Assembly: GCF_014274465.1 (NCBI RefSeq)
Contig: NZ_CP060394.1
Span: 434,001 to 498,000 of the forward strand
Source of the DNA: Alloacidobacterium dinghuense
Lineage (GTDB): Bacteria > Acidobacteriota > Terriglobia > Terriglobales > Acidobacteriaceae
Length of the DNA: 64,000 nucleotides
Direction of reading: 5' to 3'
Positions 1 through 64,000 of this stretch are shown here, one piece after another. Position numbers and translations under genes: made by a program. How positions within the stretch are numbered: the stretch's first letter is position 1; every line of letters starts with the position of its first letter. A model generated the notes under the pieces. The model saw nothing but the letters and a program-made list of their open reading frames with translations, was not told the DNA's origin and did not search any database.

Positions 1-363
1 GATACGCCAGAGGAGCATGAAGCCCAATGAAGGAGCAACACCGCAGAAGAAAGACGAGATCGTAAACAGGACTACGCATAAGAGGTAATAGGTCTTTCGT
101 CCGAACAGCCTGCTTAACCATGCTGTCATGGGTAGTACGACAGCATTTGCGACGAGATAGGTAGTGAGAATCCAGGTCACCTCATCGTAGCTGCGCCCTA
201 ACCCGCCACCAATGTAGGGCAGGGCTACGTTGGCGATGGACGTATCGAGCAGTTCCATGAATGCAGCGATTGTCACCGTGACTGCAATAAACCAGGGGTT
301 GACCGTGCGAACGCCAGATTGCTCGGCAACAGTTGAATCTATGTTTGTATTAAGAGTCTTCAT
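1..363 (-). CDS. emrB: DHA2-family multidrug MFS transporter, EmrB-like (partial)
   Basis: Inner-membrane proton-driven exporter of the EmrB/QacA group. Only the first 121 codons are inside the window; the C-terminus lies beyond base 1. Translation on the minus strand shows a short cytoplasmic head, then a first membrane segment containing ELLDTSIANVALPYI, the usual TM1 signature of DHA2 transporters, and the loop WLSRLFGRKTYYLL, the conserved motif A between TM2 and TM3. The ATG at 363 has an AGGA ribosome site seven bases upstream and follows the emrA stop by 11 bases, so the two are co-translated in one operon. With the EmrA-like adaptor and TolC-like channel it should form a tripartite pump. 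The substrate cannot be read from this fragment. Confidence 0.9.
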   Translation of the reverse strand, partial: MKTLNTNIDSTVAEQSGVRTVNPWFIAVTVTIAAFMELLDTSIANVALPYIGGGLGRSYDEVTWILTTYLVANAVVLPMTAWLSRLFGRKTYYLLCVVLFTISSFFCGVAPSLGFMLLWRI

Positions 364-374
364 GGAACGTCCTG

Positions 375-1616
375 TCACCGCACGCGAACTGTTGCTTCGA
401 CTGACATGCCTGGACGGAGATCATGTTGCGGATCCTGGCCCTGATCGATGTGGACACGGATTGGAAAACGCTGCACGATCTTCACGTAATTGCCGCTTGC
501 GTTTTCCGGCGGAAATAGGCTGAAGAGCGGCCCTGAAGCGCCGGCCATATCTTCAACTACTCCCTTGTAATCTCGTCCGAAGGTATCTACATGAATGGTC
601 ACAGGCTGGCCTGGGCGCATGCGCCGCAGCTGGGTCTCCTTGAAGTTTGCTGTGATCCAGATGTCATCGACTGGAACGACTGTCAGAAGCGACTGGCCCG
701 GCTGTACACGATGTCCCAATTCAACCGTCTTGTGACCGACGACTCCGCTGACGGGGGCATAGATTTTCGTATAGCTCAGGTTTAGCTCGGCTGTCCGTAC
801 GTCCGCCCGAGCCTGGTCTAGCTCGCCTTGAGCGGACTCCAATTGCGCTCGCACGTCCGAAGCCTGTTGCGGCGCCGTGTGGGCGCTGGTCACTTGAGCC
901 TCACGTTGGGCTACGAGGCTCCTGGCCTGCGCGATCTTTTGCCCGGCCGCTGCTACCGCTGCGCGGTCCGAATCGAGGCTCTGCGCGCTTGCAGTTGCGT
1001 CCGTCGCCCTCGCGTCATAGTAGGAGCGGGAGATTTCACGCTTTTCGGCAAGCGCCGCATAGCGAACACGGTCACGTTCGGCGCGGTCGGCGACAGCTTG
1101 GTCCTGCTGAACCCGGTGCTGAGCAGCGGTCAACTCCGCTTCAGCTGCGGCAACACTCGCGATCGCTTCCTGCCTTGCGGCCTCAGCAAGGTGCAGTTGG
1201 CTGTACGCGCTTGCGTCAGTAATGGGTACCTGCAGTTGCGACGCGTGCAGTTGTCCTTCCTTTGTTTCAAGAGTCGCCTTCGCGTGAGCGAGCGCAGCCT
1301 CATAATCCCGGGGATCGAGCTCAAGTAACAAGGTGCCAGCCGTAACGAAGCGGTCATTTTCGACGAGCGGATTAACGTAAGTCACGGTTCCGGTGATGCG
1401 CGTGCTGAGTTGCGCAAAATGCCCGTCGACTTGCGCATCGTCGGTGGATTCAAAATGACGGGCATACAACCAGTAGCCCAAGGCCCCGAGCAGGCCTACA
1501 GCAGCCAGAGCGATTACCCATACCTTCTTCGAGACTTTTCGGGTCGGCGCTGTTTCCTGTTTCTTGTTCGGTGAGGCGGTCGTCTCCATCTCCTCGAGTT
1601 TCACTGCTGTAGCCAT
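375..1616 (-). CDS. emrA: EmrA-like membrane fusion protein (HlyD family)
   Basis: Periplasmic adaptor of a tripartite efflux pump. I chose the ATG at 1616 (MATAVKLEEM) because AAGGAGG lies five bases upstream; a longer open frame reaches 1721 but overlaps the preceding gene. The protein is about 413 residues. It has a charged cytoplasmic head, one membrane anchor near residues 30-48 (VWVIALAAVGLLGALGYWLY), the motif STDDAQVDGH typical of EmrA, a lipoyl half-motif, a long alpha-helical hairpin rich in Ala/Gln, a second lipoyl half (YTKIYAPVSGVVG) and a beta-barrel region ending PGMSVEATVRVR. It lies 40 bases after the tolC-like stop and 11 bases before emrB. Confidence 0.93.
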   Translation of the reverse strand: MATAVKLEEMETTASPNKKQETAPTRKVSKKVWVIALAAVGLLGALGYWLYARHFESTDDAQVDGHFAQLSTRITGTVTYVNPLVENDRFVTAGTLLLELDPRDYEAALAHAKATLETKEGQLHASQLQVPITDASAYSQLHLAEAARQEAIASVAAAEAELTAAQHRVQQDQAVADRAERDRVRYAALAEKREISRSYYDARATDATASAQSLDSDRAAVAAAGQKIAQARSLVAQREAQVTSAHTAPQQASDVRAQLESAQGELDQARADVRTAELNLSYTKIYAPVSGVVGHKTVELGHRVQPGQSLLTVVPVDDIWITANFKETQLRRMRPGQPVTIHVDTFGRDYKGVVEDMAGASGPLFSLFPPENASGNYVKIVQRFPIRVHIDQGQDPQHDLRPGMSVEATVRVR

Positions 1617-1656
1617 ATCTGCCTCCTTGTCGGCATTGCTGCGTAGTGGTTCGGAC

Positions 1657-3156
1657 TCACTGTTGTTTGAAGAAACCTGGCAGGCGGCTCTCAGCAGTGC
1701 CGAGTGCCCTGGCGAGCGCAATCTTCGCTACATTGAAAGAGAAAAGGCTCGCGATATAGTTCTCGTTGGCGGTTACCTGGGCTTCCTGCGCCTCGAGTAC
1801 CTCAAGGTAGTTTGTTACGCCACTGTTGTAGCGGTCTTCTGATTGTTCGAGTGCTTTTTGCGCAAGCCTCTGATTCGCCTGGGCAACTTTCACAGCCGAT
1901 TCAGAGGACTGAGCGTCCAGGCGAGCGACGCGAACATCGTAATCAGCTCGGCCTTGGAGGTCGCGGTACTCCGCGCGCCGCTGCGTCAATACGGCCTCGG
2001 CGGCGTGGACATCTGAGCGTATGCGTCCGCTAGTGAAGATGGGAACGTTTACGCCACCCTGGACGTCATACAACTGGTTGTAGTTTGCGGGATTGTTACC
2101 GCCTCCACCGTAGCTGCCAGTGAAGGAGACTTCAGGCAGACGCTCAGCCCTCGCGGCCTTAACGCCCAGTTCTGCGGCTACAACCTCCTGCTTTGCGCTC
2201 GCAACGTCATATCGCGTCTGGGAGGAGGGCCCTTCGTCCTCGCTCGGATTCAGCAGGGGAAGGTATCCATAGTCGCCGCTGAGTTTCCAGCGCTGGGCCA
2301 GTGGGATTCCCGTGATGCGATCGAGTGTGAGCTTGTCTTTTTCAAGATCATTCGTCGCATCGACAATGCGCTGCTGCGCCGTGCTTAACTCAACTCGCGC
2401 GCGAAGAGAGTCGATTTCGGGAGATACCTCGTTCTTATATTGGTCCTCGACCTGTCTGTTCAGTTCCTGAGCCGACGCGAGCGCCGCTTTGGCGGTTTCG
2501 AGTCGCGCATGGCTCGCCACAACCTGGAAATAGGCTGCGCCGACAGCAAAAACGACCACATCGCGCGCATCCTTTGCGCTGAGAACGGATGCCGTCTCCA
2601 GCGCTTTCTGCTGCTTATAGCTTTCGCGGAGATGCATGTTCACTATCGGAGCTTCAACCTGAATCTGGGCTTCCGAATATCCGAATCCGCCGGAGGTGGG
2701 CGGCAAGGTAAGGCCTGAGGCTGGCGGCAACTTAATGTTCAACTCTTTGTAGCTGAACTGTTGATAAGTTTGCTCGGCTCGCGCAGAAATCTGAGGCAAC
2801 AGCTCAGCGAGCGCATGTTCCCTTTGAGCCCGAATCTGCGCGTTCGCCTGTTCACTGTCAATCAGGCCCAGGTTGAATTTCAATCCACGACTCACAGCCT
2901 CTTCCAGACTGAGCCTGATTTCCTCATCGACGACGGGCCCTTCCGGTGTGCTTCCAAGGTAAGGGTTCAGGGACTGCGTCGCGCTCGCACTTGGGTTCGT
3001 CGTGTCAGTGGCTGGATTGATGGGGCGGGGTGTCGTGATCGAGCCAAACGAAGGAGAAGCCCCTGCCCCATCGACCGCTTGTGCTGACGCAAGGACGGTC
3101 GGTGCCAGGGATAACGCGACGAATAACGTAAGCGGATGCGGCTTCCAGAATCTCAT
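1657..3156 (-). CDS. TolC/OprM-type outer-membrane efflux protein
   Basis: Outer-membrane channel component of the pump. The start at 3156 (MRFWKPHPLT) is preferred: GAGGAGG sits ten bases upstream and the protein then begins with a normal signal peptide (LTLFVALSLAPTVLASAQA, cleaved near residue 25). About 499 residues. It holds two long coiled-coil repeats with the OEP-family pattern: EEAVSRGLKFNLGLIDSEQA near residue 85 in the first half, and the turn VQGGVNVPIFTSGRIRSDV in the second, followed by NYLEVLEAQEAQVTANENYI near the C-terminus. First gene of the tolC-emrA-emrB operon, transcribed divergently from the tetR gene, whose product is the obvious candidate repressor. Confidence 0.92.
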   Translation of the reverse strand: MRFWKPHPLTLFVALSLAPTVLASAQAVDGAGASPSFGSITTPRPINPATDTTNPSASATQSLNPYLGSTPEGPVVDEEIRLSLEEAVSRGLKFNLGLIDSEQANAQIRAQREHALAELLPQISARAEQTYQQFSYKELNIKLPPASGLTLPPTSGGFGYSEAQIQVEAPIVNMHLRESYKQQKALETASVLSAKDARDVVVFAVGAAYFQVVASHARLETAKAALASAQELNRQVEDQYKNEVSPEIDSLRARVELSTAQQRIVDATNDLEKDKLTLDRITGIPLAQRWKLSGDYGYLPLLNPSEDEGPSSQTRYDVASAKQEVVAAELGVKAARAERLPEVSFTGSYGGGGNNPANYNQLYDVQGGVNVPIFTSGRIRSDVHAAEAVLTQRRAEYRDLQGRADYDVRVARLDAQSSESAVKVAQANQRLAQKALEQSEDRYNSGVTNYLEVLEAQEAQVTANENYIASLFSFNVAKIALARALGTAESRLPGFFKQQ

Positions 3157-3253
3157 ACGCTGCTTACCTCCTCGTGACCTGGGCTCTCTCTGCGCCCCAA
3201 AGCCACGTTCTCTGTTATTGATGACAGGCATAATTAATATGATTCACAATAAT

Positions 3254-3266
3254 GATGAGTGTCATC
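3254..3266. promoter_or_regulatory. candidate TetR operator in the divergent promoter region
   Basis: GATGA-GTG-TCATC is a perfect 5+3+5 inverted repeat in the AT-rich 142-base gap between the divergent tolC-like and tetR genes. TetR repressors commonly bind such palindromes between their own gene and the target operon. Its role here is inference from position and symmetry. Confidence 0.45.
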
Positions 3267-3298
3267 TAACATAATAGAAAGAGACAGGAGTGCTGTTC

Positions 3299-3886
3299 AT
3301 GAAGGTAAGCAAGCAGAAAATGGCCGAGCACAGAGAGCAGATCATCACGGCGGCTGCCAAACGATTTCGTGAGAAAGGTTTTGACGGTATCGGCGTGGCC
3401 GATTTGATGAAGGAAGTTGGTTTAACTCACGGCGGGTTTTACGGACATTTCGGGTCAAAGGAAGAACTCATTGGTCTGGCCTCGCAGCGCGCTTTGCGCG
3501 AAACCGCGAAAAAGTGGGAAAAGGTCATCGAAGAAGCCCCGGACCGGCCGTTGGAAGCTTTTGCGAAGTTTTACTTGTCGAAAAGACATCAGATCCGCCC
3601 TGAGGCGGGATGCCTTTTGGCTGCGCTAGGCAGTGAACTCGACCGTCAGCCACGTTCGGTCAAAGAGGCAGTGCTGGAAGAACAGCTGAACATCTTTGAT
3701 CTACTCTCTCGTATTGTGCCTGGCAGAACAAAGGCAGCGAAGAGAAAGCAGGCAATTGTCATTCTTGCCGGACTGATTGGGGGAATGATTTTAGCTCGCA
3801 GTATGCCGGATGCTGCTTTGTCTGAGGAAATTCTCGAGACAGTGTCTGCAGCCATACCCAATTGGGTTCAGGCAGATGCTGCTTGA
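3299..3886 (+). CDS. TetR/AcrR-family transcriptional regulator
   Basis: DNA-binding repressor, about 195 residues. The ATG at 3299 is chosen over an in-frame GTG at 3290 because CAGGAG lies eight bases before the ATG and the GTG would sit inside the ribosome site. The N-terminal helix-turn-helix is clear (AAKRFREKGFDGIGVADLMK, then LTHGGFYGHFGSKEELIGLA). The ligand-binding half carries PEAGCLLAALGSELDRQ, a pattern seen in TetR regulators of the YcdC/TetR_C_13 type that control multidrug pumps. Divergent from the efflux operon and probably its local repressor, responding to a pump substrate. Confidence 0.92.
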   Translation: MKVSKQKMAEHREQIITAAAKRFREKGFDGIGVADLMKEVGLTHGGFYGHFGSKEELIGLASQRALRETAKKWEKVIEEAPDRPLEAFAKFYLSKRHQIRPEAGCLLAALGSELDRQPRSVKEAVLEEQLNIFDLLSRIVPGRTKAAKRKQAIVILAGLIGGMILARSMPDAALSEEILETVSAAIPNWVQADAA

Positions 3887-4421
3887 GCTTCAGCCGTCGC
3901 TGCTTCAGCGCCACGTCAGGGATTGAGAAAGATGGTCGTCGGCGACGTGACAACGAGTCATCCGAACTATGCGGAAGGTCACGGCTGAGGATCAACTGCT
4001 CCGCGAATGCTCGGCGGCAAATGCGATGTTCTTAGCTAACTCTTTTCGTTTGTTGGTGTCCCCGGCGGGATTCGAACCCGCGTTAACGCTGTGAAAGAAT
4101 CCGTTCAACTCGCAACATTGTAGCGACGGGCTGATCAGCCCTTGGAAACAACACACATACGCTTGGCGTGCGCGAACGAACCAGTCCCAGTTAAATTCCT
4201 GACGCTCTCGCGTCTTCGAATTCTCGCGCGATGCTTGCTCTCCCGCCGCAGACCAATTCCAACTCCTCAAAAGGGGGGCCACGTGCCTTCGTTTCGCCAG
4301 ACGGATGGTCACGATCAGTAAAAAGAAATGTCCTAGAGCGTTGGGAGGAGAGCTTCAACTCGCACCGAGGAGCCCAAAGAATGAAAACTGCTTCCACCCG
4401 CACACGGGAAAGGAGGCTCAC
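3887..4421. other. gene-free junction at the outer edge of the tRNA-Glu island
   Basis: This 535-base stretch between tetR and the integrase has no convincing gene; the open frames in it lack ribosome sites and family resemblance. It contains the 44-base tRNA-Glu 3' fragment listed separately, which marks the far boundary of the integrated material. The rest shows no structure I can name. Confidence 0.6.
4054..4097 (-). repeat. displaced 3' half of a tRNA-Glu(TTC) gene, att-site remnant
   Basis: On the minus strand the bases read as the 3' half of a tRNA-Glu: loop CTTTCAC with anticodon TTC, a T-arm with GGTTCGAATCC, acceptor strand CGGGGAC, then A and CCA. Beyond the anticodon the sequence stops resembling tRNA, so no functional tRNA can form. 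It matches the intact tRNA-Glu at 8329-8405 in about 34 of 44 positions and has the same orientation. This is the expected leftover when an integrase recombines at a tRNA 3' end, so it is probably the distal att site of the island. Confidence 0.8.
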
Positions 4422-5561
4422 ATGCAATTAGGAAGCGTAATTCAGACAGGTCGAAAGCACGGACCAGACGTGTGGCAGTTTCGGTGGTCTGAAAAAGACC
4501 GAAGCGGTCGTCGGATCTACCGCAAGCGAGTGATCGGGACGGTTCAGCAATACCCAAATGCGCAAGCAGCGCGCGAGGTGACAACAGCTCTCTTGGGCCA
4601 TATCAATGCAGGCGCCAGCGGGTGCAAGATCACTGTCGAGCAAATCTGCGAGCATTTTGAACAGAGGGAATTGAGATCTGGCGACAGCTTTCGGAGCTTC
4701 GCCACGGTCAAGACGTATCGCGGCTACATTCGCAAATGGATAAAGCCGCGCTGGGGTTCTCGCTACCTGGACGAAATCAAGGCTGTAGACGTCGAAGCAT
4801 GGTTGCGGCGCCTCCCCATGGCTCGATCATCACGCGCGAACAGTCGAAGCATCTTGTCGATCTTGTTCAACCATGCCTGTCGCTACGAACTATTTGACCG
4901 CAACCCGATGCGGTTTGTCCGCCAGGGCGCAAAGCGCCGTAGCGCTCCAGCCGTGCTGACAGCCGCTGAAATCAAGGCGTTGGTGGACCATCTACACATT
5001 CGCGAGCGGACCCTTGTCCTCCTCGCAGCGGCGACAGGTTTGAGGCAAAGCGAGTTGTTCGGGCTCAAGTGGCGTGATGTTGACTTCCACCGTGGAGAAC
5101 TTAGCGTGGTCCGTTCGATCGTCTTCGGCGTTGTCGGGCGATGCAAGACCGAGTCTTCACAGAAACCGGTTCCAATGCATTCACTGCTCGGAGAGGCTCT
5201 GTTGACCTGGAGAAAGACTTGCAGATTCACAGGAGTCGATGACTGGGTATTTGCGAGTCGGTCGCACAAAGGAAGGCGGCCGTATTGGGGCGCGTCGATC
5301 CTTCGCAAGTACATCCGGCCGGTTGCCGCGTCTCTCAATATTCAGAAGCGTATCGGCTGGCATACATTCCGGCACACCTATTCCACCCTTCTCAGGAGTG
5401 TCGGAGCCGAATTCAAAGTGATGCAGGAATTGATGAGGCATTCCACCTTGAGGACAACGATGGATATCTACACGAAGGCAGTTGCACCTGCCAAGCACGC
5501 TGCCCAAGCCGCCGGCTTGCCCTTTTCTTCCCGATGGCTGGCGCTGCAGATGACAGCGTGA
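4422..5561 (+). CDS. site-specific tyrosine recombinase / phage-type integrase
   Basis: Catalyses integration or excision of the island, about 379 residues. The ATG at 4422 (MQLGSVIQTG) is chosen because AGGAGG lies six bases upstream; the frame is open further upstream but without a ribosome site. The N-terminus resembles the AP2-like arm-binding region, followed by a SAM-like core-binding domain (TVKTYRGYIRKWIKPRWG), then the catalytic domain with Arg in TGLRQSELFGLKW, the box HTFRHTYSTLL, and the nucleophile Tyr in TTMDIYTKA. All catalytic residues visible are intact, so it may still be active. It lies between two tRNA-Glu 3' fragments, fitting a tRNA-targeting integrase. Confidence 0.93.
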   Translation: MQLGSVIQTGRKHGPDVWQFRWSEKDRSGRRIYRKRVIGTVQQYPNAQAAREVTTALLGHINAGASGCKITVEQICEHFEQRELRSGDSFRSFATVKTYRGYIRKWIKPRWGSRYLDEIKAVDVEAWLRRLPMARSSRANSRSILSILFNHACRYELFDRNPMRFVRQGAKRRSAPAVLTAAEIKALVDHLHIRERTLVLLAAATGLRQSELFGLKWRDVDFHRGELSVVRSIVFGVVGRCKTESSQKPVPMHSLLGEALLTWRKTCRFTGVDDWVFASRSHKGRRPYWGASILRKYIRPVAASLNIQKRIGWHTFRHTYSTLLRSVGAEFKVMQELMRHSTLRTTMDIYTKAVAPAKHAAQAAGLPFSSRWLALQMTA

Positions 5562-5587
5562 TCGTGGGAACGGCATAGTGGATTAAT

Positions 5588-5634
5588 TCGAGGGTGCAAA
5601 AATGGCACCAAAATGTGGCTTTTTGCACCCTCGA
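5588..5634 (+). terminator. 15-bp inverted repeat just after the integrase
   Basis: TCGAGGGTGCAAAAA and its exact reverse complement TTTTTGCACCCTCGA enclose a 17-base loop, starting 26 bases after the integrase stop. The run of A/T inside the arms would allow termination in both directions. It could also be an end structure of the mobile element; the sequence does not separate these readings. Confidence 0.55.
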
Positions 5635-5672
5635 GGTTCCGGCGAAACCGAGCGTAAGTTTTTGATTTGATG

Positions 5673-5699
5673 TGGCGTCCCCGACGGAAGGAATTTGAA
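5673..5699 (-). repeat. second tRNA-Glu 3'-end fragment, degenerate att site
   Basis: The first 15 bases (TGGCGTCCCCGACGG) are identical to the plus-strand view of the 3' end of the intact tRNA-Glu at 8329, including the CCA complement. After a four-base disruption the T-loop-like AATTTGAACC follows. Same orientation as the other two copies. It probably marks the boundary between two elements that inserted successively at the same tRNA. Confidence 0.65.
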
Positions 5700-5832
5700 C
5701 CTGATCCTGAAGGCGAGAGCGGTCACCATCGCGTGTTCTTCTTACGTATCGAGTACGCTCGCGAGGACTGATAGTGGCGCATGAGGTGATCGCCTATTTT
5801 CCCCGATTTGCCGAATCCAAACGGGGGCGTGC

Positions 5833-6990
5833 TTACAATCGAGCGCGTCGAGGGAATTGAGCTTCTACGCTTGTAACAGGCCAGTCCACATAATTCAGCT
5901 TGTCATCCCGTAGGCAACTCGGCCCACGGGGAGTGGCTGGGCTAGCACCGCTGTTCGTTCGGCGAATAAGCGCCTGCTGTGTCGCTTCTGGCAGCTCCTC
6001 CCACCAAGACGGTCGAAAAAAGGTGTTTTCAATGTGCTCAAAGACGAGCCTGAGCACCGCATTCCCGAGACTTTCCTCACCGATAGATATGAGGGACTCT
6101 ACAAATGGGATGCAAACTGCGTCGCTACCCTCTTGCCAACCCAGCACCGCAACTCCACCTCCGTCGGCTGGGAGCACCGTTACGGCAATGTTTTTCAAAG
6201 GCGGGTCATCTAGGAGATTCTGGAATCGATTACCGGAAAAATCATGCTCGGGGGCGAATGCGCCTGTGGAAAGCACATCCGGAACGCATGAAAAACGAAT
6301 GATCAATCTCCGATAAGGATCGAAGTTGTTGCGTCTTAGCATCTCGTCGTAGAGGTCCTTGTGGTGTTGGATTTCAGCTAGCCCCATCAGAATGCCAATT
6401 TCGTGCAGGTTCGTGAACCATTGCATCGCCTCTTGAATCTGGCGCGGTGCGCCTTGATCCATACCTCGCATGATTCCAACGTTGCTATTGTGTATTCGTT
6501 TTTGAAACAACTCCCGGCAAATGGCGCGGTAGGACATCAGGAAGCACTGTTCCGGGCTGGCGGTTAGCGGTTGCTTCTCCAGTGGAGCGAAAGTCCGGTC
6601 ATCGTGTACCGCACAAAACCCCGTAAATGTTGACGCTTCATTTATTCCTATACGCTTAAACTTCACCACCCCATGGGTCTTAAAGAGGGACATCAAGTCT
6701 GCGTCGTGGCCGTAAACATGCCCGCCCTCGGCGATTGCTGCTAGTGCGGCGCGACGGGGCAGCGTATGAGCCCTGACGATCTGGCCAGAGCATGCCGCCG
6801 GACTCGCGTCGGCATGGATACAGTACTTTGCATCAGAGAAGAGTTTCCGTATGCCTGCAGCAGTCTCCCAAGGCTTTCTGCGGGGCGCCTTATCGCGATC
6901 CAAATGGCAGAACTTGTATTTTCTACCTGAGTGACACCAGCAAGGATCGTTTCGCCCAATCCTTGGCCTTCGCGCTTCTTGTGAGCCCAT
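5833..6990 (-). CDS. SEC-C zinc-motif protein of unknown function, island cargo
   Basis: A 385-residue soluble protein. Residues 8-31 (RIGRNDPCWCHSGRKYKFCH) form a SEC-C motif, the CxC-x8-CH zinc knuckle first known from the SecA C-terminus and now seen as an accessory module in many proteins. A second Cys/His cluster follows near residues 57-90: KYCIHADASPAACSG, then IVRAHTLPRRAAL and GHVYG, which could be another metal or nuclease-like site. The remaining 290 residues resemble nothing I can name with confidence. It is the only intact cargo gene between the inner att fragment and the tRNA. Defence or nucleic-acid function is a guess from location and zinc motifs only. Confidence 0.75.
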   Translation of the reverse strand: MGSQEARRPRIGRNDPCWCHSGRKYKFCHLDRDKAPRRKPWETAAGIRKLFSDAKYCIHADASPAACSGQIVRAHTLPRRAALAAIAEGGHVYGHDADLMSLFKTHGVVKFKRIGINEASTFTGFCAVHDDRTFAPLEKQPLTASPEQCFLMSYRAICRELFQKRIHNSNVGIMRGMDQGAPRQIQEAMQWFTNLHEIGILMGLAEIQHHKDLYDEMLRRNNFDPYRRLIIRFSCVPDVLSTGAFAPEHDFSGNRFQNLLDDPPLKNIAVTVLPADGGGVAVLGWQEGSDAVCIPFVESLISIGEESLGNAVLRLVFEHIENTFFRPSWWEELPEATQQALIRRTNSGASPATPRGPSCLRDDKLNYVDWPVTSVEAQFPRRARL

Positions 6991-7224
6991 GAGACTTTTG
7001 TCTTTCGCCTTTTCGCCTTCTATTTGTTACCAGCCTACAATACCTCGCTCAACGCACTGTGATCCCCGATGCGATTTGAATCAATGAGCGTATCCGATAC
7101 GCCCATGCCGACCATCTATTCACCAAGCGTTTACTCTTGGCACGGGTAGGCGTCTTTGAGCGCGAGGGCTGTGAACAATGCGGCACCTGCCCAAAGCTGG
7201 TTAGGGTGGTCGGTCCCGTACTTC

Positions 7225-8350
7225 ACAATCACCTTGCCTACTTGCTGGCCGCAATCAATCAATTCTTTAGCGACTCGCTTTCTGAGCGAACCCGTGAACG
7301 TATGCTCGCTGCGGTGAGAGATGGGAGATTTGTATGGCCCGCCCCGATTGGATATATCAACAAAAATAAACAACTCCACGTTGACCCTGACCGTGCGCCA
7401 TTGGTACGTAAAGCGTTTGAGCTTAGGCTTCGGGCCGCCACGTCACAGCGGATTCAGTTCTTAAGATGATCGCGGCGTTGGGCCTGACCACGCGCAAAGG
7501 GCGGAAGCTCACGAAGCAGACCTTTGCCCGGATGATGTCTAACCCCATTTATGCGGGATGGGTCGTTAGTGGGGACATCAGGGTTCGTGGTAAGCACACC
7601 GCGCTCATCTCCGATGAGCTTTTCGAGTCGGTACAGGAGCGGATTGACGGAAAGGCTGTCCCGCACAAACGTCTCAATGAAGACTTTCCATTGCGGGGTT
7701 CGGTCTTGTGTGCATCGTGCAAGAGGCCGCTCACGGCAGGGTGGGCAAAGGGGCGCACAGAGCGTTATCCCCGGTACTGGTGCTGGACAAAAGGCTGTCG
7801 CGCAGTGGGAGTGAGCCGGGATGATCTCGACCGCCATTTCATGAGTTTGTTGGGACGTATGGAACCGACTGCCGAGTTACTCGCTGACCTACCAAACCGA
7901 GTGGCAACGCGTTGGAGTGAACGCAAGGGGCGTATTGCTGCCGAGGCCGCGCAGCTTGCAGGCAAACTAGCCGAGCAAAAGACTTTAAACCAAATGGCGA
8001 TCAAGGCCCGGGTGAAAGGAGAGATCGAGCAAGAGGACTTTGACACGATCAAGGCAGAGATTGCTGCGGAGACAAAACAGATTGAGAAGCAGATAAGTGA
8101 CTTGGATTCAGAGAATGCCACGATGGAACAGTTGATGCGGCAGGCAGAGAAAGAGGCTATCGATCTCGTAGCAGCGTGGAACAAGGGAAACGTCAATCAA
8201 CGTCAGGAACTCGTTAAAGGGTTCTTTCCGGAAGGTCTCGTATTCAGTCACAAACGAGGGTTCTTTGAACCGGCTAACACTGTTATTAATGAGATGCTTA
8301 TGCGATGGTTACTCGATCAACCTAATGTTGGCGTCCCCGACGGGATTTGA
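7225..8350 (+). pseudogene. decayed large serine recombinase
   Basis: The N-terminal catalytic domain with the active Ser is missing. Homology begins at its last helix (NQFFSDSLSERTRERMLAAV), followed by a recombinase-domain start (APIGYINKNKQLHVDPDRAP). Near 7421-7427 the frame shifts by one base: AFEL continues in the next frame as ASGRHVTADSVLKMIAALG, then the recombinase domain, a zinc ribbon (CASCKRPL and CWTKGC) and a coiled coil. The last codons (NVGVPDGI) are encoded by the complement of the tRNA-Glu 3' end, so the element joined the chromosome at this tRNA. With both a truncation and a frameshift it cannot act as an integrase. Confidence 0.85.
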
Positions 8351-8405
8351 ACCCGTGTTATCGCCGTGAAAGGGCGGTGTCCTAGGCCGGCTAGACGACG
8401 GGGAC
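8329..8405 (-). tRNA. tRNA-Glu (anticodon TTC), integration target
   Basis: A 77-base cloverleaf on the minus strand: acceptor GTCCCCG paired with CGGGGAC, D-arm with CTAGCCGGCCTAGG, anticodon loop CTTTCAC (TTC), T-arm with GGTTCAAATCC, discriminator G and an encoded CCA. One anticodon-stem position (C27 against A43) is mismatched compared with the usual bacterial tRNA-Glu. The recombinase remnant overlaps its 3' 22 bases on the opposite strand. Two partial copies of its 3' end lie downstream at 5673 and 4054, marking it as the attachment site. Confidence 0.95.
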
Positions 8406-8455
8406 GCGATTGGCAGCTGCTTATTTCGTTTTGCCAGGCGGGAAGTATCACTTTG

Positions 8456-8484
8456 AATTTATCAATCATAGGGCCTCGTGTCAA
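8456..8484 (-). promoter_or_regulatory. probable sigma-70 promoter of tRNA-Glu
   Basis: On the minus strand TTGACA (8479-8484) is followed after exactly 17 bases by TAAATT (8456-8461). The expected start is about 45 bases before the mature tRNA 5' end at 8405. Confidence 0.5.
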
Positions 8485-8603
8485 AGATGCGGATCGAGTC
8501 GGTAGTGTCCTAATTAACGTGAGCCCAGCACGAAAGGAGACTAAGCCGTGAAAACTCGGCAAAACGGAATATTATGGTTTTTTTCGATTAGACCGCATGG
8601 GCG

Positions 8604-8945
8604 GTGGAAGATCACCCTAACAAGAAGCCAGAAAAGCCTAGAGTTGTGACGGTGCCGTGTTTTGTTTGCCACAATGGCGTGGTTCTTGGAGTAGACGCGG
8701 AAGTGACGCGCTCTCCGGTTTCCAAAACTTATGAAAGGATTCATCACGCCGTAGACTTATACCTTACCTACGGCGGTGGGATGGATTACGCGCGTGAATT
8801 GATCGAACGTGTGAGAGACGCAGCCGGAATAACGCACAATTCCGTCGAAGTTTTGCTAAATACTCCCGCAATTCAGGTGGTATGCTGCTTTTCGCCATCC
8901 TCCGACTATACGAGATCGGCTCTCGTAGTCAAGAGAAGCAGCTAA
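8604..8945 (+). CDS. hypothetical protein next to the tRNA-Glu island
   Basis: A 113-residue open frame starting with GTG. It contains TVPCFVCHNGVVLGVDAEVT, with a CxxC pair, then a helical stretch. I recognise no family. The start is uncertain: no ribosome site precedes 8604, while a good AAAGGAG at 8532-8538 leads into a different short frame (GTG at 8548, ending 8649), so a start-region frameshift is possible. It lies just outside the tRNA end of the island and could be chromosomal or a relic. Moderate-to-low confidence that it is expressed. Confidence 0.4.
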   Translation: MEDHPNKKPEKPRVVTVPCFVCHNGVVLGVDAEVTRSPVSKTYERIHHAVDLYLTYGGGMDYARELIERVRDAAGITHNSVEVLLNTPAIQVVCCFSPSSDYTRSALVVKRSS

Positions 8946-9177
8946 CAAAGCCTCGCTATATTGTGATGTTTGGAATCCCTGATGTTAGTATTTTGCCCAC
9001 CAAAAATTGAGGAGATTTTGTGCAAAGGAAAATGGCCCAAATCTCTTTTTCAATCTGGTGTTTCCGCCTGTGGCCGATCACGAAATCAGACACTACCATC
9101 GAGTCTCTGAAGCATGTGGATGTTCTTCGGTGACGGCGTGATCCTTGAGCGGGCCAATACGGTATCCTGCAGTCTCC

Positions 9178-9879
9178 ATGCGACGGTTCAAATTTCTCGA
9201 TCTGTTGACGATCGCTTTTGTCGTGGTGTTGCTCGTTTCGAATCTGGTGGGACCAAAGATCTGCCAATTCGGTCCATATGATGCTCCGCTGATGCGATGG
9301 CTTGGCGCCATTCGTGTGAGTGCCGCTCAGCTGCTGTTTCCCATCACATACATATGTGGGGATGTGTTTACCGAGGTTTACGGATATTCGGCTTCGCGCC
9401 GGGCGATTTGGCTAGGATTCTTCGCCATGGCCCTGCTGTCCCTGATGGGAGCGATTAGCGTCGCCCTTCCAGCAGCATCAGACTGGCATGATCAGCAGGC
9501 GTTCGCCACCGTATTTGGCTTGGTGCCACGATTCGCCGTTGCCAGCCTGGTGGCATATTGGGCGGGCGAATTCACCAACTCCTATACATTGGCAAAATTG
9601 AAGCTCTTTACAAAAGGGCGATGGCTCTGGACCAGGACGATTGGGTCAACAGTCACGGGGCAGGCTGTGGATACCGCGACTGTGATTGTGATTGCTTTTT
9701 GGGGTACCCCCTGGCGAACCATCGGCAGCGTGATCTTCTGGTCTTATGTAACAAAGGTGATCTATGAGACACTAGCTACGCCCGTTACCTATATAGTGGT
9801 GGGGTGGCTGAAACGGACGGAAGGGGTCGATAGCTTCGATGAGAGAACCAACTTCAATCCCTTTCACTTGCGAGCATAA
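9178..9879 (+). CDS. yhhQ: queuosine precursor transporter (YhhQ/VUT family)
   Basis: Integral membrane protein of about 233 residues that in characterised relatives imports queuosine precursors (preQ0/preQ1) for tRNA modification. Start set at ATG 9178 (MRRFKFLDLL); an in-frame TTG at 9145 adds 11 residues with no membrane character. Six hydrophobic segments are visible, including LLTIAFVVVLLVSNLVG near residue 9 and the family signature PITYICGDVFTEVYGYSASR, followed by an AxW turn. The C-terminal part TKVIYETLATPVTYIVV is typical. It appears monocistronic; no queuosine biosynthesis gene is adjacent, and I could not identify a preQ1 riboswitch upstream. Confidence 0.85.
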   Translation: MRRFKFLDLLTIAFVVVLLVSNLVGPKICQFGPYDAPLMRWLGAIRVSAAQLLFPITYICGDVFTEVYGYSASRRAIWLGFFAMALLSLMGAISVALPAASDWHDQQAFATVFGLVPRFAVASLVAYWAGEFTNSYTLAKLKLFTKGRWLWTRTIGSTVTGQAVDTATVIVIAFWGTPWRTIGSVIFWSYVTKVIYETLATPVTYIVVGWLKRTEGVDSFDERTNFNPFHLRA

Positions 9880-10217
9880 GATGATGTCAAGGTCTCGAAA
9901 CGAGATTTTGTAAATCTTTTATTAAGAATTAGTTAGCAAGTGCCGGCTTAAGCCTGCGTCGATTGCCTTTTTTCTTCCTGGACGACTGGCCTGCGAACAT
10001 ACCGCCTCGGCGAATTGTTTGAAGCATTTGACGTGGTTCTACATCCAACACTCATTTGTAACGGAAACTATTTGAATGGAAGGGCTGCTTTGGCGGCCAT
10101 TTTGCACGCAAATTAAGGCTTACATTTCGTCCATTTTTGATCCAGCATGCCAGAACCTGTCCGACGCCAACTCCCGATCAGACGTTTACAGGTTCCCAAA
10201 CAATTTGAGGCCCAGTC
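9880..10217. other. 338-base intergenic region between yhhQ and the RND pair
   Basis: No gene is visible. A small stem TCTCG-AAA-CGAGA followed by TTTTG at 9893-9909 could end yhhQ transcription weakly. The rest is AT-richer DNA that presumably contains the promoter of the RND operon; I could not pick a convincing -35/-10 pair. Confidence 0.4.
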
Positions 10218-11303
10218 GTGGAAGGTAAATTGAAACTCGCGATTAGCGTTTTATCGATTGCAACAGTTCTGACCGGATGCAGCAGTAAGCCGGCGCAACA
10301 GGCGGGCGCCGGAGCAGGCCCTCAGGCTATGCCCGTACAAACCGTAACTGTTGAACCGCAGCCGGTGGCGCGCGGCGACGAGTACGTATCCACTATCAAA
10401 TCGCGTCGCTCGGCGACGATCACGCCGCAGGTAGCGGGCAATCTGGTCAAAATCGAAGCGCGCTCTGGCGATCACGTAAAGGCTGGCCAACTGCTCATGG
10501 TGATCGATCCGCTGAAACAGCAAGCGACGGTGGATTCGCAGAGATCGACCGAAAAGCAAAAGCAGGCTGTTTACGAGTACAACCAGGTAGAAGTTGAGCG
10601 TCAGCGTAAGCTCTACGCTGCCGGAGTCACCAGCCGCGACACGCTTGATCAGGCCGAGCAGGCATATAAGAACTCCAAGGCCGACTATGAATCAGCTGTA
10701 GCATCGCGCGCAACTCAGGAAAGTGAGCTGGCCTATTACAGCATTCGTGCACCTTTTGATGGAATCGTCGGCGATATCCCGGTTCACCTCGGCGACTATG
10801 TTTCGTCTTCAACCTTGTTGACGACGGTGGATGAAAATCGCGATCTCGAGGCCTATATCTATATCCCCACAGAGCGGGCAAGCCAGGTTCACATAGGTTT
10901 GCCGGTCGACATTCTCGATAACAGCGGAAAACAGGTCGAGCGCACGACGATCAACTTCATTTCTCCGCAGGTAGATGATCAGCTGCAGGGAATCTTGGCG
11001 AAAGCACCGGTACATTCGCCGCTGCTGCGCACGGAGCAGCTGGTAAAAGCGAAGGTAATTTGGTCGACTGCTCCCGCGCCGACAGTGCCGGTACTCGCTG
11101 TTACTCGATTGGGTGGGCAAACATTTGTGTACGTAGCGCAAAGCGACAATGGTAAGTTTGTCGCGAAACAGAGAGCAGTAACGCTTGGCGACACGATTGG
11201 CAACAACTACGCTGTTGAAGCCGGCCTTAAGAACGGAGATAAGGTGATTGTTTCCGGCACGCAGTTTCTGGTCGATGGCGTTCCAGTGCAGCCATTGGGG
11301 TAA
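10218..11303 (+). CDS. RND efflux periplasmic adaptor lipoprotein (AcrA/MexA type)
   Basis: Membrane fusion protein of a tripartite RND pump, 361 residues, starting at GTG 10218 with GAGG seven bases upstream. The signal peptide ends in a lipobox (VLTGC at about residues 17-21), so it is lipid-anchored in the inner membrane facing the periplasm. Lipoyl halves surround a helical hairpin: SRRSATITPQVAGNLVKIEA and ELAYYSIRAPFDGIVGDIPV. The beta-barrel and membrane-proximal domains end at ALKN-type NGDKVIVSGTQFLVDGVPVQ. The RND pump gene follows after 107 bases. No outer-membrane factor is adjacent, so it may share a TolC elsewhere. Confidence 0.92.
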   Translation: MEGKLKLAISVLSIATVLTGCSSKPAQQAGAGAGPQAMPVQTVTVEPQPVARGDEYVSTIKSRRSATITPQVAGNLVKIEARSGDHVKAGQLLMVIDPLKQQATVDSQRSTEKQKQAVYEYNQVEVERQRKLYAAGVTSRDTLDQAEQAYKNSKADYESAVASRATQESELAYYSIRAPFDGIVGDIPVHLGDYVSSSTLLTTVDENRDLEAYIYIPTERASQVHIGLPVDILDNSGKQVERTTINFISPQVDDQLQGILAKAPVHSPLLRTEQLVKAKVIWSTAPAPTVPVLAVTRLGGQTFVYVAQSDNGKFVAKQRAVTLGDTIGNNYAVEAGLKNGDKVIVSGTQFLVDGVPVQPLG

Positions 11304-11410
11304 TTGTTTGTGATCGCTGAAATGTCTGCGGATCAAGAAGCGCTGCTGAATAGCGCACCGCGCTCAGCACAAATGTTGGGGCCGTGGCCCGGTAGCGAAA
11401 GGATTTTCGC

Positions 11411-14400
11411 GTGGTAGATTTCTTCATTCACCGTCCCGTATTCGCGACGGTTTGCGCGCTGCTGATTATTCTTGCGGGTGCAGCCGTCATTCCAACATTG
11501 CCGATTTCGCTTTATCCAGAGTTGGCTCCGCCGGAGGTTGACGTCACGAGCAATTACGTTGGCGCCAACGCGCAGGTGGTTGAGTCGGCAGTTACGATTC
11601 CGCTGGAGCAGCAGATCAACGGCGTTGAGGGCATGCACTACATGACTTCAACCAGTTCGAATGACGGCACCAGCAGCATCAGGGTTTTCTTCACTACTGG
11701 ATACAACAAGGACATCGCGGCGGTCGACGTGCAAAACCGCGTGTCTACTGCGCAAGGCCGCCTGCCCCAGGAAATCAAGAATACCGGCATCACAATTTCA
11801 AAGGCGAACTCAAACTTCGTTTTTGCAGCTGGTTTCTTTTCGCCAGACGGGAGTGTTTCGAATCAGTACATCTCCAATTATCTTGATGTTTATGTAAAGG
11901 ACCCGCTGAAGAGAATCAAAGGCGTTGGCGATGTGGTGATCTTCGGTGAGCGCAAATATGCAATGCGCATCTGGCTCGATCCCGCAAGGCTGGCGGCGCG
12001 CAATCTGACTGCGACAGATGTCATTAATGCCATTCAGGAGCAAAACATTGAAATTCCTTCCGGGCAGCTTGGCCGTCCTCCTGCGCCCAGCGATCAGAAT
12101 TTCCAAATCACTCTACGCGTTATTGGGCGATTTTCTGATCCGAAGGAGTTTGAAGGAATCATCCTCAAAAACACGCCAAACGGCATCGTCCAGCTAAAAG
12201 ATGTCGGTCATGCCGAGCTAGGCGCGGAAACCTACGACACAAACCTGGAATACAGCGGGCACGAAGCCATTGGCGTTGGTGTGCAGCAGCTGTCAGATGC
12301 GAATGCGCTAGATGTAGATAAAGCTGCGAAGGCACAGCTGGCAGAACTGGCGAAGGCGTTCCCGCCGGGAATCAAATACGTTGTCGCCTTTGATACAACG
12401 ACGGTCGTCGGTGATTCGATTAAGGAAGTCATCTCGACGCTGGAAGAAGCGGTTGTGATTGTTATCGCAGTCATCTTCCTCTTCCTGCTCGACTGGCGCG
12501 CGACAGTCATCCCGGCGATTACGATTCCTGTATCGCTGATCGGAACGTTCGCCTTCATCAAGGCATTCGGCTTTTCCATCAACTCGCTGACGATGTTCGG
12601 CATCATTCTTGCGACGGGCCTTGTGGTGGACGACGCCATCGTGGTGATTGAAAACGTGCAGCGTCACATTGCGTTGGAACATTGCGATCCGCACAAAGCG
12701 ACATCAGACGCAATGAAGGAAGTGACGAGCGCGGTCATCGCAACATCGCTTGTGTTGATCTCAGTGTTTGTGCCGGTGTCATTCTTCCCCGGAACAACAG
12801 GCATTCTGTACAAGCAGTTTGCGATGACGATTGCATTCGCGATCGCCATCTCCGCATTTAACGCGTTGACGCTTTCTCCCGCGCTTGCGGCGCTCTTTCT
12901 TCGCGGCGAAGAAGAGAAGTACAAGCTACTGGATTGGACGCGCATCAAATTTCTTTCCCGCGGATACGCAGCGTTCGCGCGCGGCGTAGAGTCCTTTATC
13001 CTTTGGATGGGCCGCGCATATGCGAAGATCATTCATGTTGCGTTGCGGTTGCGCTATCTGTTGCTGCTGATCTTCTTCGGTGGCTTGGCCACAACGGTTT
13101 TCATGTACACGCATGTGCCTACGGGATTCATCCCGCAGGAAGATCAGAACTATCTGATCTGCGTGGTGCAAACGCCCCCGGGAGCTTCGCTGAATTACAC
13201 AACCGAGCTTTCACACCGGGCAGAACAGGTGATTTTGCAGGACCCTGACGTGTTTGGAACCTTTGCCGTTCCTGGCTTCAGCTTGTCGGGTGGCAGTGCT
13301 CCGAATTACGGATTGATCTTCGTTCCGTTGAAGCCAATTGACTCGCGGCGTGGCAAAGGCCATGGCGCAGGAGAAATTGTCCAACGCCTGTCGCCGAAGA
13401 TGTTTGGGGTTCCAGGCGGTTTGATTGTGATGTTTGAGCCTCCGGCAGTGCAGGGCATCGGCAGCTTTGGCGGTTTCGAGTTCCAGTTACAGGATCTGGG
13501 CCGGAACACGCTGCAAGATCTGGCCACTGTGGCGCAAAAGATGGTGGCGGCCAGCAAGCAGCGTAAAGACCTGGCCAATCTCTACAGCAGTTATACGGCG
13601 AATGACCCGCAACTGCTGATCCAGATCGACCGCGAGAAAGCCAAGGCGATGGGCGTGCCTATCAGCGAGGTGACCAATGCCCTGGGTGTTTACATGGGGT
13701 CGGAGTACATTAATGACTTCGACTTCAATAATCGCTCCTATCGGGTCTACATTCAGGCAGACCAGCCTTTCCGCATGAAACAGAGCGACCTGCGCCAGTA
13801 CTATGTGCGCATCAGCAGTGGCGGCATGGTTCCGCTGGACAATCTGGTGAAAGTCAGCGATACGGCTGGACCGCAGGTGATCTATCACTTCAACCTGTTC
13901 CGGTCAGCAGAAATTGATGGCTCCGCTGCCCCGGGATACAGTTCAAACCAGGGCCTCAAGGCGATGGAAGATCTCTTTCAGCAGAACAAGCTGCAGGGAA
14001 TGTCCTACACATGGAGCGGTCTCGCACTGGAAGAGGTCGAGTCACAAGGTAAGGCAATCATCATCTTCGGGCTCGGAATCATCGTCGTGTATCTAACACT
14101 GTCTGCTCAATACGAGAGCTTCGCACTGCCGTTCATTATTCTGCTTTCGGTGCCGATGGCGGTGCTGGGCGCCCTCGAACTTGTCTCGCTTCGTGGTTTC
14201 TCGAATGACGTCTATGTGCAGATTGGTCTGCTGATGCTGATTGGCCTTGCTGCCAAAAACGCCATTCTGATCGTTGAGTTCGCGGAGCAGCTGCGCGAGC
14301 ATGGGCGATCAATAGCTGATGCTGCAATTGAGGCTGCGGAGCTACGCCTGCGGCCGATTCTAATGACGTCAATTGCGTTCATCCTTGGTGTGCTGCCGCT

Positions 14401-14605
14401 GTACTTTGCAACAGGTGCGGGCGCGAAAGGAAGAAACTCAGTTGGCACTGCAATTGTCGGAGGCATGGTAGTATCGACCTTCCTGAACCTCCTGTTCATA
14501 CCTGTGTTGTATGTCATCCTGAGCACATTGCTAAGCAAGTTCAAACGCACGCGCCGCAAGGCTGAAGATTGTCTTGAGGTGGAACAAGAAGCACTCTCTT
14601 CATAA
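11411..14605 (+). CDS. RND multidrug efflux transporter, HAE1 family (AcrB-like)
   Basis: Inner-membrane proton-driven pump, 1064 residues, the usual family length. The GTG at 11411 has AAAGGA eight bases upstream. The N-terminus FIHRPVFATVCALLIILAG is the diagnostic first RND membrane helix; GVEGMHYMTSTSSNDG lies in the porter domain. TM4 carries GLVVDDAIVVIENVQRH with the proton-relay Asp pair, TM6 region FFPGTTGILYKQFAMTIAFA, and the second half repeats with GLAAKNAILIVEFAEQLRE. Twelve membrane helices and two large periplasmic loops fit the family. Forms an operon with the adaptor and ends at the strong terminator at 14633. Confidence 0.95.
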   Translation: MVDFFIHRPVFATVCALLIILAGAAVIPTLPISLYPELAPPEVDVTSNYVGANAQVVESAVTIPLEQQINGVEGMHYMTSTSSNDGTSSIRVFFTTGYNKDIAAVDVQNRVSTAQGRLPQEIKNTGITISKANSNFVFAAGFFSPDGSVSNQYISNYLDVYVKDPLKRIKGVGDVVIFGERKYAMRIWLDPARLAARNLTATDVINAIQEQNIEIPSGQLGRPPAPSDQNFQITLRVIGRFSDPKEFEGIILKNTPNGIVQLKDVGHAELGAETYDTNLEYSGHEAIGVGVQQLSDANALDVDKAAKAQLAELAKAFPPGIKYVVAFDTTTVVGDSIKEVISTLEEAVVIVIAVIFLFLLDWRATVIPAITIPVSLIGTFAFIKAFGFSINSLTMFGIILATGLVVDDAIVVIENVQRHIALEHCDPHKATSDAMKEVTSAVIATSLVLISVFVPVSFFPGTTGILYKQFAMTIAFAIAISAFNALTLSPALAALFLRGEEEKYKLLDWTRIKFLSRGYAAFARGVESFILWMGRAYAKIIHVALRLRYLLLLIFFGGLATTVFMYTHVPTGFIPQEDQNYLICVVQTPPGASLNYTTELSHRAEQVILQDPDVFGTFAVPGFSLSGGSAPNYGLIFVPLKPIDSRRGKGHGAGEIVQRLSPKMFGVPGGLIVMFEPPAVQGIGSFGGFEFQLQDLGRNTLQDLATVAQKMVAASKQRKDLANLYSSYTANDPQLLIQIDREKAKAMGVPISEVTNALGVYMGSEYINDFDFNNRSYRVYIQADQPFRMKQSDLRQYYVRISSGGMVPLDNLVKVSDTAGPQVIYHFNLFRSAEIDGSAAPGYSSNQGLKAMEDLFQQNKLQGMSYTWSGLALEEVESQGKAIIIFGLGIIVVYLTLSAQYESFALPFIILLSVPMAVLGALELVSLRGFSNDVYVQIGLLMLIGLAAKNAILIVEFAEQLREHGRSIADAAIEAAELRLRPILMTSIAFILGVLPLYFATGAGAKGRNSVGTAIVGGMVVSTFLNLLFIPVLYVILSTLLSKFKRTRRKAEDCLEVEQEALSS

Positions 14606-14632
14606 AAACAGAATCGGAAAACATAGGTGATC

Positions 14633-14661
14633 GAGGAGCCAGATTTCTGGCTCCTCTTTTT
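14633..14661 (+). terminator. Rho-independent terminator of the RND operon
   Basis: GAGGAGCCAGA, a short loop, TCTGGCTCCTC, then five T. It begins 28 bases after the RND transporter stop and should end the operon. Confidence 0.9.
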
Positions 14662-14877
14662 GTGTGCGGAACTCAATATTCTTTGCTCTGAAAAGTGGCC
14701 GACGACTAAAAATCGCCTCCGCTAACCAATTACGAAAGTTAGTTCAAAGGCATATCCTCTTGCTGGTATGGTATTGCTGTGCGAGACTGGAAGTACTCGG
14801 ATAAGGTGAGCGTAGGTCCCACGTTGCGATACAGCAATGGGGAAGTAGCCATATTCGATTCAAATAACCATCTATTA

Positions 14878-14965
14878 GCCGGGATGGCGGAACTGGCAGA
14901 CGCAGCGGACTCAAAATCCGCCGACCCTTGCGGTCATGGGGGTTCGACCCCCCCTCCCGGCACCA
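14878..14965 (+). tRNA. tRNA-Leu (anticodon CAA)
   Basis: An 88-base tRNA with acceptor GCCGGGA paired with TCCCGGC, anticodon stem GCGGA/TCCGC enclosing CTCAAAA (CAA), a long variable arm (class II, as expected for Leu), T-arm with GGTTCGACCCC, discriminator A and encoded CCA. No integrase or duplicated 3' end is seen around this tRNA. Confidence 0.97.
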
Positions 14966-15044
14966 ACCCCAAATCACTGATGTAAGGCGTTAATTGACGT
15001 AATCTGCCTCTCTAATTTTGTCTTGAAAGGGGGATGCGACGTCT

Positions 15045-16250
15045 ATGTTCCGACTGCTGCGATCGTTTCTCTTTACTTATATTTTCTCTGGATTGTTACT
15101 TGCCAGTTGCGCAGTTGGGCAGACAATCTCTGGTCTTACACCTTCAAGCATCGCTGCGGGAAGCGGCGGCTTTGTCCTCACCGTTACCGGAGCCGGATTT
15201 AACTCAAATTCGGTCGTGCGGCTTTACACCACAAATGGAGTGCAGACGCTCCAGACATATTTCGTCAACAGTAATCTGCTGATGGCGGGGGTCACTGCTA
15301 TCGAGATTGAGAATCCTGGGACACTGCAGGTCGATGTCGCCGACTATTCAACTCAATCGTCCTCGAGCTTAGCGAGTCTGACAGTCACAGGTTCTGGCTC
15401 TAGTTCAGGGTCGGGTTCTGGCTCAGGATCTGGATCCGGTTCGGGATCTGGTTCAGGATCTGGCTCAGGATCTGGATCCGGTTCGGGGTCTGGTTCAGGA
15501 TCTGGCTCCGGCTCCGGATCTGGATCCGGTTCTGGCTGCTATGGGTGTGTCACGCCCGGCGGTGGTTCTGGTTCTGGTTCTGGTTCGGGCTCGGGTTCGG
15601 GCTCAGGATCTTCGGGCGGCTCGTCAGGTGGCGGTTCAACATCGAGTCCTTCAGGATCGCCTCTACTGGTAACGGTGACGTCGCCCTCTCCAAACCAATC
15701 GGTAAATGGATCGGTTACGATTCAGGCCACGGTCGCGCAGACAAGTAACACCGACGGAAGCGTTTACAGCTGGGCAATCTTCGATGGAAGCAATCTGTTG
15801 TGGGTCGATGAAAATCCGGATTCGGCGATCAACGTTAGTCTCGCGTTGTCACAAGGGTCCCATACCCTCAAGGTCGTGGCCTACGACGATTCCTTCACAG
15901 CCTCAACCGCGACTGTCCCTGTAACCGCCGCCGCATCGGGAATCACGACGCAATGGCAGGCGTGCATGTACACGAGTAATGGTCAGCAGTATCAGGCGAT
16001 GAGAATTTCGCCGAGCGCAACGCTAACCGGGGTGCTGCAGTCGCAGATGTTCTGGAACTCAAACTGCGACCCGAATCAGTGGACCGACCAACTGAACGAT
16101 GTGGGCCAAACGATGACGTTCGGTGCGGGGTCGAGTTGGTTGTACTGGTTTATTCATCGCGCGGACATGCCGAATGTCTCGGCAGTCTGGACGATGGGCA
16201 ATCAGACCTCAGGCTGTGTAAATTACAACACCGCTCCAACTTGTAATTAA
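15045..16250 (+). CDS. exported TIG-like protein with a long Gly-Ser linker
   Basis: A 401-residue secreted or lipid-anchored protein. The N-terminal signal ends [10 protein letters not shown], which fits a lipobox with Cys22 or signal peptidase I cleavage after it. Residues 27-114 look like an IPT/TIG immunoglobulin fold ([20 protein letters not shown]). Residues about 115-200 are almost pure Gly-Ser, broken once by [11 protein letters not shown] second Ig-like domain follows ([20 protein letters not shown]), then a C-terminal domain with several Cys and Trp ([19 protein letters not shown], ending [11 protein letters not shown]). Likely surface-exposed with a flexible spacer; binding partner unknown. 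Monocistronic, downstream of tRNA-Leu. Confidence 0.8.
15390..15636 (+). repeat. low-complexity (Gly-Ser)n coding repeat
   Basis: Tandem six-base units of GGN TCN type, with third positions varying among T, A, C and G, fill 15390-15537 and again 15561-15636. They are split by 23 bases encoding a short Cys-containing insert. The synonymous variation suggests an older, selected array rather than recent slippage, though the unit composition makes length change likely. Confidence 0.85.
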
Positions 16251-16332
16251 GAGGAGAAGTTGCTATCAGGTGGCGATGCGGTTGTGAAACTGCATCGCCG
16301 CTGATATATGTGCCGCAATATTTGAAGTCAGC

Positions 16333-16626
16333 TTAATCGGCCTCTGTACAGTCGATGCGCTCTTGCAATTCTTCTAACAAATGCTTTGTGTAAACACCTG
16401 ATGCAACAAATTTGGCTCGTTGACGGAGCATCTTGAGGAGAACATCCTCCCCCATCTTGTCGATCAAGATCACATCGCTCAGATCAACGACACGTAACCG
16501 GTCTGAACACCGCTCCAGCGATTCACGCCAGGTTGCGTTCAGCTCTGAAGCAAACTCTCCAGTTAGCTGGCCCTGAAGAATCCATTTCTCTTCCGATGGG
16601 CCTTCGACAACCGTAATTCTGAACAT
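16333..16626 (-). CDS. STAS-domain-like protein (anti-sigma antagonist fold)
   Basis: About 97 residues when started at ATG 16626 (MFRITVVEGP); the frame extends to an ATG at 16701, and neither start has a strong ribosome site. The pattern WILQGQLTGEFASELNATW followed by LRVVDLSDVILIDKMGEDVL matches the beta-alpha core of STAS proteins such as SpoIIAA/RsbV. The usual phospho-acceptor Ser/Thr at the start of helix 2 is not visible (IDKMGED), so it probably does not follow classical partner switching. It is 246 bases downstream of the sigma-54 activator on the same strand and may be co-transcribed. Confidence 0.6.
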   Translation of the reverse strand: MFRITVVEGPSEEKWILQGQLTGEFASELNATWRESLERCSDRLRVVDLSDVILIDKMGEDVLLKMLRQRAKFVASGVYTKHLLEELQERIDCTEAD

Positions 16627-16871
16627 TGCATTACTTGGTCGCGAGCCAGAGCATTCCGTTCTTCCCGAATCGTTTGAATTCAAGTGAGTCTCGGAAAGCA
16701 TTCCGATGTACTTTGTCGAAGTTTACGCAATCAATCTGCCAGAGACTGATCCAATAATTTGAAGTTAGGTAGTTTAATTAAAGGGACTTAGTCGGCCTGC
16801 GTCGAAATATTAGACAACAGTCCTCCGATCATGATGCTGACCAACTGGCACCTCGCCAATATGTTGGCAGG

Positions 16872-18965
16872 CTACTGGCGAGACGGACGTGAGATTCCGA
16901 GCTTTCGCATTCGGAACTGGAGGGTGGGCCGCTTCATCCCTAGCTTGGCAGCTGCGCCGTTTGGGCCGGAAAAAACCCAGTTTGTTTGATTGAGAACATA
17001 CAGAATATGTCGCCTTTCCATTTCTTCCAGAGTCATCATGCCATTGCTCCCGCCACTATCCCCGGATCTTGGCTTTAGATCCGCAATAGGTACCTTAAGT
17101 TCTTTTCCTGACGACAAAATCACAGCTCGCTCTATGACATTCTGCAGCTCACGAATATTCCCCGGCCACGGATAGCGGACAAGAGCATTCATCGTCTCGG
17201 ATGAGATTGTTTCGATCTGGCGCTTCATCAAGCGATCAAAATGCTGAGCGAAATGTCTGACGAGGAAGGGAATATCTTCGGTCCGTTCGCGGAGTGGAGG
17301 TACGTAGATGGGAAAAACATTTAACCTGTAAAACAAGTCAGAGCGGAACCTTTGATTATCAACCATCGCATTCAAATCGCGATTCGTTGCAGCAATGAGC
17401 CGAGCATTCGTGTGGACTGTGCGAGAGCTGCCCAGCCGCTCAAACTCTCTTTCCTGCAGGACACGTAACAGTTTGGGTTGCAAATCCAACGGTATCTCTC
17501 CGACTTCATCGAGAAATATCGTACCCTGTGAGGCTAGTTCGAAGCGCCCAATTCGCTGTGCAATCGCCCCGGTAAAAGCACCTTTCTCATGACCAAAGAG
17601 CTCACTTTCCAGTAGGCCTGTTGGAATGGCTGCGCAGTTGAGCTTCACGAAGGCATGAGACTTGCGCATGCTTAATTTGTGCACGGCACGTGCGATCAGT
17701 TCTTTTCCGCTTCCCGTTTCGCCATAGATCAGCACAGTGGAGTCGGTTGGGGCTACCGCCTCGACCTGACGCAGAACTTTCCGGAGGATCGTGCTGTTAC
17801 CTACAATTTCCTCAAAGTTAAGCTCACTGCGGATCTCATCCTCCAGATAGAGCTTTTCCTGCGCGAGTTTGTCGGAGAGTTCCGAGATCTTGTGATAAGC
17901 GAGCGCATTGTCGATCGCGATTGCAACTTGTCCGGCGATCTGAAGTAGAAAGTCCACATCCTGCTCAGTGAATGAGTCCTTGCGAAGTCTGGCTACGGAA
18001 AGGACGCCGAGCGCACGGCTGGAGCGGACTAGGGGTAGGAAGCATGTCGCTTGAAATCCCTCCTGCGAAGTCAGCTTCCGATCGTCAGTCTTGGTACGTT
18101 CCTCACTTATGTCACCAACCCAAAGCTTCCCACTACGAAAGACCTGTCCCGGAAGACCATCGGGTGAAACCATAACTCCGGGCCGAATCGTCCCTTTGCT
18201 GTCTGGAAAGTCCAACGCGTAAACTTCCAGGCATCCGTTGTCGCTTGTCGGCAGCATCAAGGCGACAGCATCCAACTGCATGACATTGCGAATACTGGGG
18301 GATATCGCCCGGATCAATTGTTTCAGTTCTAGGTTAGACACAACGCTGTTATTTAGGTCGAGAATGAGCTTGAGCTTTGTCCGTTCATTTTCGAGTTGCA
18401 GCCCTGCTTTTTCTGAAGCCGCGAAATGCAACCTGTCATCAAGCGCCAGAGCTGCATAGTCTACAGCCAGCGTAAGAAGGGAAATTTCCTCTTCAGAGAA
18501 GGCATTTTCAGTAGAACGGCCGACACATATCGCTCCCAAACGGCGAAGCGCTGTACTAAACGGGAGAACACAAATTGACCGGTCTCCATTCGACCGAAAC
18601 CACTCCAACGTATCTGTAAACCGTGTCTCAGACGCAACAGAACCGATCACCAACGGCCTCTGATATTCATGGACCCAGCGGTATGCTGAATGCTCACCTG
18701 AACTTAGATCGATCGGGGAAATTAATCCTTGGCCTCTGCTGTCAGCAATCAGGCTCACGCCAGCGTGCGAACCATCTTCTCGCATGATGAGATAGGTGTC
18801 AGCTGGGATCAGATTGTGAAATACGGATGGCAGCGACTGCAGCAAATGTTCCGCGCTGGAAAACTGGCTCAGATGCCGAATAAAGCGCAGAAAGACGTCA
18901 TCGTCCTCGATCTGTAAGCGAGTGGGAGCGGAACTGGATACACACATGTCGTCCTGCGTCTCCAT
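16872..18965 (-). CDS. sigma-54-dependent transcriptional activator with two GAF domains (FhlA-like)
   Basis: A 697-residue enhancer-binding protein. Two GAF-type sensory domains occupy roughly residues 25-175 and 195-355 ([20 protein letters not shown] closes the second). The AAA+ domain starts near 385: Walker A GETGSGKE at about 413, the sigma-54 contact loop GAFTGA, Walker [17 protein letters not shown], and the arginine-finger region [14 protein letters not shown] Fis-type helix-turn-helix ends the protein ([20 protein letters not shown]). There is no receiver domain, so a small ligand or redox signal sensed by the GAF domains is likely. It faces a sigma-54 promoter 140 bases away that drives the radical SAM and dehydratase-like genes, its probable targets. 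Confidence 0.93.
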
Positions 18966-18983
18966 GATTCAATTCTGCTTAGC

Positions 18984-18999
18984 CCAGTCTACAAACTGG
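18984..18999. promoter_or_regulatory. candidate upstream activator site for the sigma-54 promoter
   Basis: CCAGT-CTACAA-ACTGG is an inverted repeat between the activator gene and the -24/-12 promoter, about 110 bases upstream of the -24 element. That distance is normal for enhancer-binding-protein sites. Function is inferred only from symmetry and position. Confidence 0.35.
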
Positions 19000-19097
19000 T
19001 CAAACTATAGATGATCAGCGAACTCGTTAGGTATCTTTAACCACTACAGCAATCACGATCTACGTGGAGATATAGACGACGGAAGAACAGCGTCCGA

Positions 19098-19124
19098 TGC
19101 CAATAATTTGGCACCTGGTTAGCT
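19098..19124 (+). promoter_or_regulatory. sigma-54 (-24/-12) promoter inside a perfect palindrome
   Basis: TGGCAC (19109-19114), five bases, then TAGCT: the invariant GG at 19110-19111 and GC at 19122-19123 are 12 bases apart, as in the consensus TGGCAC-N5-TTGCW, with one mismatch. The -24 box is the right arm of the perfect palindrome TGCCAA-TAAT-TTGGCA at 19098-19113. Transcription would start near 19134 and read into the radical SAM gene at 19317. The neighbouring sigma-54 activator makes the call much stronger. Confidence 0.7.
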
Positions 19125-19316
19125 TTTTGGCAGTTCTATCTGACAGATGAGCGCGTGTCTCTTAAAGAACGAGACCATCTCTTTTCTTACCACGCAGTTA
19201 GAACGAATAACTATTTCGGGGGATATGGAGAGTGATGTGCAGGGTATAACATGTCTCAAAGATTGAGCCTTTAGCGAGTTGCGCAAGACCAGAGTTTGAA
19301 CCTTTGGAGGGTCCTG

Positions 19317-20603
19317 ATGCCTGTTGAGCAACATACGGAACAAGCTTCAAATTTTCGACTCGATGTACCGTTACACAATCTCCTGACTCAACCTTCTGCA
19401 CCACCGATGGGGCTGTATCCAGTAGGCAAGCCAGAAACATTTCCCGAGCCGGTCTTTCCGCAGCGTCCAGAGTTGCTGGGGCCCGTTGAAATAAGCAACG
19501 ACTGGGTCCCGCCAGAAAAACGCAAGTATTCGCCCGGTCAGATTTATCACGCGATGCAGGGCTGGCTTTTCCCCTACATTCGATCGCGCGTTACGAAGGG
19601 CGATTTCCATCCTCTGATTGCCTATCTGTTTACCGAGTTCAAGTGCAACCTGGATTGCCACTATTGCTGGGCCTTCGACAACAAGGTCAAAGGCATGACT
19701 GAAGACACAGCGAAGCGGTCGATCGATTGGCTGCACGGCACCGGCTGCCGGGTGCTCGCTTACATGGGCGGCGAGCCTCTTCTGCGGCCAGACTTTATTC
19801 AAAAAATCACTTACTACGCGGCAAAGAAGGACTTCTGGATTTACCTGCCCACCAATGCCCGTTTGTTGCGCACCGAAGTTATCGATAAGCTTGCGGATGC
19901 TGGCATGTCGACCTTCAACATCGCTGTGGATGCGGTCGATATTAAGCCCGGTCTTCCGAAGGCCCTTGCCCCGATTCGTAAGCAGTTCGATTATCTCGTC
20001 CGCAAGCAATACGGTTACGGCTATTCGGTCTTCCTCAACATCAATATTTGCCGCAATAACCTCGACGACGTGCGGGAGCTCACGGAGATCGCACGCGATT
20101 GCGGTGTCGCCACTGATTATCACATCAATGAATCGCCATTGCTTGAACAGGACGAGCACTTCAAGCATGCAGACAACAACGTAACCTATATTACGAAGGA
20201 CGACTGGCCGTTGGTGGAAGAGACGATTCAATGGCTGACAGAAAAGCAGGATTCGGGCTACAAGATGGTGAACTCGAATTCCCGACTTTGGCAGATGGTC
20301 GACTTCATGAAGGGCAACCACTTTCCATGGAATTGCCGCGCCGGACAAAATTCCATGATTATTCGCGTTGATGGGACGCTGGCGCCGTGTTTTCCGATGT
20401 ACACTGCCAGCTATGACTGGGGAGTTGTGGGCGACCACAAGTTCGAGACGAAACAACTCGACCACCAGAAGGAAACCTGTCAGACCCATTGCTTTTCGAC
20501 GCTGAACCACATTCTGGGCTGGTGCTACAACGACCAGCGGGTGATCAAGTACTTCTTTAAGCAGCTCGCCCACGGGTTCCAGGGAGTGAAGGGGCAGATG
20601 TAG
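19317..20603 (+). CDS. radical SAM enzyme with C-terminal SPASM-like cluster domain
   Basis: A 428-residue protein; ATG 19317 has GGAGG seven bases upstream. The radical SAM core contains CNLDCHYC near residues 109-116, the CX3CX2C site for the S-adenosylmethionine-binding [4Fe-4S] cluster, and MGGEPLL shortly after. The C-terminal region has further Cys residues (NCRAGQ near 339, APCFPM near 357, CQTHC near 388, GWCYN near 401) with the IRVDGTLAPC pattern of SPASM/twitch domains that hold auxiliary clusters in peptide- or protein-modifying enzymes. The long N-terminal 100 residues are family-specific. First gene after the sigma-54 promoter and 70 bases before the dehydratase-like gene. Substrate unknown; it may modify one of its neighbours. 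Confidence 0.85.
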   Translation: MPVEQHTEQASNFRLDVPLHNLLTQPSAPPMGLYPVGKPETFPEPVFPQRPELLGPVEISNDWVPPEKRKYSPGQIYHAMQGWLFPYIRSRVTKGDFHPLIAYLFTEFKCNLDCHYCWAFDNKVKGMTEDTAKRSIDWLHGTGCRVLAYMGGEPLLRPDFIQKITYYAAKKDFWIYLPTNARLLRTEVIDKLADAGMSTFNIAVDAVDIKPGLPKALAPIRKQFDYLVRKQYGYGYSVFLNINICRNNLDDVRELTEIARDCGVATDYHINESPLLEQDEHFKHADNNVTYITKDDWPLVEETIQWLTEKQDSGYKMVNSNSRLWQMVDFMKGNHFPWNCRAGQNSMIIRVDGTLAPCFPMYTASYDWGVVGDHKFETKQLDHQKETCQTHCFSTLNHILGWCYNDQRVIKYFFKQLAHGFQGVKGQM

Positions 20604-20673
20604 CTGCAGCAGTTCGATTACAGCGAGAATCAATAATAAGGCAAGAGCAACCTTTGACTCACAGGAGAGGGAT

Positions 20674-22458
20674 ATGCCAGCTGCAGAAATCGTTCAAACC
20701 GATTTTGAGGTTGAGATTCAGGCTCGTATTGATGCAGAACGTGCGCGGCTTCGTGCGGAAGCAGGATTGGCGCGTATGCGTGAGTTTAAGAAACCGGTGG
20801 AGCGTACATTTACGGGAGCAGAGCGCGACTATGTGACGATTCTTTTCGGCGGCCTCACTTGGAAACACGAGGAAATGATCAAGGCCGTTTTTCACGGAAG
20901 CGGCTATCGCTGTGAAAACATTCCGACTCCTATAGTTGCCGATTTCCAGGCAGGGAAGGAATTCGGAAACAACGGCCAGTGCAACCCAACGTACTTTACC
21001 GTGGGCAACCTCGTGCGTTACCTGCAAGGCCTTGAGCAGCAGGGTATGACGAAGCAGCAGATCATCGACAACTACGTCTTCTTCACCGCCGGCTCCTGCG
21101 GTCCGTGCCGCTTCGGCATGTACGAAGCTGAGTATCGCTTTGCGCTGAAGAATTCGGGCTTCGATGGATTTCGCGTTCTGCTGTTCCAGCAGACCGATGG
21201 CATCAAGGCCGCGAGCGGTGAGCCAGGGCTGAAATTCAGCGTCGATTTCGGGATGGGCATGCTCAACGCGCTCAATCTCGGCGATGTGCTGAACGAACTG
21301 GTCTACCAGGTTCGTCCCTTCGAAGTGAGGAAGGGTGAGACAGATAAGGTCATTCAGCAGGCGGCAAAAACACTGACAGATACCCTGCGTGATAGAAAGC
21401 GCTGGCACATTAACGATGCGGCGCCATCCTGGGCGAAGCCTTTTCTTGCGAAACACGACAAGATCGCGGGCATTGGCTGCACATTGGGCAAGGTTGCGCA
21501 CAATCTCTACGGCAAAGAGTATGTGGACGCTCTCCATGCCTGCCGCGACAGCATCAACGCCATCGAAGTAGATCGTCTCCGCGTAAAGCCGGTTATTAAA
21601 ATTACCGGCGAATTCTGGGCGCAAACGACCGAAGGCGATGGCAATTTCAACATGTTCGCGTTCCTCGAGCGAGAAGGTGCGCAGGTTCTGGTCGAGCCCA
21701 TCGCCACCTGGATCGCCTACATGATGTACGTTGCTAAGGAAGGCGCCAAAGCTCGCGCTGGCGCTGAAGCGCCATATCGCGATCCCAAGTGGTTTGAACT
21801 CAAGAAGCGCTTTGCGAATGAATTCAAGCTCTTCAAGAAAACCGGTGGCCTCAGTGCGGGCAGCGCAATGTGGAACTACTTCTACCATCGCACTATCAAG
21901 CACATGGGGGACACGGCGCACCATCTCATTCCGCAAAAAGAACTGTCCCGTTTGGCGCATCCGTTCTATCACCAACTTGCGCGCGGTGGAGAGGGTTACA
22001 TGGAAGTGGGCAAGAATGTCTACTACACCGTGAATCATCTCTGCCATATGGTGTTGGCGCTGAAACCCTTCGGATGCATGCCTTCAACGCAGTCGGATGG
22101 CGTTCAGTCGAGAGTCGTCAACAAGTTCAAGGACATGATCTTTCTGCCTATCGAAACTTCCGGTGAGGGCGAAGTCAACGCGCACAGCCGCGTACAGATG
22201 GCGTTGGCAGAAGCGAAGGCGAAGGCGCGGGCGGAATTCGATAACGTGCTGACGCAAACGGGCAAATCACTGGATGATCTGCGCGACTATGTCGATTCAC
22301 ATCCCGAACTGAAGCATGCGCTGTATAAAGTCCCGCATCGCGAAGGCGTGGCTGGAACGGCGGCGCAGTTCGCATGGCATGTCAGCGACCTCATGAATCG
22401 CGACAGAAGCTATCGTCGTCAGCCGCGCGTCTCGCTGGCCACATCGCAGGTGGCGTGA
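20674..22458 (+). CDS. 2-hydroxyacyl-CoA dehydratase-like (HgdB-type) iron-sulfur protein
   Basis: A 594-residue protein preceded by AGGAGAGG. It resembles the C-terminal, HgdB-like part of large CoA-activase fusion proteins. Visible landmarks are GNNGQCNPTYFTVGNL near residue 100, FFTAGSCGPCRFGMYEAEYR near 137 (CxxC, probable cluster ligands), GIGCTLGKVAHN near 267 and KITGEFWAQTTEGDGNFNMF near 308. Family members take electrons from an ATP-driven activase and carry out hard reductions or dehydrations, or, in the double-cubane cluster proteins, reduce small molecules. No separate HgdA-like subunit is nearby, so classic 2-hydroxyacyl-CoA dehydration is not proven. The partner activase is encoded two genes downstream. 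Confidence 0.85.
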   Translation: MPAAEIVQTDFEVEIQARIDAERARLRAEAGLARMREFKKPVERTFTGAERDYVTILFGGLTWKHEEMIKAVFHGSGYRCENIPTPIVADFQAGKEFGNNGQCNPTYFTVGNLVRYLQGLEQQGMTKQQIIDNYVFFTAGSCGPCRFGMYEAEYRFALKNSGFDGFRVLLFQQTDGIKAASGEPGLKFSVDFGMGMLNALNLGDVLNELVYQVRPFEVRKGETDKVIQQAAKTLTDTLRDRKRWHINDAAPSWAKPFLAKHDKIAGIGCTLGKVAHNLYGKEYVDALHACRDSINAIEVDRLRVKPVIKITGEFWAQTTEGDGNFNMFAFLEREGAQVLVEPIATWIAYMMYVAKEGAKARAGAEAPYRDPKWFELKKRFANEFKLFKKTGGLSAGSAMWNYFYHRTIKHMGDTAHHLIPQKELSRLAHPFYHQLARGGEGYMEVGKNVYYTVNHLCHMVLALKPFGCMPSTQSDGVQSRVVNKFKDMIFLPIETSGEGEVNAHSRVQMALAEAKAKARAEFDNVLTQTGKSLDDLRDYVDSHPELKHALYKVPHREGVAGTAAQFAWHVSDLMNRDRSYRRQPRVSLATSQVA

Positions 22459-22664
22459 TGCGCACCTTGCTTCGAGTTGTGCTGGAAGGCTCAACCATTC
22501 TGGCGCTGGCATTGTTTTCGGCAACACTGCATTGTGCGCTTCGCTCACTGCGAGCGCGGCGCATAGAAGGTGGGACGCCGGACGATGCATCTGGTAAATT
22601 CGCAACTTCTGCGAGCAGCCGGGCACGACGGCCAGTTTTCTTGTCTCGTGGAGAACTTCTGTAG
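22458..22664 (+). CDS. 68-residue single-membrane-segment protein, translationally coupled
   Basis: Its ATG (22458-22460) overlaps the TGA of the dehydratase-like gene in the arrangement TGATG, and its stop lies 11 bases before the activase start, so it fills the gap exactly. One hydrophobic segment is evident near residues 8-27 (VVLEGSTILALALFSATLHC), followed by a basic, disordered tail. It has no recognised family. If translated it could tether the complex to the membrane. The small size and lack of homologs known to me leave real doubt. Confidence 0.4.
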   Translation: MRTLLRVVLEGSTILALALFSATLHCALRSLRARRIEGGTPDDASGKFATSASSRARRPVFLSRGELL

Positions 22665-22675
22665 CTGAGGAAAAA

Positions 22676-25600
22676 ATGATGCAGAAATTTCTGGTTGGTT
22701 TGGACGTTGGTTCGACCACAGTCAAAGCGATCGTTGTGGATGCAGCTACCGATAAGACAATCTGGCAGGACTATCAGCGTCACGAAACGCGGCAACCGGA
22801 GAAAGTGCTCGAGTTCCTGCGCCGCATGGAATCCGAAGCTGGCATATCAAAGGACAATACCCGCATCTTCATCACTGGCTCCGGTGGTGGAACGATCGCC
22901 GAGATGGTTGGCGCGAAATTCGTGCAGGAAGTGCATGCAGTTTCTCTTGCGGTGGAGAAGCTGCATCCCGAGGTCTATTCCGTCATCGAACTGGGAGGCC
23001 AGGACGCAAAGATCATCGTTTTCAAAGACGATGAGGAGACGGGCCGAAAAAAGAAAATCCCATCTATGAATGACAAATGCGCTGGCGGTACCGGCGCAGT
23101 CATCGACAAGATCAACGCAAAGCTGAAAATTCCTGCCTCAGAGCTGTCTAACCAGGCATATCAGGGAGTCAAGCTTCATAAAGTTGCTGGAAAGTGTGGC
23201 GTCTTCGCCGAAACCGATATCAACGGACTCCAAAAAACCGGCACCCCCTCGGATGAGTTGATGGCCTCACTCTTCGAGGCGATTGTGCTGCAGAACCTGA
23301 GCGTGCTCACGCGCGGACACACATTGCGTCCGCACGTACTTCTTCTCGGTGGCCCGAATGGATTCATCCGCGGTATGCGCGAGGCTTGGCAAGCCAACAT
23401 CCCACGCATGTGGAAGGAACGCAAAGTTGAAATTCCGGATGGAGTCAAGCCGGAAGAACTGATCAAGGTACCCGAGAACGCGCAATATTTCGCTGCGTTG
23501 GGCTCGGTTGAATTTGGCAAGGACGAAGAAGCCGTGGTCGGCCGCTATCTCGGAGTTGAGAAGCTTCTTTACTACATCGACTATGGCCGTGCCGAAGAGA
23601 AAGCCGCGGCCGGCGGTAAGGGACTCGTCGCCGAAGACGCCGAACTGGTTTCGTTCAAGTCGGCCTACAAGAGAAAGAAATTCGTACCGGCAGAATTCAT
23701 GCCCGGCCAGGTCGTCTCTGGCTTTATGGGAATTGATGGAGGCTCCACCTCGACCAAAGCGGCCCTGCTGGGGACAGACGGCGAGATCCTGTGCAAGACC
23801 TACCAGCTTTCGAATGGCAATCCGATCCAGGACGCGATCGAAATGTTCGAGAAGTTGCGTGAGCAAATCGAGAGCAAAGGCGCATCCCTCGAAGTCCTCG
23901 GAGTCGGCACCACCGGCTACGCAAAGGACATTCTTAGAGATGTGCTGCATGCTGACGTAGCACTGGTTGAGACAGTCGCACACACGGAGTCTGCACTCAA
24001 GTTCTACGATGATCCCCACGTCATCATTGACGTCGGCGGACAAGACATCAAACTCATCGTCCTGAAAGATGGCCGCGTCAAAGACTTCAAGCTGAACACG
24101 CAGTGCTCGGCCGGCAACGGATATTTCCTGCAATCCACTGCCGAAGGCTTTGGTCTCAAGGTAGAAGACTTCGCCGACATTGCCTTCTCCGCGAAATCGA
24201 TGCCGTCTTTCGGATATGGCTGCGCCGTCTTCATGCAGTCGGACATCGTCAACTTCCAGCGACAGGGTTGGCGTTCTGAAGAGATCCTCGCTGGACTCGC
24301 TGACGTCCTGCCGAAGAATGTTTTCCTTTACGTCGCTAGCATTCCGAATCTAGCTGCCCTCGGCTCGCGCTTTGTTTTACAGGGTGGCACGCAGAACAAT
24401 ATGGCCGTAGTGAAGGCGGAGGTGGACTTCATCAAATCCAGTTTCCGCGCCAATGGCAAAGAGCCGGAGATCATCGTCCATGAGCATTGCGGCGAATCAG
24501 GAGCGATCGGCGCCGCTCAGGAAGCTCTGCGTCTCTGGAAAAACGGCAAACAGACTACGTTCATCGGTCTCGAAGCAGTTGCAAACATCCGCTATCGGAC
24601 AACGCGCAATGAAGACACACGCTGCTACTTCTGCAAAAACAACTGTCTGCGAACCTTTATCGACGTAGACGTAAACGGAGCAAAGCAGCCGGTCGCAAGC
24701 GACCGCGCCGCCACGGCAGAAGAGATTGCTGCAGTCGCCGCACAGCTGCCGAGCCTCGAAGAGATTCAAGCCAATCTACCCGCCGTAGAATCGCATGGCT
24801 CTTCGTGCAGCACTGGTGGCGGATGCGGCTCCCACACGCAATCTACATTTAAGGCGAAGGCAGAGCCGCTGATTCAAATCCAGGTCTCTCCCGGATCAAG
24901 CAAGGTCGTCGAACTGCCAAAGCCGGTCGAATTCCAGCCGCGCAAGACCAAGGTTCCTCTTCGCATGGGCGAGCAGCGCCTGATCATCGCTACGTGCGAA
25001 AAGGGAACAGTCGAAGATCTGGATGAGATGAAAGACATCAAGTCCGACATCGACAAGATCAAAGAAGCCAATCCCAACTTCGTAGATATCGCTGCACACG
25101 ATGTCTTCCGTCCGCGCCAGGTTGAAGTCGTCGCCGACTCTGTGCCCAGCACGAAAGGCCTCTTCGTTTCAAAGAGCATCAAAGAGCGCGTTCCTCTCAT
25201 GGAGCGCAGGAAAGACTTCCGCATCGGCATCCCGCGCCTGCTGAACACCTATACCTATGCACCGCTCTTCAATGCGTACTTTGCCAGTCTCGGCCTGAAG
25301 TCGGAGAACATCATTTACTCCGACTACACAACGCCGGAGCTCTATCGTGCCGGCGCTAGCCGCGGCGCCATCGATCCCTGCTATCCGTCAAAGATCGGCA
25401 TCGCGCACGTCTACAACCTGCTAGCGACCAAGCACAACAAGAAACCGCTGAACGCGATCTGGTTCCCGATGTATGACGTACTGCACTCGCACCTCGTGAA
25501 CCTTACTGGCTCGAATGCCTGCCCTACGGTGACCGCCACACCGGAAACCGTAAAGGCTGCTTTCACGAAAGAAAGCGATATATTCGGCGAAAACGGGATT

Positions 25601-26380
25601 CTCTATCTCGACCCGATCCTCAATCTTCAGGACAAGAAGATCTGCGCCGACCAGATGTACAAGGCGTTGGGACCGGTCCTCGGCTTGAGCCGCGAGGAAA
25701 ATGACCGAGCACTCGATGCAGGTTTCAAAGCGCTGAGTGCATGCGAGTCGGAAATCCGCAACCAGGCGCGCCAAACGCTTGACCAGCTTGAACGTGAAGA
25801 CCGCATCGGCATCGTGATGCTTGGCCGCGTCTACCACCATGATCCCGGTCTGAACCACGAGATCATGGAGGAATTCCAGAAGCTGGGCTACCCGGTCTTC
25901 TCGCAGAGCACGTTGCCGCTCGATGAAGATCTGCTGGACCGGCTCTTCGGCGAAGAAGTGCGAGCTGGGATGATCACGCATCCGCTCGACATCTCCGATG
26001 TATGGAAGAACCGCTATTCCACCAGCACGAATCATAAAGTGTGGGCGGCGAAGTTTACAGCGCGTCACCCCAACCTCGTTGCTCTGGAGGTCTCAAGCTT
26101 CAAGTGCGGGCACGATGCTCCTATCTATGGAGTCATCGAAGGCATCATCGAACAGTCCGGAACCCCGTATTTCTCGTTCAAGGATCTCGATGAGAACAAG
26201 CCTTCCGGTTCCATCCGCATTCGCGTAGAAACGATCGACTACTTCCTGCGCCGTTATCGCGAGGACATCATCAAGCGCCGCCAGATTGAGGGAGACATCG
26301 AAGCACAGCTCGCGGCCTTTGAGCGGTCGCTTCGCAAACAAGCGGAGCAGGACCATGACCTGGCGATCGCAGGAGACTGA
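22676..26380 (+). CDS. tandem acyl-CoA dehydratase activase (BadF/HgdC type) with DUF2229 region
   Basis: A 1234-residue iron-sulfur ATPase. Two ASKHA activase domains occur in tandem: the first near residues 5-270 (GLDVGSTTVKAIVV, VIELGGQDAKIIVF, NDKCAGGTGA and GKCGVFAE with the two cluster Cys), the second near 350-625 (GIDGGSTSTKAALL, IIDVGGQDIKLIVL, LNTQCSAGNGYF, GYGCAVF). Then come RCYFCKNNC near 648, a CSTGGGCGSH stretch near 700 and a DUF2229-type region from about 775 (GIPRLLNTYTYAPLFNAYFA, DPCYPSK, NACPTVTATPET). Activases use ATP hydrolysis to push an electron to a very low-potential acceptor, here most likely the dehydratase-like protein upstream. ATGATG start with GAGG upstream. 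Last gene of the cluster. Confidence 0.9.
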   Translation: MMQKFLVGLDVGSTTVKAIVVDAATDKTIWQDYQRHETRQPEKVLEFLRRMESEAGISKDNTRIFITGSGGGTIAEMVGAKFVQEVHAVSLAVEKLHPEVYSVIELGGQDAKIIVFKDDEETGRKKKIPSMNDKCAGGTGAVIDKINAKLKIPASELSNQAYQGVKLHKVAGKCGVFAETDINGLQKTGTPSDELMASLFEAIVLQNLSVLTRGHTLRPHVLLLGGPNGFIRGMREAWQANIPRMWKERKVEIPDGVKPEELIKVPENAQYFAALGSVEFGKDEEAVVGRYLGVEKLLYYIDYGRAEEKAAAGGKGLVAEDAELVSFKSAYKRKKFVPAEFMPGQVVSGFMGIDGGSTSTKAALLGTDGEILCKTYQLSNGNPIQDAIEMFEKLREQIESKGASLEVLGVGTTGYAKDILRDVLHADVALVETVAHTESALKFYDDPHVIIDVGGQDIKLIVLKDGRVKDFKLNTQCSAGNGYFLQSTAEGFGLKVEDFADIAFSAKSMPSFGYGCAVFMQSDIVNFQRQGWRSEEILAGLADVLPKNVFLYVASIPNLAALGSRFVLQGGTQNNMAVVKAEVDFIKSSFRANGKEPEIIVHEHCGESGAIGAAQEALRLWKNGKQTTFIGLEAVANIRYRTTRNEDTRCYFCKNNCLRTFIDVDVNGAKQPVASDRAATAEEIAAVAAQLPSLEEIQANLPAVESHGSSCSTGGGCGSHTQSTFKAKAEPLIQIQVSPGSSKVVELPKPVEFQPRKTKVPLRMGEQRLIIATCEKGTVEDLDEMKDIKSDIDKIKEANPNFVDIAAHDVFRPRQVEVVADSVPSTKGLFVSKSIKERVPLMERRKDFRIGIPRLLNTYTYAPLFNAYFASLGLKSENIIYSDYTTPELYRAGASRGAIDPCYPSKIGIAHVYNLLATKHNKKPLNAIWFPMYDVLHSHLVNLTGSNACPTVTATPETVKAAFTKESDIFGENGILYLDPILNLQDKKICADQMYKALGPVLGLSREENDRALDAGFKALSACESEIRNQARQTLDQLEREDRIGIVMLGRVYHHDPGLNHEIMEEFQKLGYPVFSQSTLPLDEDLLDRLFGEEVRAGMITHPLDISDVWKNRYSTSTNHKVWAAKFTARHPNLVALEVSSFKCGHDAPIYGVIEGIIEQSGTPYFSFKDLDENKPSGSIRIRVETIDYFLRRYREDIIKRRQIEGDIEAQLAAFERSLRKQAEQDHDLAIAGD

Positions 26381-26423
26381 ACTGGCCAGCGTCTACCGCG
26401 AATAGGTTCTTCTAAAGCGAGAG

Positions 26424-27998
26424 TTAATGCTTCGTGTTGTCGTTCGAAGCAGCTTCCGCCTGTTGGCGTAGCGCGTGAACTACGACCCGTAACATCTCTT
26501 CCTCGGGGGCCGGTTTGCCGGTCCAGATTTCAAACTGACGCGCTCCCTGATTCACGAACATCTCGACCCCTGTGACAACCGGGATGTTCTTCTCGCGCGC
26601 CATGCGTAGGAGCGGCGTGTCGATAGGGTTGTAGACCATGTCGAAGACGAGACGTGCATTGATTTCTTTTGATTCGAGAATATGGTTCGGTTTGACGCCG
26701 TGCATCCCCACAGGTGTCGCATTCAGGATGATGTCGAATTGAGTCTTAGCGAGCTGGTCGCGTTTGAATGTCTTCGCTTTTGCCTGACGCGCCAGCTTCT
26801 GTCCGTCCTCAGCCGTGCGGTTGAGGATGAAGACTTCCGCACCCTTTTCTTTAAGGCCGAACACTGCGGCGCGTGCGGCTCCGCCAGCTCCCAGCACCAG
26901 AATCTTCGCGCCCTTTAACTGCAACCGGCGTTCGAGGGGGCGAACCACGGCCGCAACGTCTGTATTAAAGCCGTACAGCTTGCCGTCTTGTGCGCGAACG
27001 ACAGTATTACAGGCGCCGATTTTCTCCGAGATAGGATCGGTCTTCTCCAGATGCTCGAGAATATCTTCTTTGAGAGGCATGGTCACCGCGAGACCATGGA
27101 CGGGGACCTCGCGCATCAGCGTCAACAGGTCATTCATCTTCGTCGTTTGCAACGCAAGAAAGACAGCATTGACGGTTTCGCGGCGGAAGGCGGTATTTAT
27201 CATCAATGGCGAAAGGGAATACCGCACTGGATTGCCCGCCACTCCATAAACTCGGGTCGAAACGTCGATCTGATCGATGCGGTACGTTTCATGCAGCGTG
27301 CGCGCAGCGATTTGTCCAGGGCCAGTTTCTTCGCCAGGGGTAGCGGCAGCAAAGGTGAAGACACTTCCAGCGCGGATCCCAAGAACGCGGCTGATGATTC
27401 CCTGATCGCCCATGCAGATGCCGACAAGGTTAGCCATGTCACGAGCGCGTTCCAGGAAGTGCATCATGGCTACGTTATCGGCCAGATTTTTGGCGGTAGA
27501 AACGATCTTGATGAACTCAGGCTCGTATGGGCGGATGCGCTCAAAAATGCCGTCAAGATCTTTGGTGGCTGCAAAGTCATGGTACGAGATGATGAGGGCC
27601 GCACCGCGCGCGCGAAGCTTCTCAAGTTCATTGGCCTTGATGGCTTCTGCCGTCTGAAGCTCGATATCCACCATGTGGAAGCCGGAAGACGCCGCCTTCT
27701 GCAGAATCTCCAGTTCGTCTGCAATTTTGCCCTTGAATTTGCCTCCGGCCGCAACACGACGGCAGGTAGCTACCGCGGTCACTTCACTGCGTTCGCCCAG
27801 GAAAGTCTTAAACTTAGGCAGTGCTAGAAGAGGCTTTTCCAGGTAATCAAGGCGAAATTCGAGAAAAGGGTTCTCGCGAGCAGCCGTCTCGGCCTTTTCG
27901 ATCATTTCTGTCGGAGTAGACCCGATAATGGCTACGCAAACTTTTCCGATCCGCGATCGGAGGTACTGGGGCGAGAGTGCAGCAGCGACATGATTCAT
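26424..27998 (-). CDS. aroDE: bifunctional 3-dehydroquinate dehydratase / shikimate dehydrogenase
   Basis: A 524-residue fusion catalysing shikimate pathway steps 3 and 4. Residues about 20-240 are a class I AroD barrel: EFRLDYLEKP near the N-terminus, the catalytic His in ISYHDF, and the Schiff-base Lys in EFIKIVSTAKN. Residues 250-510 are AroE: NPVRYSLSPLMINTAFR with the shikimate-binding Ser residues, MPLKEDIL with the catalytic Lys, ACNTVV, the NADP-binding loop LGAGGAARAAVFGL and NATPVGM. The start at 27998 gives a normal AroD N-terminus. It is convergent with the activase gene. The same fused order is known from plants and some bacteria. Confidence 0.95.
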   Translation of the reverse strand: MNHVAAALSPQYLRSRIGKVCVAIIGSTPTEMIEKAETAARENPFLEFRLDYLEKPLLALPKFKTFLGERSEVTAVATCRRVAAGGKFKGKIADELEILQKAASSGFHMVDIELQTAEAIKANELEKLRARGAALIISYHDFAATKDLDGIFERIRPYEPEFIKIVSTAKNLADNVAMMHFLERARDMANLVGICMGDQGIISRVLGIRAGSVFTFAAATPGEETGPGQIAARTLHETYRIDQIDVSTRVYGVAGNPVRYSLSPLMINTAFRRETVNAVFLALQTTKMNDLLTLMREVPVHGLAVTMPLKEDILEHLEKTDPISEKIGACNTVVRAQDGKLYGFNTDVAAVVRPLERRLQLKGAKILVLGAGGAARAAVFGLKEKGAEVFILNRTAEDGQKLARQAKAKTFKRDQLAKTQFDIILNATPVGMHGVKPNHILESKEINARLVFDMVYNPIDTPLLRMAREKNIPVVTGVEMFVNQGARQFEIWTGKPAPEEEMLRVVVHALRQQAEAASNDNTKH

Positions 27999-28043
27999 GA
28001 GGGCAATTGCGGCATATTACCGACTGTTCCAGCAGGATGCAAG

Positions 28044-28134
28044 AGCCTGCGGGTGAATTTGTGAGACAACGCGTTACAGACTATCACTTTGATCAAAATC
28101 AGCTTTGATCAAAGCCTGCGGGTGAATTTGTGAG
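28044..28134 (+). repeat. 22-bp direct repeat flanking a GATC palindrome, upstream of the M3 peptidase
   Basis: AGCCTGCGGGTGAATTTGTGAG occurs exactly at 28044-28065 and 28113-28134, 69 bases apart. Between them lie two CTTTGATCAAA motifs; the second is part of the 14-base palindrome GCTTTGATCAAAGC (28102-28115) that runs into the second repeat. The GTG start of the peptidase is inside the second copy. This could be a duplicated regulatory site or a short tandem duplication. Confidence 0.8.
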
Positions 28135-30160
28135 GTCGTTAGGTATTTTGGGTCAATCCGTTGAGGAAGCGGGTCATCCCTGGAATCCCGATGGACAGGG
28201 AATCGTGGACGAATCGAGTCTGGAAAAATGGGTCGAAGCCGCCCTTGAGCGCCATCAGAAGGCCATCGATCGGCTCCTGACCTTACACGGCCAACGGGAT
28301 ATCGCGAACACCCTCCGGGCCTATGATGACGCAATCGCTGAGTTGGGCGCAGCCGGATCTCAGACTGCGCTGCTCGACAGCGTGCATCCGGAGAAGAAGA
28401 TCCGCGATAAGGCTCAGGTCCTCACACAGAAGATCGCAGAAGCTGGTACGTTGTTGGCTTTGAACCAGGGTGTCTACAGTGCCCTGAACGCCATGGACCT
28501 CACCGGTGCCGATGATGGCACTCAGCACTATGTTGAACGGACGTTATTGCAATACCGCTTGGCAGGTGTGGACAAAGACGAGGCTACCCGGTCAAGAATC
28601 AAGGAGTTGCAGGATAAAGCAACTTTGCTCTCTCTCACGTTCGGCCGCAATGTTCAGGAGAATGTGAATCGTGTCCAGGTCGGAAATGTATCAGATCTGG
28701 AAGGTCTGCCTGAAGATTTCATCAAGGCTCACCCGCCCGATGAGCACGGGCAAATCACGCTGACAACCGATTATCCCGACTACATGCCAATAATGACCTT
28801 CGCCAAGAACGCAGAGCTGCGCCTGCGGATGTTCCTGGCCTACAACACCCGTGCCTATCCAGCAAATGGAGCGATTCTTCTCGATTTGCTGAAGACGCGT
28901 CGTGAGATTGCGACAATTCTGGGCTTTGAAACCTGGGCTGATTTAGCAACTGCGGATCAGATGATGGCTTCAGCTGCGAATATGAAGTCCTTCCTTTCCG
29001 ATTTGGATCGGGCCACGAAAACCGGTGCGGAACGTGAGTACGCAACGGTCTTAGAGTTCGTGCGTAAGGAAAAGCCGACGATGGTCTCAATCGATGCCGA
29101 TAGCCGGGCTTATTGGTATGAGCAATATCGTCGTGTGGCCTATGCCTTCGATTCGCAGTCGGTGCGGCCCTACTTCCCGTACAGGCCGGTGGAAAAGGGA
29201 GTTCTACACACTGCAGAGAAGCTCTTTCAAGTTACCTTTCGCCCGGCCAAAGATGCGGATGTGTGGCATGAATCGGTGAGCGCATGGGATGTCTTTGACG
29301 GTCCGAGTTCAGATTCGGGTGAGAAAATCGGTCGGTTCTATTTGGACATGCATCCGCGTGAGGGCAAGGACAAGTGGTTCAGCGCCCATCCGCTTATTCC
29401 CGGCATTGCCGGAAAACAAGTGCCGGAAGCTGCGCTGATCTGCAATTTCCCCGAGCCAAAGGAAGGCAATCCGGGGCTAATGCAATACTCCGACGTGGTG
29501 ACATTCTTTCACGAATTCGGGCACCTGATGCACGCCATCCTGGGCGGCCAGCAGAAATGGGCCGGTGTGAGCGGCATCGCTACGGAAGGTGACTTCGTGG
29601 AGGTCCCGTCGCAGATGCTGGAGGAGTTCTTCCGCGACGCTCAACTGCTGGCAAGCTTTGCCAAACACTATGAGACAGGTGAGCCGATTCCCGCAGAACT
29701 TGTCGAAAAGATGAACCGTGCGGGCGCCTTCGGGCGCGCAGACTGGGTGCGGACGCAGCTCTTCTATACCAGCTACTCTCTGGACACGCACTATGAGGAT
29801 CCAGAGAAGCTCAATCTCGATATTTTGCTGCAGGCAGACTACACGAAATTCCTGCCCTATACATGGATCGACGGCAACCGCATGTATGCGAGCTTTACTC
29901 ATCTCACCGGGTATTCTTCGAACTACTACACCTATCTGTTTGACAAGGTGATAGCTCTCGATTTCTTCAACCAGTTCAATCGGTCGAACTTGCTTGAAGA
30001 CCCTGTCGCGTTGAGATACCGCAAAACTGTTCTTGAACCTGGCGGGACGGTCCCGGGCAAGAGCATTGTCCAGCAATTTCTGGGACGGGAGCAGAGTATC
30101 GAGGCCTTCACCCGTTGGATTGGCGAGGAATTCGAACAGCCTGCTCTCGCATCGGCTTGA
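28130..30160 (+). CDS. M3-family metallopeptidase (oligopeptidase, thimet type)
   Basis: Zinc endopeptidase of 676 residues that degrades short peptides. The active site HEFGHLMHAILGG lies near residue 460 (HExxH zinc ligands), with the third ligand Glu expected in the following helix, ATEGDFVEVPSQMLEEFF. The C-terminal GYSSNYYTYLFDKVIALDFF is typical. No signal peptide is visible, so it acts in the cytoplasm as annotated. The GTG start lies inside a 22-base direct repeat and the frame closes at an in-frame stop 23 bases upstream, so either the start is correct or an N-terminal piece was lost; many relatives are longer and exported. Confidence 0.88.
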   Translation: MRSLGILGQSVEEAGHPWNPDGQGIVDESSLEKWVEAALERHQKAIDRLLTLHGQRDIANTLRAYDDAIAELGAAGSQTALLDSVHPEKKIRDKAQVLTQKIAEAGTLLALNQGVYSALNAMDLTGADDGTQHYVERTLLQYRLAGVDKDEATRSRIKELQDKATLLSLTFGRNVQENVNRVQVGNVSDLEGLPEDFIKAHPPDEHGQITLTTDYPDYMPIMTFAKNAELRLRMFLAYNTRAYPANGAILLDLLKTRREIATILGFETWADLATADQMMASAANMKSFLSDLDRATKTGAEREYATVLEFVRKEKPTMVSIDADSRAYWYEQYRRVAYAFDSQSVRPYFPYRPVEKGVLHTAEKLFQVTFRPAKDADVWHESVSAWDVFDGPSSDSGEKIGRFYLDMHPREGKDKWFSAHPLIPGIAGKQVPEAALICNFPEPKEGNPGLMQYSDVVTFFHEFGHLMHAILGGQQKWAGVSGIATEGDFVEVPSQMLEEFFRDAQLLASFAKHYETGEPIPAELVEKMNRAGAFGRADWVRTQLFYTSYSLDTHYEDPEKLNLDILLQADYTKFLPYTWIDGNRMYASFTHLTGYSSNYYTYLFDKVIALDFFNQFNRSNLLEDPVALRYRKTVLEPGGTVPGKSIVQQFLGREQSIEAFTRWIGEEFEQPALASA

Positions 30161-30175
30161 TCGTTGGAGGACTCT

Positions 30176-30985
30176 ATGCAGGGATCGAAGGTGCTTCGGC
30201 AGGCAGTGCAAGGAAAATGGGCGCTGGTAACTGGCGCAAGCGCGGGAATTGGTTTGGCGTTGGCGGAACAACTGGCTGCGGCTGGGGTAAATCTTGTTTT
30301 GACGGCCCGCCGTTCTGATCGACTAGAAGCGCTTGCTGCCAGACTTCGCAGCGAAAACGGCATCGAGGTACGCAATATTACTGCTGACCTCGCTGAGCCA
30401 TCCGCTCCGCAACAGCTTCTTGCGGCCACCGAGGAATCGGGTCTGGCCATCGACATCCTCATCAACAACGCAGGCTTTGGCTACAGCGGCGAATTCGCAA
30501 AGGGCGATGCCGCCTGGCAGCGTCAAATGGTTGATGTGAATTGTGCTGCAGTCGTCCATCTCACCGGGCTTTTCCTGCCCGAAATGATCAAGCGGAGGCG
30601 GGGCTACGTTATGATCGTCGCTTCTACAGCCTCATATCAGCCCGTTGCCTACATGTCCACATACGCGGCCACCAAAGCCTTTGATCGCTTCCTGGCTGAG
30701 GCGCTGGCTCACGAAGTTGCCGAGCACGGAGTGAAAGTAAGCGCCCTCTGTCCGGGCCCAACGGAATCTGAATTTAACCAGGTCGCCGGATTGCGCGAAA
30801 TGCGCGGTCGCAGCAGTCAATCTGCCGAAGAAGTGGCGCGCCTGGGCCTCGAAGGATTGGTTGAGGGTAGGTCCTGGGTCATCCCATACAGCGCAGGGAA
30901 GGCAATGGTGTTCATGCAGCGGTTTGTTCCTCGGCGATTGGTTTCAGGTGCTGCGGCAAGGATGTTTCGTCCGAAGTCAAGGTAA
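30176..30985 (+). CDS. short-chain dehydrogenase/reductase
   Basis: NAD(P)-dependent oxidoreductase of 269 residues. ATG 30176 has GGAGG five bases upstream, 15 bases after the peptidase stop. Rossmann motif TGASAGIGLALAEQLAAAG, the acidic/basic switch TARRSDR suggesting NADP, NNAGFGYSGEF, Ser in VASTASYQP and the catalytic pair in STYAATKAF. It is of the classical DltE/YqjQ-like group; the C-terminus VFMQRFVPRRLVSGAAARMF is hydrophobic and basic as in lipid-related members. Substrate unknown. Probably co-transcribed with the M3 peptidase. Confidence 0.88.
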   Translation: MQGSKVLRQAVQGKWALVTGASAGIGLALAEQLAAAGVNLVLTARRSDRLEALAARLRSENGIEVRNITADLAEPSAPQQLLAATEESGLAIDILINNAGFGYSGEFAKGDAAWQRQMVDVNCAAVVHLTGLFLPEMIKRRRGYVMIVASTASYQPVAYMSTYAATKAFDRFLAEALAHEVAEHGVKVSALCPGPTESEFNQVAGLREMRGRSSQSAEEVARLGLEGLVEGRSWVIPYSAGKAMVFMQRFVPRRLVSGAAARMFRPKSR

Positions 30986-31108
30986 GGGCTGGATCCCCCT
31001 CTGCTGTAAATACCTGAAAACAAGCTAGTTCAATTTAGAAACCGCTTATTAATTGAATCTAGATGACTTACGCCTACCTAATTGATTCTTATAGGTTTAA
31101 TCTTCAAC

Positions 31109-31138
31109 AAAAAACCCGCCTCTATAGCGACGGGTTTT
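31109..31138. terminator. bidirectional hairpin terminator
   Basis: AAACCCG, a 14-base loop, CGGGTTTT, with A-rich DNA on the left and T-rich on the right. It lies about 125 bases after the short-chain dehydrogenase stop and can end transcription from either side. Confidence 0.7.
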
Positions 31139-31294
31139 CGTGGTCCTTATTCTTATTATATCTGGTCTGCAAGTAAAACACGCCAAATTAGGAGAACTTT
31201 ATCCGGATTAGAATCAATTACTTGCTGACCGAGCGATGCTTTTGGCTCTTGACAAGTTATTGCTCCTCAAATGTTCTTAAGACTCGGTAGTGGC

Positions 31295-31440
31295 TCAGTT
31301 TGAAAGTAGTCCGACCAACTCGTCAATTGTCCAAGGATGAGCACACAATCCGGATTCCATCGCCGGGGTCACGCGGAGCGATTGATGAATCCTAACGAAA
31401 TTGGAGCTGATATGTTTAATACGGAGGGTGGTAACCTTCG
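31295..31440 (-). pseudogene. C-terminal relic of an IS1-like transposase
   Basis: The minus strand encodes SNFVRIHQSLRVTPAMESG followed by TIDELVGLLSN and a stop. That is the conserved tail (NFxRIHxxLRVTPAMxAG) of transposases common in acidobacterial genomes. Nothing upstream in any frame continues the transposase, and I found no terminal inverted repeats, so only the last 45-50 codons survive. It borders the small-gene toxin-antitoxin-like cluster. Confidence 0.7.
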
Positions 31441-31563
31441 TGTTATTCCCATATTCCGAAAAACACGATACATTGTTGTGTCTAACTCTTTGTCTACAAT
31501 GCTGCTGTAGAAAAGATGCAACCCTCCCCTGGCGAGGAGCGTCAAACTGTCGATGAGGTGTGC

Positions 31564-31782
31564 ATGGATTTGAACGTGCGCGCATTCAGAACCGTACAGG
31601 CTGCATTGGCTGAGCCTGTGGAACCGGATAAGCGAATAGAGGCCGCACGAAAAGGCGGCCTGCTTGGTGGTCGGGCGCGCGCGCGTTCAATGAGTGCAAA
31701 GCGGCGGAAAGAGATCGCGAAGCAGGCGAGCGCAGCAAGGTGGAATAAGTCCACAACTCAAATGCAAGGCAAAAAGCCATGA
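31564..31782 (+). CDS. small basic protein with RKGG...ARW motif
   Basis: A 72-residue protein; ATG 31564 has GAGG five bases upstream, while an ATG at 31516 in the same frame lacks one. The C-terminal half is highly basic: EAARKGGLLGGRARARSMS followed by KRRKEIAKQASAARW. This pattern is common in short bacterial proteins of unknown role and looks able to bind nucleic acid. Its stop overlaps the next ATG in ATGA, so it is translationally coupled to the HicB-like gene and may be part of the module. Confidence 0.65.
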   Translation: MDLNVRAFRTVQAALAEPVEPDKRIEAARKGGLLGGRARARSMSAKRRKEIAKQASAARWNKSTTQMQGKKP

Positions 31783-32267
31783 CAGAAGCACTAGGGGCTA
31801 CCGTCGAACAGCCCACTGAAAGCGTACCCGTGCTAGAGGGGAGCAGCGTCGCGCATTGCAATGGATGCGGAAAGGCTCTCCTGCGTCTTCCGGAGATAAA
31901 TAACCCCAAGCTGGACAGCTCTCTATATAACCTGCGCTGCTTTGGCTGGCGCGAATCTGAACACTTATATGTCGCTGAGTGCATTGATTTAGACATCACT
32001 GCGGAAGGCAAGACCGAAGATGAAGCGATTGCCGGATTGCAAGACGCGATGAGTGGCTACCTTGCTGTGTTCTTTGAAGGAGTCGAGACGGATGAAACTA
32101 TGGCACTCGAATCTGTTTTACGCCCGTCTCCGTTGATCCACCGCATCAAATATGCCGTCGGACTTTGGCTGCTCTATCGGCTTCCGATACTACTCTTTCG
32201 CCGTAAACAACACAGGAAAACCTTCTTCAAGGTGCCTTCTTGGATGGTAAGCTCTCACTGCGCTTAG
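31779..32267 (+). CDS. HicB-like antitoxin-family protein
   Basis: A 162-residue protein. The core ESEHLYVAECIDLDITAEGK followed by TEDEAIAGLQDAMSGYL matches the partial RNase-H-like fold of HicB antitoxins. An N-terminal extension carries a CNGCG pair, and a C-terminal hydrophobic/basic stretch (HRIKYAVGLWLLYRLPILLF) follows where a DNA-binding domain would be expected. HicB normally neutralises the mRNA-cleaving HicA toxin; a HicA-like gene lies 258 bases downstream. The unusual spacing and the hydrophobic tail are odd for a classical pair. Confidence 0.7.
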   Translation: MTEALGATVEQPTESVPVLEGSSVAHCNGCGKALLRLPEINNPKLDSSLYNLRCFGWRESEHLYVAECIDLDITAEGKTEDEAIAGLQDAMSGYLAVFFEGVETDETMALESVLRPSPLIHRIKYAVGLWLLYRLPILLFRRKQHRKTFFKVPSWMVSSHCA

Positions 32268-32365
32268 GCAGTTATTACCATCTCGGCTGATTTGATCCCT
32301 GTTTCTTCGGGCTTTCGTCCGAAAAATCAGGGTTGCTTTCGTCCAATTATCCCTGATAATAAAGC

Positions 32366-32388
32366 GAGGCCCACTAGAGGCGGGCCTC
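32366..32388. other. hairpin between the HicB-like and HicA-like genes
   Basis: GAGGCCC, nine-base loop, GGGCCTC. There is no T-run on the plus side; on the minus side the downstream bases are moderately T-rich. It may attenuate plus-strand readthrough into hicA or be a relic terminator. Confidence 0.4.
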
Positions 32389-32525
32389 AAGAGATTCTGC
32401 CTCTCGGCGGTCCAATCCGGAGAGGACTTCAGGTGTGTCTCGCAAACCCATCGTAAGAGTCCCCTGCAAATCCCGTCAGGAAAAATCTCCGGGAGAATCT
32501 CGCCCAAATAACGGGGTGCTCGGAC

Positions 32526-32828
32526 ATGGGGAAACTTCCGCTCTTAACACCGCGCGAAGTAGAAGCGAATCTGAAGGCATGTGAGTTTGTCCACAAGAGA
32601 ACCGTAGGTTCTCACAAGGCATATGAGCGCTCCGCGTCCGCCGATGGGAAGCGCAAGCGAGCGATTGTCACGGTCGATGTTAGCAAAAAGCAATTCGACC
32701 GAAAGCTGATGGCGAGCATGATCAGACAATCTTTACTGACCAAGGAAGAATTCTGCACGGGAGTTTTGAAAAAGCCAGAGGCAACAGTCCAACAAACAGC
32801 GCAGACCGAGGAAAGCGAAAATGCCTAA
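32526..32828 (+). CDS. HicA-like toxin-family protein
   Basis: A 100-residue protein with the HicA dsRNA-binding-like core: LPLLTPREVEANLKACEF, then the strand with the catalytic-type His in TVGSHKAYER, AIVTVDVSKKQFDRKLMASM and a short C-terminal tail. HicA toxins cleave mRNA. The gene overlaps the next one by eight bases. The ribosome site is weak. Identification as a member of the family is firm; toxicity is inference, and the antitoxin partner may be the upstream HicB-like protein or the downstream zinc-ribbon protein. Confidence 0.75.
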   Translation: MGKLPLLTPREVEANLKACEFVHKRTVGSHKAYERSASADGKRKRAIVTVDVSKKQFDRKLMASMIRQSLLTKEEFCTGVLKKPEATVQQTAQTEESENA

Positions 32829-33084
32829 CTACAAGTACGGGGGCTTCTTCAACTGCCTGCCCGACGATAGCAACTTTGACACGCTATATTGGCCCGGTCA
32901 GTCAACTCCGTTCTCCGGAATCTATCGCTGCGCCGTGTGTGGCTTCGAAGCCGTGTCCACTAAGGGACACACATTGCCTCCAGAATCTAGCTGCACTCAA
33001 CACTCTTCGAGATGGCCCACAGAACATGGCATTGTGCGCTGGAGGCTTACAGCAGCAGCCATCCATACCAAACGAAACGCCTAA
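32821..33084 (+). CDS. small zinc-ribbon-like protein coupled to HicA
   Basis: An 87-residue protein starting inside the last codons of the hicA-like gene (eight-base overlap). The pattern GIYRCAVCGFEAVSTKGHTL then PPESSCTQHS and VRWRLTAAA gives a CxxC plus C/H set suited to zinc. I recognise the general GxYRCxxCG shape from short proteins of unknown function but no named family. Tight coupling suggests a role with the HicA-like product. Confidence 0.6.
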   Translation: MPNYKYGGFFNCLPDDSNFDTLYWPGQSTPFSGIYRCAVCGFEAVSTKGHTLPPESSCTQHSSRWPTEHGIVRWRLTAAAIHTKRNA

Positions 33085-33107
33085 TAAATTTCAAACTGAC
33101 CCACTAC

Positions 33108-33578
33108 CTAAGACTCCACCGGTTCCACATAAAACATCTCATTTGTCTGCCGGAATCCATTGCTCTCGTAAAGTGGCCGTCCTTCATCCGTGGAGTGCAG
33201 CGAGACAACCCTAATTTTGCGGCGGCGCGCTTCTGCCAGAGCAAATTCGATAAGGTGGCTGGCAAGTTTGCGGCGACGATACTCGGGCTCAACGTAGACA
33301 TTCAACAGATATCCTCGCTGAGTCGAATGAGGGTCGAGCGGATGCGGCGGCCAGTCCAGCAACAGCAGCCCCGCTCCGGCAACTACCTTGCCGCTGTCTT
33401 CTGTAAGCCATCCAAGGTATTTGCCCTCGTTCATCATACGTACTACCCAGGGTTCAAAGTGCTGCGACATTACCTGGAGCACAGGCGTGTCGCGGCGTCC
33501 AGCGTCTACAAACATGCGATGACGATGACGGGTAATTGTGGCGGCGTCGGCTGCGGTGGCTGTGCGCGTCTCAAGCAT
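33108..33578 (-). CDS. GNAT-family N-acetyltransferase
   Basis: A 156-residue acetyltransferase. The acetyl-CoA loop is visible as EPEYRRRKLASHLIEFALAE near residue 95, preceded by strand GYLLNVYV and followed by SLHSTDEGRPLYESNGF, the common C-terminal GNAT signature. The N-terminal TRTATAADAATITRHRHRMF is typical of the RimI-like branch. Substrate unknown. Opposite in direction to the small-gene cluster and to tilS. Confidence 0.85.
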   Translation of the reverse strand: MLETRTATAADAATITRHRHRMFVDAGRRDTPVLQVMSQHFEPWVVRMMNEGKYLGWLTEDSGKVVAGAGLLLLDWPPHPLDPHSTQRGYLLNVYVEPEYRRRKLASHLIEFALAEARRRKIRVVSLHSTDEGRPLYESNGFRQTNEMFYVEPVES

Positions 33579-33617
33579 ACGTGAGCAAGTATAAGACGAT
33601 AGGATGATTCTCGGAGC

Positions 33618-34994
33618 ATGCCCTCATCGAAACAAAGTTCGTTGCCGATCGTAACGGATGCCTTTCATCCAGGAATGCGCCTCGGAGTGGCAGTCTCGGG
33701 AGGTGCAGACTCAGTTGCTCTCCTGCGTCGCTTGGCTGAGATGCGGCTTGAACTGGGGCTCGTGTTGACGGTTTTGCATGTCCACCATGGAATTCGCGGT
33801 GCCGAGGCGGAAGCCGATGCGGTTTTTGTCGAACAGATGTCTCGCCAGCTTGAAATCCGGTTTATGCGGCACGATGTAAACACGATTGCTCACGCCGAAG
33901 CAGAGCAGGAAACGATCGAAGAGGCCGCGCGAAACCTCCGTTATGCCTGGTTCGAGGGATTGCTGGCTAGAGGCGAACTGGAAGCGGTTGCCACGGCACA
34001 TACACTCGACGATCAGGCTGAGACCGTCCTGCTCAAGCTGCTGCGAGGAGCCTGGACAGAAGGCCTGGCGGGTATTTTCCCCAATGTCGAACGAAAAGGG
34101 GGTCTCATTCTGAGGCCGCTTCTCCGTACCCACCGATTTGAGATTGAGGCGTGGTTAAAGCAAATCGGCCAGTCCTGGCGCGAGGATTCAACCAACACGG
34201 ATCATGCCTATACGCGCAATCGGGTCCGCCATCACCTGCTTCCGATTCTCGCTGAATACAACCCGCAAATCGTCGCGCATCTTGGTCATATGGCTTCGAT
34301 TGCAAGGGACGAAGATGCCTACTGGCAGAAAGAGCTTGAACGCCTTTTGCCTTCCTTGTTGCTTCCGGGCAAAGCGGTGCGCGGAGGCGGCCGGGCCAAC
34401 TCAACTCACCCCGATCAGGCTTCATTTGCCATCGAAGTGGAACGACTGCGCATCTTGCCTCTGGCCTCACGGCGGCGCGTGTTGCGGGCAGCCGCAGAAC
34501 AAATCGGATGTTCGCTGAACTTTGACCAGACAGACCTTTTGCTCGCCATGTGCGAGAACAGGGCTGGGCGCCGGGAAACCTTGACGGCTCAAGTCCACGC
34601 AGAGCGCACACCGCGTGAGTTACGCCTAGTGCGCAAGGAAGGGGAGGGAAGTGCGAAGCAATTGCCGGCATACGAGGTTCCGATTCCCGGGGAAGTTGTG
34701 GCAGAGGCTTTTCGGTTGCGTCTGATCACAGACCTGAGCGGAAATTCGGTCGCCAGCACTCCTCCAGCGATATTGCGGGTGCACAAGCCGGGTGACCGAG
34801 TCCAACTACGCTATAGCGCTGGTCCCAAACGCATCAAAGAGGTATTTGAGCGTATGAAAGTACCCGTAGACCAGCGTCAGAATTGGCCCGTTTTAGAATG
34901 GCAGGGCGAAATTGTCTGGATTCGGGGAACGGAGGTCGAAAGCCATGCGGGGGGGACTGCCGGTCTTCGGATCGAGGTAGAGGAACTTCCTTAG
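33618..34994 (+). CDS. tilS: tRNA(Ile)-lysidine synthase
   Basis: Essential enzyme that converts the wobble C of tRNA-Ile(CAU) to lysidine using ATP. 458 residues. The PP-loop VAVSGGADSVALLRRL lies near residue 20, followed by VLHVHHGIRGAEAEAD, the family motif TAHTLDDQAETVLLKLLRGA near 128, and RNRVRHHLLPIL. The C-terminal TilS_C region contains VHKPGDRVQLRYSAGPKRIK. It lies 234 bases upstream of ftsH, an order found in many bacteria. Confidence 0.95.
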   Translation: MPSSKQSSLPIVTDAFHPGMRLGVAVSGGADSVALLRRLAEMRLELGLVLTVLHVHHGIRGAEAEADAVFVEQMSRQLEIRFMRHDVNTIAHAEAEQETIEEAARNLRYAWFEGLLARGELEAVATAHTLDDQAETVLLKLLRGAWTEGLAGIFPNVERKGGLILRPLLRTHRFEIEAWLKQIGQSWREDSTNTDHAYTRNRVRHHLLPILAEYNPQIVAHLGHMASIARDEDAYWQKELERLLPSLLLPGKAVRGGGRANSTHPDQASFAIEVERLRILPLASRRRVLRAAAEQIGCSLNFDQTDLLLAMCENRAGRRETLTAQVHAERTPRELRLVRKEGEGSAKQLPAYEVPIPGEVVAEAFRLRLITDLSGNSVASTPPAILRVHKPGDRVQLRYSAGPKRIKEVFERMKVPVDQRQNWPVLEWQGEIVWIRGTEVESHAGGTAGLRIEVEELP

Positions 34995-35147
34995 GCCGCC
35001 TTTTCCGCCAGAAAACAATGATCCATGCTTCTTCACGGCGCGTAACTAGGAGTAGAATGAAGAATGCGCAATTAGACGCAAAAACGTGAGTGCGTACGCG
35101 CATCTTCTTTGAAGAAATGGCGTCTAATGCAGCAAAGCCGATGAAAA

Positions 35148-35166
35148 CCCTGCGTGTGTCGCAGGG
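35148..35166 (+). other. leader hairpin upstream of ftsH
   Basis: CCCTGCG-TGTGT-CGCAGGG is a perfect 7-bp stem 62 bases before the ftsH start. No T-run follows, so it is not a simple terminator. It could be an mRNA stability or regulatory element. Confidence 0.5.
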
Positions 35167-35228
35167 TCAGGTAATGGTTTCTTGCCATCATCGTTGTGCT
35201 GGCGCTAAAGAGAAACGAGGTTTAATTC

Positions 35229-37145
35229 GTGAATTCTACGGTCAAGACGATCATCTTTTGGGTATTTGTATTCGCATGCCTTGTGCTGCTCTGGCAGGTG
35301 TTTGAAAAGAGCACAGGTAGCGGCAAAGAGCAGGAGATCGCCTTCTCGCAGTTTCTGCAGGACGCCCAGCAAGGGCAGATCAGTGACGTGACCGTTCTCG
35401 GCGGCGAGGTGCATGGCCACTTCAAGAACGACAAGAGCCAGTTCCATGTCACCGTTCCGCCGAACTATCCGCACATTTACGACATTCTTGCCGACAACAA
35501 GGTTTCAATAACGGTAAAGGACCAAAACGGCAACTCCTGGCTCCCGATTCTGATTAATTTTTCGCCCGTCATCATCATCGGCGCACTGTGGTTCTTTATG
35601 TTGCGCCAGATGCAGAGCGGCGGTAATAAAGCGCTTTCCTTCGGTAAGAGCCGCGCGCGGCTGCTTTCAATGCAGCAGAAGAAAGTTACCTTTAAGGACG
35701 TAGCCGGCGTCGATGAGGCCAAGGAAGAACTGAAGGAGATTATCGAGTTCCTGCGGGAGGCACAGAAATTCCAGAAGCTCGGCGGGCGTATTCCAAAGGG
35801 TGTGCTTCTGGTCGGACCTCCGGGAACCGGCAAGACATTACTTGCGCGCGCCGTCGCTGGCGAAGCGAATGTCCCGTTCTTCTCCATCTCAGGTTCTGAT
35901 TTTGTCGAGATGTTTGTAGGTGTGGGCGCGAGCCGCGTGCGCGACCTCTTCGAGCAGGGCAAAAAGAATGCTCCCTGCATCATCTTCATTGATGAAATCG
36001 ACGCCGTGGGCCGTCACCGTGGCGCCGGCCTTGGCGGTGGACACGACGAGCGCGAGCAGACGCTGAACCAACTGCTGGTGGAAATGGATGGCTTCGAGTC
36101 AAACGACGGGGTCATTCTCGTTGCCGCAACCAACCGTCCTGATGTCCTTGATCCGGCTCTATTGCGTCCCGGCCGGTTCGATCGCCGAGTTGTAGTGGGC
36201 CGTCCCGATGTGCGCGGACGCGAAGAAGTGCTTCGTGTACACGCCAAGAAGGTCCCCCTATCCGAAGACGTCGATCTTCGCGTTCTGGCACGTGGCACAC
36301 CGGGATTCAGCGGTGCTGACCTGGCCAACATGGTCAATGAAGCAGCTCTGAATGCGGCACGCGCAAACCGCAAGTCCGTCATGATGCTTGATTTCGAGCA
36401 AGCGAAGGACAAGGTTCTGATGGGCGCCGAGCGCAAGTCCATGCTGCTGACCGACGAAGAGAAGCGCGTTACGGCCTATCACGAAGCAGGGCATGCTATT
36501 GTCGCCGCAATGCGCGACCATGCTGATCCATTGCACAAGGTCACGATCATTCCGCGCGGTATGGCGCTGGGTGTGACCATGCAGCTGCCGGAAGACGACA
36601 AGCACACAGTCACGAAGGACTATCTTCAGACGCAGCTGGCCATACTGATGGGAGGCCGCATTGCCGAGGAGATCTTCCTGAAACAGATGACCACCGGCGC
36701 AGGCAACGATATCGAGCGCGCCTCGGATCTTGCTCGCAAGATGGTCTGCGAGTTCGGTATGAGCCGTCTCGGCCCTCTGACCTTCGGCAAAAAGGAAGAG
36801 CAGATCTTCCTGGGCCGCGAGATTGCGCAGCATCGCGACTTCTCGGAAGAGACGGCGCGGCAGATCGACGCTGAAGTTCGTAACTTTGTCGATGAAGCAT
36901 ACAAGGCTGCGTATGACCTTCTCAACAACAACCATGACACCATGCACCGCATGGCGCTTGCTTTGCTCGAACGCGAGACGATCGATGCGAATGAGATCCG
37001 AATGATCATTGAAGGCAAGGAATTGCCTCCGATGAAGTCGAATGGCGGCGGCGGTACTCCTGCTACGGGAGATGTCCAACAGGTGCTGAAACCGGAACCG
37101 AACCGTGGTGGAGGATTGCCGGAAGGCAGCCCCTCTCCCGCATAG
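35229..37145 (+). CDS. ftsH: ATP-dependent zinc metalloprotease FtsH
   Basis: Membrane-anchored AAA+ protease that degrades misfolded membrane and regulatory proteins as a hexamer. 638 residues, the normal length. GTG start at 35229 with GAGG eight bases upstream. Membrane segments near residues 4-20 ([19 protein letters not shown]) and 102-120 enclose a small periplasmic domain. AAA+ motifs are [18 protein letters not shown] near 195, [13 protein letters not shown], and the second region of homology [20 protein letters not shown]. The zinc site HEAGH is near residue 417. The C-terminal tail is Gly/Pro-rich. Ends at the terminator at 37165. Confidence 0.97.
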
Positions 37146-37164
37146 TTCTTTGTAGCTCAACGCG

Positions 37165-37193
37165 AAAAAGGCAGCCTTCAGGGCTGCCTTTTT
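37165..37193. terminator. bidirectional terminator between ftsH and cysS
   Basis: AAAAAGGCAGCC-TTCAG-GGCTGCCTTTTT, a perfect stem flanked by A and T runs. It serves both convergent genes. Confidence 0.93.
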
Positions 37194-37208
37194 CATTGCC
37201 TGATCGTT

Positions 37209-38699
37209 CTATTTCCTCTTCCAGCGAACTCCTTCTTTTGAGTCCTCAAGGATGATGCCCTTCTCCAGTAGATCCTTGCGAATCGCATCGGCCCGAGCGA
37301 AGTTGCGTGCGCGACGCGCCTTGTTGCGTTCTTCAATCAGTGCGTCAATTTGCCCATCGGTCAGTGAGAGTTGAGCCCGAACTTCTGGAGATGCTTCATC
37401 GAGCCGGCCTTCCCGCTCAGCCCATTCGAGGGCGAAGCGTGTCCACCTTGCATCGTTGTCTTCAAGTACGGCGAAGATCTTTTCGAAGTCAGCGAGCACG
37501 TCAAGAATATTCGGGAGGTCGCTTTCTGAAAGGCTCCCGGCATCGGCGGCAGCATTGACAAAGCGAACAAGGTCGAAGATCGCCGCGCGTGCTTCGGCTG
37601 TGTTGAGATCGTTGGCTAAAGCCGCGCGGAACTTCTCCTTGGCTGCGCAGGCTGCTTCTCGAATGGTTGTGCCGCCCTGAGAGGAGTTGTTCTCCGGCCA
37701 AGGCGTCGTTTTCAGCCGCTGATAGAACGTACGCAACCGTTCAACGGCGCCGGTCTCCGCAGCTAGCCCTTCAAAAGTAAAGTTGAGTTGCTGGCGATAG
37801 GGGACTGACGTGAGAAGAAAGCGGATTGCTGATGCTTTGTAACCTTTGAGCAGCAGGTCGCGCAGTGTGTAGAAGTTTCCCTCCGACTTCGACATCTTGC
37901 GGCCTTCTACAAGCAGAAAGCGCACATGAAACCAGTGGCGGGCGAAGGCTGTGTGCGTAGCCGATTCCGACTGTGCGATCTCGTTCTCGTGATGGGGAAA
38001 CATCAGATCTTCGCCCCCCGCGTGGAGATCGAACGATTCGCCGAGATACTCCATTGCCATCGCCGAGCACTCGATATGCCAGCCCGGCCGACCCGGTCCC
38101 AGATCGGTTTCCCAACGATATTCACCGGGTTTGGGCGCTTTCCAAAGGGCAAAGTCACGCGCAGAATCTTTGTCGTACTCGTCGACGTCAACGCGTGCCC
38201 CGTCGGCAATGCCGGAGAAATCCTTCTTCGAAAGCTTGCCGTATTCCGGGAACTTGGCAATGCGGAAGTACCACGAGCCGTCTTCCACCTTGTAAGCAAT
38301 ATCCTGCTCGGCAAGGCGTTTGATGAGAGCAACCATCTCCGGGATGTGCTCGGTCGCACGCGCGACGACCTCGGGATGTTCGACGGAGAGAGCGTCCAGA
38401 TCTTCGAAGAATGCCTTCTCAAAGCGGGGTGTGTATTCGCTGATCGGAACATAGGCCGCCGCCGCGTTTCGAATGATCTTGTCATCCACATCCGTAATGT
38501 TCATCACATGACGGACCTTCATGCCTTGCAGCTCTAATGTCCGGCGCAGAACATCGACATGCAGAAATGTACGGAAGTTGCCAATGTGGCCGTAATCATA
38601 CACCGTGGGCCCGCAGGCATAAATGCGAAGCGCCTCACCGTCTGAGGGTTGGAGTTCTTCGATGCTGTTCGTCAGGGTATTAAAAAGGCGAATGGTCAT
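37209..38699 (-). CDS. cysS: cysteinyl-tRNA synthetase
   Basis: Class I aminoacyl-tRNA synthetase charging tRNA-Cys, about 496 residues. The ATG at 38699 (MTIRLFNTLTNSIEE) matches the usual N-terminus; an in-frame GTG at 38729 adds ten residues. Zinc/active-site Cys and HIGH-like motif are in YACGPTVYDYGHIGNFRTF; GWHIECSAM holds zinc ligands, HHENEIAQSE follows, and the KMSKS loop is GRKMSKSEGNFYTLRDLL. The C-terminal helical anticodon domain is complete, ending EDSKEGVRWKRK. It follows tsaD by 51 bases on the same strand. Confidence 0.96.
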   Translation of the reverse strand: MTIRLFNTLTNSIEELQPSDGEALRIYACGPTVYDYGHIGNFRTFLHVDVLRRTLELQGMKVRHVMNITDVDDKIIRNAAAAYVPISEYTPRFEKAFFEDLDALSVEHPEVVARATEHIPEMVALIKRLAEQDIAYKVEDGSWYFRIAKFPEYGKLSKKDFSGIADGARVDVDEYDKDSARDFALWKAPKPGEYRWETDLGPGRPGWHIECSAMAMEYLGESFDLHAGGEDLMFPHHENEIAQSESATHTAFARHWFHVRFLLVEGRKMSKSEGNFYTLRDLLLKGYKASAIRFLLTSVPYRQQLNFTFEGLAAETGAVERLRTFYQRLKTTPWPENNSSQGGTTIREAACAAKEKFRAALANDLNTAEARAAIFDLVRFVNAAADAGSLSESDLPNILDVLADFEKIFAVLEDNDARWTRFALEWAEREGRLDEASPEVRAQLSLTDGQIDALIEERNKARRARNFARADAIRKDLLEKGIILEDSKEGVRWKRK

Positions 38700-38750
38700 T
38701 CGTGCGGTTTGCAACTGCTTCGAGTTCACTTGCGATTTTATCAGTTGACC

Positions 38751-39899
38751 TCATCGGCCCAGCGCAAGCGAAGGTTCGGCAGAAAGGTCCGTCGGTGCGA
38801 ATGCGTCATCGAGCAGCTTTGGCCATGCCGCCGCCGCTACCATCGCGGCATTGTCTGTGGAAAGCGCGAGCGAAGGAAAGGCAATGGGAAGATTCCGTTC
38901 CGCCGCATGGGCCGCGAAGCGCGCGCGCAATTCGCGATTAGCGGCCACTCCACCGGATACGAGGATGCTCGCAGCGCCAAAAGCCTCCGCAGCCTGAAAT
39001 GTCTTGCGGCGCAGGTCATCGACGACGGCCCGCTGAAACGAAGCAATCAGATTCAGCGCCTCTTCGTCGCACAGCGGAAACGCGTCTGCTGGTTGTGCGA
39101 AAGAAATCTGCGCAAGAGCACTGCGACGCGATTCAATCGAGGCGAACAGATCGTGCGTCTGGACGTAGCGCAGCACTGCCGTCTTGATGCCGCTGAATGA
39201 GAAGGAAAACCGTCGAGCCGGCGCATCGCCGTTGCTGTCTTTGCGGTGGGCTTTGGGTTTGATCTGTGCGAAGGAGAAAGGGACGGCACCCGGGTTGCCG
39301 TAGGGCGCCAGGGCGTCGATCCAGGGGCCGCCGGGGTAGCCGAGGCCGAGGAGCTTCGCTACCTTGTCGAAGGCCTCGCCGGCGGCGTCGTCTACGGTGT
39401 GGCCTACATTGCGGTAGTGCCAGGATTCGCCGTTACGGCGGACAAGGTAGAGATGCGTGTGGCCGCCGGAGACTACGAGGGCCAGCGCGGGCAACGGAAT
39501 CGGCTCTGCTGCCAGTTCTGCCTGTTCCAGCAGGACGGCGTGGATATGGCCTTCGAGGTGGTTCACGGCGATCAGGGGCTTCCCCAGGGCGAAGGCTAAG
39601 GACTTGGCGTAGGTGATGCCTACAAGCAGCGCTCCGGCCAGGCCAGGGCCTTCGGTCACGGCGATGGCGTCCAGGTCCTGAAGGGTGATTCCGGCCTCGG
39701 CGATTGCGGCGCGGACTACCGGGACGATGTTGCGCAGGTGCTCGCGGGAGGCCAGCTCGGGCACGACTCCGCCGTAGGGAGCGTGCGTCGCAATCTGCGA
39801 GGCGACTACGTTTGATAGGCTCTCGGTTCCGCGGCGGACGACGGCGGCTGCTGTTTCGTCGCAGGAGCTCTCTATGCCTAATATCAGACCTGTGCTCAT
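38751..39899 (-). CDS. tsaD: tRNA N6-adenosine threonylcarbamoyltransferase
   Basis: Catalyses the final step of t6A37 modification with TsaB and TsaE. About 382 residues. The ATG at 39899 (MSTGLILGIESSCDETAAAV) is the conserved Kae1/TsaD start; the frame is open further upstream but without homology. ASKHA motifs: LGIESSCDETAAAVVRRG, the metal-binding NHLEGHIHAVLLEQ, VSGGHTHLYLVRR, and VSGGVAANRELRARF. Directly upstream of cysS and divergent from the nucleotidyltransferase gene: a small tRNA-maturation neighbourhood. Confidence 0.96.
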   Translation of the reverse strand: MSTGLILGIESSCDETAAAVVRRGTESLSNVVASQIATHAPYGGVVPELASREHLRNIVPVVRAAIAEAGITLQDLDAIAVTEGPGLAGALLVGITYAKSLAFALGKPLIAVNHLEGHIHAVLLEQAELAAEPIPLPALALVVSGGHTHLYLVRRNGESWHYRNVGHTVDDAAGEAFDKVAKLLGLGYPGGPWIDALAPYGNPGAVPFSFAQIKPKAHRKDSNGDAPARRFSFSFSGIKTAVLRYVQTHDLFASIESRRSALAQISFAQPADAFPLCDEEALNLIASFQRAVVDDLRRKTFQAAEAFGAASILVSGGVAANRELRARFAAHAAERNLPIAFPSLALSTDNAAMVAAAAWPKLLDDAFAPTDLSAEPSLALGR

Positions 39900-39976
39900 C
39901 TCTCTATGATAGAGGAGAGAAACTGCAGGTCCCTCCGCTTCGCGCTCTGCGCTCCGGTCGGGATGACAAAGACTGA

Positions 39977-41359
39977 ATGGCGAAGAGTCAGGCACAACTT
40001 GCGGCTGAGGCCATTGTCGAGCGGCTACGCGCCGAAGGATACGACGCGTACTTCGCTGGCGGATGCGTGCGTGACATGCTGCTAGGGCGCGAGCCTGCGG
40101 ACTTCGACGTGGCTACAAATGCGCGTCCGGATGTGGTACTTGACCTGTTTCCTCGGACGTTTGCGGTGGGGGCGCACTTCGGGGTTGTTCTGGTTGCGGA
40201 CGAGGTAGACGGCGAGGAGATTGTGACCGAGGTGGCTACATTCCGCTCCGATGGCGCTTACTCGGATGGTCGTCGTCCCGACGAGGTGCGCTTCTCAGAC
40301 AGCCCGCAGGAAGACGTGGTGCGGCGCGACTTTACTATCAACGGAATGCTGCTCGATCCGCAGGTGCTCGCGAAGACCGGCGATCCGGGACTGGCCGTGC
40401 TCGACTTCGTCGGCGGGCGCGAGGATCTTGCCGCCGGCTTCGTTCGGGCGATCGGCGATCCGGACAAGAGGTTTGCCGAAGATCGGCTTCGGATGCTGCG
40501 TGCGATTCGGTTTGCGGCCCGTTTCAAGTTTCAGATCGCGCCGAAGACCGAGGCAGCGATTCGCGGCCATGCTGCCGCTATTTCGCAGGTCAGCTGCGAA
40601 CGGATTCGGGATGAGCTGACGCGCATGATCACCGAAGGGCGGGCGCGCCGGGCATTTGAGCTACTCGACCGGACAGGGCTGCTCAGGCAGGTGCTGCCGG
40701 AGGTCCACGCTCTTCACGTTGTAGCCCAGCCGCCTGAGTACCATCCCGAGGGCGATGTGTGGGTGCACACGCTATTGCTGCTCGAGAAGCTGCCTGCCGG
40801 CGTCTCGCCGACGCTCGCCTGGGGGGCGCTGCTGCACGATGTGGGCAAGCCGGCGACCTTCGAGCGCGCTCCCGACCGCATCCGCTTCAACGGGCACGTC
40901 GAGGTGGGCGTGCGGATTGCGGAGGATATCTGCCGCAGGCTGCGCTTTTCGAGCGAAGATACGGCACAAATCGCGTCTTTAGTGGCCAATCACATGCGTT
41001 TTGGCGATGTTAAGCATATGAAAGAGTCGACGCTGAAGCGGTTTTTCCGGCTGCCGCGCTTTTCCGAGCACCTGGAGTTGCACCGGATCGATTGCCTGTC
41101 GAGCCATGCCGATCTGTCGCTCTACGAGTACGCCAAGGAGCGCTATGAGACGCTTCCCGAGGAGGCGGTGAAGCCTCCGCTTCTGGTGACGGGCGAGGAC
41201 CTGATCGCTGCCGGATACCGTCCGGGGCCGCGCTTCAAGGAGATGCTGGCCGTAGCCGAGGACGCGCAGCTTGAGGGCCTGATCGCCTCCAAGGACGAGG
41301 GATTGGCGCTGGTGCAGGCGGCCTTCCCAGTGGACTCCCCCTCCCCCCGGGGCGGGTAG
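39977..41359 (+). CDS. CCA-adding/poly(A) polymerase-family tRNA nucleotidyltransferase with HD domain
   Basis: A 460-residue class II nucleotidyltransferase. AGGCVRDMLLGREPADFDVA near residue 26 holds the catalytic DxD, then VRRDFTINGMLLDP and ERIRDELTRMI-type helices. An HD-like domain follows (GDVWVHTLLLLEKL, ALLHDVGKPATF), which in relatives gives phosphohydrolase activity. It could be the CCA-adding enzyme, an A-adding or a CC-adding form; the motif set alone does not decide. The tRNA genes in this window encode CCA, so the enzyme would be used mainly for repair. Confidence 0.9.
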   Translation: MAKSQAQLAAEAIVERLRAEGYDAYFAGGCVRDMLLGREPADFDVATNARPDVVLDLFPRTFAVGAHFGVVLVADEVDGEEIVTEVATFRSDGAYSDGRRPDEVRFSDSPQEDVVRRDFTINGMLLDPQVLAKTGDPGLAVLDFVGGREDLAAGFVRAIGDPDKRFAEDRLRMLRAIRFAARFKFQIAPKTEAAIRGHAAAISQVSCERIRDELTRMITEGRARRAFELLDRTGLLRQVLPEVHALHVVAQPPEYHPEGDVWVHTLLLLEKLPAGVSPTLAWGALLHDVGKPATFERAPDRIRFNGHVEVGVRIAEDICRRLRFSSEDTAQIASLVANHMRFGDVKHMKESTLKRFFRLPRFSEHLELHRIDCLSSHADLSLYEYAKERYETLPEEAVKPPLLVTGEDLIAAGYRPGPRFKEMLAVAEDAQLEGLIASKDEGLALVQAAFPVDSPSPRGG

Positions 41360-41380
41360 CTTCTTTCTTTTATTTTCAAC

Positions 41381-41410
41381 GAGATAGCGGGGGAAATCCC
41401 CCGCTATCTC
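41381..41410 (+). terminator. strong hairpin after the nucleotidyltransferase
   Basis: GAGATAGCGGGGG, four-base loop, CCCCCGCTATCTC: 13 perfect pairs about 20 bases after the stop, preceded by a T-rich tract. A following T-run is weak (ATTGATTCTT). Confidence 0.75.
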
Positions 41411-41498
41411 ATTGATTCTTCAATTGGTTAGGGTGTTTCTAGTGTTTTCAATCACTTGCCGGGTAATCGGTTCCGACTATTACCCCTCTCTGCCTGAA

Positions 41499-41864
41499 AT
41501 GCCCACTGTGCACCTGCTCACTGTCAAGTCGAAGCAGTTTCGTTACGAGCATCAGAGATTTGAAGTGGCCGGGCTTACTCCGACGCCGAGCGAGACGGTC
41601 GCGCCGATGCGCGCCGCTGAGTGTCCGGTGCAGATGGAGGCGCGTGTCGAGAAGCTGCACCCGATGAACGGTGGGAAGCTGAAGGAGCTAGGCGGCGGCG
41701 TGGCGGCTGAGGTTGAGATCGTGCGCGTGCATGTAGACGAGGAGTTTGTGCTCGGCGGGCATTATGTCAATCCGCAGAAGTGGTCGCCGCTGATTTATAA
41801 CTTCCGGCATTATTTCCGGCTTGCGGAGACGGAGCTGGGAAAGACGTTTCGGGCGAAGAAATAA
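41499..41864 (+). pseudogene. N-terminally truncated flavin-reductase-family protein
   Basis: The remaining 121 codons match the C-terminal half of flavin reductase/DIM6-NTAB proteins: HQRFEVAGLTPTPSETVAP, then ECPVQMEARVEKLHP, VEIVRVHVDEEFVLGGHYVN and PLIYNFRHYFRLAET. The N-terminal half that binds FMN is absent; upstream DNA goes straight into the terminator of the previous gene. An ATG at 41499 could still yield a short protein, but without the flavin pocket it should not work as a reductase. Confidence 0.7.
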
Positions 41865-41941
41865 GGCGCGGAATAAGGAGGCGCTTCGCGCGGCGAGAGT
41901 GATCCGCTGCGGTCTGCGACCTTGAGCGGATGGATCTTCCA

Positions 41942-42019
41942 CCCCAATGCGCAAAAATCGCGCATTGGGGACCCCGGTCTACGGCAGTAAGATACGCCGT
42001 CTCTCGACGGCGGGTTTTT
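41942..42019. repeat. pair of strong hairpins, dispersed-repeat-like
   Basis: CCCCAATGCGC (41942-41952) and GCGCATTGGGG (41960-41970) form a perfect 11-bp stem. A second stem, GCCGTC-TCTC-GACGGC (41996-42011), is followed by GGGTTTTTC, as in a terminator. Next comes the near-palindrome CCGGGGGCTTAAGCCCTCCGG. The block resembles palindromic dispersed repeats known from acidobacterial genomes, but only one copy is in this window. Confidence 0.55.
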
Positions 42020-42091
42020 CCGGGGGCTTAAGCCCTCCGGCTTCTACCTGGAGGTGCTTTGCGCCTCTTCTGGAGTCACCTTTGCAACCAG

Positions 42092-43216
42092 CTAAGTAGT
42101 TAGCTGGTCATACTTCGCCATTACCTCTTGAGCAATAGCAATTTGTCCCGTAACGTTCCACGCAGAAGATGGATTGATTCTCAAGCTTTTTAGTGCTTCA
42201 AGAACAACTTCGTTGCCACGTATAGCCAAAAGCATCATCGCGAGATGGTAAATGCAAAGGCCTTTTTGGAGATGCGATGTGGAACTTGGTCCAGTATGCC
42301 AGACGCTGCGACAACGGCTAACGTACTCGACAATTCCTTCTTCATACTGTTTAAGCGCCTTGCGTAAATCCCGTAATGTCTTAAGGCCTGCTAGATTGGC
42401 AGCGCGGGCTCTCATTTCTGCTGTCTTTTCCGGAAATTCGTCGTGTAGTTCTAACTGAAGGAGATCTGCAATAACATTATCGAGTTTATGCACCAATGGT
42501 TCTTGGTCTACAAATGCTTGAAGTGAGATTGGATCAACAAGCAATTCAGGAACTTCTGATTCTACCTGGACAGCGATCGCTCGCGAGTAATCGGCTTTTT
42601 GCTTTCTGATATCTAGAAATTCCGTTTCTGCAATTTCAAGGAGAGCCGCAATACGATAAAACCTTCTCTTTATGTGATCAGGAAACGATTCCTTTAGGTC
42701 ATACCAGCTATGTTCAATTTCAGACCATGCGTGTCGCAGGATCGATGTAATCTGAATTTCACAACAGACATTAGTAAATTTTTTGTATTGGACATCTAGA
42801 ACGCGTCTTGATGAGTGGGTACATATCAAATTCAGCGCGTAATACCCAAATCGATCTGGCTGAGTTTCTCGTTTATCGACAGACTTGTCTGAATCGATAG
42901 CGAATTCCCGTTTGATAATCTCTGCAACACTGTCAACTTCATCTTCGTAATATGTGATTACCCTTAGACCTGCAAGGTCGGTAATGTCATCGAGATTCTT
43001 GTAGTTTTTTGAAGGGTCGAGATACTTGGTCTTTAATTTATCTCTGCCTTTTACGCGAGCTTGTACCGATTGGAAGTGGATGCTTGCATCTTTCAAGCAT
43101 TCTTCAATCAAGGTTTTTGTTTTATTACAGAACTCGACTAGATTGTCTTTGCGACGGTCAAAATCGGCGAGCACGGATTCCACATCCGCCCTACCAGTAG
43201 AGTTTTCAAAGTCCAA
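42092..43216 (-). CDS. RelA/SpoT-domain nucleotide synthetase, possible toxic alarmone synthetase
   Basis: A 374-residue protein without HD hydrolase or TGS regions. The synthetase domain covers roughly residues 10-185: ATP-binding R54/K56/R58/K60 in ARVKGRDKLKTK, the metal-binding Asp in DLAGLRVI (D80), a guanine-loop-like FGYYALNLI near 123, and EIQITSILRHAWSEIEH at 153-169 with the second catalytic Glu. In most relatives the loop reads YxSxH or YxALH; here the His is Asn129. The C-terminal 190 residues are helical and unassigned. The AT-rich base composition differs from neighbours. It follows a GrlR-like gene by 14 bases, an arrangement like alarmone-synthetase toxin-antitoxin pairs. Whether it makes (p)ppGpp, (p)ppApp or pyrophosphorylates tRNA cannot be read. 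Confidence 0.8.
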   Translation of the reverse strand: MDFENSTGRADVESVLADFDRRKDNLVEFCNKTKTLIEECLKDASIHFQSVQARVKGRDKLKTKYLDPSKNYKNLDDITDLAGLRVITYYEDEVDSVAEIIKREFAIDSDKSVDKRETQPDRFGYYALNLICTHSSRRVLDVQYKKFTNVCCEIQITSILRHAWSEIEHSWYDLKESFPDHIKRRFYRIAALLEIAETEFLDIRKQKADYSRAIAVQVESEVPELLVDPISLQAFVDQEPLVHKLDNVIADLLQLELHDEFPEKTAEMRARAANLAGLKTLRDLRKALKQYEEGIVEYVSRCRSVWHTGPSSTSHLQKGLCIYHLAMMLLAIRGNEVVLEALKSLRINPSSAWNVTGQIAIAQEVMAKYDQLTT

Positions 43217-43230
43217 GGTGATATGTTCCG

Positions 43231-43566
43231 CTAATCGACATCGCTACGTTTTGTTAACTTAGCTCCAAATCTCATTTCAGGCATGCCAATTGGTTGCCCT
43301 TGGGCAATAGCATTATTTTCATCTTTCAAGCTTCCTTCGAGGAGAAGAGTGAACCTCTTTCCTATTGTTCCAAATACGCTCTGAAAGCTATCGATAAACG
43401 GTTGTACTTCGAGCCTCGCTGTAAACGAATGGTTTTCCAGCCTATAGGAGCCAAGATAAAAATACCCTGAATCGCCCCCATAAATCTTGCCTCGACTTAA
43501 CACAGCTATTCCCCCGCCGAAGATACCCGCGCTGCTACCAAATTCGACGGTCCACAATCCATCCAT
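43231..43566 (-). CDS. GrlR-family protein, candidate partner or antitoxin
   Basis: A 111-residue protein with the GrlR-like beta-barrel pattern: GLWTVEFGSSAGIFGGGIAV, GGDSGYFYLGSYRLE, then KDENNAIAQGQPIGM and RFGAKLTKR. GrlR is known as a negative regulator of virulence genes in pathogenic E. coli; related domains occur alone in many soil bacteria with unknown roles. It is the first gene of a two-gene unit with the RelA/SpoT-domain protein, consistent with an antitoxin or sensor. No signal peptide or DNA-binding motif is visible. Confidence 0.65.
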   Translation of the reverse strand: MDGLWTVEFGSSAGIFGGGIAVLSRGKIYGGDSGYFYLGSYRLENHSFTARLEVQPFIDSFQSVFGTIGKRFTLLLEGSLKDENNAIAQGQPIGMPEMRFGAKLTKRSDVD

Positions 43567-43696
43567 ATTTGACCTTCAAATCATTCCGATCAGTGTAGCG
43601 CATGTGCCCGGAGACTCCCCGCTCCTAGTGCTCCTATCCTGCTAAGCAGATGATGACTAAAGACCCAGGTTAGGTTCGTGAAACTGGGCACCCAGT

Positions 43697-44923
43697 TTAA
43701 TGCATGGCTGCTACGGCTTCGCCCTCAGGGGCTTCGACTAGTTCGCCGATGCGAGTTCTGCCGATCAGCAGGACCAGTAGCGCGATGAACGATGTGCTCG
43801 ATAGGATTGACACGATGGCTGTCGCGCCGAGGACGCCGATGCCCATGGAGATGGCGGAGCCTACTCCGGCTTGTAGGAAGCCCAAGAGGGCCGATGCGCT
43901 GCCTGCGTCCTTGGAAAAGGGCGCCATGCCCAGGGCGGCGGCGTTGGGGTAGGTGAGTCCGATCGCCAATAAGAAAAAGAAGAAGAGGACGAGCGTGGCT
44001 TGCAGGTCGAGGATGTGGGCGTGCGCGCTCACAAAGAAGATGACTCCGACGAATACCTGAAAAGCGAGGGCGTAGAAGAAGATCTGCTGGCTGGTGAAGC
44101 GGCGCAGCAGGAAGACGTTGACCTGGTTGCCTCCAATGAAGCCCATGACGAGAACGGCGAAGATGAGGCCGAAGGCGCGGGCGCCGAGGTGGTAGCCGTC
44201 CATGAAGATAATGGGCGAGCCGGCGACGAAGGCGAAGAGGCCGGCGAAGGAGAAGGCTCCGGCGAGCGCGTAGGTGGTGAATTGCGCTTTGCGGAGGATC
44301 GTCCAGAAGCCCTGCAGGATGGGCTGCGGGCGGAGCGAGATGGAGCGGTCGGGGGTGTGGCCCTCGGGTAGCAGGGTGAAGGTCAGGGTGAGGATCACGA
44401 GCGCGTTGGCGGCGAGAGCGAGGAAGATCCAGCGCCAGTTGAGCGACGCGACGAGCATGCTGCCGATGGTGGGTGCGAGCAGCGGTGAGGTCCCGATGAT
44501 GAGGAAGAGCAGGGAGAAGACTTTGGCGCTTTCGCTCGCGTGGAAGAAGTCGCGCACCATGGCGATGGCGGCGACCTGCGCGGCGCAGCCTCCGAGAGCC
44601 TGGATGAAGCGTAGCGCGATGAAGGCCTGGATGCTGTGCGCCTGCGCCAATCCGATGGACGCGACGATGTAGACGGCAAGGCCGAAGTAGAGCGGGCGCT
44701 TGCGTCCGAAGCGGTCAAGGAGCGGCCCGTAGAGGATCTGGCCGAGGGCGAAGCCGATGAAGTAGGTCGAGAGCGAGAGATCGATGGCGGAGGTGGTGGT
44801 GTGGAAATCGGCGGCGAGGTGGGAGAAGGCCGGGAGATACATGTCGATGGCAAAGGGCGTAACGACACTGAGCAGGCCCAGCAGGACGATGATCCACGCA
44901 TGTTTATTTCTTAACGATGTCAT
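43697..44923 (-). CDS. Bcr/CflA-family MFS drug-resistance transporter
   Basis: A 408-residue proton antiporter of the DHA1 group. TM1 carries VVTPFAIDMYLPAFSHLAAD, the Bcr/CflA signature; loop 2-3 motif A is GPLLDRFGRKRPLYFGLAVY; TM5 motif C follows the family pattern in LLFLIIGTSPLLAPTIGS. Twelve hydrophobic segments are evident. Start ATG 44923. Candidate substrates in the family are bicyclomycin, chloramphenicol, or sulfonamides. The gene stands alone on the minus strand. Confidence 0.92.
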   Translation of the reverse strand: MTSLRNKHAWIIVLLGLLSVVTPFAIDMYLPAFSHLAADFHTTTSAIDLSLSTYFIGFALGQILYGPLLDRFGRKRPLYFGLAVYIVASIGLAQAHSIQAFIALRFIQALGGCAAQVAAIAMVRDFFHASESAKVFSLLFLIIGTSPLLAPTIGSMLVASLNWRWIFLALAANALVILTLTFTLLPEGHTPDRSISLRPQPILQGFWTILRKAQFTTYALAGAFSFAGLFAFVAGSPIIFMDGYHLGARAFGLIFAVLVMGFIGGNQVNVFLLRRFTSQQIFFYALAFQVFVGVIFFVSAHAHILDLQATLVLFFFFLLAIGLTYPNAAALGMAPFSKDAGSASALLGFLQAGVGSAISMGIGVLGATAIVSILSSTSFIALLVLLIGRTRIGELVEAPEGEAVAAMH

Positions 44924-45111
44924 TTTTCTCGATGGCGGTGCGAAGTGGTGAGTCGGGTGCGGATCTCTGTCCGGCTTTTTCTCTATTTTAGTGATTCAGA
45001 TTGGGTTGGCGAGGATTCACTGGACCGTTGTTATCTTTCGGACGATGATGGAGTCCGCCACTTTCCTGCGGGAGCCGTGTTTACAGGTACAGGGAGGAGA
45101 ACGCTCCAGAA

Positions 45112-45906
45112 ATGAAACGACTGAATCTTTTTCTCTGCGCTGCTGCCCTGGTAACGTCCACTACTTTTGCGCAGACTGAGCTGACGCCGGGCACGGTCAG
45201 CTACAGCATTGAGCAAAATAGCAAGAAGCTGGGCACGGCGAGCTATACGATCCAGAATGCCCCCAATAAGTACATCGTAACTTCGACCGGCAAGATGACC
45301 GAGGATAAGTTCAGCTATGCCTTCTCGAATACGCAGAAGCTGGACATGTCGCTGAACCTTATCACCGATCAGCTGAGCGGGGTGGTCGATGGCAAGGCAG
45401 TGAGCTTCAGCGCCAGCTCCGATCCGACGGGGCGGCAGTTCAAGCTGGACATTTCGGCGAACGGCACGCAGCAGAATAACTCGGTGGACCGGAACCAGAA
45501 TGCGGTGCTGCTGACGGACCTCGATCCGGCGGCATATATGGTGCTGGCGAATATTGCCATGCGCAATCCTACCCACTCCTGGGCGCTGATTCCCAAGGAG
45601 AACGGCTTTCTTGTGCCGGTCACATTTTCACCGCAGCCTGATACGCAGGGACGTTTGAATGGGCAACCTGTTTCGGTGAAGTATGTGAGCGCTGCGATTG
45701 GCGGTCAGAACGCGATTACGATTGAGCTGTTCTATTCGGCGGACGGTCATCTGCTGGAAGCGGACCTTCCGCAGCAGAATTTTTACGTGATTCGCGATGG
45801 GTTTAAGCTGACGAACCGGCCAAAGCCTCCGACTCCGCCACCCGGACAGGCTCCCCCATCGCAGGACCAGCAGAGCAAGCTGGAGGATCCTCAAACGGCT
45901 GAGTAG
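45112..45906 (+). CDS. exported protein of unknown function
   Basis: A 264-residue protein with a clear signal peptide (LNLFLCAAALVTSTTFAQT, cleavage after residue 21). The mature part is a predicted beta-rich fold, starting GTVSYSIEQNSKKLGTASYT, which recalls DUF3108/DUF6134-type periplasmic domains built on a YxVxxNGxxxG repeat. The last 30 residues are Pro/Gln-rich. ATG 45112 is preceded by GGAGGAG-like bases. The PEP-mutase-family gene follows after 17 bases, so the two may form an operon, but no functional link is evident. Confidence 0.7.
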   Translation: MKRLNLFLCAAALVTSTTFAQTELTPGTVSYSIEQNSKKLGTASYTIQNAPNKYIVTSTGKMTEDKFSYAFSNTQKLDMSLNLITDQLSGVVDGKAVSFSASSDPTGRQFKLDISANGTQQNNSVDRNQNAVLLTDLDPAAYMVLANIAMRNPTHSWALIPKENGFLVPVTFSPQPDTQGRLNGQPVSVKYVSAAIGGQNAITIELFYSADGHLLEADLPQQNFYVIRDGFKLTNRPKPPTPPPGQAPPSQDQQSKLEDPQTAE

Positions 45907-45923
45907 GCGAGTAAACTCAGCAC

Positions 45924-46754
45924 ATGCCTACTCAAGCTGAAAAAGCCGCGACCTTCAAGTCGCTTCATTATCGGAACGAGCCACTTGTCGTTGCCAATCC
46001 ATGGGATGCGGGTACGGCGCGCATTCTTGCGGCGCTTGGATTTGAAGCCTTTTCAACGACTAGTGGAGGACTTGCGATCACCCTTGGGCGGCGCGATGGC
46101 ACGGGCAGCGTGAGCCGCGATGAGGCACTTGCGAATGCGAAGGCAATTGTAGATGCCACGCATCTTCCGGTGGCTGCCGATCTTGAAAACGGATACGGGC
46201 ACACTCCGGAGGCTGCGGCGGAAACGATTCGGCTGGCGGTGTCGGTTGGGCTGGTTGGCGGGTCGATTGAAGATTCCTCCGGCGATTCGGCTCGCCCTAT
46301 TTATGACTTTGATCATGCAGTAGAGCGTGTGGCGGCAGCTGCGGAAGCGGCGCGTGCTCTGCCTTTTCCTTTCATGTTTGTAGCGCGTGCGGAGAATTAT
46401 CTGCACGGACGGGCTGATCTGGATGACACCATTCGCCGCCTGCAGGCATTTGAGAAGGCCGGGGCGGAGGTCTTGTATGCTCCGGGCCTTACGCGCGAAG
46501 AGGATATTCGCGCTGTCTGCGCTGCTGTCAACAAGCCGGTGAATGTATTGGCGGCGCTGAAAGACGCGCCGCATCTCAGCGTGGCGGAGCTGGCTAGTCT
46601 GGGGGTGCGCCGCATCAGCTTAGGGTCTGCTTTAAGCCGGGCCGCGCTGACGGCATTCGTTCATGCAGCGCGCGAGATCAAGGCAGACGGGACCTTCGGC
46701 TTTGCGGCAGCGACTTTTTCCTTAGGCGAGCTGATGGATCTGGCAGCTGGCTGA
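45924..46754 (+). CDS. isocitrate lyase/PEP mutase-family enzyme
   Basis: A 276-residue TIM-barrel enzyme of the ICL/PEPM superfamily. Visible are NPWDAGTARILAALGFEAFS (substrate-phosphate loop start), STTSGGLAITLGRRDG, the metal-binding Asp/Glu region VAADLENGYG, and VGGSIEDSSGD near residue 110. The loop Cys of isocitrate lyases (KKCGH) is absent, which favours the oxaloacetate-hydrolase/carboxy-PEP-type branch found in soil bacteria. Substrate unknown. It ends at the strong terminator at 46776. Confidence 0.85.
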   Translation: MPTQAEKAATFKSLHYRNEPLVVANPWDAGTARILAALGFEAFSTTSGGLAITLGRRDGTGSVSRDEALANAKAIVDATHLPVAADLENGYGHTPEAAAETIRLAVSVGLVGGSIEDSSGDSARPIYDFDHAVERVAAAAEAARALPFPFMFVARAENYLHGRADLDDTIRRLQAFEKAGAEVLYAPGLTREEDIRAVCAAVNKPVNVLAALKDAPHLSVAELASLGVRRISLGSALSRAALTAFVHAAREIKADGTFGFAAATFSLGELMDLAAG

Positions 46755-46775
46755 TCGAGCCGGGAGATTTGGAGC

Positions 46776-46811
46776 GAGGAAGAATCTCTGAATGTTAAGA
46801 GATTCTTCCTC
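46776..46811. terminator. 14-bp-stem terminator
   Basis: GAGGAAGAATCTCT, eight-base loop, AGAGATTCTTCCTC, followed by TTCTTTTG. It separates the PEP-mutase-family gene from the convergent superoxide dismutase gene. Confidence 0.85.
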
Positions 46812-46899
46812 AGTTCTTTTGTGGGTGAGTTGCCAGCGTTTTGCGACGGCTGGCTGCACATGCATCCCGGCGCCGGCTAAGCCCAGCTGCCTGCTGGAG

Positions 46900-47511
46900 T
46901 TACTTCTGGGCCTGGTCGAAGCGCTTGTTGATTTCGTCCCAGTTGACGGTATTCCACCATGCGGCGAGGTAGTCGGGGCGCTTGTTCTGGTATTTCAGGT
47001 AGTAGGCGTGCTCCCAGACATCGTTGCCGAGAATGGGGTAATGGCCCTGCGAGAGCGGGCTGTCCTGGTTCGCAGTCGTGACGATTTTCAGCTTGCCGCC
47101 GTCCCAGACAAGCCAGCCCCAGCCGGAGCCGAATTGTTTTGCTGTCGTTTCGTTGAACTGTTTCTTGAAGGAGTCGAAGTCGCCGAAGTCTTTGCGTATC
47201 TGCTCGGCAATGCGGCCTGTAGGTTCACCGCCGCCTTTTGGTTTCATGATGTTCCAGAACATGGTGTGGTTGACGTGGCCGCCGCCGTTGTTGCGCACGG
47301 CGGTGCGGACGTCTTCGGGAACGTTGTTTAAATTGCGCAGCAGGTCTTCAGCGGTGTGCTTGGCGAGATCAGGGTGCTTCTCGATGGCCGCATTGAGATT
47401 GGTGACGTAGGCCTGGTGATGCTTGTCATGATGAAACTTCATCGTGGCTTCGTCGATGTGGGGTTCGAGAGCGGCATAGTCGTAGGGTAGGGGTGGGACT
47501 TCGTGTGCCAA
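46900..47511 (-). CDS. sodA: iron/manganese superoxide dismutase
   Basis: A 203-residue cytoplasmic enzyme that dismutates superoxide. ATG 47511 with AGGAGGA seven bases upstream. Metal ligands are visible: His in [13 protein letters not shown], His in NHTMFWNIM, and Asp/His in [13 protein letters not shown]. The residues [13 protein letters not shown] and [14 protein letters not shown] fit the Mn type slightly better than Fe, though the metal cannot be assigned with certainty. Single gene. Confidence 0.95.
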
Positions 47512-47749
47512 AGCTTTCCTCCTGTTGTTCTTGCGTGGATGTCTCGGGTGTCTAAATCACCCTGTTGTTCTGCGTCCTCAATGATAAGGGATGCGGAAGG
47601 TCAGTGTTTGGGTGCTGGGAGTGGTCGGGGAGATTTTAATTTTGGTATGAGAAGGCACTTGTCCGAAATGCCTATTTTTGCGGCCAAGTGAATTACTTCC
47701 GGTTTGCCGACCAACCGGACTTTACTAAAGACAAGCACGTTTCCAACGA

Positions 47750-48112
47750 CTACTCTGGCAATCGGCTGATGTGGTAGCTGCACACCCTCTGAGTTTCCGG
47801 TCCCAAGTGCGAGAGGAGAAGTTTCCTCTCTCTGATTTCTGGGAGCCATTCGCCGATCTCAATTCCTATCAGATCATCTAATCGTCCGTCGCTCTTACCT
47901 TCGGCCGACACGACCTCCAAAAACTCGCATGCCTTCGCGATGTTGGCAACGTCGTGCGCTTCAAGACATGCTTCGAGCCACGGATTGAGAACACAACCGA
48001 CGGCCACATACGGTAACGGATCATCCTCGTCCATATAGGCCATACATTCGTCGTGAAGGATTGGCAACCAGTTGAGCATCTCCTTCACAAACGTTTCGTA
48101 GGTCACACTCAT
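47750..48112 (-). CDS. hypothetical acidic protein
   Basis: A 120-residue acidic, helical protein (YETFVKEMLNWLPILHDECM, HDVANIAKACEFLEVVSAEG, EIGEWLPEIRERK). The short, acidic, single-gene form resembles polymorphic-toxin immunity proteins in general look, but no toxin gene is next to it and I recognise no family. ATG 48112 lacks a strong ribosome site. Confidence 0.55.
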   Translation of the reverse strand: MSVTYETFVKEMLNWLPILHDECMAYMDEDDPLPYVAVGCVLNPWLEACLEAHDVANIAKACEFLEVVSAEGKSDGRLDDLIGIEIGEWLPEIRERKLLLSHLGPETQRVCSYHISRLPE

Positions 48113-48407
48113 TTCTCCGGTACATCCGCCTCTACGCTTCCAAATAGTCTCACGAACAGGCTGGTTGAAGGATCAGTCGATCAATACGAGAGGTTGGACA
48201 ACGAAAGTGATTTTTTTGCCGTATGACCGCCTACTCGGAAGTAGTCCCCTTGTCCGTATAACGGGCTTGTCGGAAATGTGCGTCTCAAAGTTCCATCAGG
48301 CTGACCCGCTACCTTACTTTTGGGTCGTTAAGGCGGCTTAAGAATCGCACCCTTTCGCTATGCGCGGAGGAATGGCGCACCCATTCTAGTGCTTCTTTCT
48401 AAACTGC

Positions 48408-48893
48408 CTAGAGCTGGCGGTGCATCACGAAGGCGTCGACGTAGCCCTGTTTGGGGTGGTTAAAAGCTTTGGGCAGGCGGCCCACGATTTCAAAACCGAA
48501 TTTCTGCCAGAGGCGCACGGCGACCTCGTTGGTGCTGATGACGATGTTGAACTGCATGGCGCGGAAGCCGCGTTCGCGGGCCCGGTCAAGGGAGTGGGCG
48601 CACATGGCGCCAGCGATGCCGCGTCCTGTGGCCCAAGGTGCGGTCATGTATCCGCAGTTGGCAACGTGGCTGCCTCCGCCCTGTTGATTGGCACGAAGGT
48701 AATAGGCTCCGAGGATTTCTCCGTTTTCTTCCGCGACGAAGGTATCGTGGTGCGGCGCGTACCAGTATTCGAGAGACTGCTGGCGGGTAAAATCGCGCGG
48801 CAGGGTATAGGTTTCACCGGCACGGATGGTGGGTTCGAGAATCTTCCAAACCGCGTCGGCATCCATGCTGGTTGAAGGACGGATCGTGATCAC
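48408..48893 (-). CDS. GNAT-family N-acetyltransferase
   Basis: About 161 residues. The start is uncertain: GTG 48893 (then ITIRPSTSMDADAVW) gives the usual GNAT beginning; the frame also extends to an ATG at 48950. Core motifs are EENGEILGAYYLRAN, NCGYMTAPWATGRGIAGAMC with the acetyl-CoA loop (GRGIAG), and the terminal VRLWQKFGFEIVGRLPKAF followed by GYVDAFVMHRQL, typical of the PhnO/YhhY-like branch. Substrate unknown. Confidence 0.85.
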   Translation of the reverse strand: MITIRPSTSMDADAVWKILEPTIRAGETYTLPRDFTRQQSLEYWYAPHHDTFVAEENGEILGAYYLRANQQGGGSHVANCGYMTAPWATGRGIAGAMCAHSLDRARERGFRAMQFNIVISTNEVAVRLWQKFGFEIVGRLPKAFNHPKQGYVDAFVMHRQL

Positions 48894-49121
48894 ATTGACA
48901 GGATAGATTGCTGCTCTGCGCTGGAACGCATCTCGCAATCTTCGATACACTGCGAATAGGATCTTGAACAGGATCTTTGATTGGGGACGGATGGGATGTC
49001 GAGAAAAAACAGGTCGTCTCCTTTAACTCCTTTCATGGTCAGGATGTAGCGCATTGAGCATTTTGCAGAGGACATTTGGTTCTCTGTTTTCCCGGCAGTA
49101 CGGTGAGGGGCTAAGGGCTTC

Positions 49122-50585
49122 TTGCCATCAGAAATTGCTAGAGACTTTCTGCATTTGGGTCGTTCCCGCATAACCCGCAGGCAACTTTTGCGCACCGCCG
49201 GCGCTTCCGGAATGCTGGTGCTGGGCGCGCCCGCCATAGGCGCCGCTGAGGGTTTCCAGAACCAGCAGCAGGCACCGGCAGTAAAGCCGGGGCAGGAGCC
49301 GAAAACCGAGGCGCAGAACGCCGAGCAATATCAGCGCGGTACAGGCGTTTTCATCAACCGTCCACTGACGCAGGTTTCGAAGCAGGCCGATGCGCTGCTC
49401 GATGATCTGGAAGGACGCGGCTGCGATTTCTTTTACAACGAGGCTAGTCCGAAGACTGGATTGGTGCGCGATCGCGCTCCAGCCGCGGGACGGTCGCTGA
49501 GTCGCGTGGCCAGCATTGCCGCGACTGGGTTTGGGCTGACGGCGATGTGTATTGCGGCGAAGCGGAACTATCTACCCAAGTTGCAATGTGAGCAGCGCGT
49601 GGAAAAGACGCTGGCGTTTTTGCTGGAAGATTGCCCGCATGAACACGGTTTTCTGTATCACTTCATCGATATGGAGAGCGGGCAGCGGATGTTCGGCAGC
49701 GAACTGTCGTCGATCGATACGGCGCTGCTGCTGTGCGGGGTGTTGACCTGCCGCCAGTACTTTGCAGGCAATACGCGCATCGAGGCGCTGGCGACGACTT
49801 TTTATCGGCGCATCGACTGGGAGTGGATGCTGAACGGCGGCACCACGCTTTCGATGGGATGGCTGCCGGACCAGGGATTTTTGAAGCATCGCTGGGACAT
49901 CTATGCCGAGCTGATGACGATGTACCTGCTGGCGATCGGGTCGCCGACGCATTCCATCGGCGCGGAGACGTGGAACGCGCTGCAGAGACCGCTGGTGCAG
50001 TATGGCGGCATTGATTACATCAGCGGACTGGCTCCGTTGTTTATTCACCAGTATGCGCATGCGTGGTGCGATTACCGCGACCAGCGGGATCTGCATACGA
50101 ACTACTTCACCAATTCCATTGCCGCGACGCGCGTGCATCAATTGTGGTGTATGACGCTGGGGGGTAAGTATTCGTGGATTGACCAGGACTTGTGGGGGAT
50201 TACGGCGTCGGATTCGCGCGAGGGGTATCGCGTGTGGGGCGGGCCTCCGGCGATGGGGCCGCTGGATGGCACGGTCGTGCCGTCGGCATGCGCGGGATCG
50301 CTGCCATTTCTTCCGGCAGAATGCTCGCATGTGCTGCTCAGCATGCGGCAGAAGTATGACGACAAGGTATGGACGCGCTATGGGTTTGTCGATGCCTTCA
50401 ACCCCAAGGCGAACTATTATGCAACGGATATTCTTGGCATCAACCAGGGGGTCAGCGTATTGATGGCGGAGAATCTGCGCACAGGGTTTGTATGGGAACA
50501 GTTTATGAAAAATCGCGAGGTCGGGCACGCCATGCGCGAGGTACAGTTCCATCCCGATCCCGACACGAATTCACAGGTACTCTAG
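49122..50585 (+). CDS. Tat-exported glycoamylase-like (DUF2329-type) protein
   Basis: A 487-residue protein starting at TTG 49122. Residues 14-46 form a Tat-type signal (SRITRRQLLRTAGASGMLVL). From residue 85 the sequence matches the glycoamylase-like family: LLDDLEGRGCDFFYNEASPK, GLVRDRAP, RVASIAATGFGLTAMCIAAK, YHFIDMESGQR, SSIDTALLLCGVL, the carboxylate-rich WGITASDSREGYRVWGGPP and GINQGVSVLMAENLRTGFVW. Relatives are thought to act on beta-glucans or cyclic glucans; the Asp/Glu positions expected for catalysis are present. Followed by a toxin-antitoxin pair and then a GH15 gene, so it may belong to the glucan-use neighbourhood. Confidence 0.8.
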   Translation: MPSEIARDFLHLGRSRITRRQLLRTAGASGMLVLGAPAIGAAEGFQNQQQAPAVKPGQEPKTEAQNAEQYQRGTGVFINRPLTQVSKQADALLDDLEGRGCDFFYNEASPKTGLVRDRAPAAGRSLSRVASIAATGFGLTAMCIAAKRNYLPKLQCEQRVEKTLAFLLEDCPHEHGFLYHFIDMESGQRMFGSELSSIDTALLLCGVLTCRQYFAGNTRIEALATTFYRRIDWEWMLNGGTTLSMGWLPDQGFLKHRWDIYAELMTMYLLAIGSPTHSIGAETWNALQRPLVQYGGIDYISGLAPLFIHQYAHAWCDYRDQRDLHTNYFTNSIAATRVHQLWCMTLGGKYSWIDQDLWGITASDSREGYRVWGGPPAMGPLDGTVVPSACAGSLPFLPAECSHVLLSMRQKYDDKVWTRYGFVDAFNPKANYYATDILGINQGVSVLMAENLRTGFVWEQFMKNREVGHAMREVQFHPDPDTNSQVL

Positions 50586-50637
50586 GCACAGAAGCCCTGC
50601 ACCAGGAACATGGCTATAATGGCCATGAGGCGTTGAA

Positions 50638-50937
50638 ATGAAAACCGTAAACATTGCCGAGTTAAAGAACCGATTGAGTACCTATGTGAAGTTTGCGCGC
50701 AATGGCGAGGAGATCGTGATCCGGGACCGCAACATGCCTGTCGCGAAGATCGTTCCTTTCGTGCCCGGAAACGCGAGCGAAGAAGAGTTACAGCTCGTTG
50801 CCGAAGGAAAGATGACGTTGCCAGAGCGACCCCTGACAGACCTGGATATCGACGAAATCTTTAAAATTCCTACGCGCCGGCTAAAGGGCAGGCGTGCCAT
50901 CGAAGCGCTTCTAGCTGACAGAGAAGAAGGACTGTGA
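50638..50937 (+). CDS. Phd/YefM-family antitoxin
   Basis: A 99-residue antitoxin. The N-terminal DNA-binding fold shows KTVNIAELKNRLSTYVKFAR then GEEIVIRDRNMPVAKIVPF, the usual Phd/YefM pattern. The C-terminal half, ending ALLADREEGL, should wrap the toxin. It overlaps the PIN-domain gene by four bases (GTGA). Such antitoxins repress their own operon. Confidence 0.88.
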   Translation: MKTVNIAELKNRLSTYVKFARNGEEIVIRDRNMPVAKIVPFVPGNASEEELQLVAEGKMTLPERPLTDLDIDEIFKIPTRRLKGRRAIEALLADREEGL

Positions 50938-51368
50938 GAAGAACTCCGGCCTTCTGGGACGCCAGCGCATTAGTCCCCTGCTGTGTTTCCGAGATAACAA
51001 CGAGCCAGGTCAGAGCCTATCTGCATCGTTACGATCCTGTGATCTGGTGGGCGAGTATCGTCGAGATTCACAGCGCACTGGCACGGCTGCTTCGCAGCGG
51101 TGGCCTGGATGCGAAGGCTGCGAGCGGAGCGCATGACCGCTTGGCAAGGCTTAGGGTTGGGTGGAGCGAAATTCGCCCAGACGAACCAGTTCGCGATCTC
51201 GCCTGCCAACTTGTCACGATGTATCCACTACGTGCGGGCGACAGCCTGCAATTAGCGGCGGCGCTGATCTGGTGCCGGCAGCGGCCCCAGGGACGAACCT
51301 TCATTTGCGGCGACAAGCGGCTGGGTGATGCCGCCGAGGCAGCCGGTTTTTCTGTACTTCAGATTTAG
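50934..51368 (+). CDS. vapC: VapC-like PIN-domain toxin
   Basis: A 144-residue PIN ribonuclease. The four acidic residues are visible: Asp in FWDASALVP, Glu in SIVEIHSALARL, Asp in LRAGDSLQLAAAL, and Asp in ICGDKRLGDAAEAAG. VapC toxins cut tRNA or rRNA until held by the antitoxin. GTG start overlapping the antitoxin stop indicates translational coupling. An intact type II pair. Confidence 0.9.
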   Translation: MRRTPAFWDASALVPCCVSEITTSQVRAYLHRYDPVIWWASIVEIHSALARLLRSGGLDAKAASGAHDRLARLRVGWSEIRPDEPVRDLACQLVTMYPLRAGDSLQLAAALIWCRQRPQGRTFICGDKRLGDAAEAAGFSVLQI

Positions 51369-51452
51369 GCGAATCTGTCACCTTTTCCCACGTTTTTTAT
51401 CAAAGTGGAGTAGAGTGCTTATTTCGGTTATTCAGAGGAGAATGTCGACGCT

Positions 51453-53867
51453 ATGACAGTATTGGCGCCGCAATATAAGTGGATCGACGGGCAGGGAATG
51501 GCATTTGGCGCGCCTGGGCTGGAGCCGCGGTGGACCTCAAGCGCAAAAGACGCAGTGGGGACGGCATATTCGGCTTCGAGCCGTGCATGGTACACGGTGT
51601 CGCATGGGGTTCTGAACGAGGTGTATTACCCGACCATCGACCGCCCGCAGATTCGCGACATGCAGTTGCTGATCACCGATGGCGAGACCTTCTTTCACGA
51701 AGAGCGGAAGGACCTGCTGCATGAATTCGAGTATGTCGATTCCGATTCGCTGGCGGTCAAGGTATGCAATCGCGATCGCGACGGGCGCTACACGATCACC
51801 AAGGAGATCATCAACGATCCGCACTATCCGGTGGTTCTGACGCATGTAAGGATCGACGGCGACAAGGATCTACTGGAGCGGTTGAAGGTGTATGTATTGC
51901 TGGCTCCGCATATCGAAGGCGGGGGCATGGGCAACAATGCCCGCGTGATTGAAGTCGCCGGGCAGCGCGCGGCGCTTGCATGGAAGAACCACACGTCGGT
52001 GGCGTTGACGGTTGATTGCGGATTCGATTGCGCGAGCGTGGGCTATGTTGGGGCGAGCGACGGCTGGCAGGACCTTCACCACAATTTCCAGATGGATTGG
52101 CAGTTCGGCTCGGCGCTTGAGGGCAACGTTTCCATCATGGGCGAGATCAAGGTGCACCGGGCGCGCGATTTCACCATAGCGCTGGGTTTTGGCGAGGGGC
52201 ATCATGCTGCCTTGTCGGCGGCGATGGGAGCGCTGTCGAAGCCATTTGCGCTGCACCTGAAGCGATTCATCGAGCAATGGCACAGGGCGGAGAGTCCGCG
52301 GGAGCTGGCGGCGAGCTCGATGGATAACGGGAAGGTGATGCAGATCAGCCACAACATTGTGCTGGCGCACGAAGACAAGACCTACGCGGGCGCGTTCATT
52401 GCTTCGGCATCGATTCCCTGGGGATATGCCAAGGGCGATGACGATCTGGGTGGCTATCACCTGGTGTGGACGCGCGATATGGTGCAGAGCGCGACGGCGC
52501 TGCTGGCCTGTAATCGCGTAGAGACGGCGCGCAGGGCGCTGGTGTATCTGGCGTGCACGCAGCGGCCTGATGGCAGCTTTGCACAGAACTTCTGGATTGA
52601 CGGGACGCCGTACTGGACGGGACTGCAGCTGGATGAAGTGGCGTTCCCCATCATACTGGCGTGGCGGCTGTGGAAGCTTGATGGTCTCGGCAATTTCGAT
52701 GTCTTTCCTTTTGTAGAGCGGGCGGCGGGATTTCTGGTGCGGTACGCGCCAGTCACGCAGCAGGAGCGCTGGGAGGAATGTCCGGGATATTCGCCGTCAA
52801 CTCTGGCGGCGGTGATTTCAGGGTTGATTTGTGCGGCGGACATGGCGCGGGCCCATCGCGCTCCGGAGCTGGGAAAATTTCTGGAAGAGCAGGCCGACTG
52901 GATTGAGAGTCATCTTGAAGACTGGACAGTGACCAACAATGGCGTGCTGCATCCCGACGTGAAGCGGCATTACATGCGGGTTCGTCCACCGGAGTGCGGT
53001 GAGCCGTATGCCCATGAGGAGTGCGGTCGCGAGATGATTCGCATTGCGAATCGCGCGCCGGGTGAACAGAACGAGTTCGAAGCGCGCGAGGTGATCGATG
53101 CTGGTTTTCTGGAACTGGTGCGCTATGGCGTGCGGGCTGCGGATGATCCGGTGATCGTGGATTCGGTGAAAGTCGTTGATGCAGTGTTGAGGAGAGACAC
53201 GCCGAAAGGGCCCTGCTGGCGACGGTATAACCACGACGGGTATGGACAGCGTAAGGACGGCGGACCTTTTCTGGGCTCTGGACAGGGGCGCGTATGGCCG
53301 CTACTGACCGGCGAGCGTGCCCATTATGAATTGGCTGCGGGGCGCGATGTAAGCTCGCTGATCGATACCATTGAGCAGTTCGCATCGTGTGGTGGACTGC
53401 TTCCAGAGCAGATTTGGGATGAGCCGGATAAGAGCGGGCTGGTTTTTGGCGGCCCTGCGGGTGCGGCGATGCCGCTGGTATGGGCGCATGCGGAGTATCT
53501 GAAGCTGCTGCGCTCGGTGACCGACGGGAATGTCTTCGATCGCATTCCCATAGTCGAGGACCGGTATGCGAAGGGCAACGCGACGAGCCATATCGAGGTC
53601 TTCAAGCTGCGGCGGCAGCTCGCCAGCATTCCGGCGGGAAAGACGCTGCGCATTACAGCGCATAATCGTTTCAAGGTGGCCTGGACGGTCGACGGTTGGC
53701 AGACGAATCGTTCCGCGGAGAGTTCAACGGTTGGATATGCGGGGTCTTTTGCGGATATACCCACCACCCCGGAGCAGACCGGCGCGGTTTCGTTTACTCT
53801 TTACTGGATAGACGAAAATCGGTGGGAAGGGCGGAATTTTGATGTGCGGGTTGAAGGCGCTTCCTGA
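51453..53867 (+). CDS. GH15 glucan 1,4-alpha-glucosidase (glucoamylase)
   Basis: An 804-residue glycoside hydrolase that releases glucose from starch-like or alpha-glucan chains. The N-terminal beta-sandwich of the bacterial/archaeal glucoamylase type covers residues 25-290 (HGVLNEVYYPTIDRPQIRDM). The (alpha/alpha)6 catalytic domain follows: AGAFIASASIPWGYAKGDD, GGYHLVWTRDMVQSATALLA with the substrate-binding Arg-Asp, CTQRPDGSFAQNFWIDGTPY, and GLLPEQIWDEPD with a likely catalytic Glu. No signal peptide is evident, suggesting a cytoplasmic role such as glycogen or maltodextrin breakdown. It heads the pentose phosphate cluster. Confidence 0.93.
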   Translation: MTVLAPQYKWIDGQGMAFGAPGLEPRWTSSAKDAVGTAYSASSRAWYTVSHGVLNEVYYPTIDRPQIRDMQLLITDGETFFHEERKDLLHEFEYVDSDSLAVKVCNRDRDGRYTITKEIINDPHYPVVLTHVRIDGDKDLLERLKVYVLLAPHIEGGGMGNNARVIEVAGQRAALAWKNHTSVALTVDCGFDCASVGYVGASDGWQDLHHNFQMDWQFGSALEGNVSIMGEIKVHRARDFTIALGFGEGHHAALSAAMGALSKPFALHLKRFIEQWHRAESPRELAASSMDNGKVMQISHNIVLAHEDKTYAGAFIASASIPWGYAKGDDDLGGYHLVWTRDMVQSATALLACNRVETARRALVYLACTQRPDGSFAQNFWIDGTPYWTGLQLDEVAFPIILAWRLWKLDGLGNFDVFPFVERAAGFLVRYAPVTQQERWEECPGYSPSTLAAVISGLICAADMARAHRAPELGKFLEEQADWIESHLEDWTVTNNGVLHPDVKRHYMRVRPPECGEPYAHEECGREMIRIANRAPGEQNEFEAREVIDAGFLELVRYGVRAADDPVIVDSVKVVDAVLRRDTPKGPCWRRYNHDGYGQRKDGGPFLGSGQGRVWPLLTGERAHYELAAGRDVSSLIDTIEQFASCGGLLPEQIWDEPDKSGLVFGGPAGAAMPLVWAHAEYLKLLRSVTDGNVFDRIPIVEDRYAKGNATSHIEVFKLRRQLASIPAGKTLRITAHNRFKVAWTVDGWQTNRSAESSTVGYAGSFADIPTTPEQTGAVSFTLYWIDENRWEGRNFDVRVEGAS

Positions 53868-54026
53868 GCCCTTTTGGGTACAGCGGACATCCTAGTGTTT
53901 GGATGTGCCGGCTGAACGAATTTTTGATGAGTTTCAGCAATCAATGACATCTTTTCTGGGTGCGCCGCCGAACTCGAAATCGCGCATCTTCTACGGGCCG
54001 AAAATTCAATGGAGCGTGATTAAGTT

Positions 54027-56030
54027 ATGAGCGATATCGACCAGCTTTCGATTAATACTCTTCGTTTTCTTGCTGTTGACGCCGTGGACAAGGCCAAGAG
54101 CGGCCATCCGGGAGCGCCTCTGGGTTGTGCTCCCATTGCCTACCTGCTCTTCCATAAGTACATGCGGCACAATCCGGCGAACTCGCACTGGTCCGACCGC
54201 GACCGCTTCGTGCTCTCGAATGGCCATGCGTCGGCGCTGCTTTATAGCGTGCTGCACCTTTCGGGATACAAGGTCGCCATCTCAGACCTTGAGCAGTTCC
54301 GGCAGTATGGCTCGATTACGCCGGGCCATCCCGAGCGCGGCGATACCGATGGCGTCGAAGTCACGACCGGTCCGCTGGGACAGGGCCTTGCCATGTCTGT
54401 CGGGCTGGCGATCGCGGAGAAGCATCTGGCTGCTGTCTATAACCAGCCGGGCTTCGACATTGTCGATCACTACACCTACGGCATCTGCGGCGATGGCGAT
54501 TTGATGGAAGGCATCTCGCATGAAGCGGCTTCGCTGGCCGGAACGCTGGGCTTAGGCAAGCTGATCTTTCTGTACGACGACAATCTGATTTCACTCGATG
54601 GTCCGACGGAGTTGTCATTTACCGAAAACGTTGAGAAGCGCTTTGAGGCCTACCACTGGCATGTGCAGAGGGTCGCTGACGGCAACGACCTCGATGCGAT
54701 CTCAAAGGCGATTGAAGCTGCCAAGGCGGTGAAGGACAAGCCGTCGATCATTGCGGTGCGGACAGTGATCGGTTATGGCAGCCCGATTGCTGGAACGAAC
54801 AAAGTGCACGGCGAGGCGCTGAAGCCGGAAGAGGCAATCGAGACCAAGAAGAACCTGGGCTGGCCTTCGGACAAGTTCTTCTACGTGCCGGAAGATGCGG
54901 CAAAGAACTGGGGCACGATTAAAGATCGTGGCGCTGAATACGAACAGAAGTGGAACGCGCTTTTTGCCGAGTACAAGAAGAAGTTTCCCGAACAGGCAGC
55001 GGAGTATGAGCGCACGCAGGCCGGCAAACTGAAGGATGGCTGGGAGAAGTCGCTGCCCAAGTTCTCCACTGAGAAGCCGGTTGCGACGCGCAACGCTGGT
55101 AACGCCGTCATGAACGCGTTCGCCAAGGATGTGCCGGAGCTGATCGGCGGCGCCGCTGACCTCACTGCTTCGACGAAGACGATCCTGAAGGAAGGCGGCA
55201 ATTTCCACGTCGATCCCAAGGGCAGGAACATCTGGTTCGGCGTGCGTGAATTCGGCATGTGCGCGGCAGTGAACGGAATGTGGGCACATGGCGGCCTCAT
55301 TCCGTACGGATCGACCTTCTTTACTTTTACCGACTACTGCAAATCCGCGCTCCGCATGGCGGCGATCATGCACGCGCATTCTCTCTTCATCTTTACGCAC
55401 GATTCGATTGCGCTAGGCGAGGACGGTCCGACGCACCAGCCGATCGAGCACCTGATGATGCTGCGCGCGGTGCCTTTCCTGACGGACTTCCGCCCGGCCG
55501 ATGCAAACGAAACCGTCGCCGTATGGCGGTTGGCGCTTGAACGCAAGAGCCCTTGCTTCATGGCGCTGTCCCGGCAGGATCTGCCGGTCCTCGATCCGGC
55601 AAAGCATGACGTTTACGAAGGCGTAAAACACGGCGCGTACATTGTCGAGCAGGGAAGCGATTCACCCGATTTGCTGATTGTGGCGACAGGCGCGGAGTTG
55701 TGGGCGTCTCTCGACGCTGCGGCGACGCTGAAGAAGGAAGGTTTGACTGTGCGCGTGGTTTCGATGCCAAGCTGGAAGATCTTCGAAGAGCAGAGCGCTG
55801 AGTATAAGGCTTCCATTTTCCCGGATCATCTGCCGAAGCTGGCTGTGGAAGCGGGCAGCCCGATTGGATGGTGGAAGTACGTCGGCCGTCACGGCGATGT
55901 GATCGGACTGGAGCGCTTTGGCGCCTCGGCTCCGGGTAAGGTTGCGCTTGAGAAGCTGGGCTTCGGCGTAGGGAGCATTGTGAGCCGCGCGAAGGCACTG
56001 GTGGAGAGCGCAGCGCTCGCAGGGAAGTAG
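54027..56030 (+). CDS. tkt: transketolase
   Basis: Thiamine diphosphate enzyme of the non-oxidative pentose phosphate pathway, 667 residues. The cofactor motif is [18 protein letters not shown] followed by LIFLYDDN; the N-terminal [14 protein letters not shown] and [16 protein letters not shown]-type loops hold the substrate; the pyrimidine-binding part shows [16 protein letters not shown] and [19 protein letters not shown]. The C-terminal domain is complete. rpiB follows after four bases, so they are one transcription unit. Confidence 0.96.
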
Positions 56031-56034
56031 GCAT

Positions 56035-56523
56035 ATGAAGCTGGTGATCGCGGCCGATCACGCGGGCTTTCCGTTAAAGGAAGAGGTTCGCGGATATCTG
56101 GAGCGCCTGGGGCATGAGGTCATCGACCTAGGCGCTTACAATACGGAGCCTTCGGACTATGCGGATTTTGCTGAGGCCGTGGGCAAGGCGCTGGCTGCGG
56201 GACGCGCAGAACGCGGCATCCTGATCTGTGGCAGCGGAGTTGGCGTGAATGTTGCTGCGAACAAGATGCCGGGTGTTCGCGCCAGCATGTGTCATGATAG
56301 CTACTCCGCGCATCAGGGTGTGGAGCACGATGACATGAATGTGCTGGTGATGGGCGCAAGGATTATCGGCACCGCGCTGGCGTTTGAACTGGTGTCATCT
56401 TTTCTAAACGCGCGATTCCAGAAGCAGGAAGAGCGCTTTGTACGCAGGCTGAATAAAGTGAAGGCAATTGAGGCTCGCAATATGCCAGAAGCGGCGAAGG
56501 TGGAGAGCCATACCGTTAAGTAG
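56035..56523 (+). CDS. rpiB: ribose 5-phosphate isomerase B
   Basis: Interconverts ribose 5-phosphate and ribulose 5-phosphate; 162 residues. Motifs: [18 protein letters not shown] at the N-terminus, [36 protein letters not shown] with the active-site Cys, and [20 protein letters not shown]. Typical of the LacAB/RpiB family. Starts four bases after tkt. Confidence 0.94.
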
Positions 56524-56583
56524 TAAATCAAATCGAACTTAAAACGAAACACTGCAGGCGCAAGGAACAGCGCAGGAGCGGCA

Positions 56584-57219
56584 ATGACAACCATCAATAC
56601 CATTTTGTGGGACGTTGGCGGGGTCCTGCTGACAAATGGCTGGGACCGTAAGGGGCGTGCTGCCCTGCAGGCGCAATTTGGGTTGGACCACGACGTGTTT
56701 GAAGAAAGGCACGAAATGTCCAACGACGCCTGGGAAAAGGGACTGATCACGATTGAGGAGTATCTCAGGAAGACAGTCTTCTACGAGCCGCGCAACTTTA
56801 CCCCGGACGACTTCATAGCCGCGATGAAGGCCCAGTCACAAGTACTCGGTGACAGCGCTCTGGGAATTCTTGGGAATCTCGCCGCATCGGAATCAGTATT
56901 TCTGGGCATGCTGAACAACGAGTCACGTGAGCTGAACGATTACCGCATCGAGAAATTCGACTTGCATAATTACTTCGAGATCTTCCTGAGTTCCTGCTAT
57001 GTGGGGTTGCGCAAGCCGCGTACCGATATCTTCAAGCTTGCGCTCAATATCCTGCAGGAAGATGGGGACTCAGTGGCGTTTGTCGATGACCGTTCGGGCA
57101 ATGTACAGGCTGCGCTTGACGTGGGAATGCACGGAATTCGTTATCAAGGCGCGGAGCAATTAAAAGCGGAATTTGAGAAGCTGGGTATTTCGCTGGAGCC
57201 TGAAGCAGTATCGCGGTAA
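56584..57219 (+). CDS. HAD-superfamily hydrolase (subclass IA)
   Basis: A 211-residue phosphatase-like protein. The expected first motif DxDG(T/V) reads WDVGGVLL, so the second Asp is replaced by Gly while the nucleophile Asp remains. Later motifs are MLNNESRELNDYRI, the Lys in GLRKPRTDIFKLALNILQ, and VAFVDDRSGNVQAALDVGMH. The GGVL form is normal in the YihX/epoxide-hydrolase-N-terminal-like branch, which dephosphorylates sugar phosphates such as glucose 1-phosphate. Its position in the sugar-phosphate cluster fits that. Confidence 0.85.
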   Translation: MTTINTILWDVGGVLLTNGWDRKGRAALQAQFGLDHDVFEERHEMSNDAWEKGLITIEEYLRKTVFYEPRNFTPDDFIAAMKAQSQVLGDSALGILGNLAASESVFLGMLNNESRELNDYRIEKFDLHNYFEIFLSSCYVGLRKPRTDIFKLALNILQEDGDSVAFVDDRSGNVQAALDVGMHGIRYQGAEQLKAEFEKLGISLEPEAVSR

Positions 57220-57300
57220 GCCACCGAGCGACGATTTGCAAACCCGCTTGGATTGGATAGAGCAGTCACGAAGTAAAGAAAGAGCAGCAGGGAGAGACTT

Positions 57301-58842
57301 ATGGCGACGACAGAAGTGAGGGTGGCTCCTGAGGGCGTTCGGGCAGCGGAGCAACGGAGCGAACGCATTCCCGATCCCGGGATCGTGGTGATTTTCGGCG
57401 CGTCCGGCGACTTAACGAAGCGCAAACTGCTGCCAGCGCTCTTTCACCTGGAGCAGCAAGGTTTGCTGCCCGCGGAGTTCGCGATCGTCGGCGTAGCACG
57501 GCGCGACCTGCGCCATGAATTTGCCGCTGATATGAAAGACGGCATTTTGAAATTTGGCGGCGTGAAGGAATCGGACGGCGGAATCGATGAGTTCATCGAC
57601 AAAGTGGATTACCACGCGATGAACTTTGATGACGACGGCGGCTACACAGCGTTGAAGGCTCTGCTCGAGAAGATCGACAAAGAGCGGGGAACCGAGGGCA
57701 ACCGCCTCTTCTATCTCGCCGTGGCCCCTGAATATTTCTCTGACATCATCAATCGGCTCGGAGAGCATGGCATGGCGCATCCGGAAAAAGGCCATGCGCG
57801 GGTCATCATCGAGAAGCCATTCGGACATGATCTGGAATCGGCCAAGGAACTGAACGATGAGGTAAACAAGGTGTTTGATGAGGAGCAGATTTTCCGCATC
57901 GATCACTATCTTGGCAAGGAGACTGTGCAGAACGTCCTCGTCTTTCGCTTTGCGAATGGGATTTTTGAGCCGATCTGGAACCGGAACCTCATCGATCACG
58001 TGCAGATTACGGCAGCCGAGAGCATTGGCATCGAAGGCCGCGGGCCGTTTTACGAGAAGGCCGGAGCCCTGCGGGACGTGCTCCAAAACCATATGATGGA
58101 GGTTCTTTCTTTCGTCGCCATGGAGCCTCCGGTTTCATTTGAGGCTAGCGCTGTCCGCAGCGAAAAGTTGAAGGTTTGGCGCGCGATCAAACCCATTTCC
58201 ATCGACAACACGGTGCGCGGCCAGTATGCGCTGGGTACGGTGGATGGCCAGCAAGTGCAAGGCTATCGCGAAGAGGACCGCGTCGATCCCAATTCAGCGA
58301 CGGAGACGTTCGGGGCACTGAAGCTTGAGATCGAGAACTGGCGCTGGGCTGGAGTGCCCTTCTACCTGCGCGCGGGCAAGCGTCTGGCAAAGCGCGTGAC
58401 GGAGGTTATGATCCAGTTCCGGCAGCCGCCGCAGCTGCTCTTTGATAAGCCTGGCTCGGGGCCGTGCAATGAGATTCAACCGAATGTGTTGGTGATTCGC
58501 ATTCAGCCGGATGAGGGGATCTCGCTGAGATTTGGCGCGAAGGTTCCGGGGCCGGAGACGAATGTATGCCCGGTGGTGATGGACTTCCAGTATGCAACTG
58601 CATTTGGTGTGAATCAGCAAAATGGCTATGAGCGGTTGCTGCTTGACGCGATGCTTGGCGACCAGACGTTGTTCGCCCATCGCGACGGAGTCGAAGCGAC
58701 ATGGGCGCTGTACACGCCGGTGCTGGAGGCGTGGGCAAAGTCGAAGCCGAGGGATTTCCCGAATTACACCAGCGGTACCTGGGGGCCGAAGGCTGCCGAC
58801 GGGCTGATCGGGCGCGATGGCAGGCGCTGGCACAACAGCTAG
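57301..58842 (+). CDS. zwf: glucose-6-phosphate 1-dehydrogenase
   Basis: First step of the oxidative pentose phosphate pathway, making NADPH and 6-phosphogluconolactone. 513 residues. The coenzyme loop is VIFGASGDLTKRKLLPALF near residue 32; the active-site motif RIDHYLGKETVQNVLVFRF lies near residue 200 with the catalytic His; EKPFGHDLESAKEL and GRGPFYEKAGALRDVLQNHM follow the family. The N-terminal 25 residues are variable. GGAGAG ribosome site upstream. Followed by pgl and glk. Confidence 0.96.
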   Translation: MATTEVRVAPEGVRAAEQRSERIPDPGIVVIFGASGDLTKRKLLPALFHLEQQGLLPAEFAIVGVARRDLRHEFAADMKDGILKFGGVKESDGGIDEFIDKVDYHAMNFDDDGGYTALKALLEKIDKERGTEGNRLFYLAVAPEYFSDIINRLGEHGMAHPEKGHARVIIEKPFGHDLESAKELNDEVNKVFDEEQIFRIDHYLGKETVQNVLVFRFANGIFEPIWNRNLIDHVQITAAESIGIEGRGPFYEKAGALRDVLQNHMMEVLSFVAMEPPVSFEASAVRSEKLKVWRAIKPISIDNTVRGQYALGTVDGQQVQGYREEDRVDPNSATETFGALKLEIENWRWAGVPFYLRAGKRLAKRVTEVMIQFRQPPQLLFDKPGSGPCNEIQPNVLVIRIQPDEGISLRFGAKVPGPETNVCPVVMDFQYATAFGVNQQNGYERLLLDAMLGDQTLFAHRDGVEATWALYTPVLEAWAKSKPRDFPNYTSGTWGPKAADGLIGRDGRRWHNS

Positions 58843-58869
58843 TAAGGAAACGCGGTGCATGGCGGTGAT

Positions 58870-58908
58870 CCCATCCTTACCTCTTGCATAGGTCAGGGGT
58901 AGGATGGG
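58870..58908 (+). other. hairpin between zwf and pgl
   Basis: CCCATCCT (58870-58877) pairs with AGGATGGG (58901-58908) around a 23-base loop, 28 bases before the pgl start. It lacks a T-run, so attenuation or mRNA protection is more likely than termination. Confidence 0.4.
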
Positions 58909-58936
58909 CAGGACGCTTTTGAGAAAGTTGTGACGC

Positions 58937-59734
58937 ATGGCGAAGACGATAGCAGTCGAATACCGCGTGCACGATGGGCCCGATGCGCTGGCGCATGCGG
59001 CGGCGGAACATTTTCTGGAACAGGCGCAAAAGAGTGTTGCCGCCAAAGGCAAGGCTCGTATTGCCGTCTCCGGTGGCAGTACGCCGAAGCGAACCTTTGA
59101 ATTGCTGGCGAATCCTAAAGAGAAATTTCTGCAGGCGATGCCATGGGAGAAGCTGGAGCTTTATTTTGTCGATGAGCGCACCGTGCCTCCCACGGACAAA
59201 GACAGCAACTATCGCATGACCCGCGAGGCGATGCTAGACAAGGTTCCGCTGAAGCCCGAGCAGGTCTTCCGCATTAAGGGCGAACTGCCTCCAGAAGAAG
59301 CAGCCGCGCGATACGAATCGACTCTTCGCAACCAGTTCAAGCTGGAGGGTGCGGAAGTTCCCCGCTTCGACGTGCTGGCACTCGGAATGGGTGATGACGG
59401 GCATACGGCGTCGATCTTTCCGCATACTGCCGGCATTCACGAACTGGCTCGCCTCGTGTATGCGAACCAGGTTCCGCAGAAAGATACATGGCGCGTGACG
59501 CTGACATGGCCTGTGATTATTCAGGCCGGCGAAGTGTTCTTCCTGATTGGCGGCAAGGACAAGGCTGACCCATTGCATCGCGTGCTGCAGGGGCAGTATG
59601 ATCCGGAGACGCTGCCATCGCAGTTGATTCAGCCGAAAAATGGGAAACTACTCTTCCTGCTGGACAAAGATGCAGCGGCGCTGCTGCCCGCGCCCGACGC
59701 GAGTGGCAAGGGGAAACTGGAGATTCAAAGATGA
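58937..59734 (+). CDS. pgl: 6-phosphogluconolactonase
   Basis: Hydrolyses 6-phosphogluconolactone, the zwf product. 265 residues. Signatures: IAVSGGSTPKRTFELLA near residue 41, the loop LYFVDERTVPPTDKDSNYRM, ALGMGDDGHTASIFPHT with the catalytic His, and WPVIIQAGEVFFLIGGKDKA. The stop overlaps the glk ATG by four bases (ATGA), so the two are translationally coupled. Confidence 0.95.
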   Translation: MAKTIAVEYRVHDGPDALAHAAAEHFLEQAQKSVAAKGKARIAVSGGSTPKRTFELLANPKEKFLQAMPWEKLELYFVDERTVPPTDKDSNYRMTREAMLDKVPLKPEQVFRIKGELPPEEAAARYESTLRNQFKLEGAEVPRFDVLALGMGDDGHTASIFPHTAGIHELARLVYANQVPQKDTWRVTLTWPVIIQAGEVFFLIGGKDKADPLHRVLQGQYDPETLPSQLIQPKNGKLLFLLDKDAAALLPAPDASGKGKLEIQR

Positions 59735-60762
59735 TTCTCGCCGGGGACGTGGGCGGCACAAAAGTAGACTTGGCGTTGTACGGGTTTGAAAATGGTGAAC
59801 TGACGCTGGTTCGCGAAGAGAGATTTCCTGCTCAGGAATATTCAGGGCTCGAAGTTATAGCAGAGAAGTTTTTAGCCGATACGGGCAATCCGGAAGTTAC
59901 TGCTGCATGTTTTGGTGTGCCGGGCCCGGTGCGGCATGGACGCCTGAAGCTGACCAATCTGCCCTGGATACTCGATTGCGAAGAGCTGTCGACCGGACTA
60001 GATATCCGGCACTTGTTTCTCATCAATGACCTCGAAGCAAACGGGTATGGCATTCCTGAACTGCACGCTGATCAGATTCATGTTCTGAGCGAAGGCGATG
60101 CGAGCGCGGTTGGGAATCGCGCGCTGGTGTCCGCGGGTACCGGATTAGGCCAGGCTATTCTCGTGTGGAATGGCAAGATGCATATCCCAATGGCTTCCGA
60201 AGGCGGCCACTGCGATTTTGCGCCGCGCGACGAGATGGAAATCGATCTCATGCGCTATCTGCAGCGAGTGCTGAAGGGACGGGTAAGCTTCGAGCGCGTG
60301 GTTTCCGGCATTGGCCTAAAGAACATTTACGCATTCCTGCGAGATGAAAAAGGCATGGATGAGCCGACATGGCTGAAGGAACGGATGCATGCAGAAGATC
60401 CGAATGCAGTGATCGGCGAAGTGGGCGAGAACGGTTCGAACGAGCTGTGCGCCAAGACGCTGGAGATGTTCGTTTCAGCGTATGGCGCCGAGGCTGGGAA
60501 TCTTGCCTTGAAGGTATTATCGGTTGGCGGACTGTACCTGGGCGGCGGCATTGCCCCGAAGATTTTGAAGACGATGAAGGATGGAGCCTTTATGAAGGCG
60601 TTCGTCGATAAGGGACGCCTGAGTGATCTGCTCATTCATACCCCGGTACGCATTATTCTGGAGAGCCGTGCTGCGTTATTGGGAGCGGCCGCGTATGCGG
60701 AAGCAAGGGCGGCGCAACTCAGTGGTCAATCGGTGCGTGCTGCGTCAATCCAGTTTTCCTGA
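59731..60762 (+). CDS. glk: glucokinase
   Basis: Phosphorylates glucose to glucose 6-phosphate; 343 residues, Glk (group A) type. ATP-binding ILAGDVGGTKVDLALY at the N-terminus, FGVPGPVRHGRLKLTNLPW, NDLEANGYGI, the phosphate loop SAGTGLGQAILVWNG, and SEGGHCDFAPRDEMEIDLMR with the catalytic region, plus GGLYLGGGIAPKI. It would link glucose released by the GH15 enzyme to the zwf-pgl branch. Last gene of the sugar cluster. Confidence 0.95.
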   Translation: MILAGDVGGTKVDLALYGFENGELTLVREERFPAQEYSGLEVIAEKFLADTGNPEVTAACFGVPGPVRHGRLKLTNLPWILDCEELSTGLDIRHLFLINDLEANGYGIPELHADQIHVLSEGDASAVGNRALVSAGTGLGQAILVWNGKMHIPMASEGGHCDFAPRDEMEIDLMRYLQRVLKGRVSFERVVSGIGLKNIYAFLRDEKGMDEPTWLKERMHAEDPNAVIGEVGENGSNELCAKTLEMFVSAYGAEAGNLALKVLSVGGLYLGGGIAPKILKTMKDGAFMKAFVDKGRLSDLLIHTPVRIILESRAALLGAAAYAEARAAQLSGQSVRAASIQFS

Positions 60763-60801
60763 ATCGCCGCGGCCTTGGCGAGCGTCTTTGAATGGAGTGA
60801 T

Positions 60802-61176
60802 ATGAAAGCAGTCCATTCTTTTCCGAAGGGTTTATTGTTGGCGGTGATCTTCTCCGCGATTGTAAGTGTGCCGAGGCTCGCTTTGGCGCATGCGGTGTTG
60901 CTGACGTCAACCCCCACGGCTCATGCAACCGTCAAAGGCCCGCAGATTTCGGTCTATCTTAAGTTCAACTCCCGCATAGACGGCGCGCACTCACGCTTGT
61001 ATCTTGTCGATTCAAGTGGTAAGGTGCAGCCTTTGACGCTGGCTCCGCAGGATTCGCCCGATGCACTTGCCGCAGAAGGTGTCAAACTGAACGCAGGCGG
61101 ATACACGATTCGGTGGCAGGCATTGGCAAGTGATGGGCATATCACGCGCGGAGAAATTCCGTTTACGGTTCAATAG
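60802..61176 (+). CDS. copC: CopC-domain copper-binding periplasmic protein
   Basis: A 124-residue protein; ATG 60802 has ATGGAG six bases upstream. Signal peptide ends at ALA, so the mature N-terminus is HAVLLTSTPTAHATV with the N-terminal His that binds Cu(II) in CopC. The second copper ligand region is ASDGHITRGEIPF. The Met-rich Cu(I) site is absent, as in many CopC forms. It precedes the CopD gene by six bases, and the pair should deliver or take up copper across the inner membrane. Confidence 0.88.
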   Translation: MKAVHSFPKGLLLAVIFSAIVSVPRLALAHAVLLTSTPTAHATVKGPQISVYLKFNSRIDGAHSRLYLVDSSGKVQPLTLAPQDSPDALAAEGVKLNAGGYTIRWQALASDGHITRGEIPFTVQ

Positions 61177-61182
61177 TCGGCA

Positions 61183-62784
61183 TTGATCTGGTTACTCAAA
61201 GATTTCGATCTACTCTCGGTGCTGCTGCGGGCGGCGGGCCTGGCGCTTGAGGCGCTGACGCTAGGCGGAGTGTCGTTCCTCCTGCTTGCTGCGCTGCCCG
61301 CGCGCCTCGATGCTGAGAATACACGCCGACTCCGCATTGTGACGGGTTGGGCTGCGCTCGCGCTCGCTGTCGCGCAGGTTCTTTCCGTTGCCACCGGCTG
61401 CACTATTCTCATCAGCGGTTCAGGGTTCAGCTTCCGCGATGTTGCTACGGCGGATTTCTTCTTCCTGGGATTCCTGCTCTTTGTCAGTGCATTGGCACTT
61501 TTTGCGCTGATGCGCGCTACCTCGCGAAGGACATTATTTGCCTGTGCACCGTTTGCAATTATGGTGCTGATGGCTTCCGTAGGCATGAGCCATGCGGCGG
61601 CTCGGCTCGAAAATCGCTGGATTCTGCTGGCGCTCACTACATTGCATCACGTTGGCACGGCTGCGTGGATTGGCGCCATGCCATTCCTGTTGATTGCCTT
61701 GCGGGGTGAGAAGAGCCAAATGACAGCCGGACGATACGCGCGCCGCTTTTCCGCCATGGCGATCACATCTGTCTCTCTGCTCGTGCTTGGCGGCATTGGG
61801 ATGGCCTTCTTCTACATCGGATCGTGGCAGGGTATCTACGGGACCACATATGGAATCATGATCGTTGCCAAGATTTACCTGCTGCTGCTGATTCTTGGAA
61901 TGGGAGCGGGGAATTTCTTTCTGGTGCGACAGATTGACCGTGCGCCTGCGCCACTGCTGGTGCGACTACGCCGATTCAGCGAGGCGGAGATCGGTCTCGG
62001 ATTCACAGCAATTCTCGCGGCTGCATCCCTGACATCGCAGCCTCCGGCAGTTGATCTGACGCGGGATCGCCTAACGAGCCATGAAATCGTCGAGCGCATG
62101 CGATGGGTGTTGCCACGCATGTCGAGTCCGCCGCTGAAAGCGCTGGTGCCTCCGAGTTCTATTCAGGTTGCGATTCAGAATTCTCTCTTCGGCAGCGGAA
62201 GTGAGAATGATGCGAACGACCGCGCATGGAGCGAATACAACCATCACTGGGCGGGGTTGATCGTACTGGTTGCAGGTTTGCTCGCGCTGCTGGCGCGCTC
62301 GGAGCGATTCAAGTGGGCGCATCATTGGCCGCTTTTATTCATCGGGTTGGCGGCGTTTATCCTGCTGCGCGCAGATCCGGAAAACTGGCCGCTTGGACCG
62401 AGGCCATTCTGGGCGAGCTTTTCTTCGCCGGATGTTCTCCAGCACCGCATGTATGCGGTATTGATTACGGCCTTTGCTGTCTTCGAGTGGGCGGTTGAGA
62501 CGGGCCGGGTGAAATCGCGCAGAGCGTCCTACGTCTTCCCCTTGATGTGTGCCGCGGGCGGCGCGCTGCTGCTGACGCACTCCCACGCGCTGGGAAATAT
62601 CAAAGAAGAAATGCTGGCCGAGATGAGCCACACGCCGATTGCATTGCTCGGCGCAACCGCTGGCTGGAGCCGCTGGCTCGAACTCCGCCTGTCGCAAGAC
62701 CGTGATTCTAAAATAGCTTCCTATGTCTGGCCGGTGTGCCTGGTTCTGGTCGGGATCGTGCTCCTCGACTACCGCGAATCGTAG
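61183..62784 (+). CDS. copD: CopD-domain copper-transport membrane protein
   Basis: A 533-residue integral membrane protein starting at TTG 61183, six bases after the copC stop. About ten hydrophobic segments are visible (LRAAGLALEALTLGGVSFLL, SATHHVGTAAWIGAMPFLL-type TTLHHVGTAAWIGAMPF, ITSVSLLVLGGIGMAFFYIG). The CopD core spans roughly 150-300. The C-terminal half (HHWAGLIVLVAGLLALLAR onward) adds further membrane segments and HSHALGNIKEEM, where His residues may bind metal. Acts with CopC. Confidence 0.85.
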   Translation: MIWLLKDFDLLSVLLRAAGLALEALTLGGVSFLLLAALPARLDAENTRRLRIVTGWAALALAVAQVLSVATGCTILISGSGFSFRDVATADFFFLGFLLFVSALALFALMRATSRRTLFACAPFAIMVLMASVGMSHAAARLENRWILLALTTLHHVGTAAWIGAMPFLLIALRGEKSQMTAGRYARRFSAMAITSVSLLVLGGIGMAFFYIGSWQGIYGTTYGIMIVAKIYLLLLILGMGAGNFFLVRQIDRAPAPLLVRLRRFSEAEIGLGFTAILAAASLTSQPPAVDLTRDRLTSHEIVERMRWVLPRMSSPPLKALVPPSSIQVAIQNSLFGSGSENDANDRAWSEYNHHWAGLIVLVAGLLALLARSERFKWAHHWPLLFIGLAAFILLRADPENWPLGPRPFWASFSSPDVLQHRMYAVLITAFAVFEWAVETGRVKSRRASYVFPLMCAAGGALLLTHSHALGNIKEEMLAEMSHTPIALLGATAGWSRWLELRLSQDRDSKIASYVWPVCLVLVGIVLLDYRES

Positions 62785-62890
62785 GCAGACCTGAGATTCG
62801 ACAACCGTATCCTCCGTTGCATATGGTAAATACAGCGCTCTGAATGCAGTTCTGCCAGAAGCGCACCTCTTTCTCTGTAAAGGAAGGTTA

Positions 62891-64000
62891 TGCAGCAAGC
62901 TATTCGTCGTATTGCAGGATTTGTGTGTTGTGCCACCGCATGTCTTGTCCTTGGAACAGTTTTCAGCCCGAATGCGAGTGCGCAACGGCTGCCGGACACG
63001 GTCCGTCCGGAACACTATGGCCTGATCCTCACTCCCGATCTGAAGAGCGCAACCTTCACCGGCACCGAAACGATCGATGTGCAGATTCAGAAGCCAGTCG
63101 ATTCGATCACGCTGAATGCCATCGAGATTAAATTTCAGAGCGTAAAAGCAAATCTGAACGGCAAGACACTGGAAGCATCCGTTACGGAAGATACAGACAA
63201 GCAGCAGGCGACCTTCCATTTCAATCATCAACTGCCCACAGGCAAGCTGACACTGGCGATTGAGTATACGGGCATTCTCAACAACGAACTGCGCGGCTTC
63301 TACCTGTCGAAGACTGAGAAGCGCAACTACGCCGTCACGCAATTTGAATCGACCGACGCGCGCCGTGCGTTTCCTTCGTTTGATGAGCCGGCATTCAAAG
63401 CAACCTATGATGTGACCCTGGTCGTAGATAAAGGCGATACAGCCATCTCGAACACCAATGTCGTTTCAGACACCGCTGGCCCGTCAGCAGACAAGCACAC
63501 GATCAAGTTTGCTACCACGCCGAAGATGTCGACCTACCTGGTTGCATTTCTCGTGGGCGACTTTCAGTGCACGAGCGGCGAGAGCGACGGTGTGCCGATC
63601 CGCGCCTGTGCCACGCCTGACAAGGTTGAGCTAGGAAAGTACTCCGTGAAGGCAGCGGAGTTTGTGCTGCATTACTACGACACGTATTTCGGTATCAAGT
63701 ATCCCATGCCGAAACTCGACATGATCGCGATCCCCGACTTTGAAGCGGGCGCGATGGAGAACTTCGGCGCGATTACGTATCGCGAGACCGATCTTCTGAT
63801 CGACGAAAAGACCGCCTCAGTTGGGGCAAAGAAAAACGTCGCCGAAGTAGTGGCTCATGAAATGGCTCACCAGTGGTTCGGCGATATGGTAACCATGCAG
63901 TGGTGGGACAACATCTGGCTGAACGAGGGCTTTGCAACCTGGATGGAGAACAAGCCCGTCGCAGCGTGGCACCTGGAGTGGAACATTCCGCAAGATGTTG
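62891..64000 (+). CDS. M1-family aminopeptidase (partial, runs off the window)
   Basis: The first 370 codons of an exported zinc aminopeptidase. ATG 62891 has AAGGAAGG eight bases upstream. Signal peptide: VCCATACLVLGTVFSPNASA, cleavage after residue 31. The N-terminal saddle domain carries RRAFPSFDEPAFKATYDVTL near 155; the exopeptidase motif GAMENFGAITYRE is near residue 293, and the zinc site HEMAHQWFGDMVTMQWWDN near residue 320, with the third ligand Glu in NEGFATWME. It removes N-terminal residues from peptides in the periplasm or outside the cell. Confidence 0.95.

Follow-up and report, generated by a model that had tools for sequence, protein, structure and literature searches.

HGDB and DACT, two proteins encoded in one operon of Alloacidobacterium dinghuense, are probably the two halves of a single split enzyme of the PlsA/Ger family acting on an acyl-glycerol membrane lipid. 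The operon lies on the forward strand of the window, the stretch of 64,000 nucleotides that was analyzed, and contains the radical SAM gene RSAM (19317-20603, 428 aa), HGDB (20674-22458, 594 aa), a short open reading frame for a 68-aa peptide (22458-22664) whose start overlaps the HGDB stop, and DACT (22676-26380, 1234 aa). Computational comparison established the homology, split architecture, conserved cysteines, gene order, regulatory layout and co-occurrence of the cassette; we infer a lipid substrate and an ether product. All five proteins named in a previous sequence-only reading of the locus, which are those of the operon and a divergent sigma-54 activator, were found as open reading frames or by domain matches, with HGDB, a CGPC protein, corresponding to the HgdB-like CxxC protein of that reading.

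HGDB gave no match in Pfam or NCBIfam at E 0.01 or better and no meaningful relative in the PDB by sequence, whether searched alone or as a profile. Using hhalign, HGDB was aligned with the C-terminal Red2 region of PlsA-like references (E 1.5e-29), as expected of a Red2-type reductase half, and DACT was colinear with the same references over Act1-Act2-Red1 (E 3e-149). The two activase domains (PF01869) proposed earlier for DACT were both detected, and the protein also carries a DUF2229 end (PF09989, E 1.7e-45) that had gone unnamed; it follows the activase domains, in the Red1 position. The sequence-only reading had found no HgdA-like partner and had called the substrate undescribed, but the DUF2229 end of DACT is the predicted second reductase half, and the pair matches PlsA/Ger. 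Residues C135, C174, C477 and C516 of DACT, the bridging-cluster cysteines of the two activase domains, were present in every row compared, and 11 DACT cysteines were common to the window type, to FAR (another lineage with this architecture) and to five PlsA-like rows. HGDB contains the conserved cysteines C80, C103, C142, C145 and C468, of which C103, C142, C145 and C468 were matched in PlsA Red2. The double-cubane cluster protein (DCCP) has six cysteine ligands. Since HGDB shares four cysteines with PlsA Red2, a double-cubane cluster in HGDB seems unlikely.

We considered whether the pair is an ordinary 2-hydroxyacyl-CoA dehydratase or benzoyl-CoA reductase, systems that share with it the ATPase activator type and, judging from weak Foldseek matches, the HgdB-like fold. 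The best PDB matches of DACT were HgdC and related activators, and Foldseek of HGDB returned BzdNO and DCCP as the best matches and also MbdON, all of them weak, which would favor such chemistry. However, HGDB does not match the HGD-D family of Pfam, lacks a meaningful PDB relative by sequence and strongly matches PlsA Red2, the activase here is a fused double one, and no CoA ligase or transferase occurred among the 25 commonest neighbor families. CoA-ester chemistry was therefore rejected as very improbable, in keeping with the argument made against it in the sequence-only reading; HGDB-DACT matches the PlsA/Ger ester-to-ether lipid reductases instead. The proposal of an inducible, ATP-coupled low-potential reductase is supported as an enzyme type predicted from sequence.

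PlsA is described as either one chain or a split plsA-plsR pair, with Act1, Act2, Red1 and Red2 (PMC12838417). The PlsA and PlsA-PlsR proteins of Clostridium perfringens, Enterococcus and Listeria, as far as described, resemble HGDB-DACT in combining Act1-Act2-Red1 with Red2, in their cluster cysteines and in being splittable into two genes. In contrast to these, the reductase gene here precedes the activase gene, the halves are larger (594 and 1234 aa), identity to the PlsA-like references is 29-31%, and the operon additionally encodes a radical SAM protein and a small hydrophobic peptide, under sigma-54 control. The glycerol ester reductase Ger of Thermotoga maritima and Desulfatibacillum alkenivorans, which was compared by its description, is likewise PlsA-like with two PF01869 activase domains; that of D. 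alkenivorans is one 159-kDa chain, whereas HGDB-DACT is split. Of 80 loci spread over seven phyla (phyla taken from record titles), 74 have DACT downstream of HGDB. These results suggest that the cassette is a variant of the PlsA/Ger kind, split and reductase-first, with a radical SAM gene and sigma-54 control.

The FAR lineage showed 26-29% identity to both the window type and the PlsA-like references. In an unrooted tree the window type branched apart from the references, which are PlsA-like and include neither a validated Ger nor a C. perfringens sequence. The architecture, which FAR shares, does not by itself fix the substrate. HGDB-DACT may thus be a PlsA-family ATP-driven reductase of something other than a membrane glycerolipid, a possibility that we regard as rather unlikely. 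It would be in line with the tree, where the architecture is found in three lineages, of which PlsA/Ger is the only one with known substrates, with the absence of HGDB from any named family, and with the gene neighborhood, as lipid genes were not enriched and no Pfam family occurred in more than 3 of 117 neighbor proteins (117 of the 150 listed, drawn from the first 53 loci that could be used, almost all of them from acidobacteria). It is opposed by a Tes-like radical SAM gene lying one gene away from the HGDB-DACT pair in two of the 103 loci scanned (L131 and L138), by the hydrophobic peptide in the operon, by a patchiness of HGDB that resembles that of ether lipids, and by the fit of two lipid phenotypes, with tentative genome identities.

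The distribution bearing on the membrane-lipid reading was determined in 200 genomes of the family. A Tes-like gene was present in 176 of them and HGDB in 70. This parallels what is reported for subdivision 1, in which iso-diabolic acid occurs commonly but ethers of it rarely (PMC13274423). Edaphobacter aggregans, with an 8.2-Mb genome (PMC5462960), is described as producing branched glycerol dialkyl glycerol tetraethers (brGDGTs) at low oxygen, and RSAM-HGDB-DACT was present in G512, an 8.2-Mb genome tentatively assigned to this species as the only one above 7.4 Mb among the 62 of its genus. Since 11 of these 62 genomes carry HGDB, this single fit is weak. Acidobacterium capsulatum has been reported to be without brGDGTs, and G074 (4.1 Mb, one contig), tentatively this species, was not among the 70 HGDB genomes. 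These were the two lipid phenotypes set against genomes, both with tentative identities. Another genome of the family (G035; 5.7 Mb, one contig) had a Tes match above the cut-off and lacked HGDB.

We tentatively propose that in subdivision-1 Acidobacteria the cassette could be the half of brGDGT synthesis that forms the ethers and that can be switched on. The near-universal Tes-like enzyme would make membrane-spanning ester lipids, the sigma-54-induced HGDB-DACT would convert them to ethers on a GAF-sensed signal such as oxygen limitation, and the RSAM family would introduce an ether-lipid-specific change (a cross-link, a methylation or similar) not previously ascribed to an enzyme. The brGDGT pathway in Acidobacteria has been called unclear (PMC11868695). 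The general idea is not new, because PlsAR homologues have already been proposed for Solibacter usitatus (PMC10087280); the literature searched, in which subscription journals were little covered, yielded no published description of this gene set. The brGDGT ether lipids are standard palaeothermometers of soils and lakes. The two main proteins of the cassette resemble a split form of the enzyme by which anaerobes convert ester lipids into more robust ether lipids, so that the cassette is a testable candidate for a missing step toward bacterial lipids that serve as climate thermometers. If the proposal is correct, the cassette identifies the ether step, together with the switch that controls it and a new partner enzyme, for the family that includes Edaphobacter and Silvibacterium; it also allows a forecast of the strains that form ethers and of when they do so.

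Mechanistically, the fused HgdC-like ATPase domains of DACT would share one [4Fe-4S] cluster, and ATP hydrolysis would deliver single electrons of very low potential to clusters in both reductase halves, namely the DUF2229 end of DACT and HGDB. Acting on an acyl-glycerol membrane lipid, these halves would reduce the carbonyl group of the ester, with loss of water, to give a vinyl ether, and further reduction would yield an alkyl ether. The 68-aa peptide, which has a hydrophobic stretch by eye as the sequence-only reading had indicated, may hold the HGDB-DACT complex at the membrane. A short hydrophobic open reading frame occupied the same place in 7 of the 11 relatives read, and its sequence had diverged.

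The most likely role of RSAM is to modify the (ether) lipid of HGDB-DACT further. It was predicted to start at the ATG at 19317, which is preceded by GGAGG; a TTG at 19296 is less likely. The radical SAM part of the earlier radical SAM-SPASM assignment was confirmed (PF04055, E 1.3e-17), and the C-terminus is twitch/SPASM-like, with the SPASM part scoring below the Pfam cut-off (17.9 against 21.5 bits). The CX3CX2C motif and C340, C358, C388 and C392 were invariant in 14 sequences. The last four are the only invariant cysteines after the core and form one auxiliary site, in contrast to the two-cluster SPASM described for Gms. The best 25 of 56 NCBIfam matches scored 36-59 bits, far under any cut-off, and the Tes model NF045702 was not among these 25. 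The match to Tes in the PDB was confined to the core, and a Foldseek search with the predicted RSAM structure (mean pLDDT 66.7) gave generic matches. RSAM resembles Tes, Mss and Gms, the described enzymes of membrane-spanning lipids, in being of the radical SAM type, and a Tes-like gene is present in the same genome; RSAM itself shows no sign of Tes-family membership and appears to belong to no named family. A role as membrane-spanning-lipid synthase was rejected, given its presence in 50 of the 200 family genomes against 176 for the Tes-like gene elsewhere in the genome.

Among the 50 RSAM genomes, 49 also carry HGDB, unlinked in 16 of the 49, and the distances of RSAM vary together with those of HGDB (r 0.88). 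Both observations would suit RSAM as the main catalyst or as the maturase of HGDB, with HGDB-DACT merely supplying electrons. We consider this improbable, since 21 of the 70 HGDB genomes of the family lack RSAM and 59 of the 80 HGDB loci show no RSAM in the fetched stretch, some stretches being ended by contig ends. The earlier suggestion that the radical SAM enzyme matures its reductase partner is, on the same counts, unlikely as a general rule. The surroundings of unlinked RSAM genes were mostly local synteny. In L164, L167, L170 and L174 a gene of a sigma-54 activator cluster directly followed the unlinked RSAM; the one scanned, in L164, is a response regulator.

The FhlA/NifA-like activator (16872-18965, reverse strand, 697 aa) has the GAF-GAF-AAA+-Fis architecture assigned to it previously (two PF01590 stretches, PF00158 and PF02954) and scored 564 bits against the FHL activator model (cut-off 830). 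Activator, radical SAM, HgdB-like protein and double activase were found together beyond one species, as the sequence-only reading had asked. That reading had also placed a -24/-12 promoter before the operon, giving no position. Such a promoter exists, TGGAGAGTGATGTGCA at 19226-19241 on the forward strand, 93 bases downstream of an enhancer at 19098-19132 (forward strand). The best match to the textbook consensus TGGCAC-N5-TNGCT, at 19109-19124 (one match in the window against 0.18 expected), was rejected as the operon promoter because it overlaps this enhancer, which is conserved, and because the site at 19226-19241 is the one whose position is conserved. The enhancer pattern, TGCCA-N6-TGGCA-N14-TGGCA, occurred exactly only here in the 6.27-Mb genome, and 10 of the 13 relatives that were scanned also have an exact match to it. 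The window and these ten relatives each contained exactly one such promoter site in the 180 bases covered, 87-97 bases past the enhancer, showing that the layout is conserved. With activator, enhancer, promoter and a single rpoN match in the genome, the sigma-54 control of the operon, known here from its sequence signals, appears real, and the GAF-domain activator would switch on transcription in response to an inducing signal. Promoter scores of at least 9 were weakly above control (19% of 111 operons against 12% of 647 controls).

The activator probably also drives the STAS-domain gene (16333-16701, reverse strand, 122 aa; PF13466 at E 0.0012, below the cut-off), which belongs to the same unit as the operon and is likely the activator's second target. 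Its sigma-54-type promoter, TGGCAGATTGATTGCG at 16726-16741 (reverse strand), lies 93 bases from an enhancer-like 35-bp stretch (16835-16869) that matches the operon enhancer pattern with two mismatches on the forward strand, that is, reversed relative to the STAS gene. The STAS gene adjoins the activator gene in L066, L187, L188, L219, L220 and L222-L225, and similar promoter and enhancer-like sites were seen by eye in L066, L187 and L188.

We consider it moderately probable, and the best reading of the module, that it encodes an ester-to-ether lipid reductase under inducible control, together with a radical SAM enzyme linked to ether lipids. It lies in a genome of 6.27 Mb in one contig and begins with a STAS gene (16333-16701, - strand) and a GAF-GAF-AAA-Fis activator gene (16872-18965, -), followed on the + strand by the radical SAM gene RSAM (19317-20603), HGDB (20674-22458), whose HgdB-like product has no Pfam or NCBIfam match, a small peptide gene (22458-22664), and DACT (22676-26380), encoding a double activase with two PF01869 domains and DUF2229. 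A gene for a type I 3-dehydroquinase fused to shikimate dehydrogenase (26424-27998, -), convergent with DACT, bounds the module on the right. Adjoining the STAS gene, 15045-16250 (+) encodes a protein with a long Ser-Gly repeat and, by eye, an apparent signal sequence, and a tRNA-Leu (caa) gene is located at 14878-14965 (+).

Neither the HGDB sequence by itself nor a profile built from 21 relatives found anything convincing in the PDB. Structure search with its AlphaFold model (mean pLDDT 83) gave no match at E 0.001, and the best credible matches were benzoyl-CoA reductase BzdNO and double-cubane oxidoreductase, with weak E-values of 0.006-0.02. The ether-lipid literature led us to take up plasmalogen synthase/glycerol ester reductase (PlsA/Ger; parts Act1-Act2-Red1-Red2) as the comparison family. 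PlsA-like references, so labeled by architecture, were obtained from plasmid-collection records of Listeria, Collinsella, Haliovirga, Acetoanaerobium and Subdoligranulum, with Paraclostridium as a more distant one. The review PMC9702350 reports plsA/plsR orthologues in Listeria, and a TetR-like gene adjoins the Collinsella PlsA-like gene. By hhalign, DACT aligned to PlsA-like Act1-Act2-Red1 over 977 columns (E 3e-149) and HGDB to the C-terminal Red2 of the references over 400 columns (E 1.5e-29); HGDB and DACT did not match each other. In Subdoligranulum a 458-aa gene comes after the one for the long PlsA-like chain, a division resembling that between HGDB and DACT. Eleven DACT cysteines were common to all 13 window-type rows, all 5 PlsA-like rows and all 6 rows of a distant second lineage of this architecture (FAR): C135, C174, C477 and C516 in the activases, C650, C653 and C657 in the linker, and C774, C902, C949 and C1144 beyond. 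The Paraclostridium protein lacks the linker cysteines and C774. Cysteines of PlsA Red2 aligned with HGDB C103, C142, C145 and C468. An unrooted tree separated the window type, the PlsA-like proteins and FAR, with Paraclostridium grouped with FAR. The hhalign matches, the shared cysteines and the tree give good support for placing HGDB-DACT in the PlsA superfamily; the window type, a tree group separate from the PlsA-like proteins, is a candidate for membership among the validated lipid enzymes. FAR itself is a second PlsA-like pair (~1050 + 445 aa) at six loci (L050:10671-15106 and L059-L063), at 26-29% from both the window type and the PlsA-like proteins, and in L050 it is divergent from a window-type pair.

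Homology to PlsA/Ger is the first ground for a predicted lipid substrate of HGDB-DACT, which would act by two electron reductions, protonation and loss of water, as proposed for PlsA in PMC8788747. PMC13274423 ties two activase domains to alkyl, not vinyl, ethers; since the PlsA-like references also have two, we gave the domain count little weight as an alkyl-ether sign. A scan of 103 loci for radical SAM motifs showed that L131 and L138 encode a radical SAM protein like tetraether synthase (Tes) one gene from HGDB-DACT, scoring 317 and 320 bits, respectively, to NF045702 (cut-off 450); the L138 protein matched solved Tes at 4e-63. At L138:2618-12630, from a Bryobacteraceae MAG, HGDB-DACT, the Tes-like protein and two more radical SAM genes are packed together. 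An HpnR-like B12 radical SAM gene is found nearby in L099, and a relative of it in L100. A Tes-like gene was detected in 176 of 200 family genomes (E 1e-40), in 22 of which the match exceeds the Tes cut-off, and that of the window genome (G000:C1:4654683-4656242, -; open frame ~700 aa) lies far from the module. It possibly encodes a membrane-spanning-lipid synthase. The near-general presence of this gene type is as expected for a maker of the common iso-diabolic acid, and the patchy HGDB parallels the patchy ether forms. PMC13274423 also reports brGDGTs at low O2 in Edaphobacter aggregans and none found in Acidobacterium capsulatum, both placed by taxonomy in Acidobacteriaceae; the 4.1-Mb, one-contig genome G074 falls outside the 70 HGDB-positive family genomes. 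Of 11 relatives read, 7 share with the window a short ORF after HGDB that is hydrophobic on reading and diverged in sequence; L187, L191 and L192 have none, and L193 has RSAM there.

RSAM carries the canonical CX3CX2C motif and four later invariant cysteines. No named family was among the matches listed, and a fold search gave generic matches; the protein does not look like Tes or, by cysteine count, like Gms. RSAM was found within the fetched stretch at 21 of 80 HGDB loci and, in another set, at 15 of 25 loci of the window type; many of the stretches are truncated. Fifty of the 200 family genomes contain RSAM, and 49 of these also contain HGDB (Fisher p 1e-28, genomes counted regardless of relatedness), with the two genes linked within 8 kb in 33 and unlinked in 16, of which G099 and G179 are perhaps so owing to contig ends. 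Among 61 close genomes, 22 have RSAM, 21 of them together with HGDB. Distances of RSAM and HGDB correlate at 0.88 (44 loci, a few genomes counted twice). The sequence-only reading had proposed that RSAM may mature the acceptor or act on its product. Because RSAM is tied to HGDB, yet HGDB does without RSAM elsewhere (21 of 70 HGDB family genomes), work of RSAM on the lipid is suggested rather than maturation of HGDB. A short RSAM form (~367 aa, its match starting at model position 62-71) in L164, L165, L167, L171, L173 and L175 adjoins methyltransferase and 4HBT thioesterase genes and is unlinked to HGDB.

The window and 10 of the 13 scanned relatives, which together represent five genera, carry an exact TGCCA-N6-TGGCA-N14-TGGCA element between the activator gene and RSAM. 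A TGG-N9-TGC[AT] site lies 87-97 bases past this element in all 11 loci, in each the sole TGG-N9-[TCA]GC[AT] match within 180 bases; the latter pattern has a density of 0.0004 per base in four of the loci. In the window this conserved position after the enhancer is the predicted sigma-54 promoter of the operon (19226-19241, +). A stronger-looking match at 19109-19124 was rejected, being part of the enhancer. The window genome has a single exact copy of the element, and 24 matches at up to 2 mismatches versus 11 for the reversed control. Among the two-mismatch matches is one at 16835-16869, on the upstream side of the STAS gene and 93 bases ahead of TGGCAGATTGATTGCG, a spacing equal to that of the operon with the element in opposite orientation; by eye, L066, L187 and L188 have similar STAS-side sites. 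L218 (genome G512), L221 (G380) and L037 are the three relatives in which the element is missing; they also lack an adjacent activator (L037 has a partial match to it 5 kb off), which makes this sigma-54 control a local feature. The window genome has one rpoN match.

Window-type HGDB was found in 25 of the 61 close genomes (E 0.001 gives 27, of which two match solely via the FAR type), in 70 of the 200 family genomes (E 1e-60; G077, G084, G125 and G152 solely via a shorter diverged form) and in 132 of 399 genomes of the class. A scan of titled records found at least 561 HGDB places; the 80 best, which were used, were mostly from acidobacterial MAGs, with other titles naming Zixiibacteriota, (Neo)marinimicrobia, Latescibacterota, Poribacteria, Dadabacteria and Ignavibacteria. 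In 74 of the 80, DACT is encoded downstream in the same direction, at some places after an intervening RSAM; of the remaining six, five have a contig end within 0.9 kb, and L132 is a genuine exception. Conservation of the gene set past one species is borne out, the pair spanning several phyla by record title and the enhancer-activator-RSAM layout five genera. G003, of the same genus as the window, has the right-flank genes and lacks HGDB. Compared with genomes G098 and G206, the module proteins are ~90% identical and the products of the window's two genes to its right 60-69% identical, which suggests strong conservation or transfer of the module.
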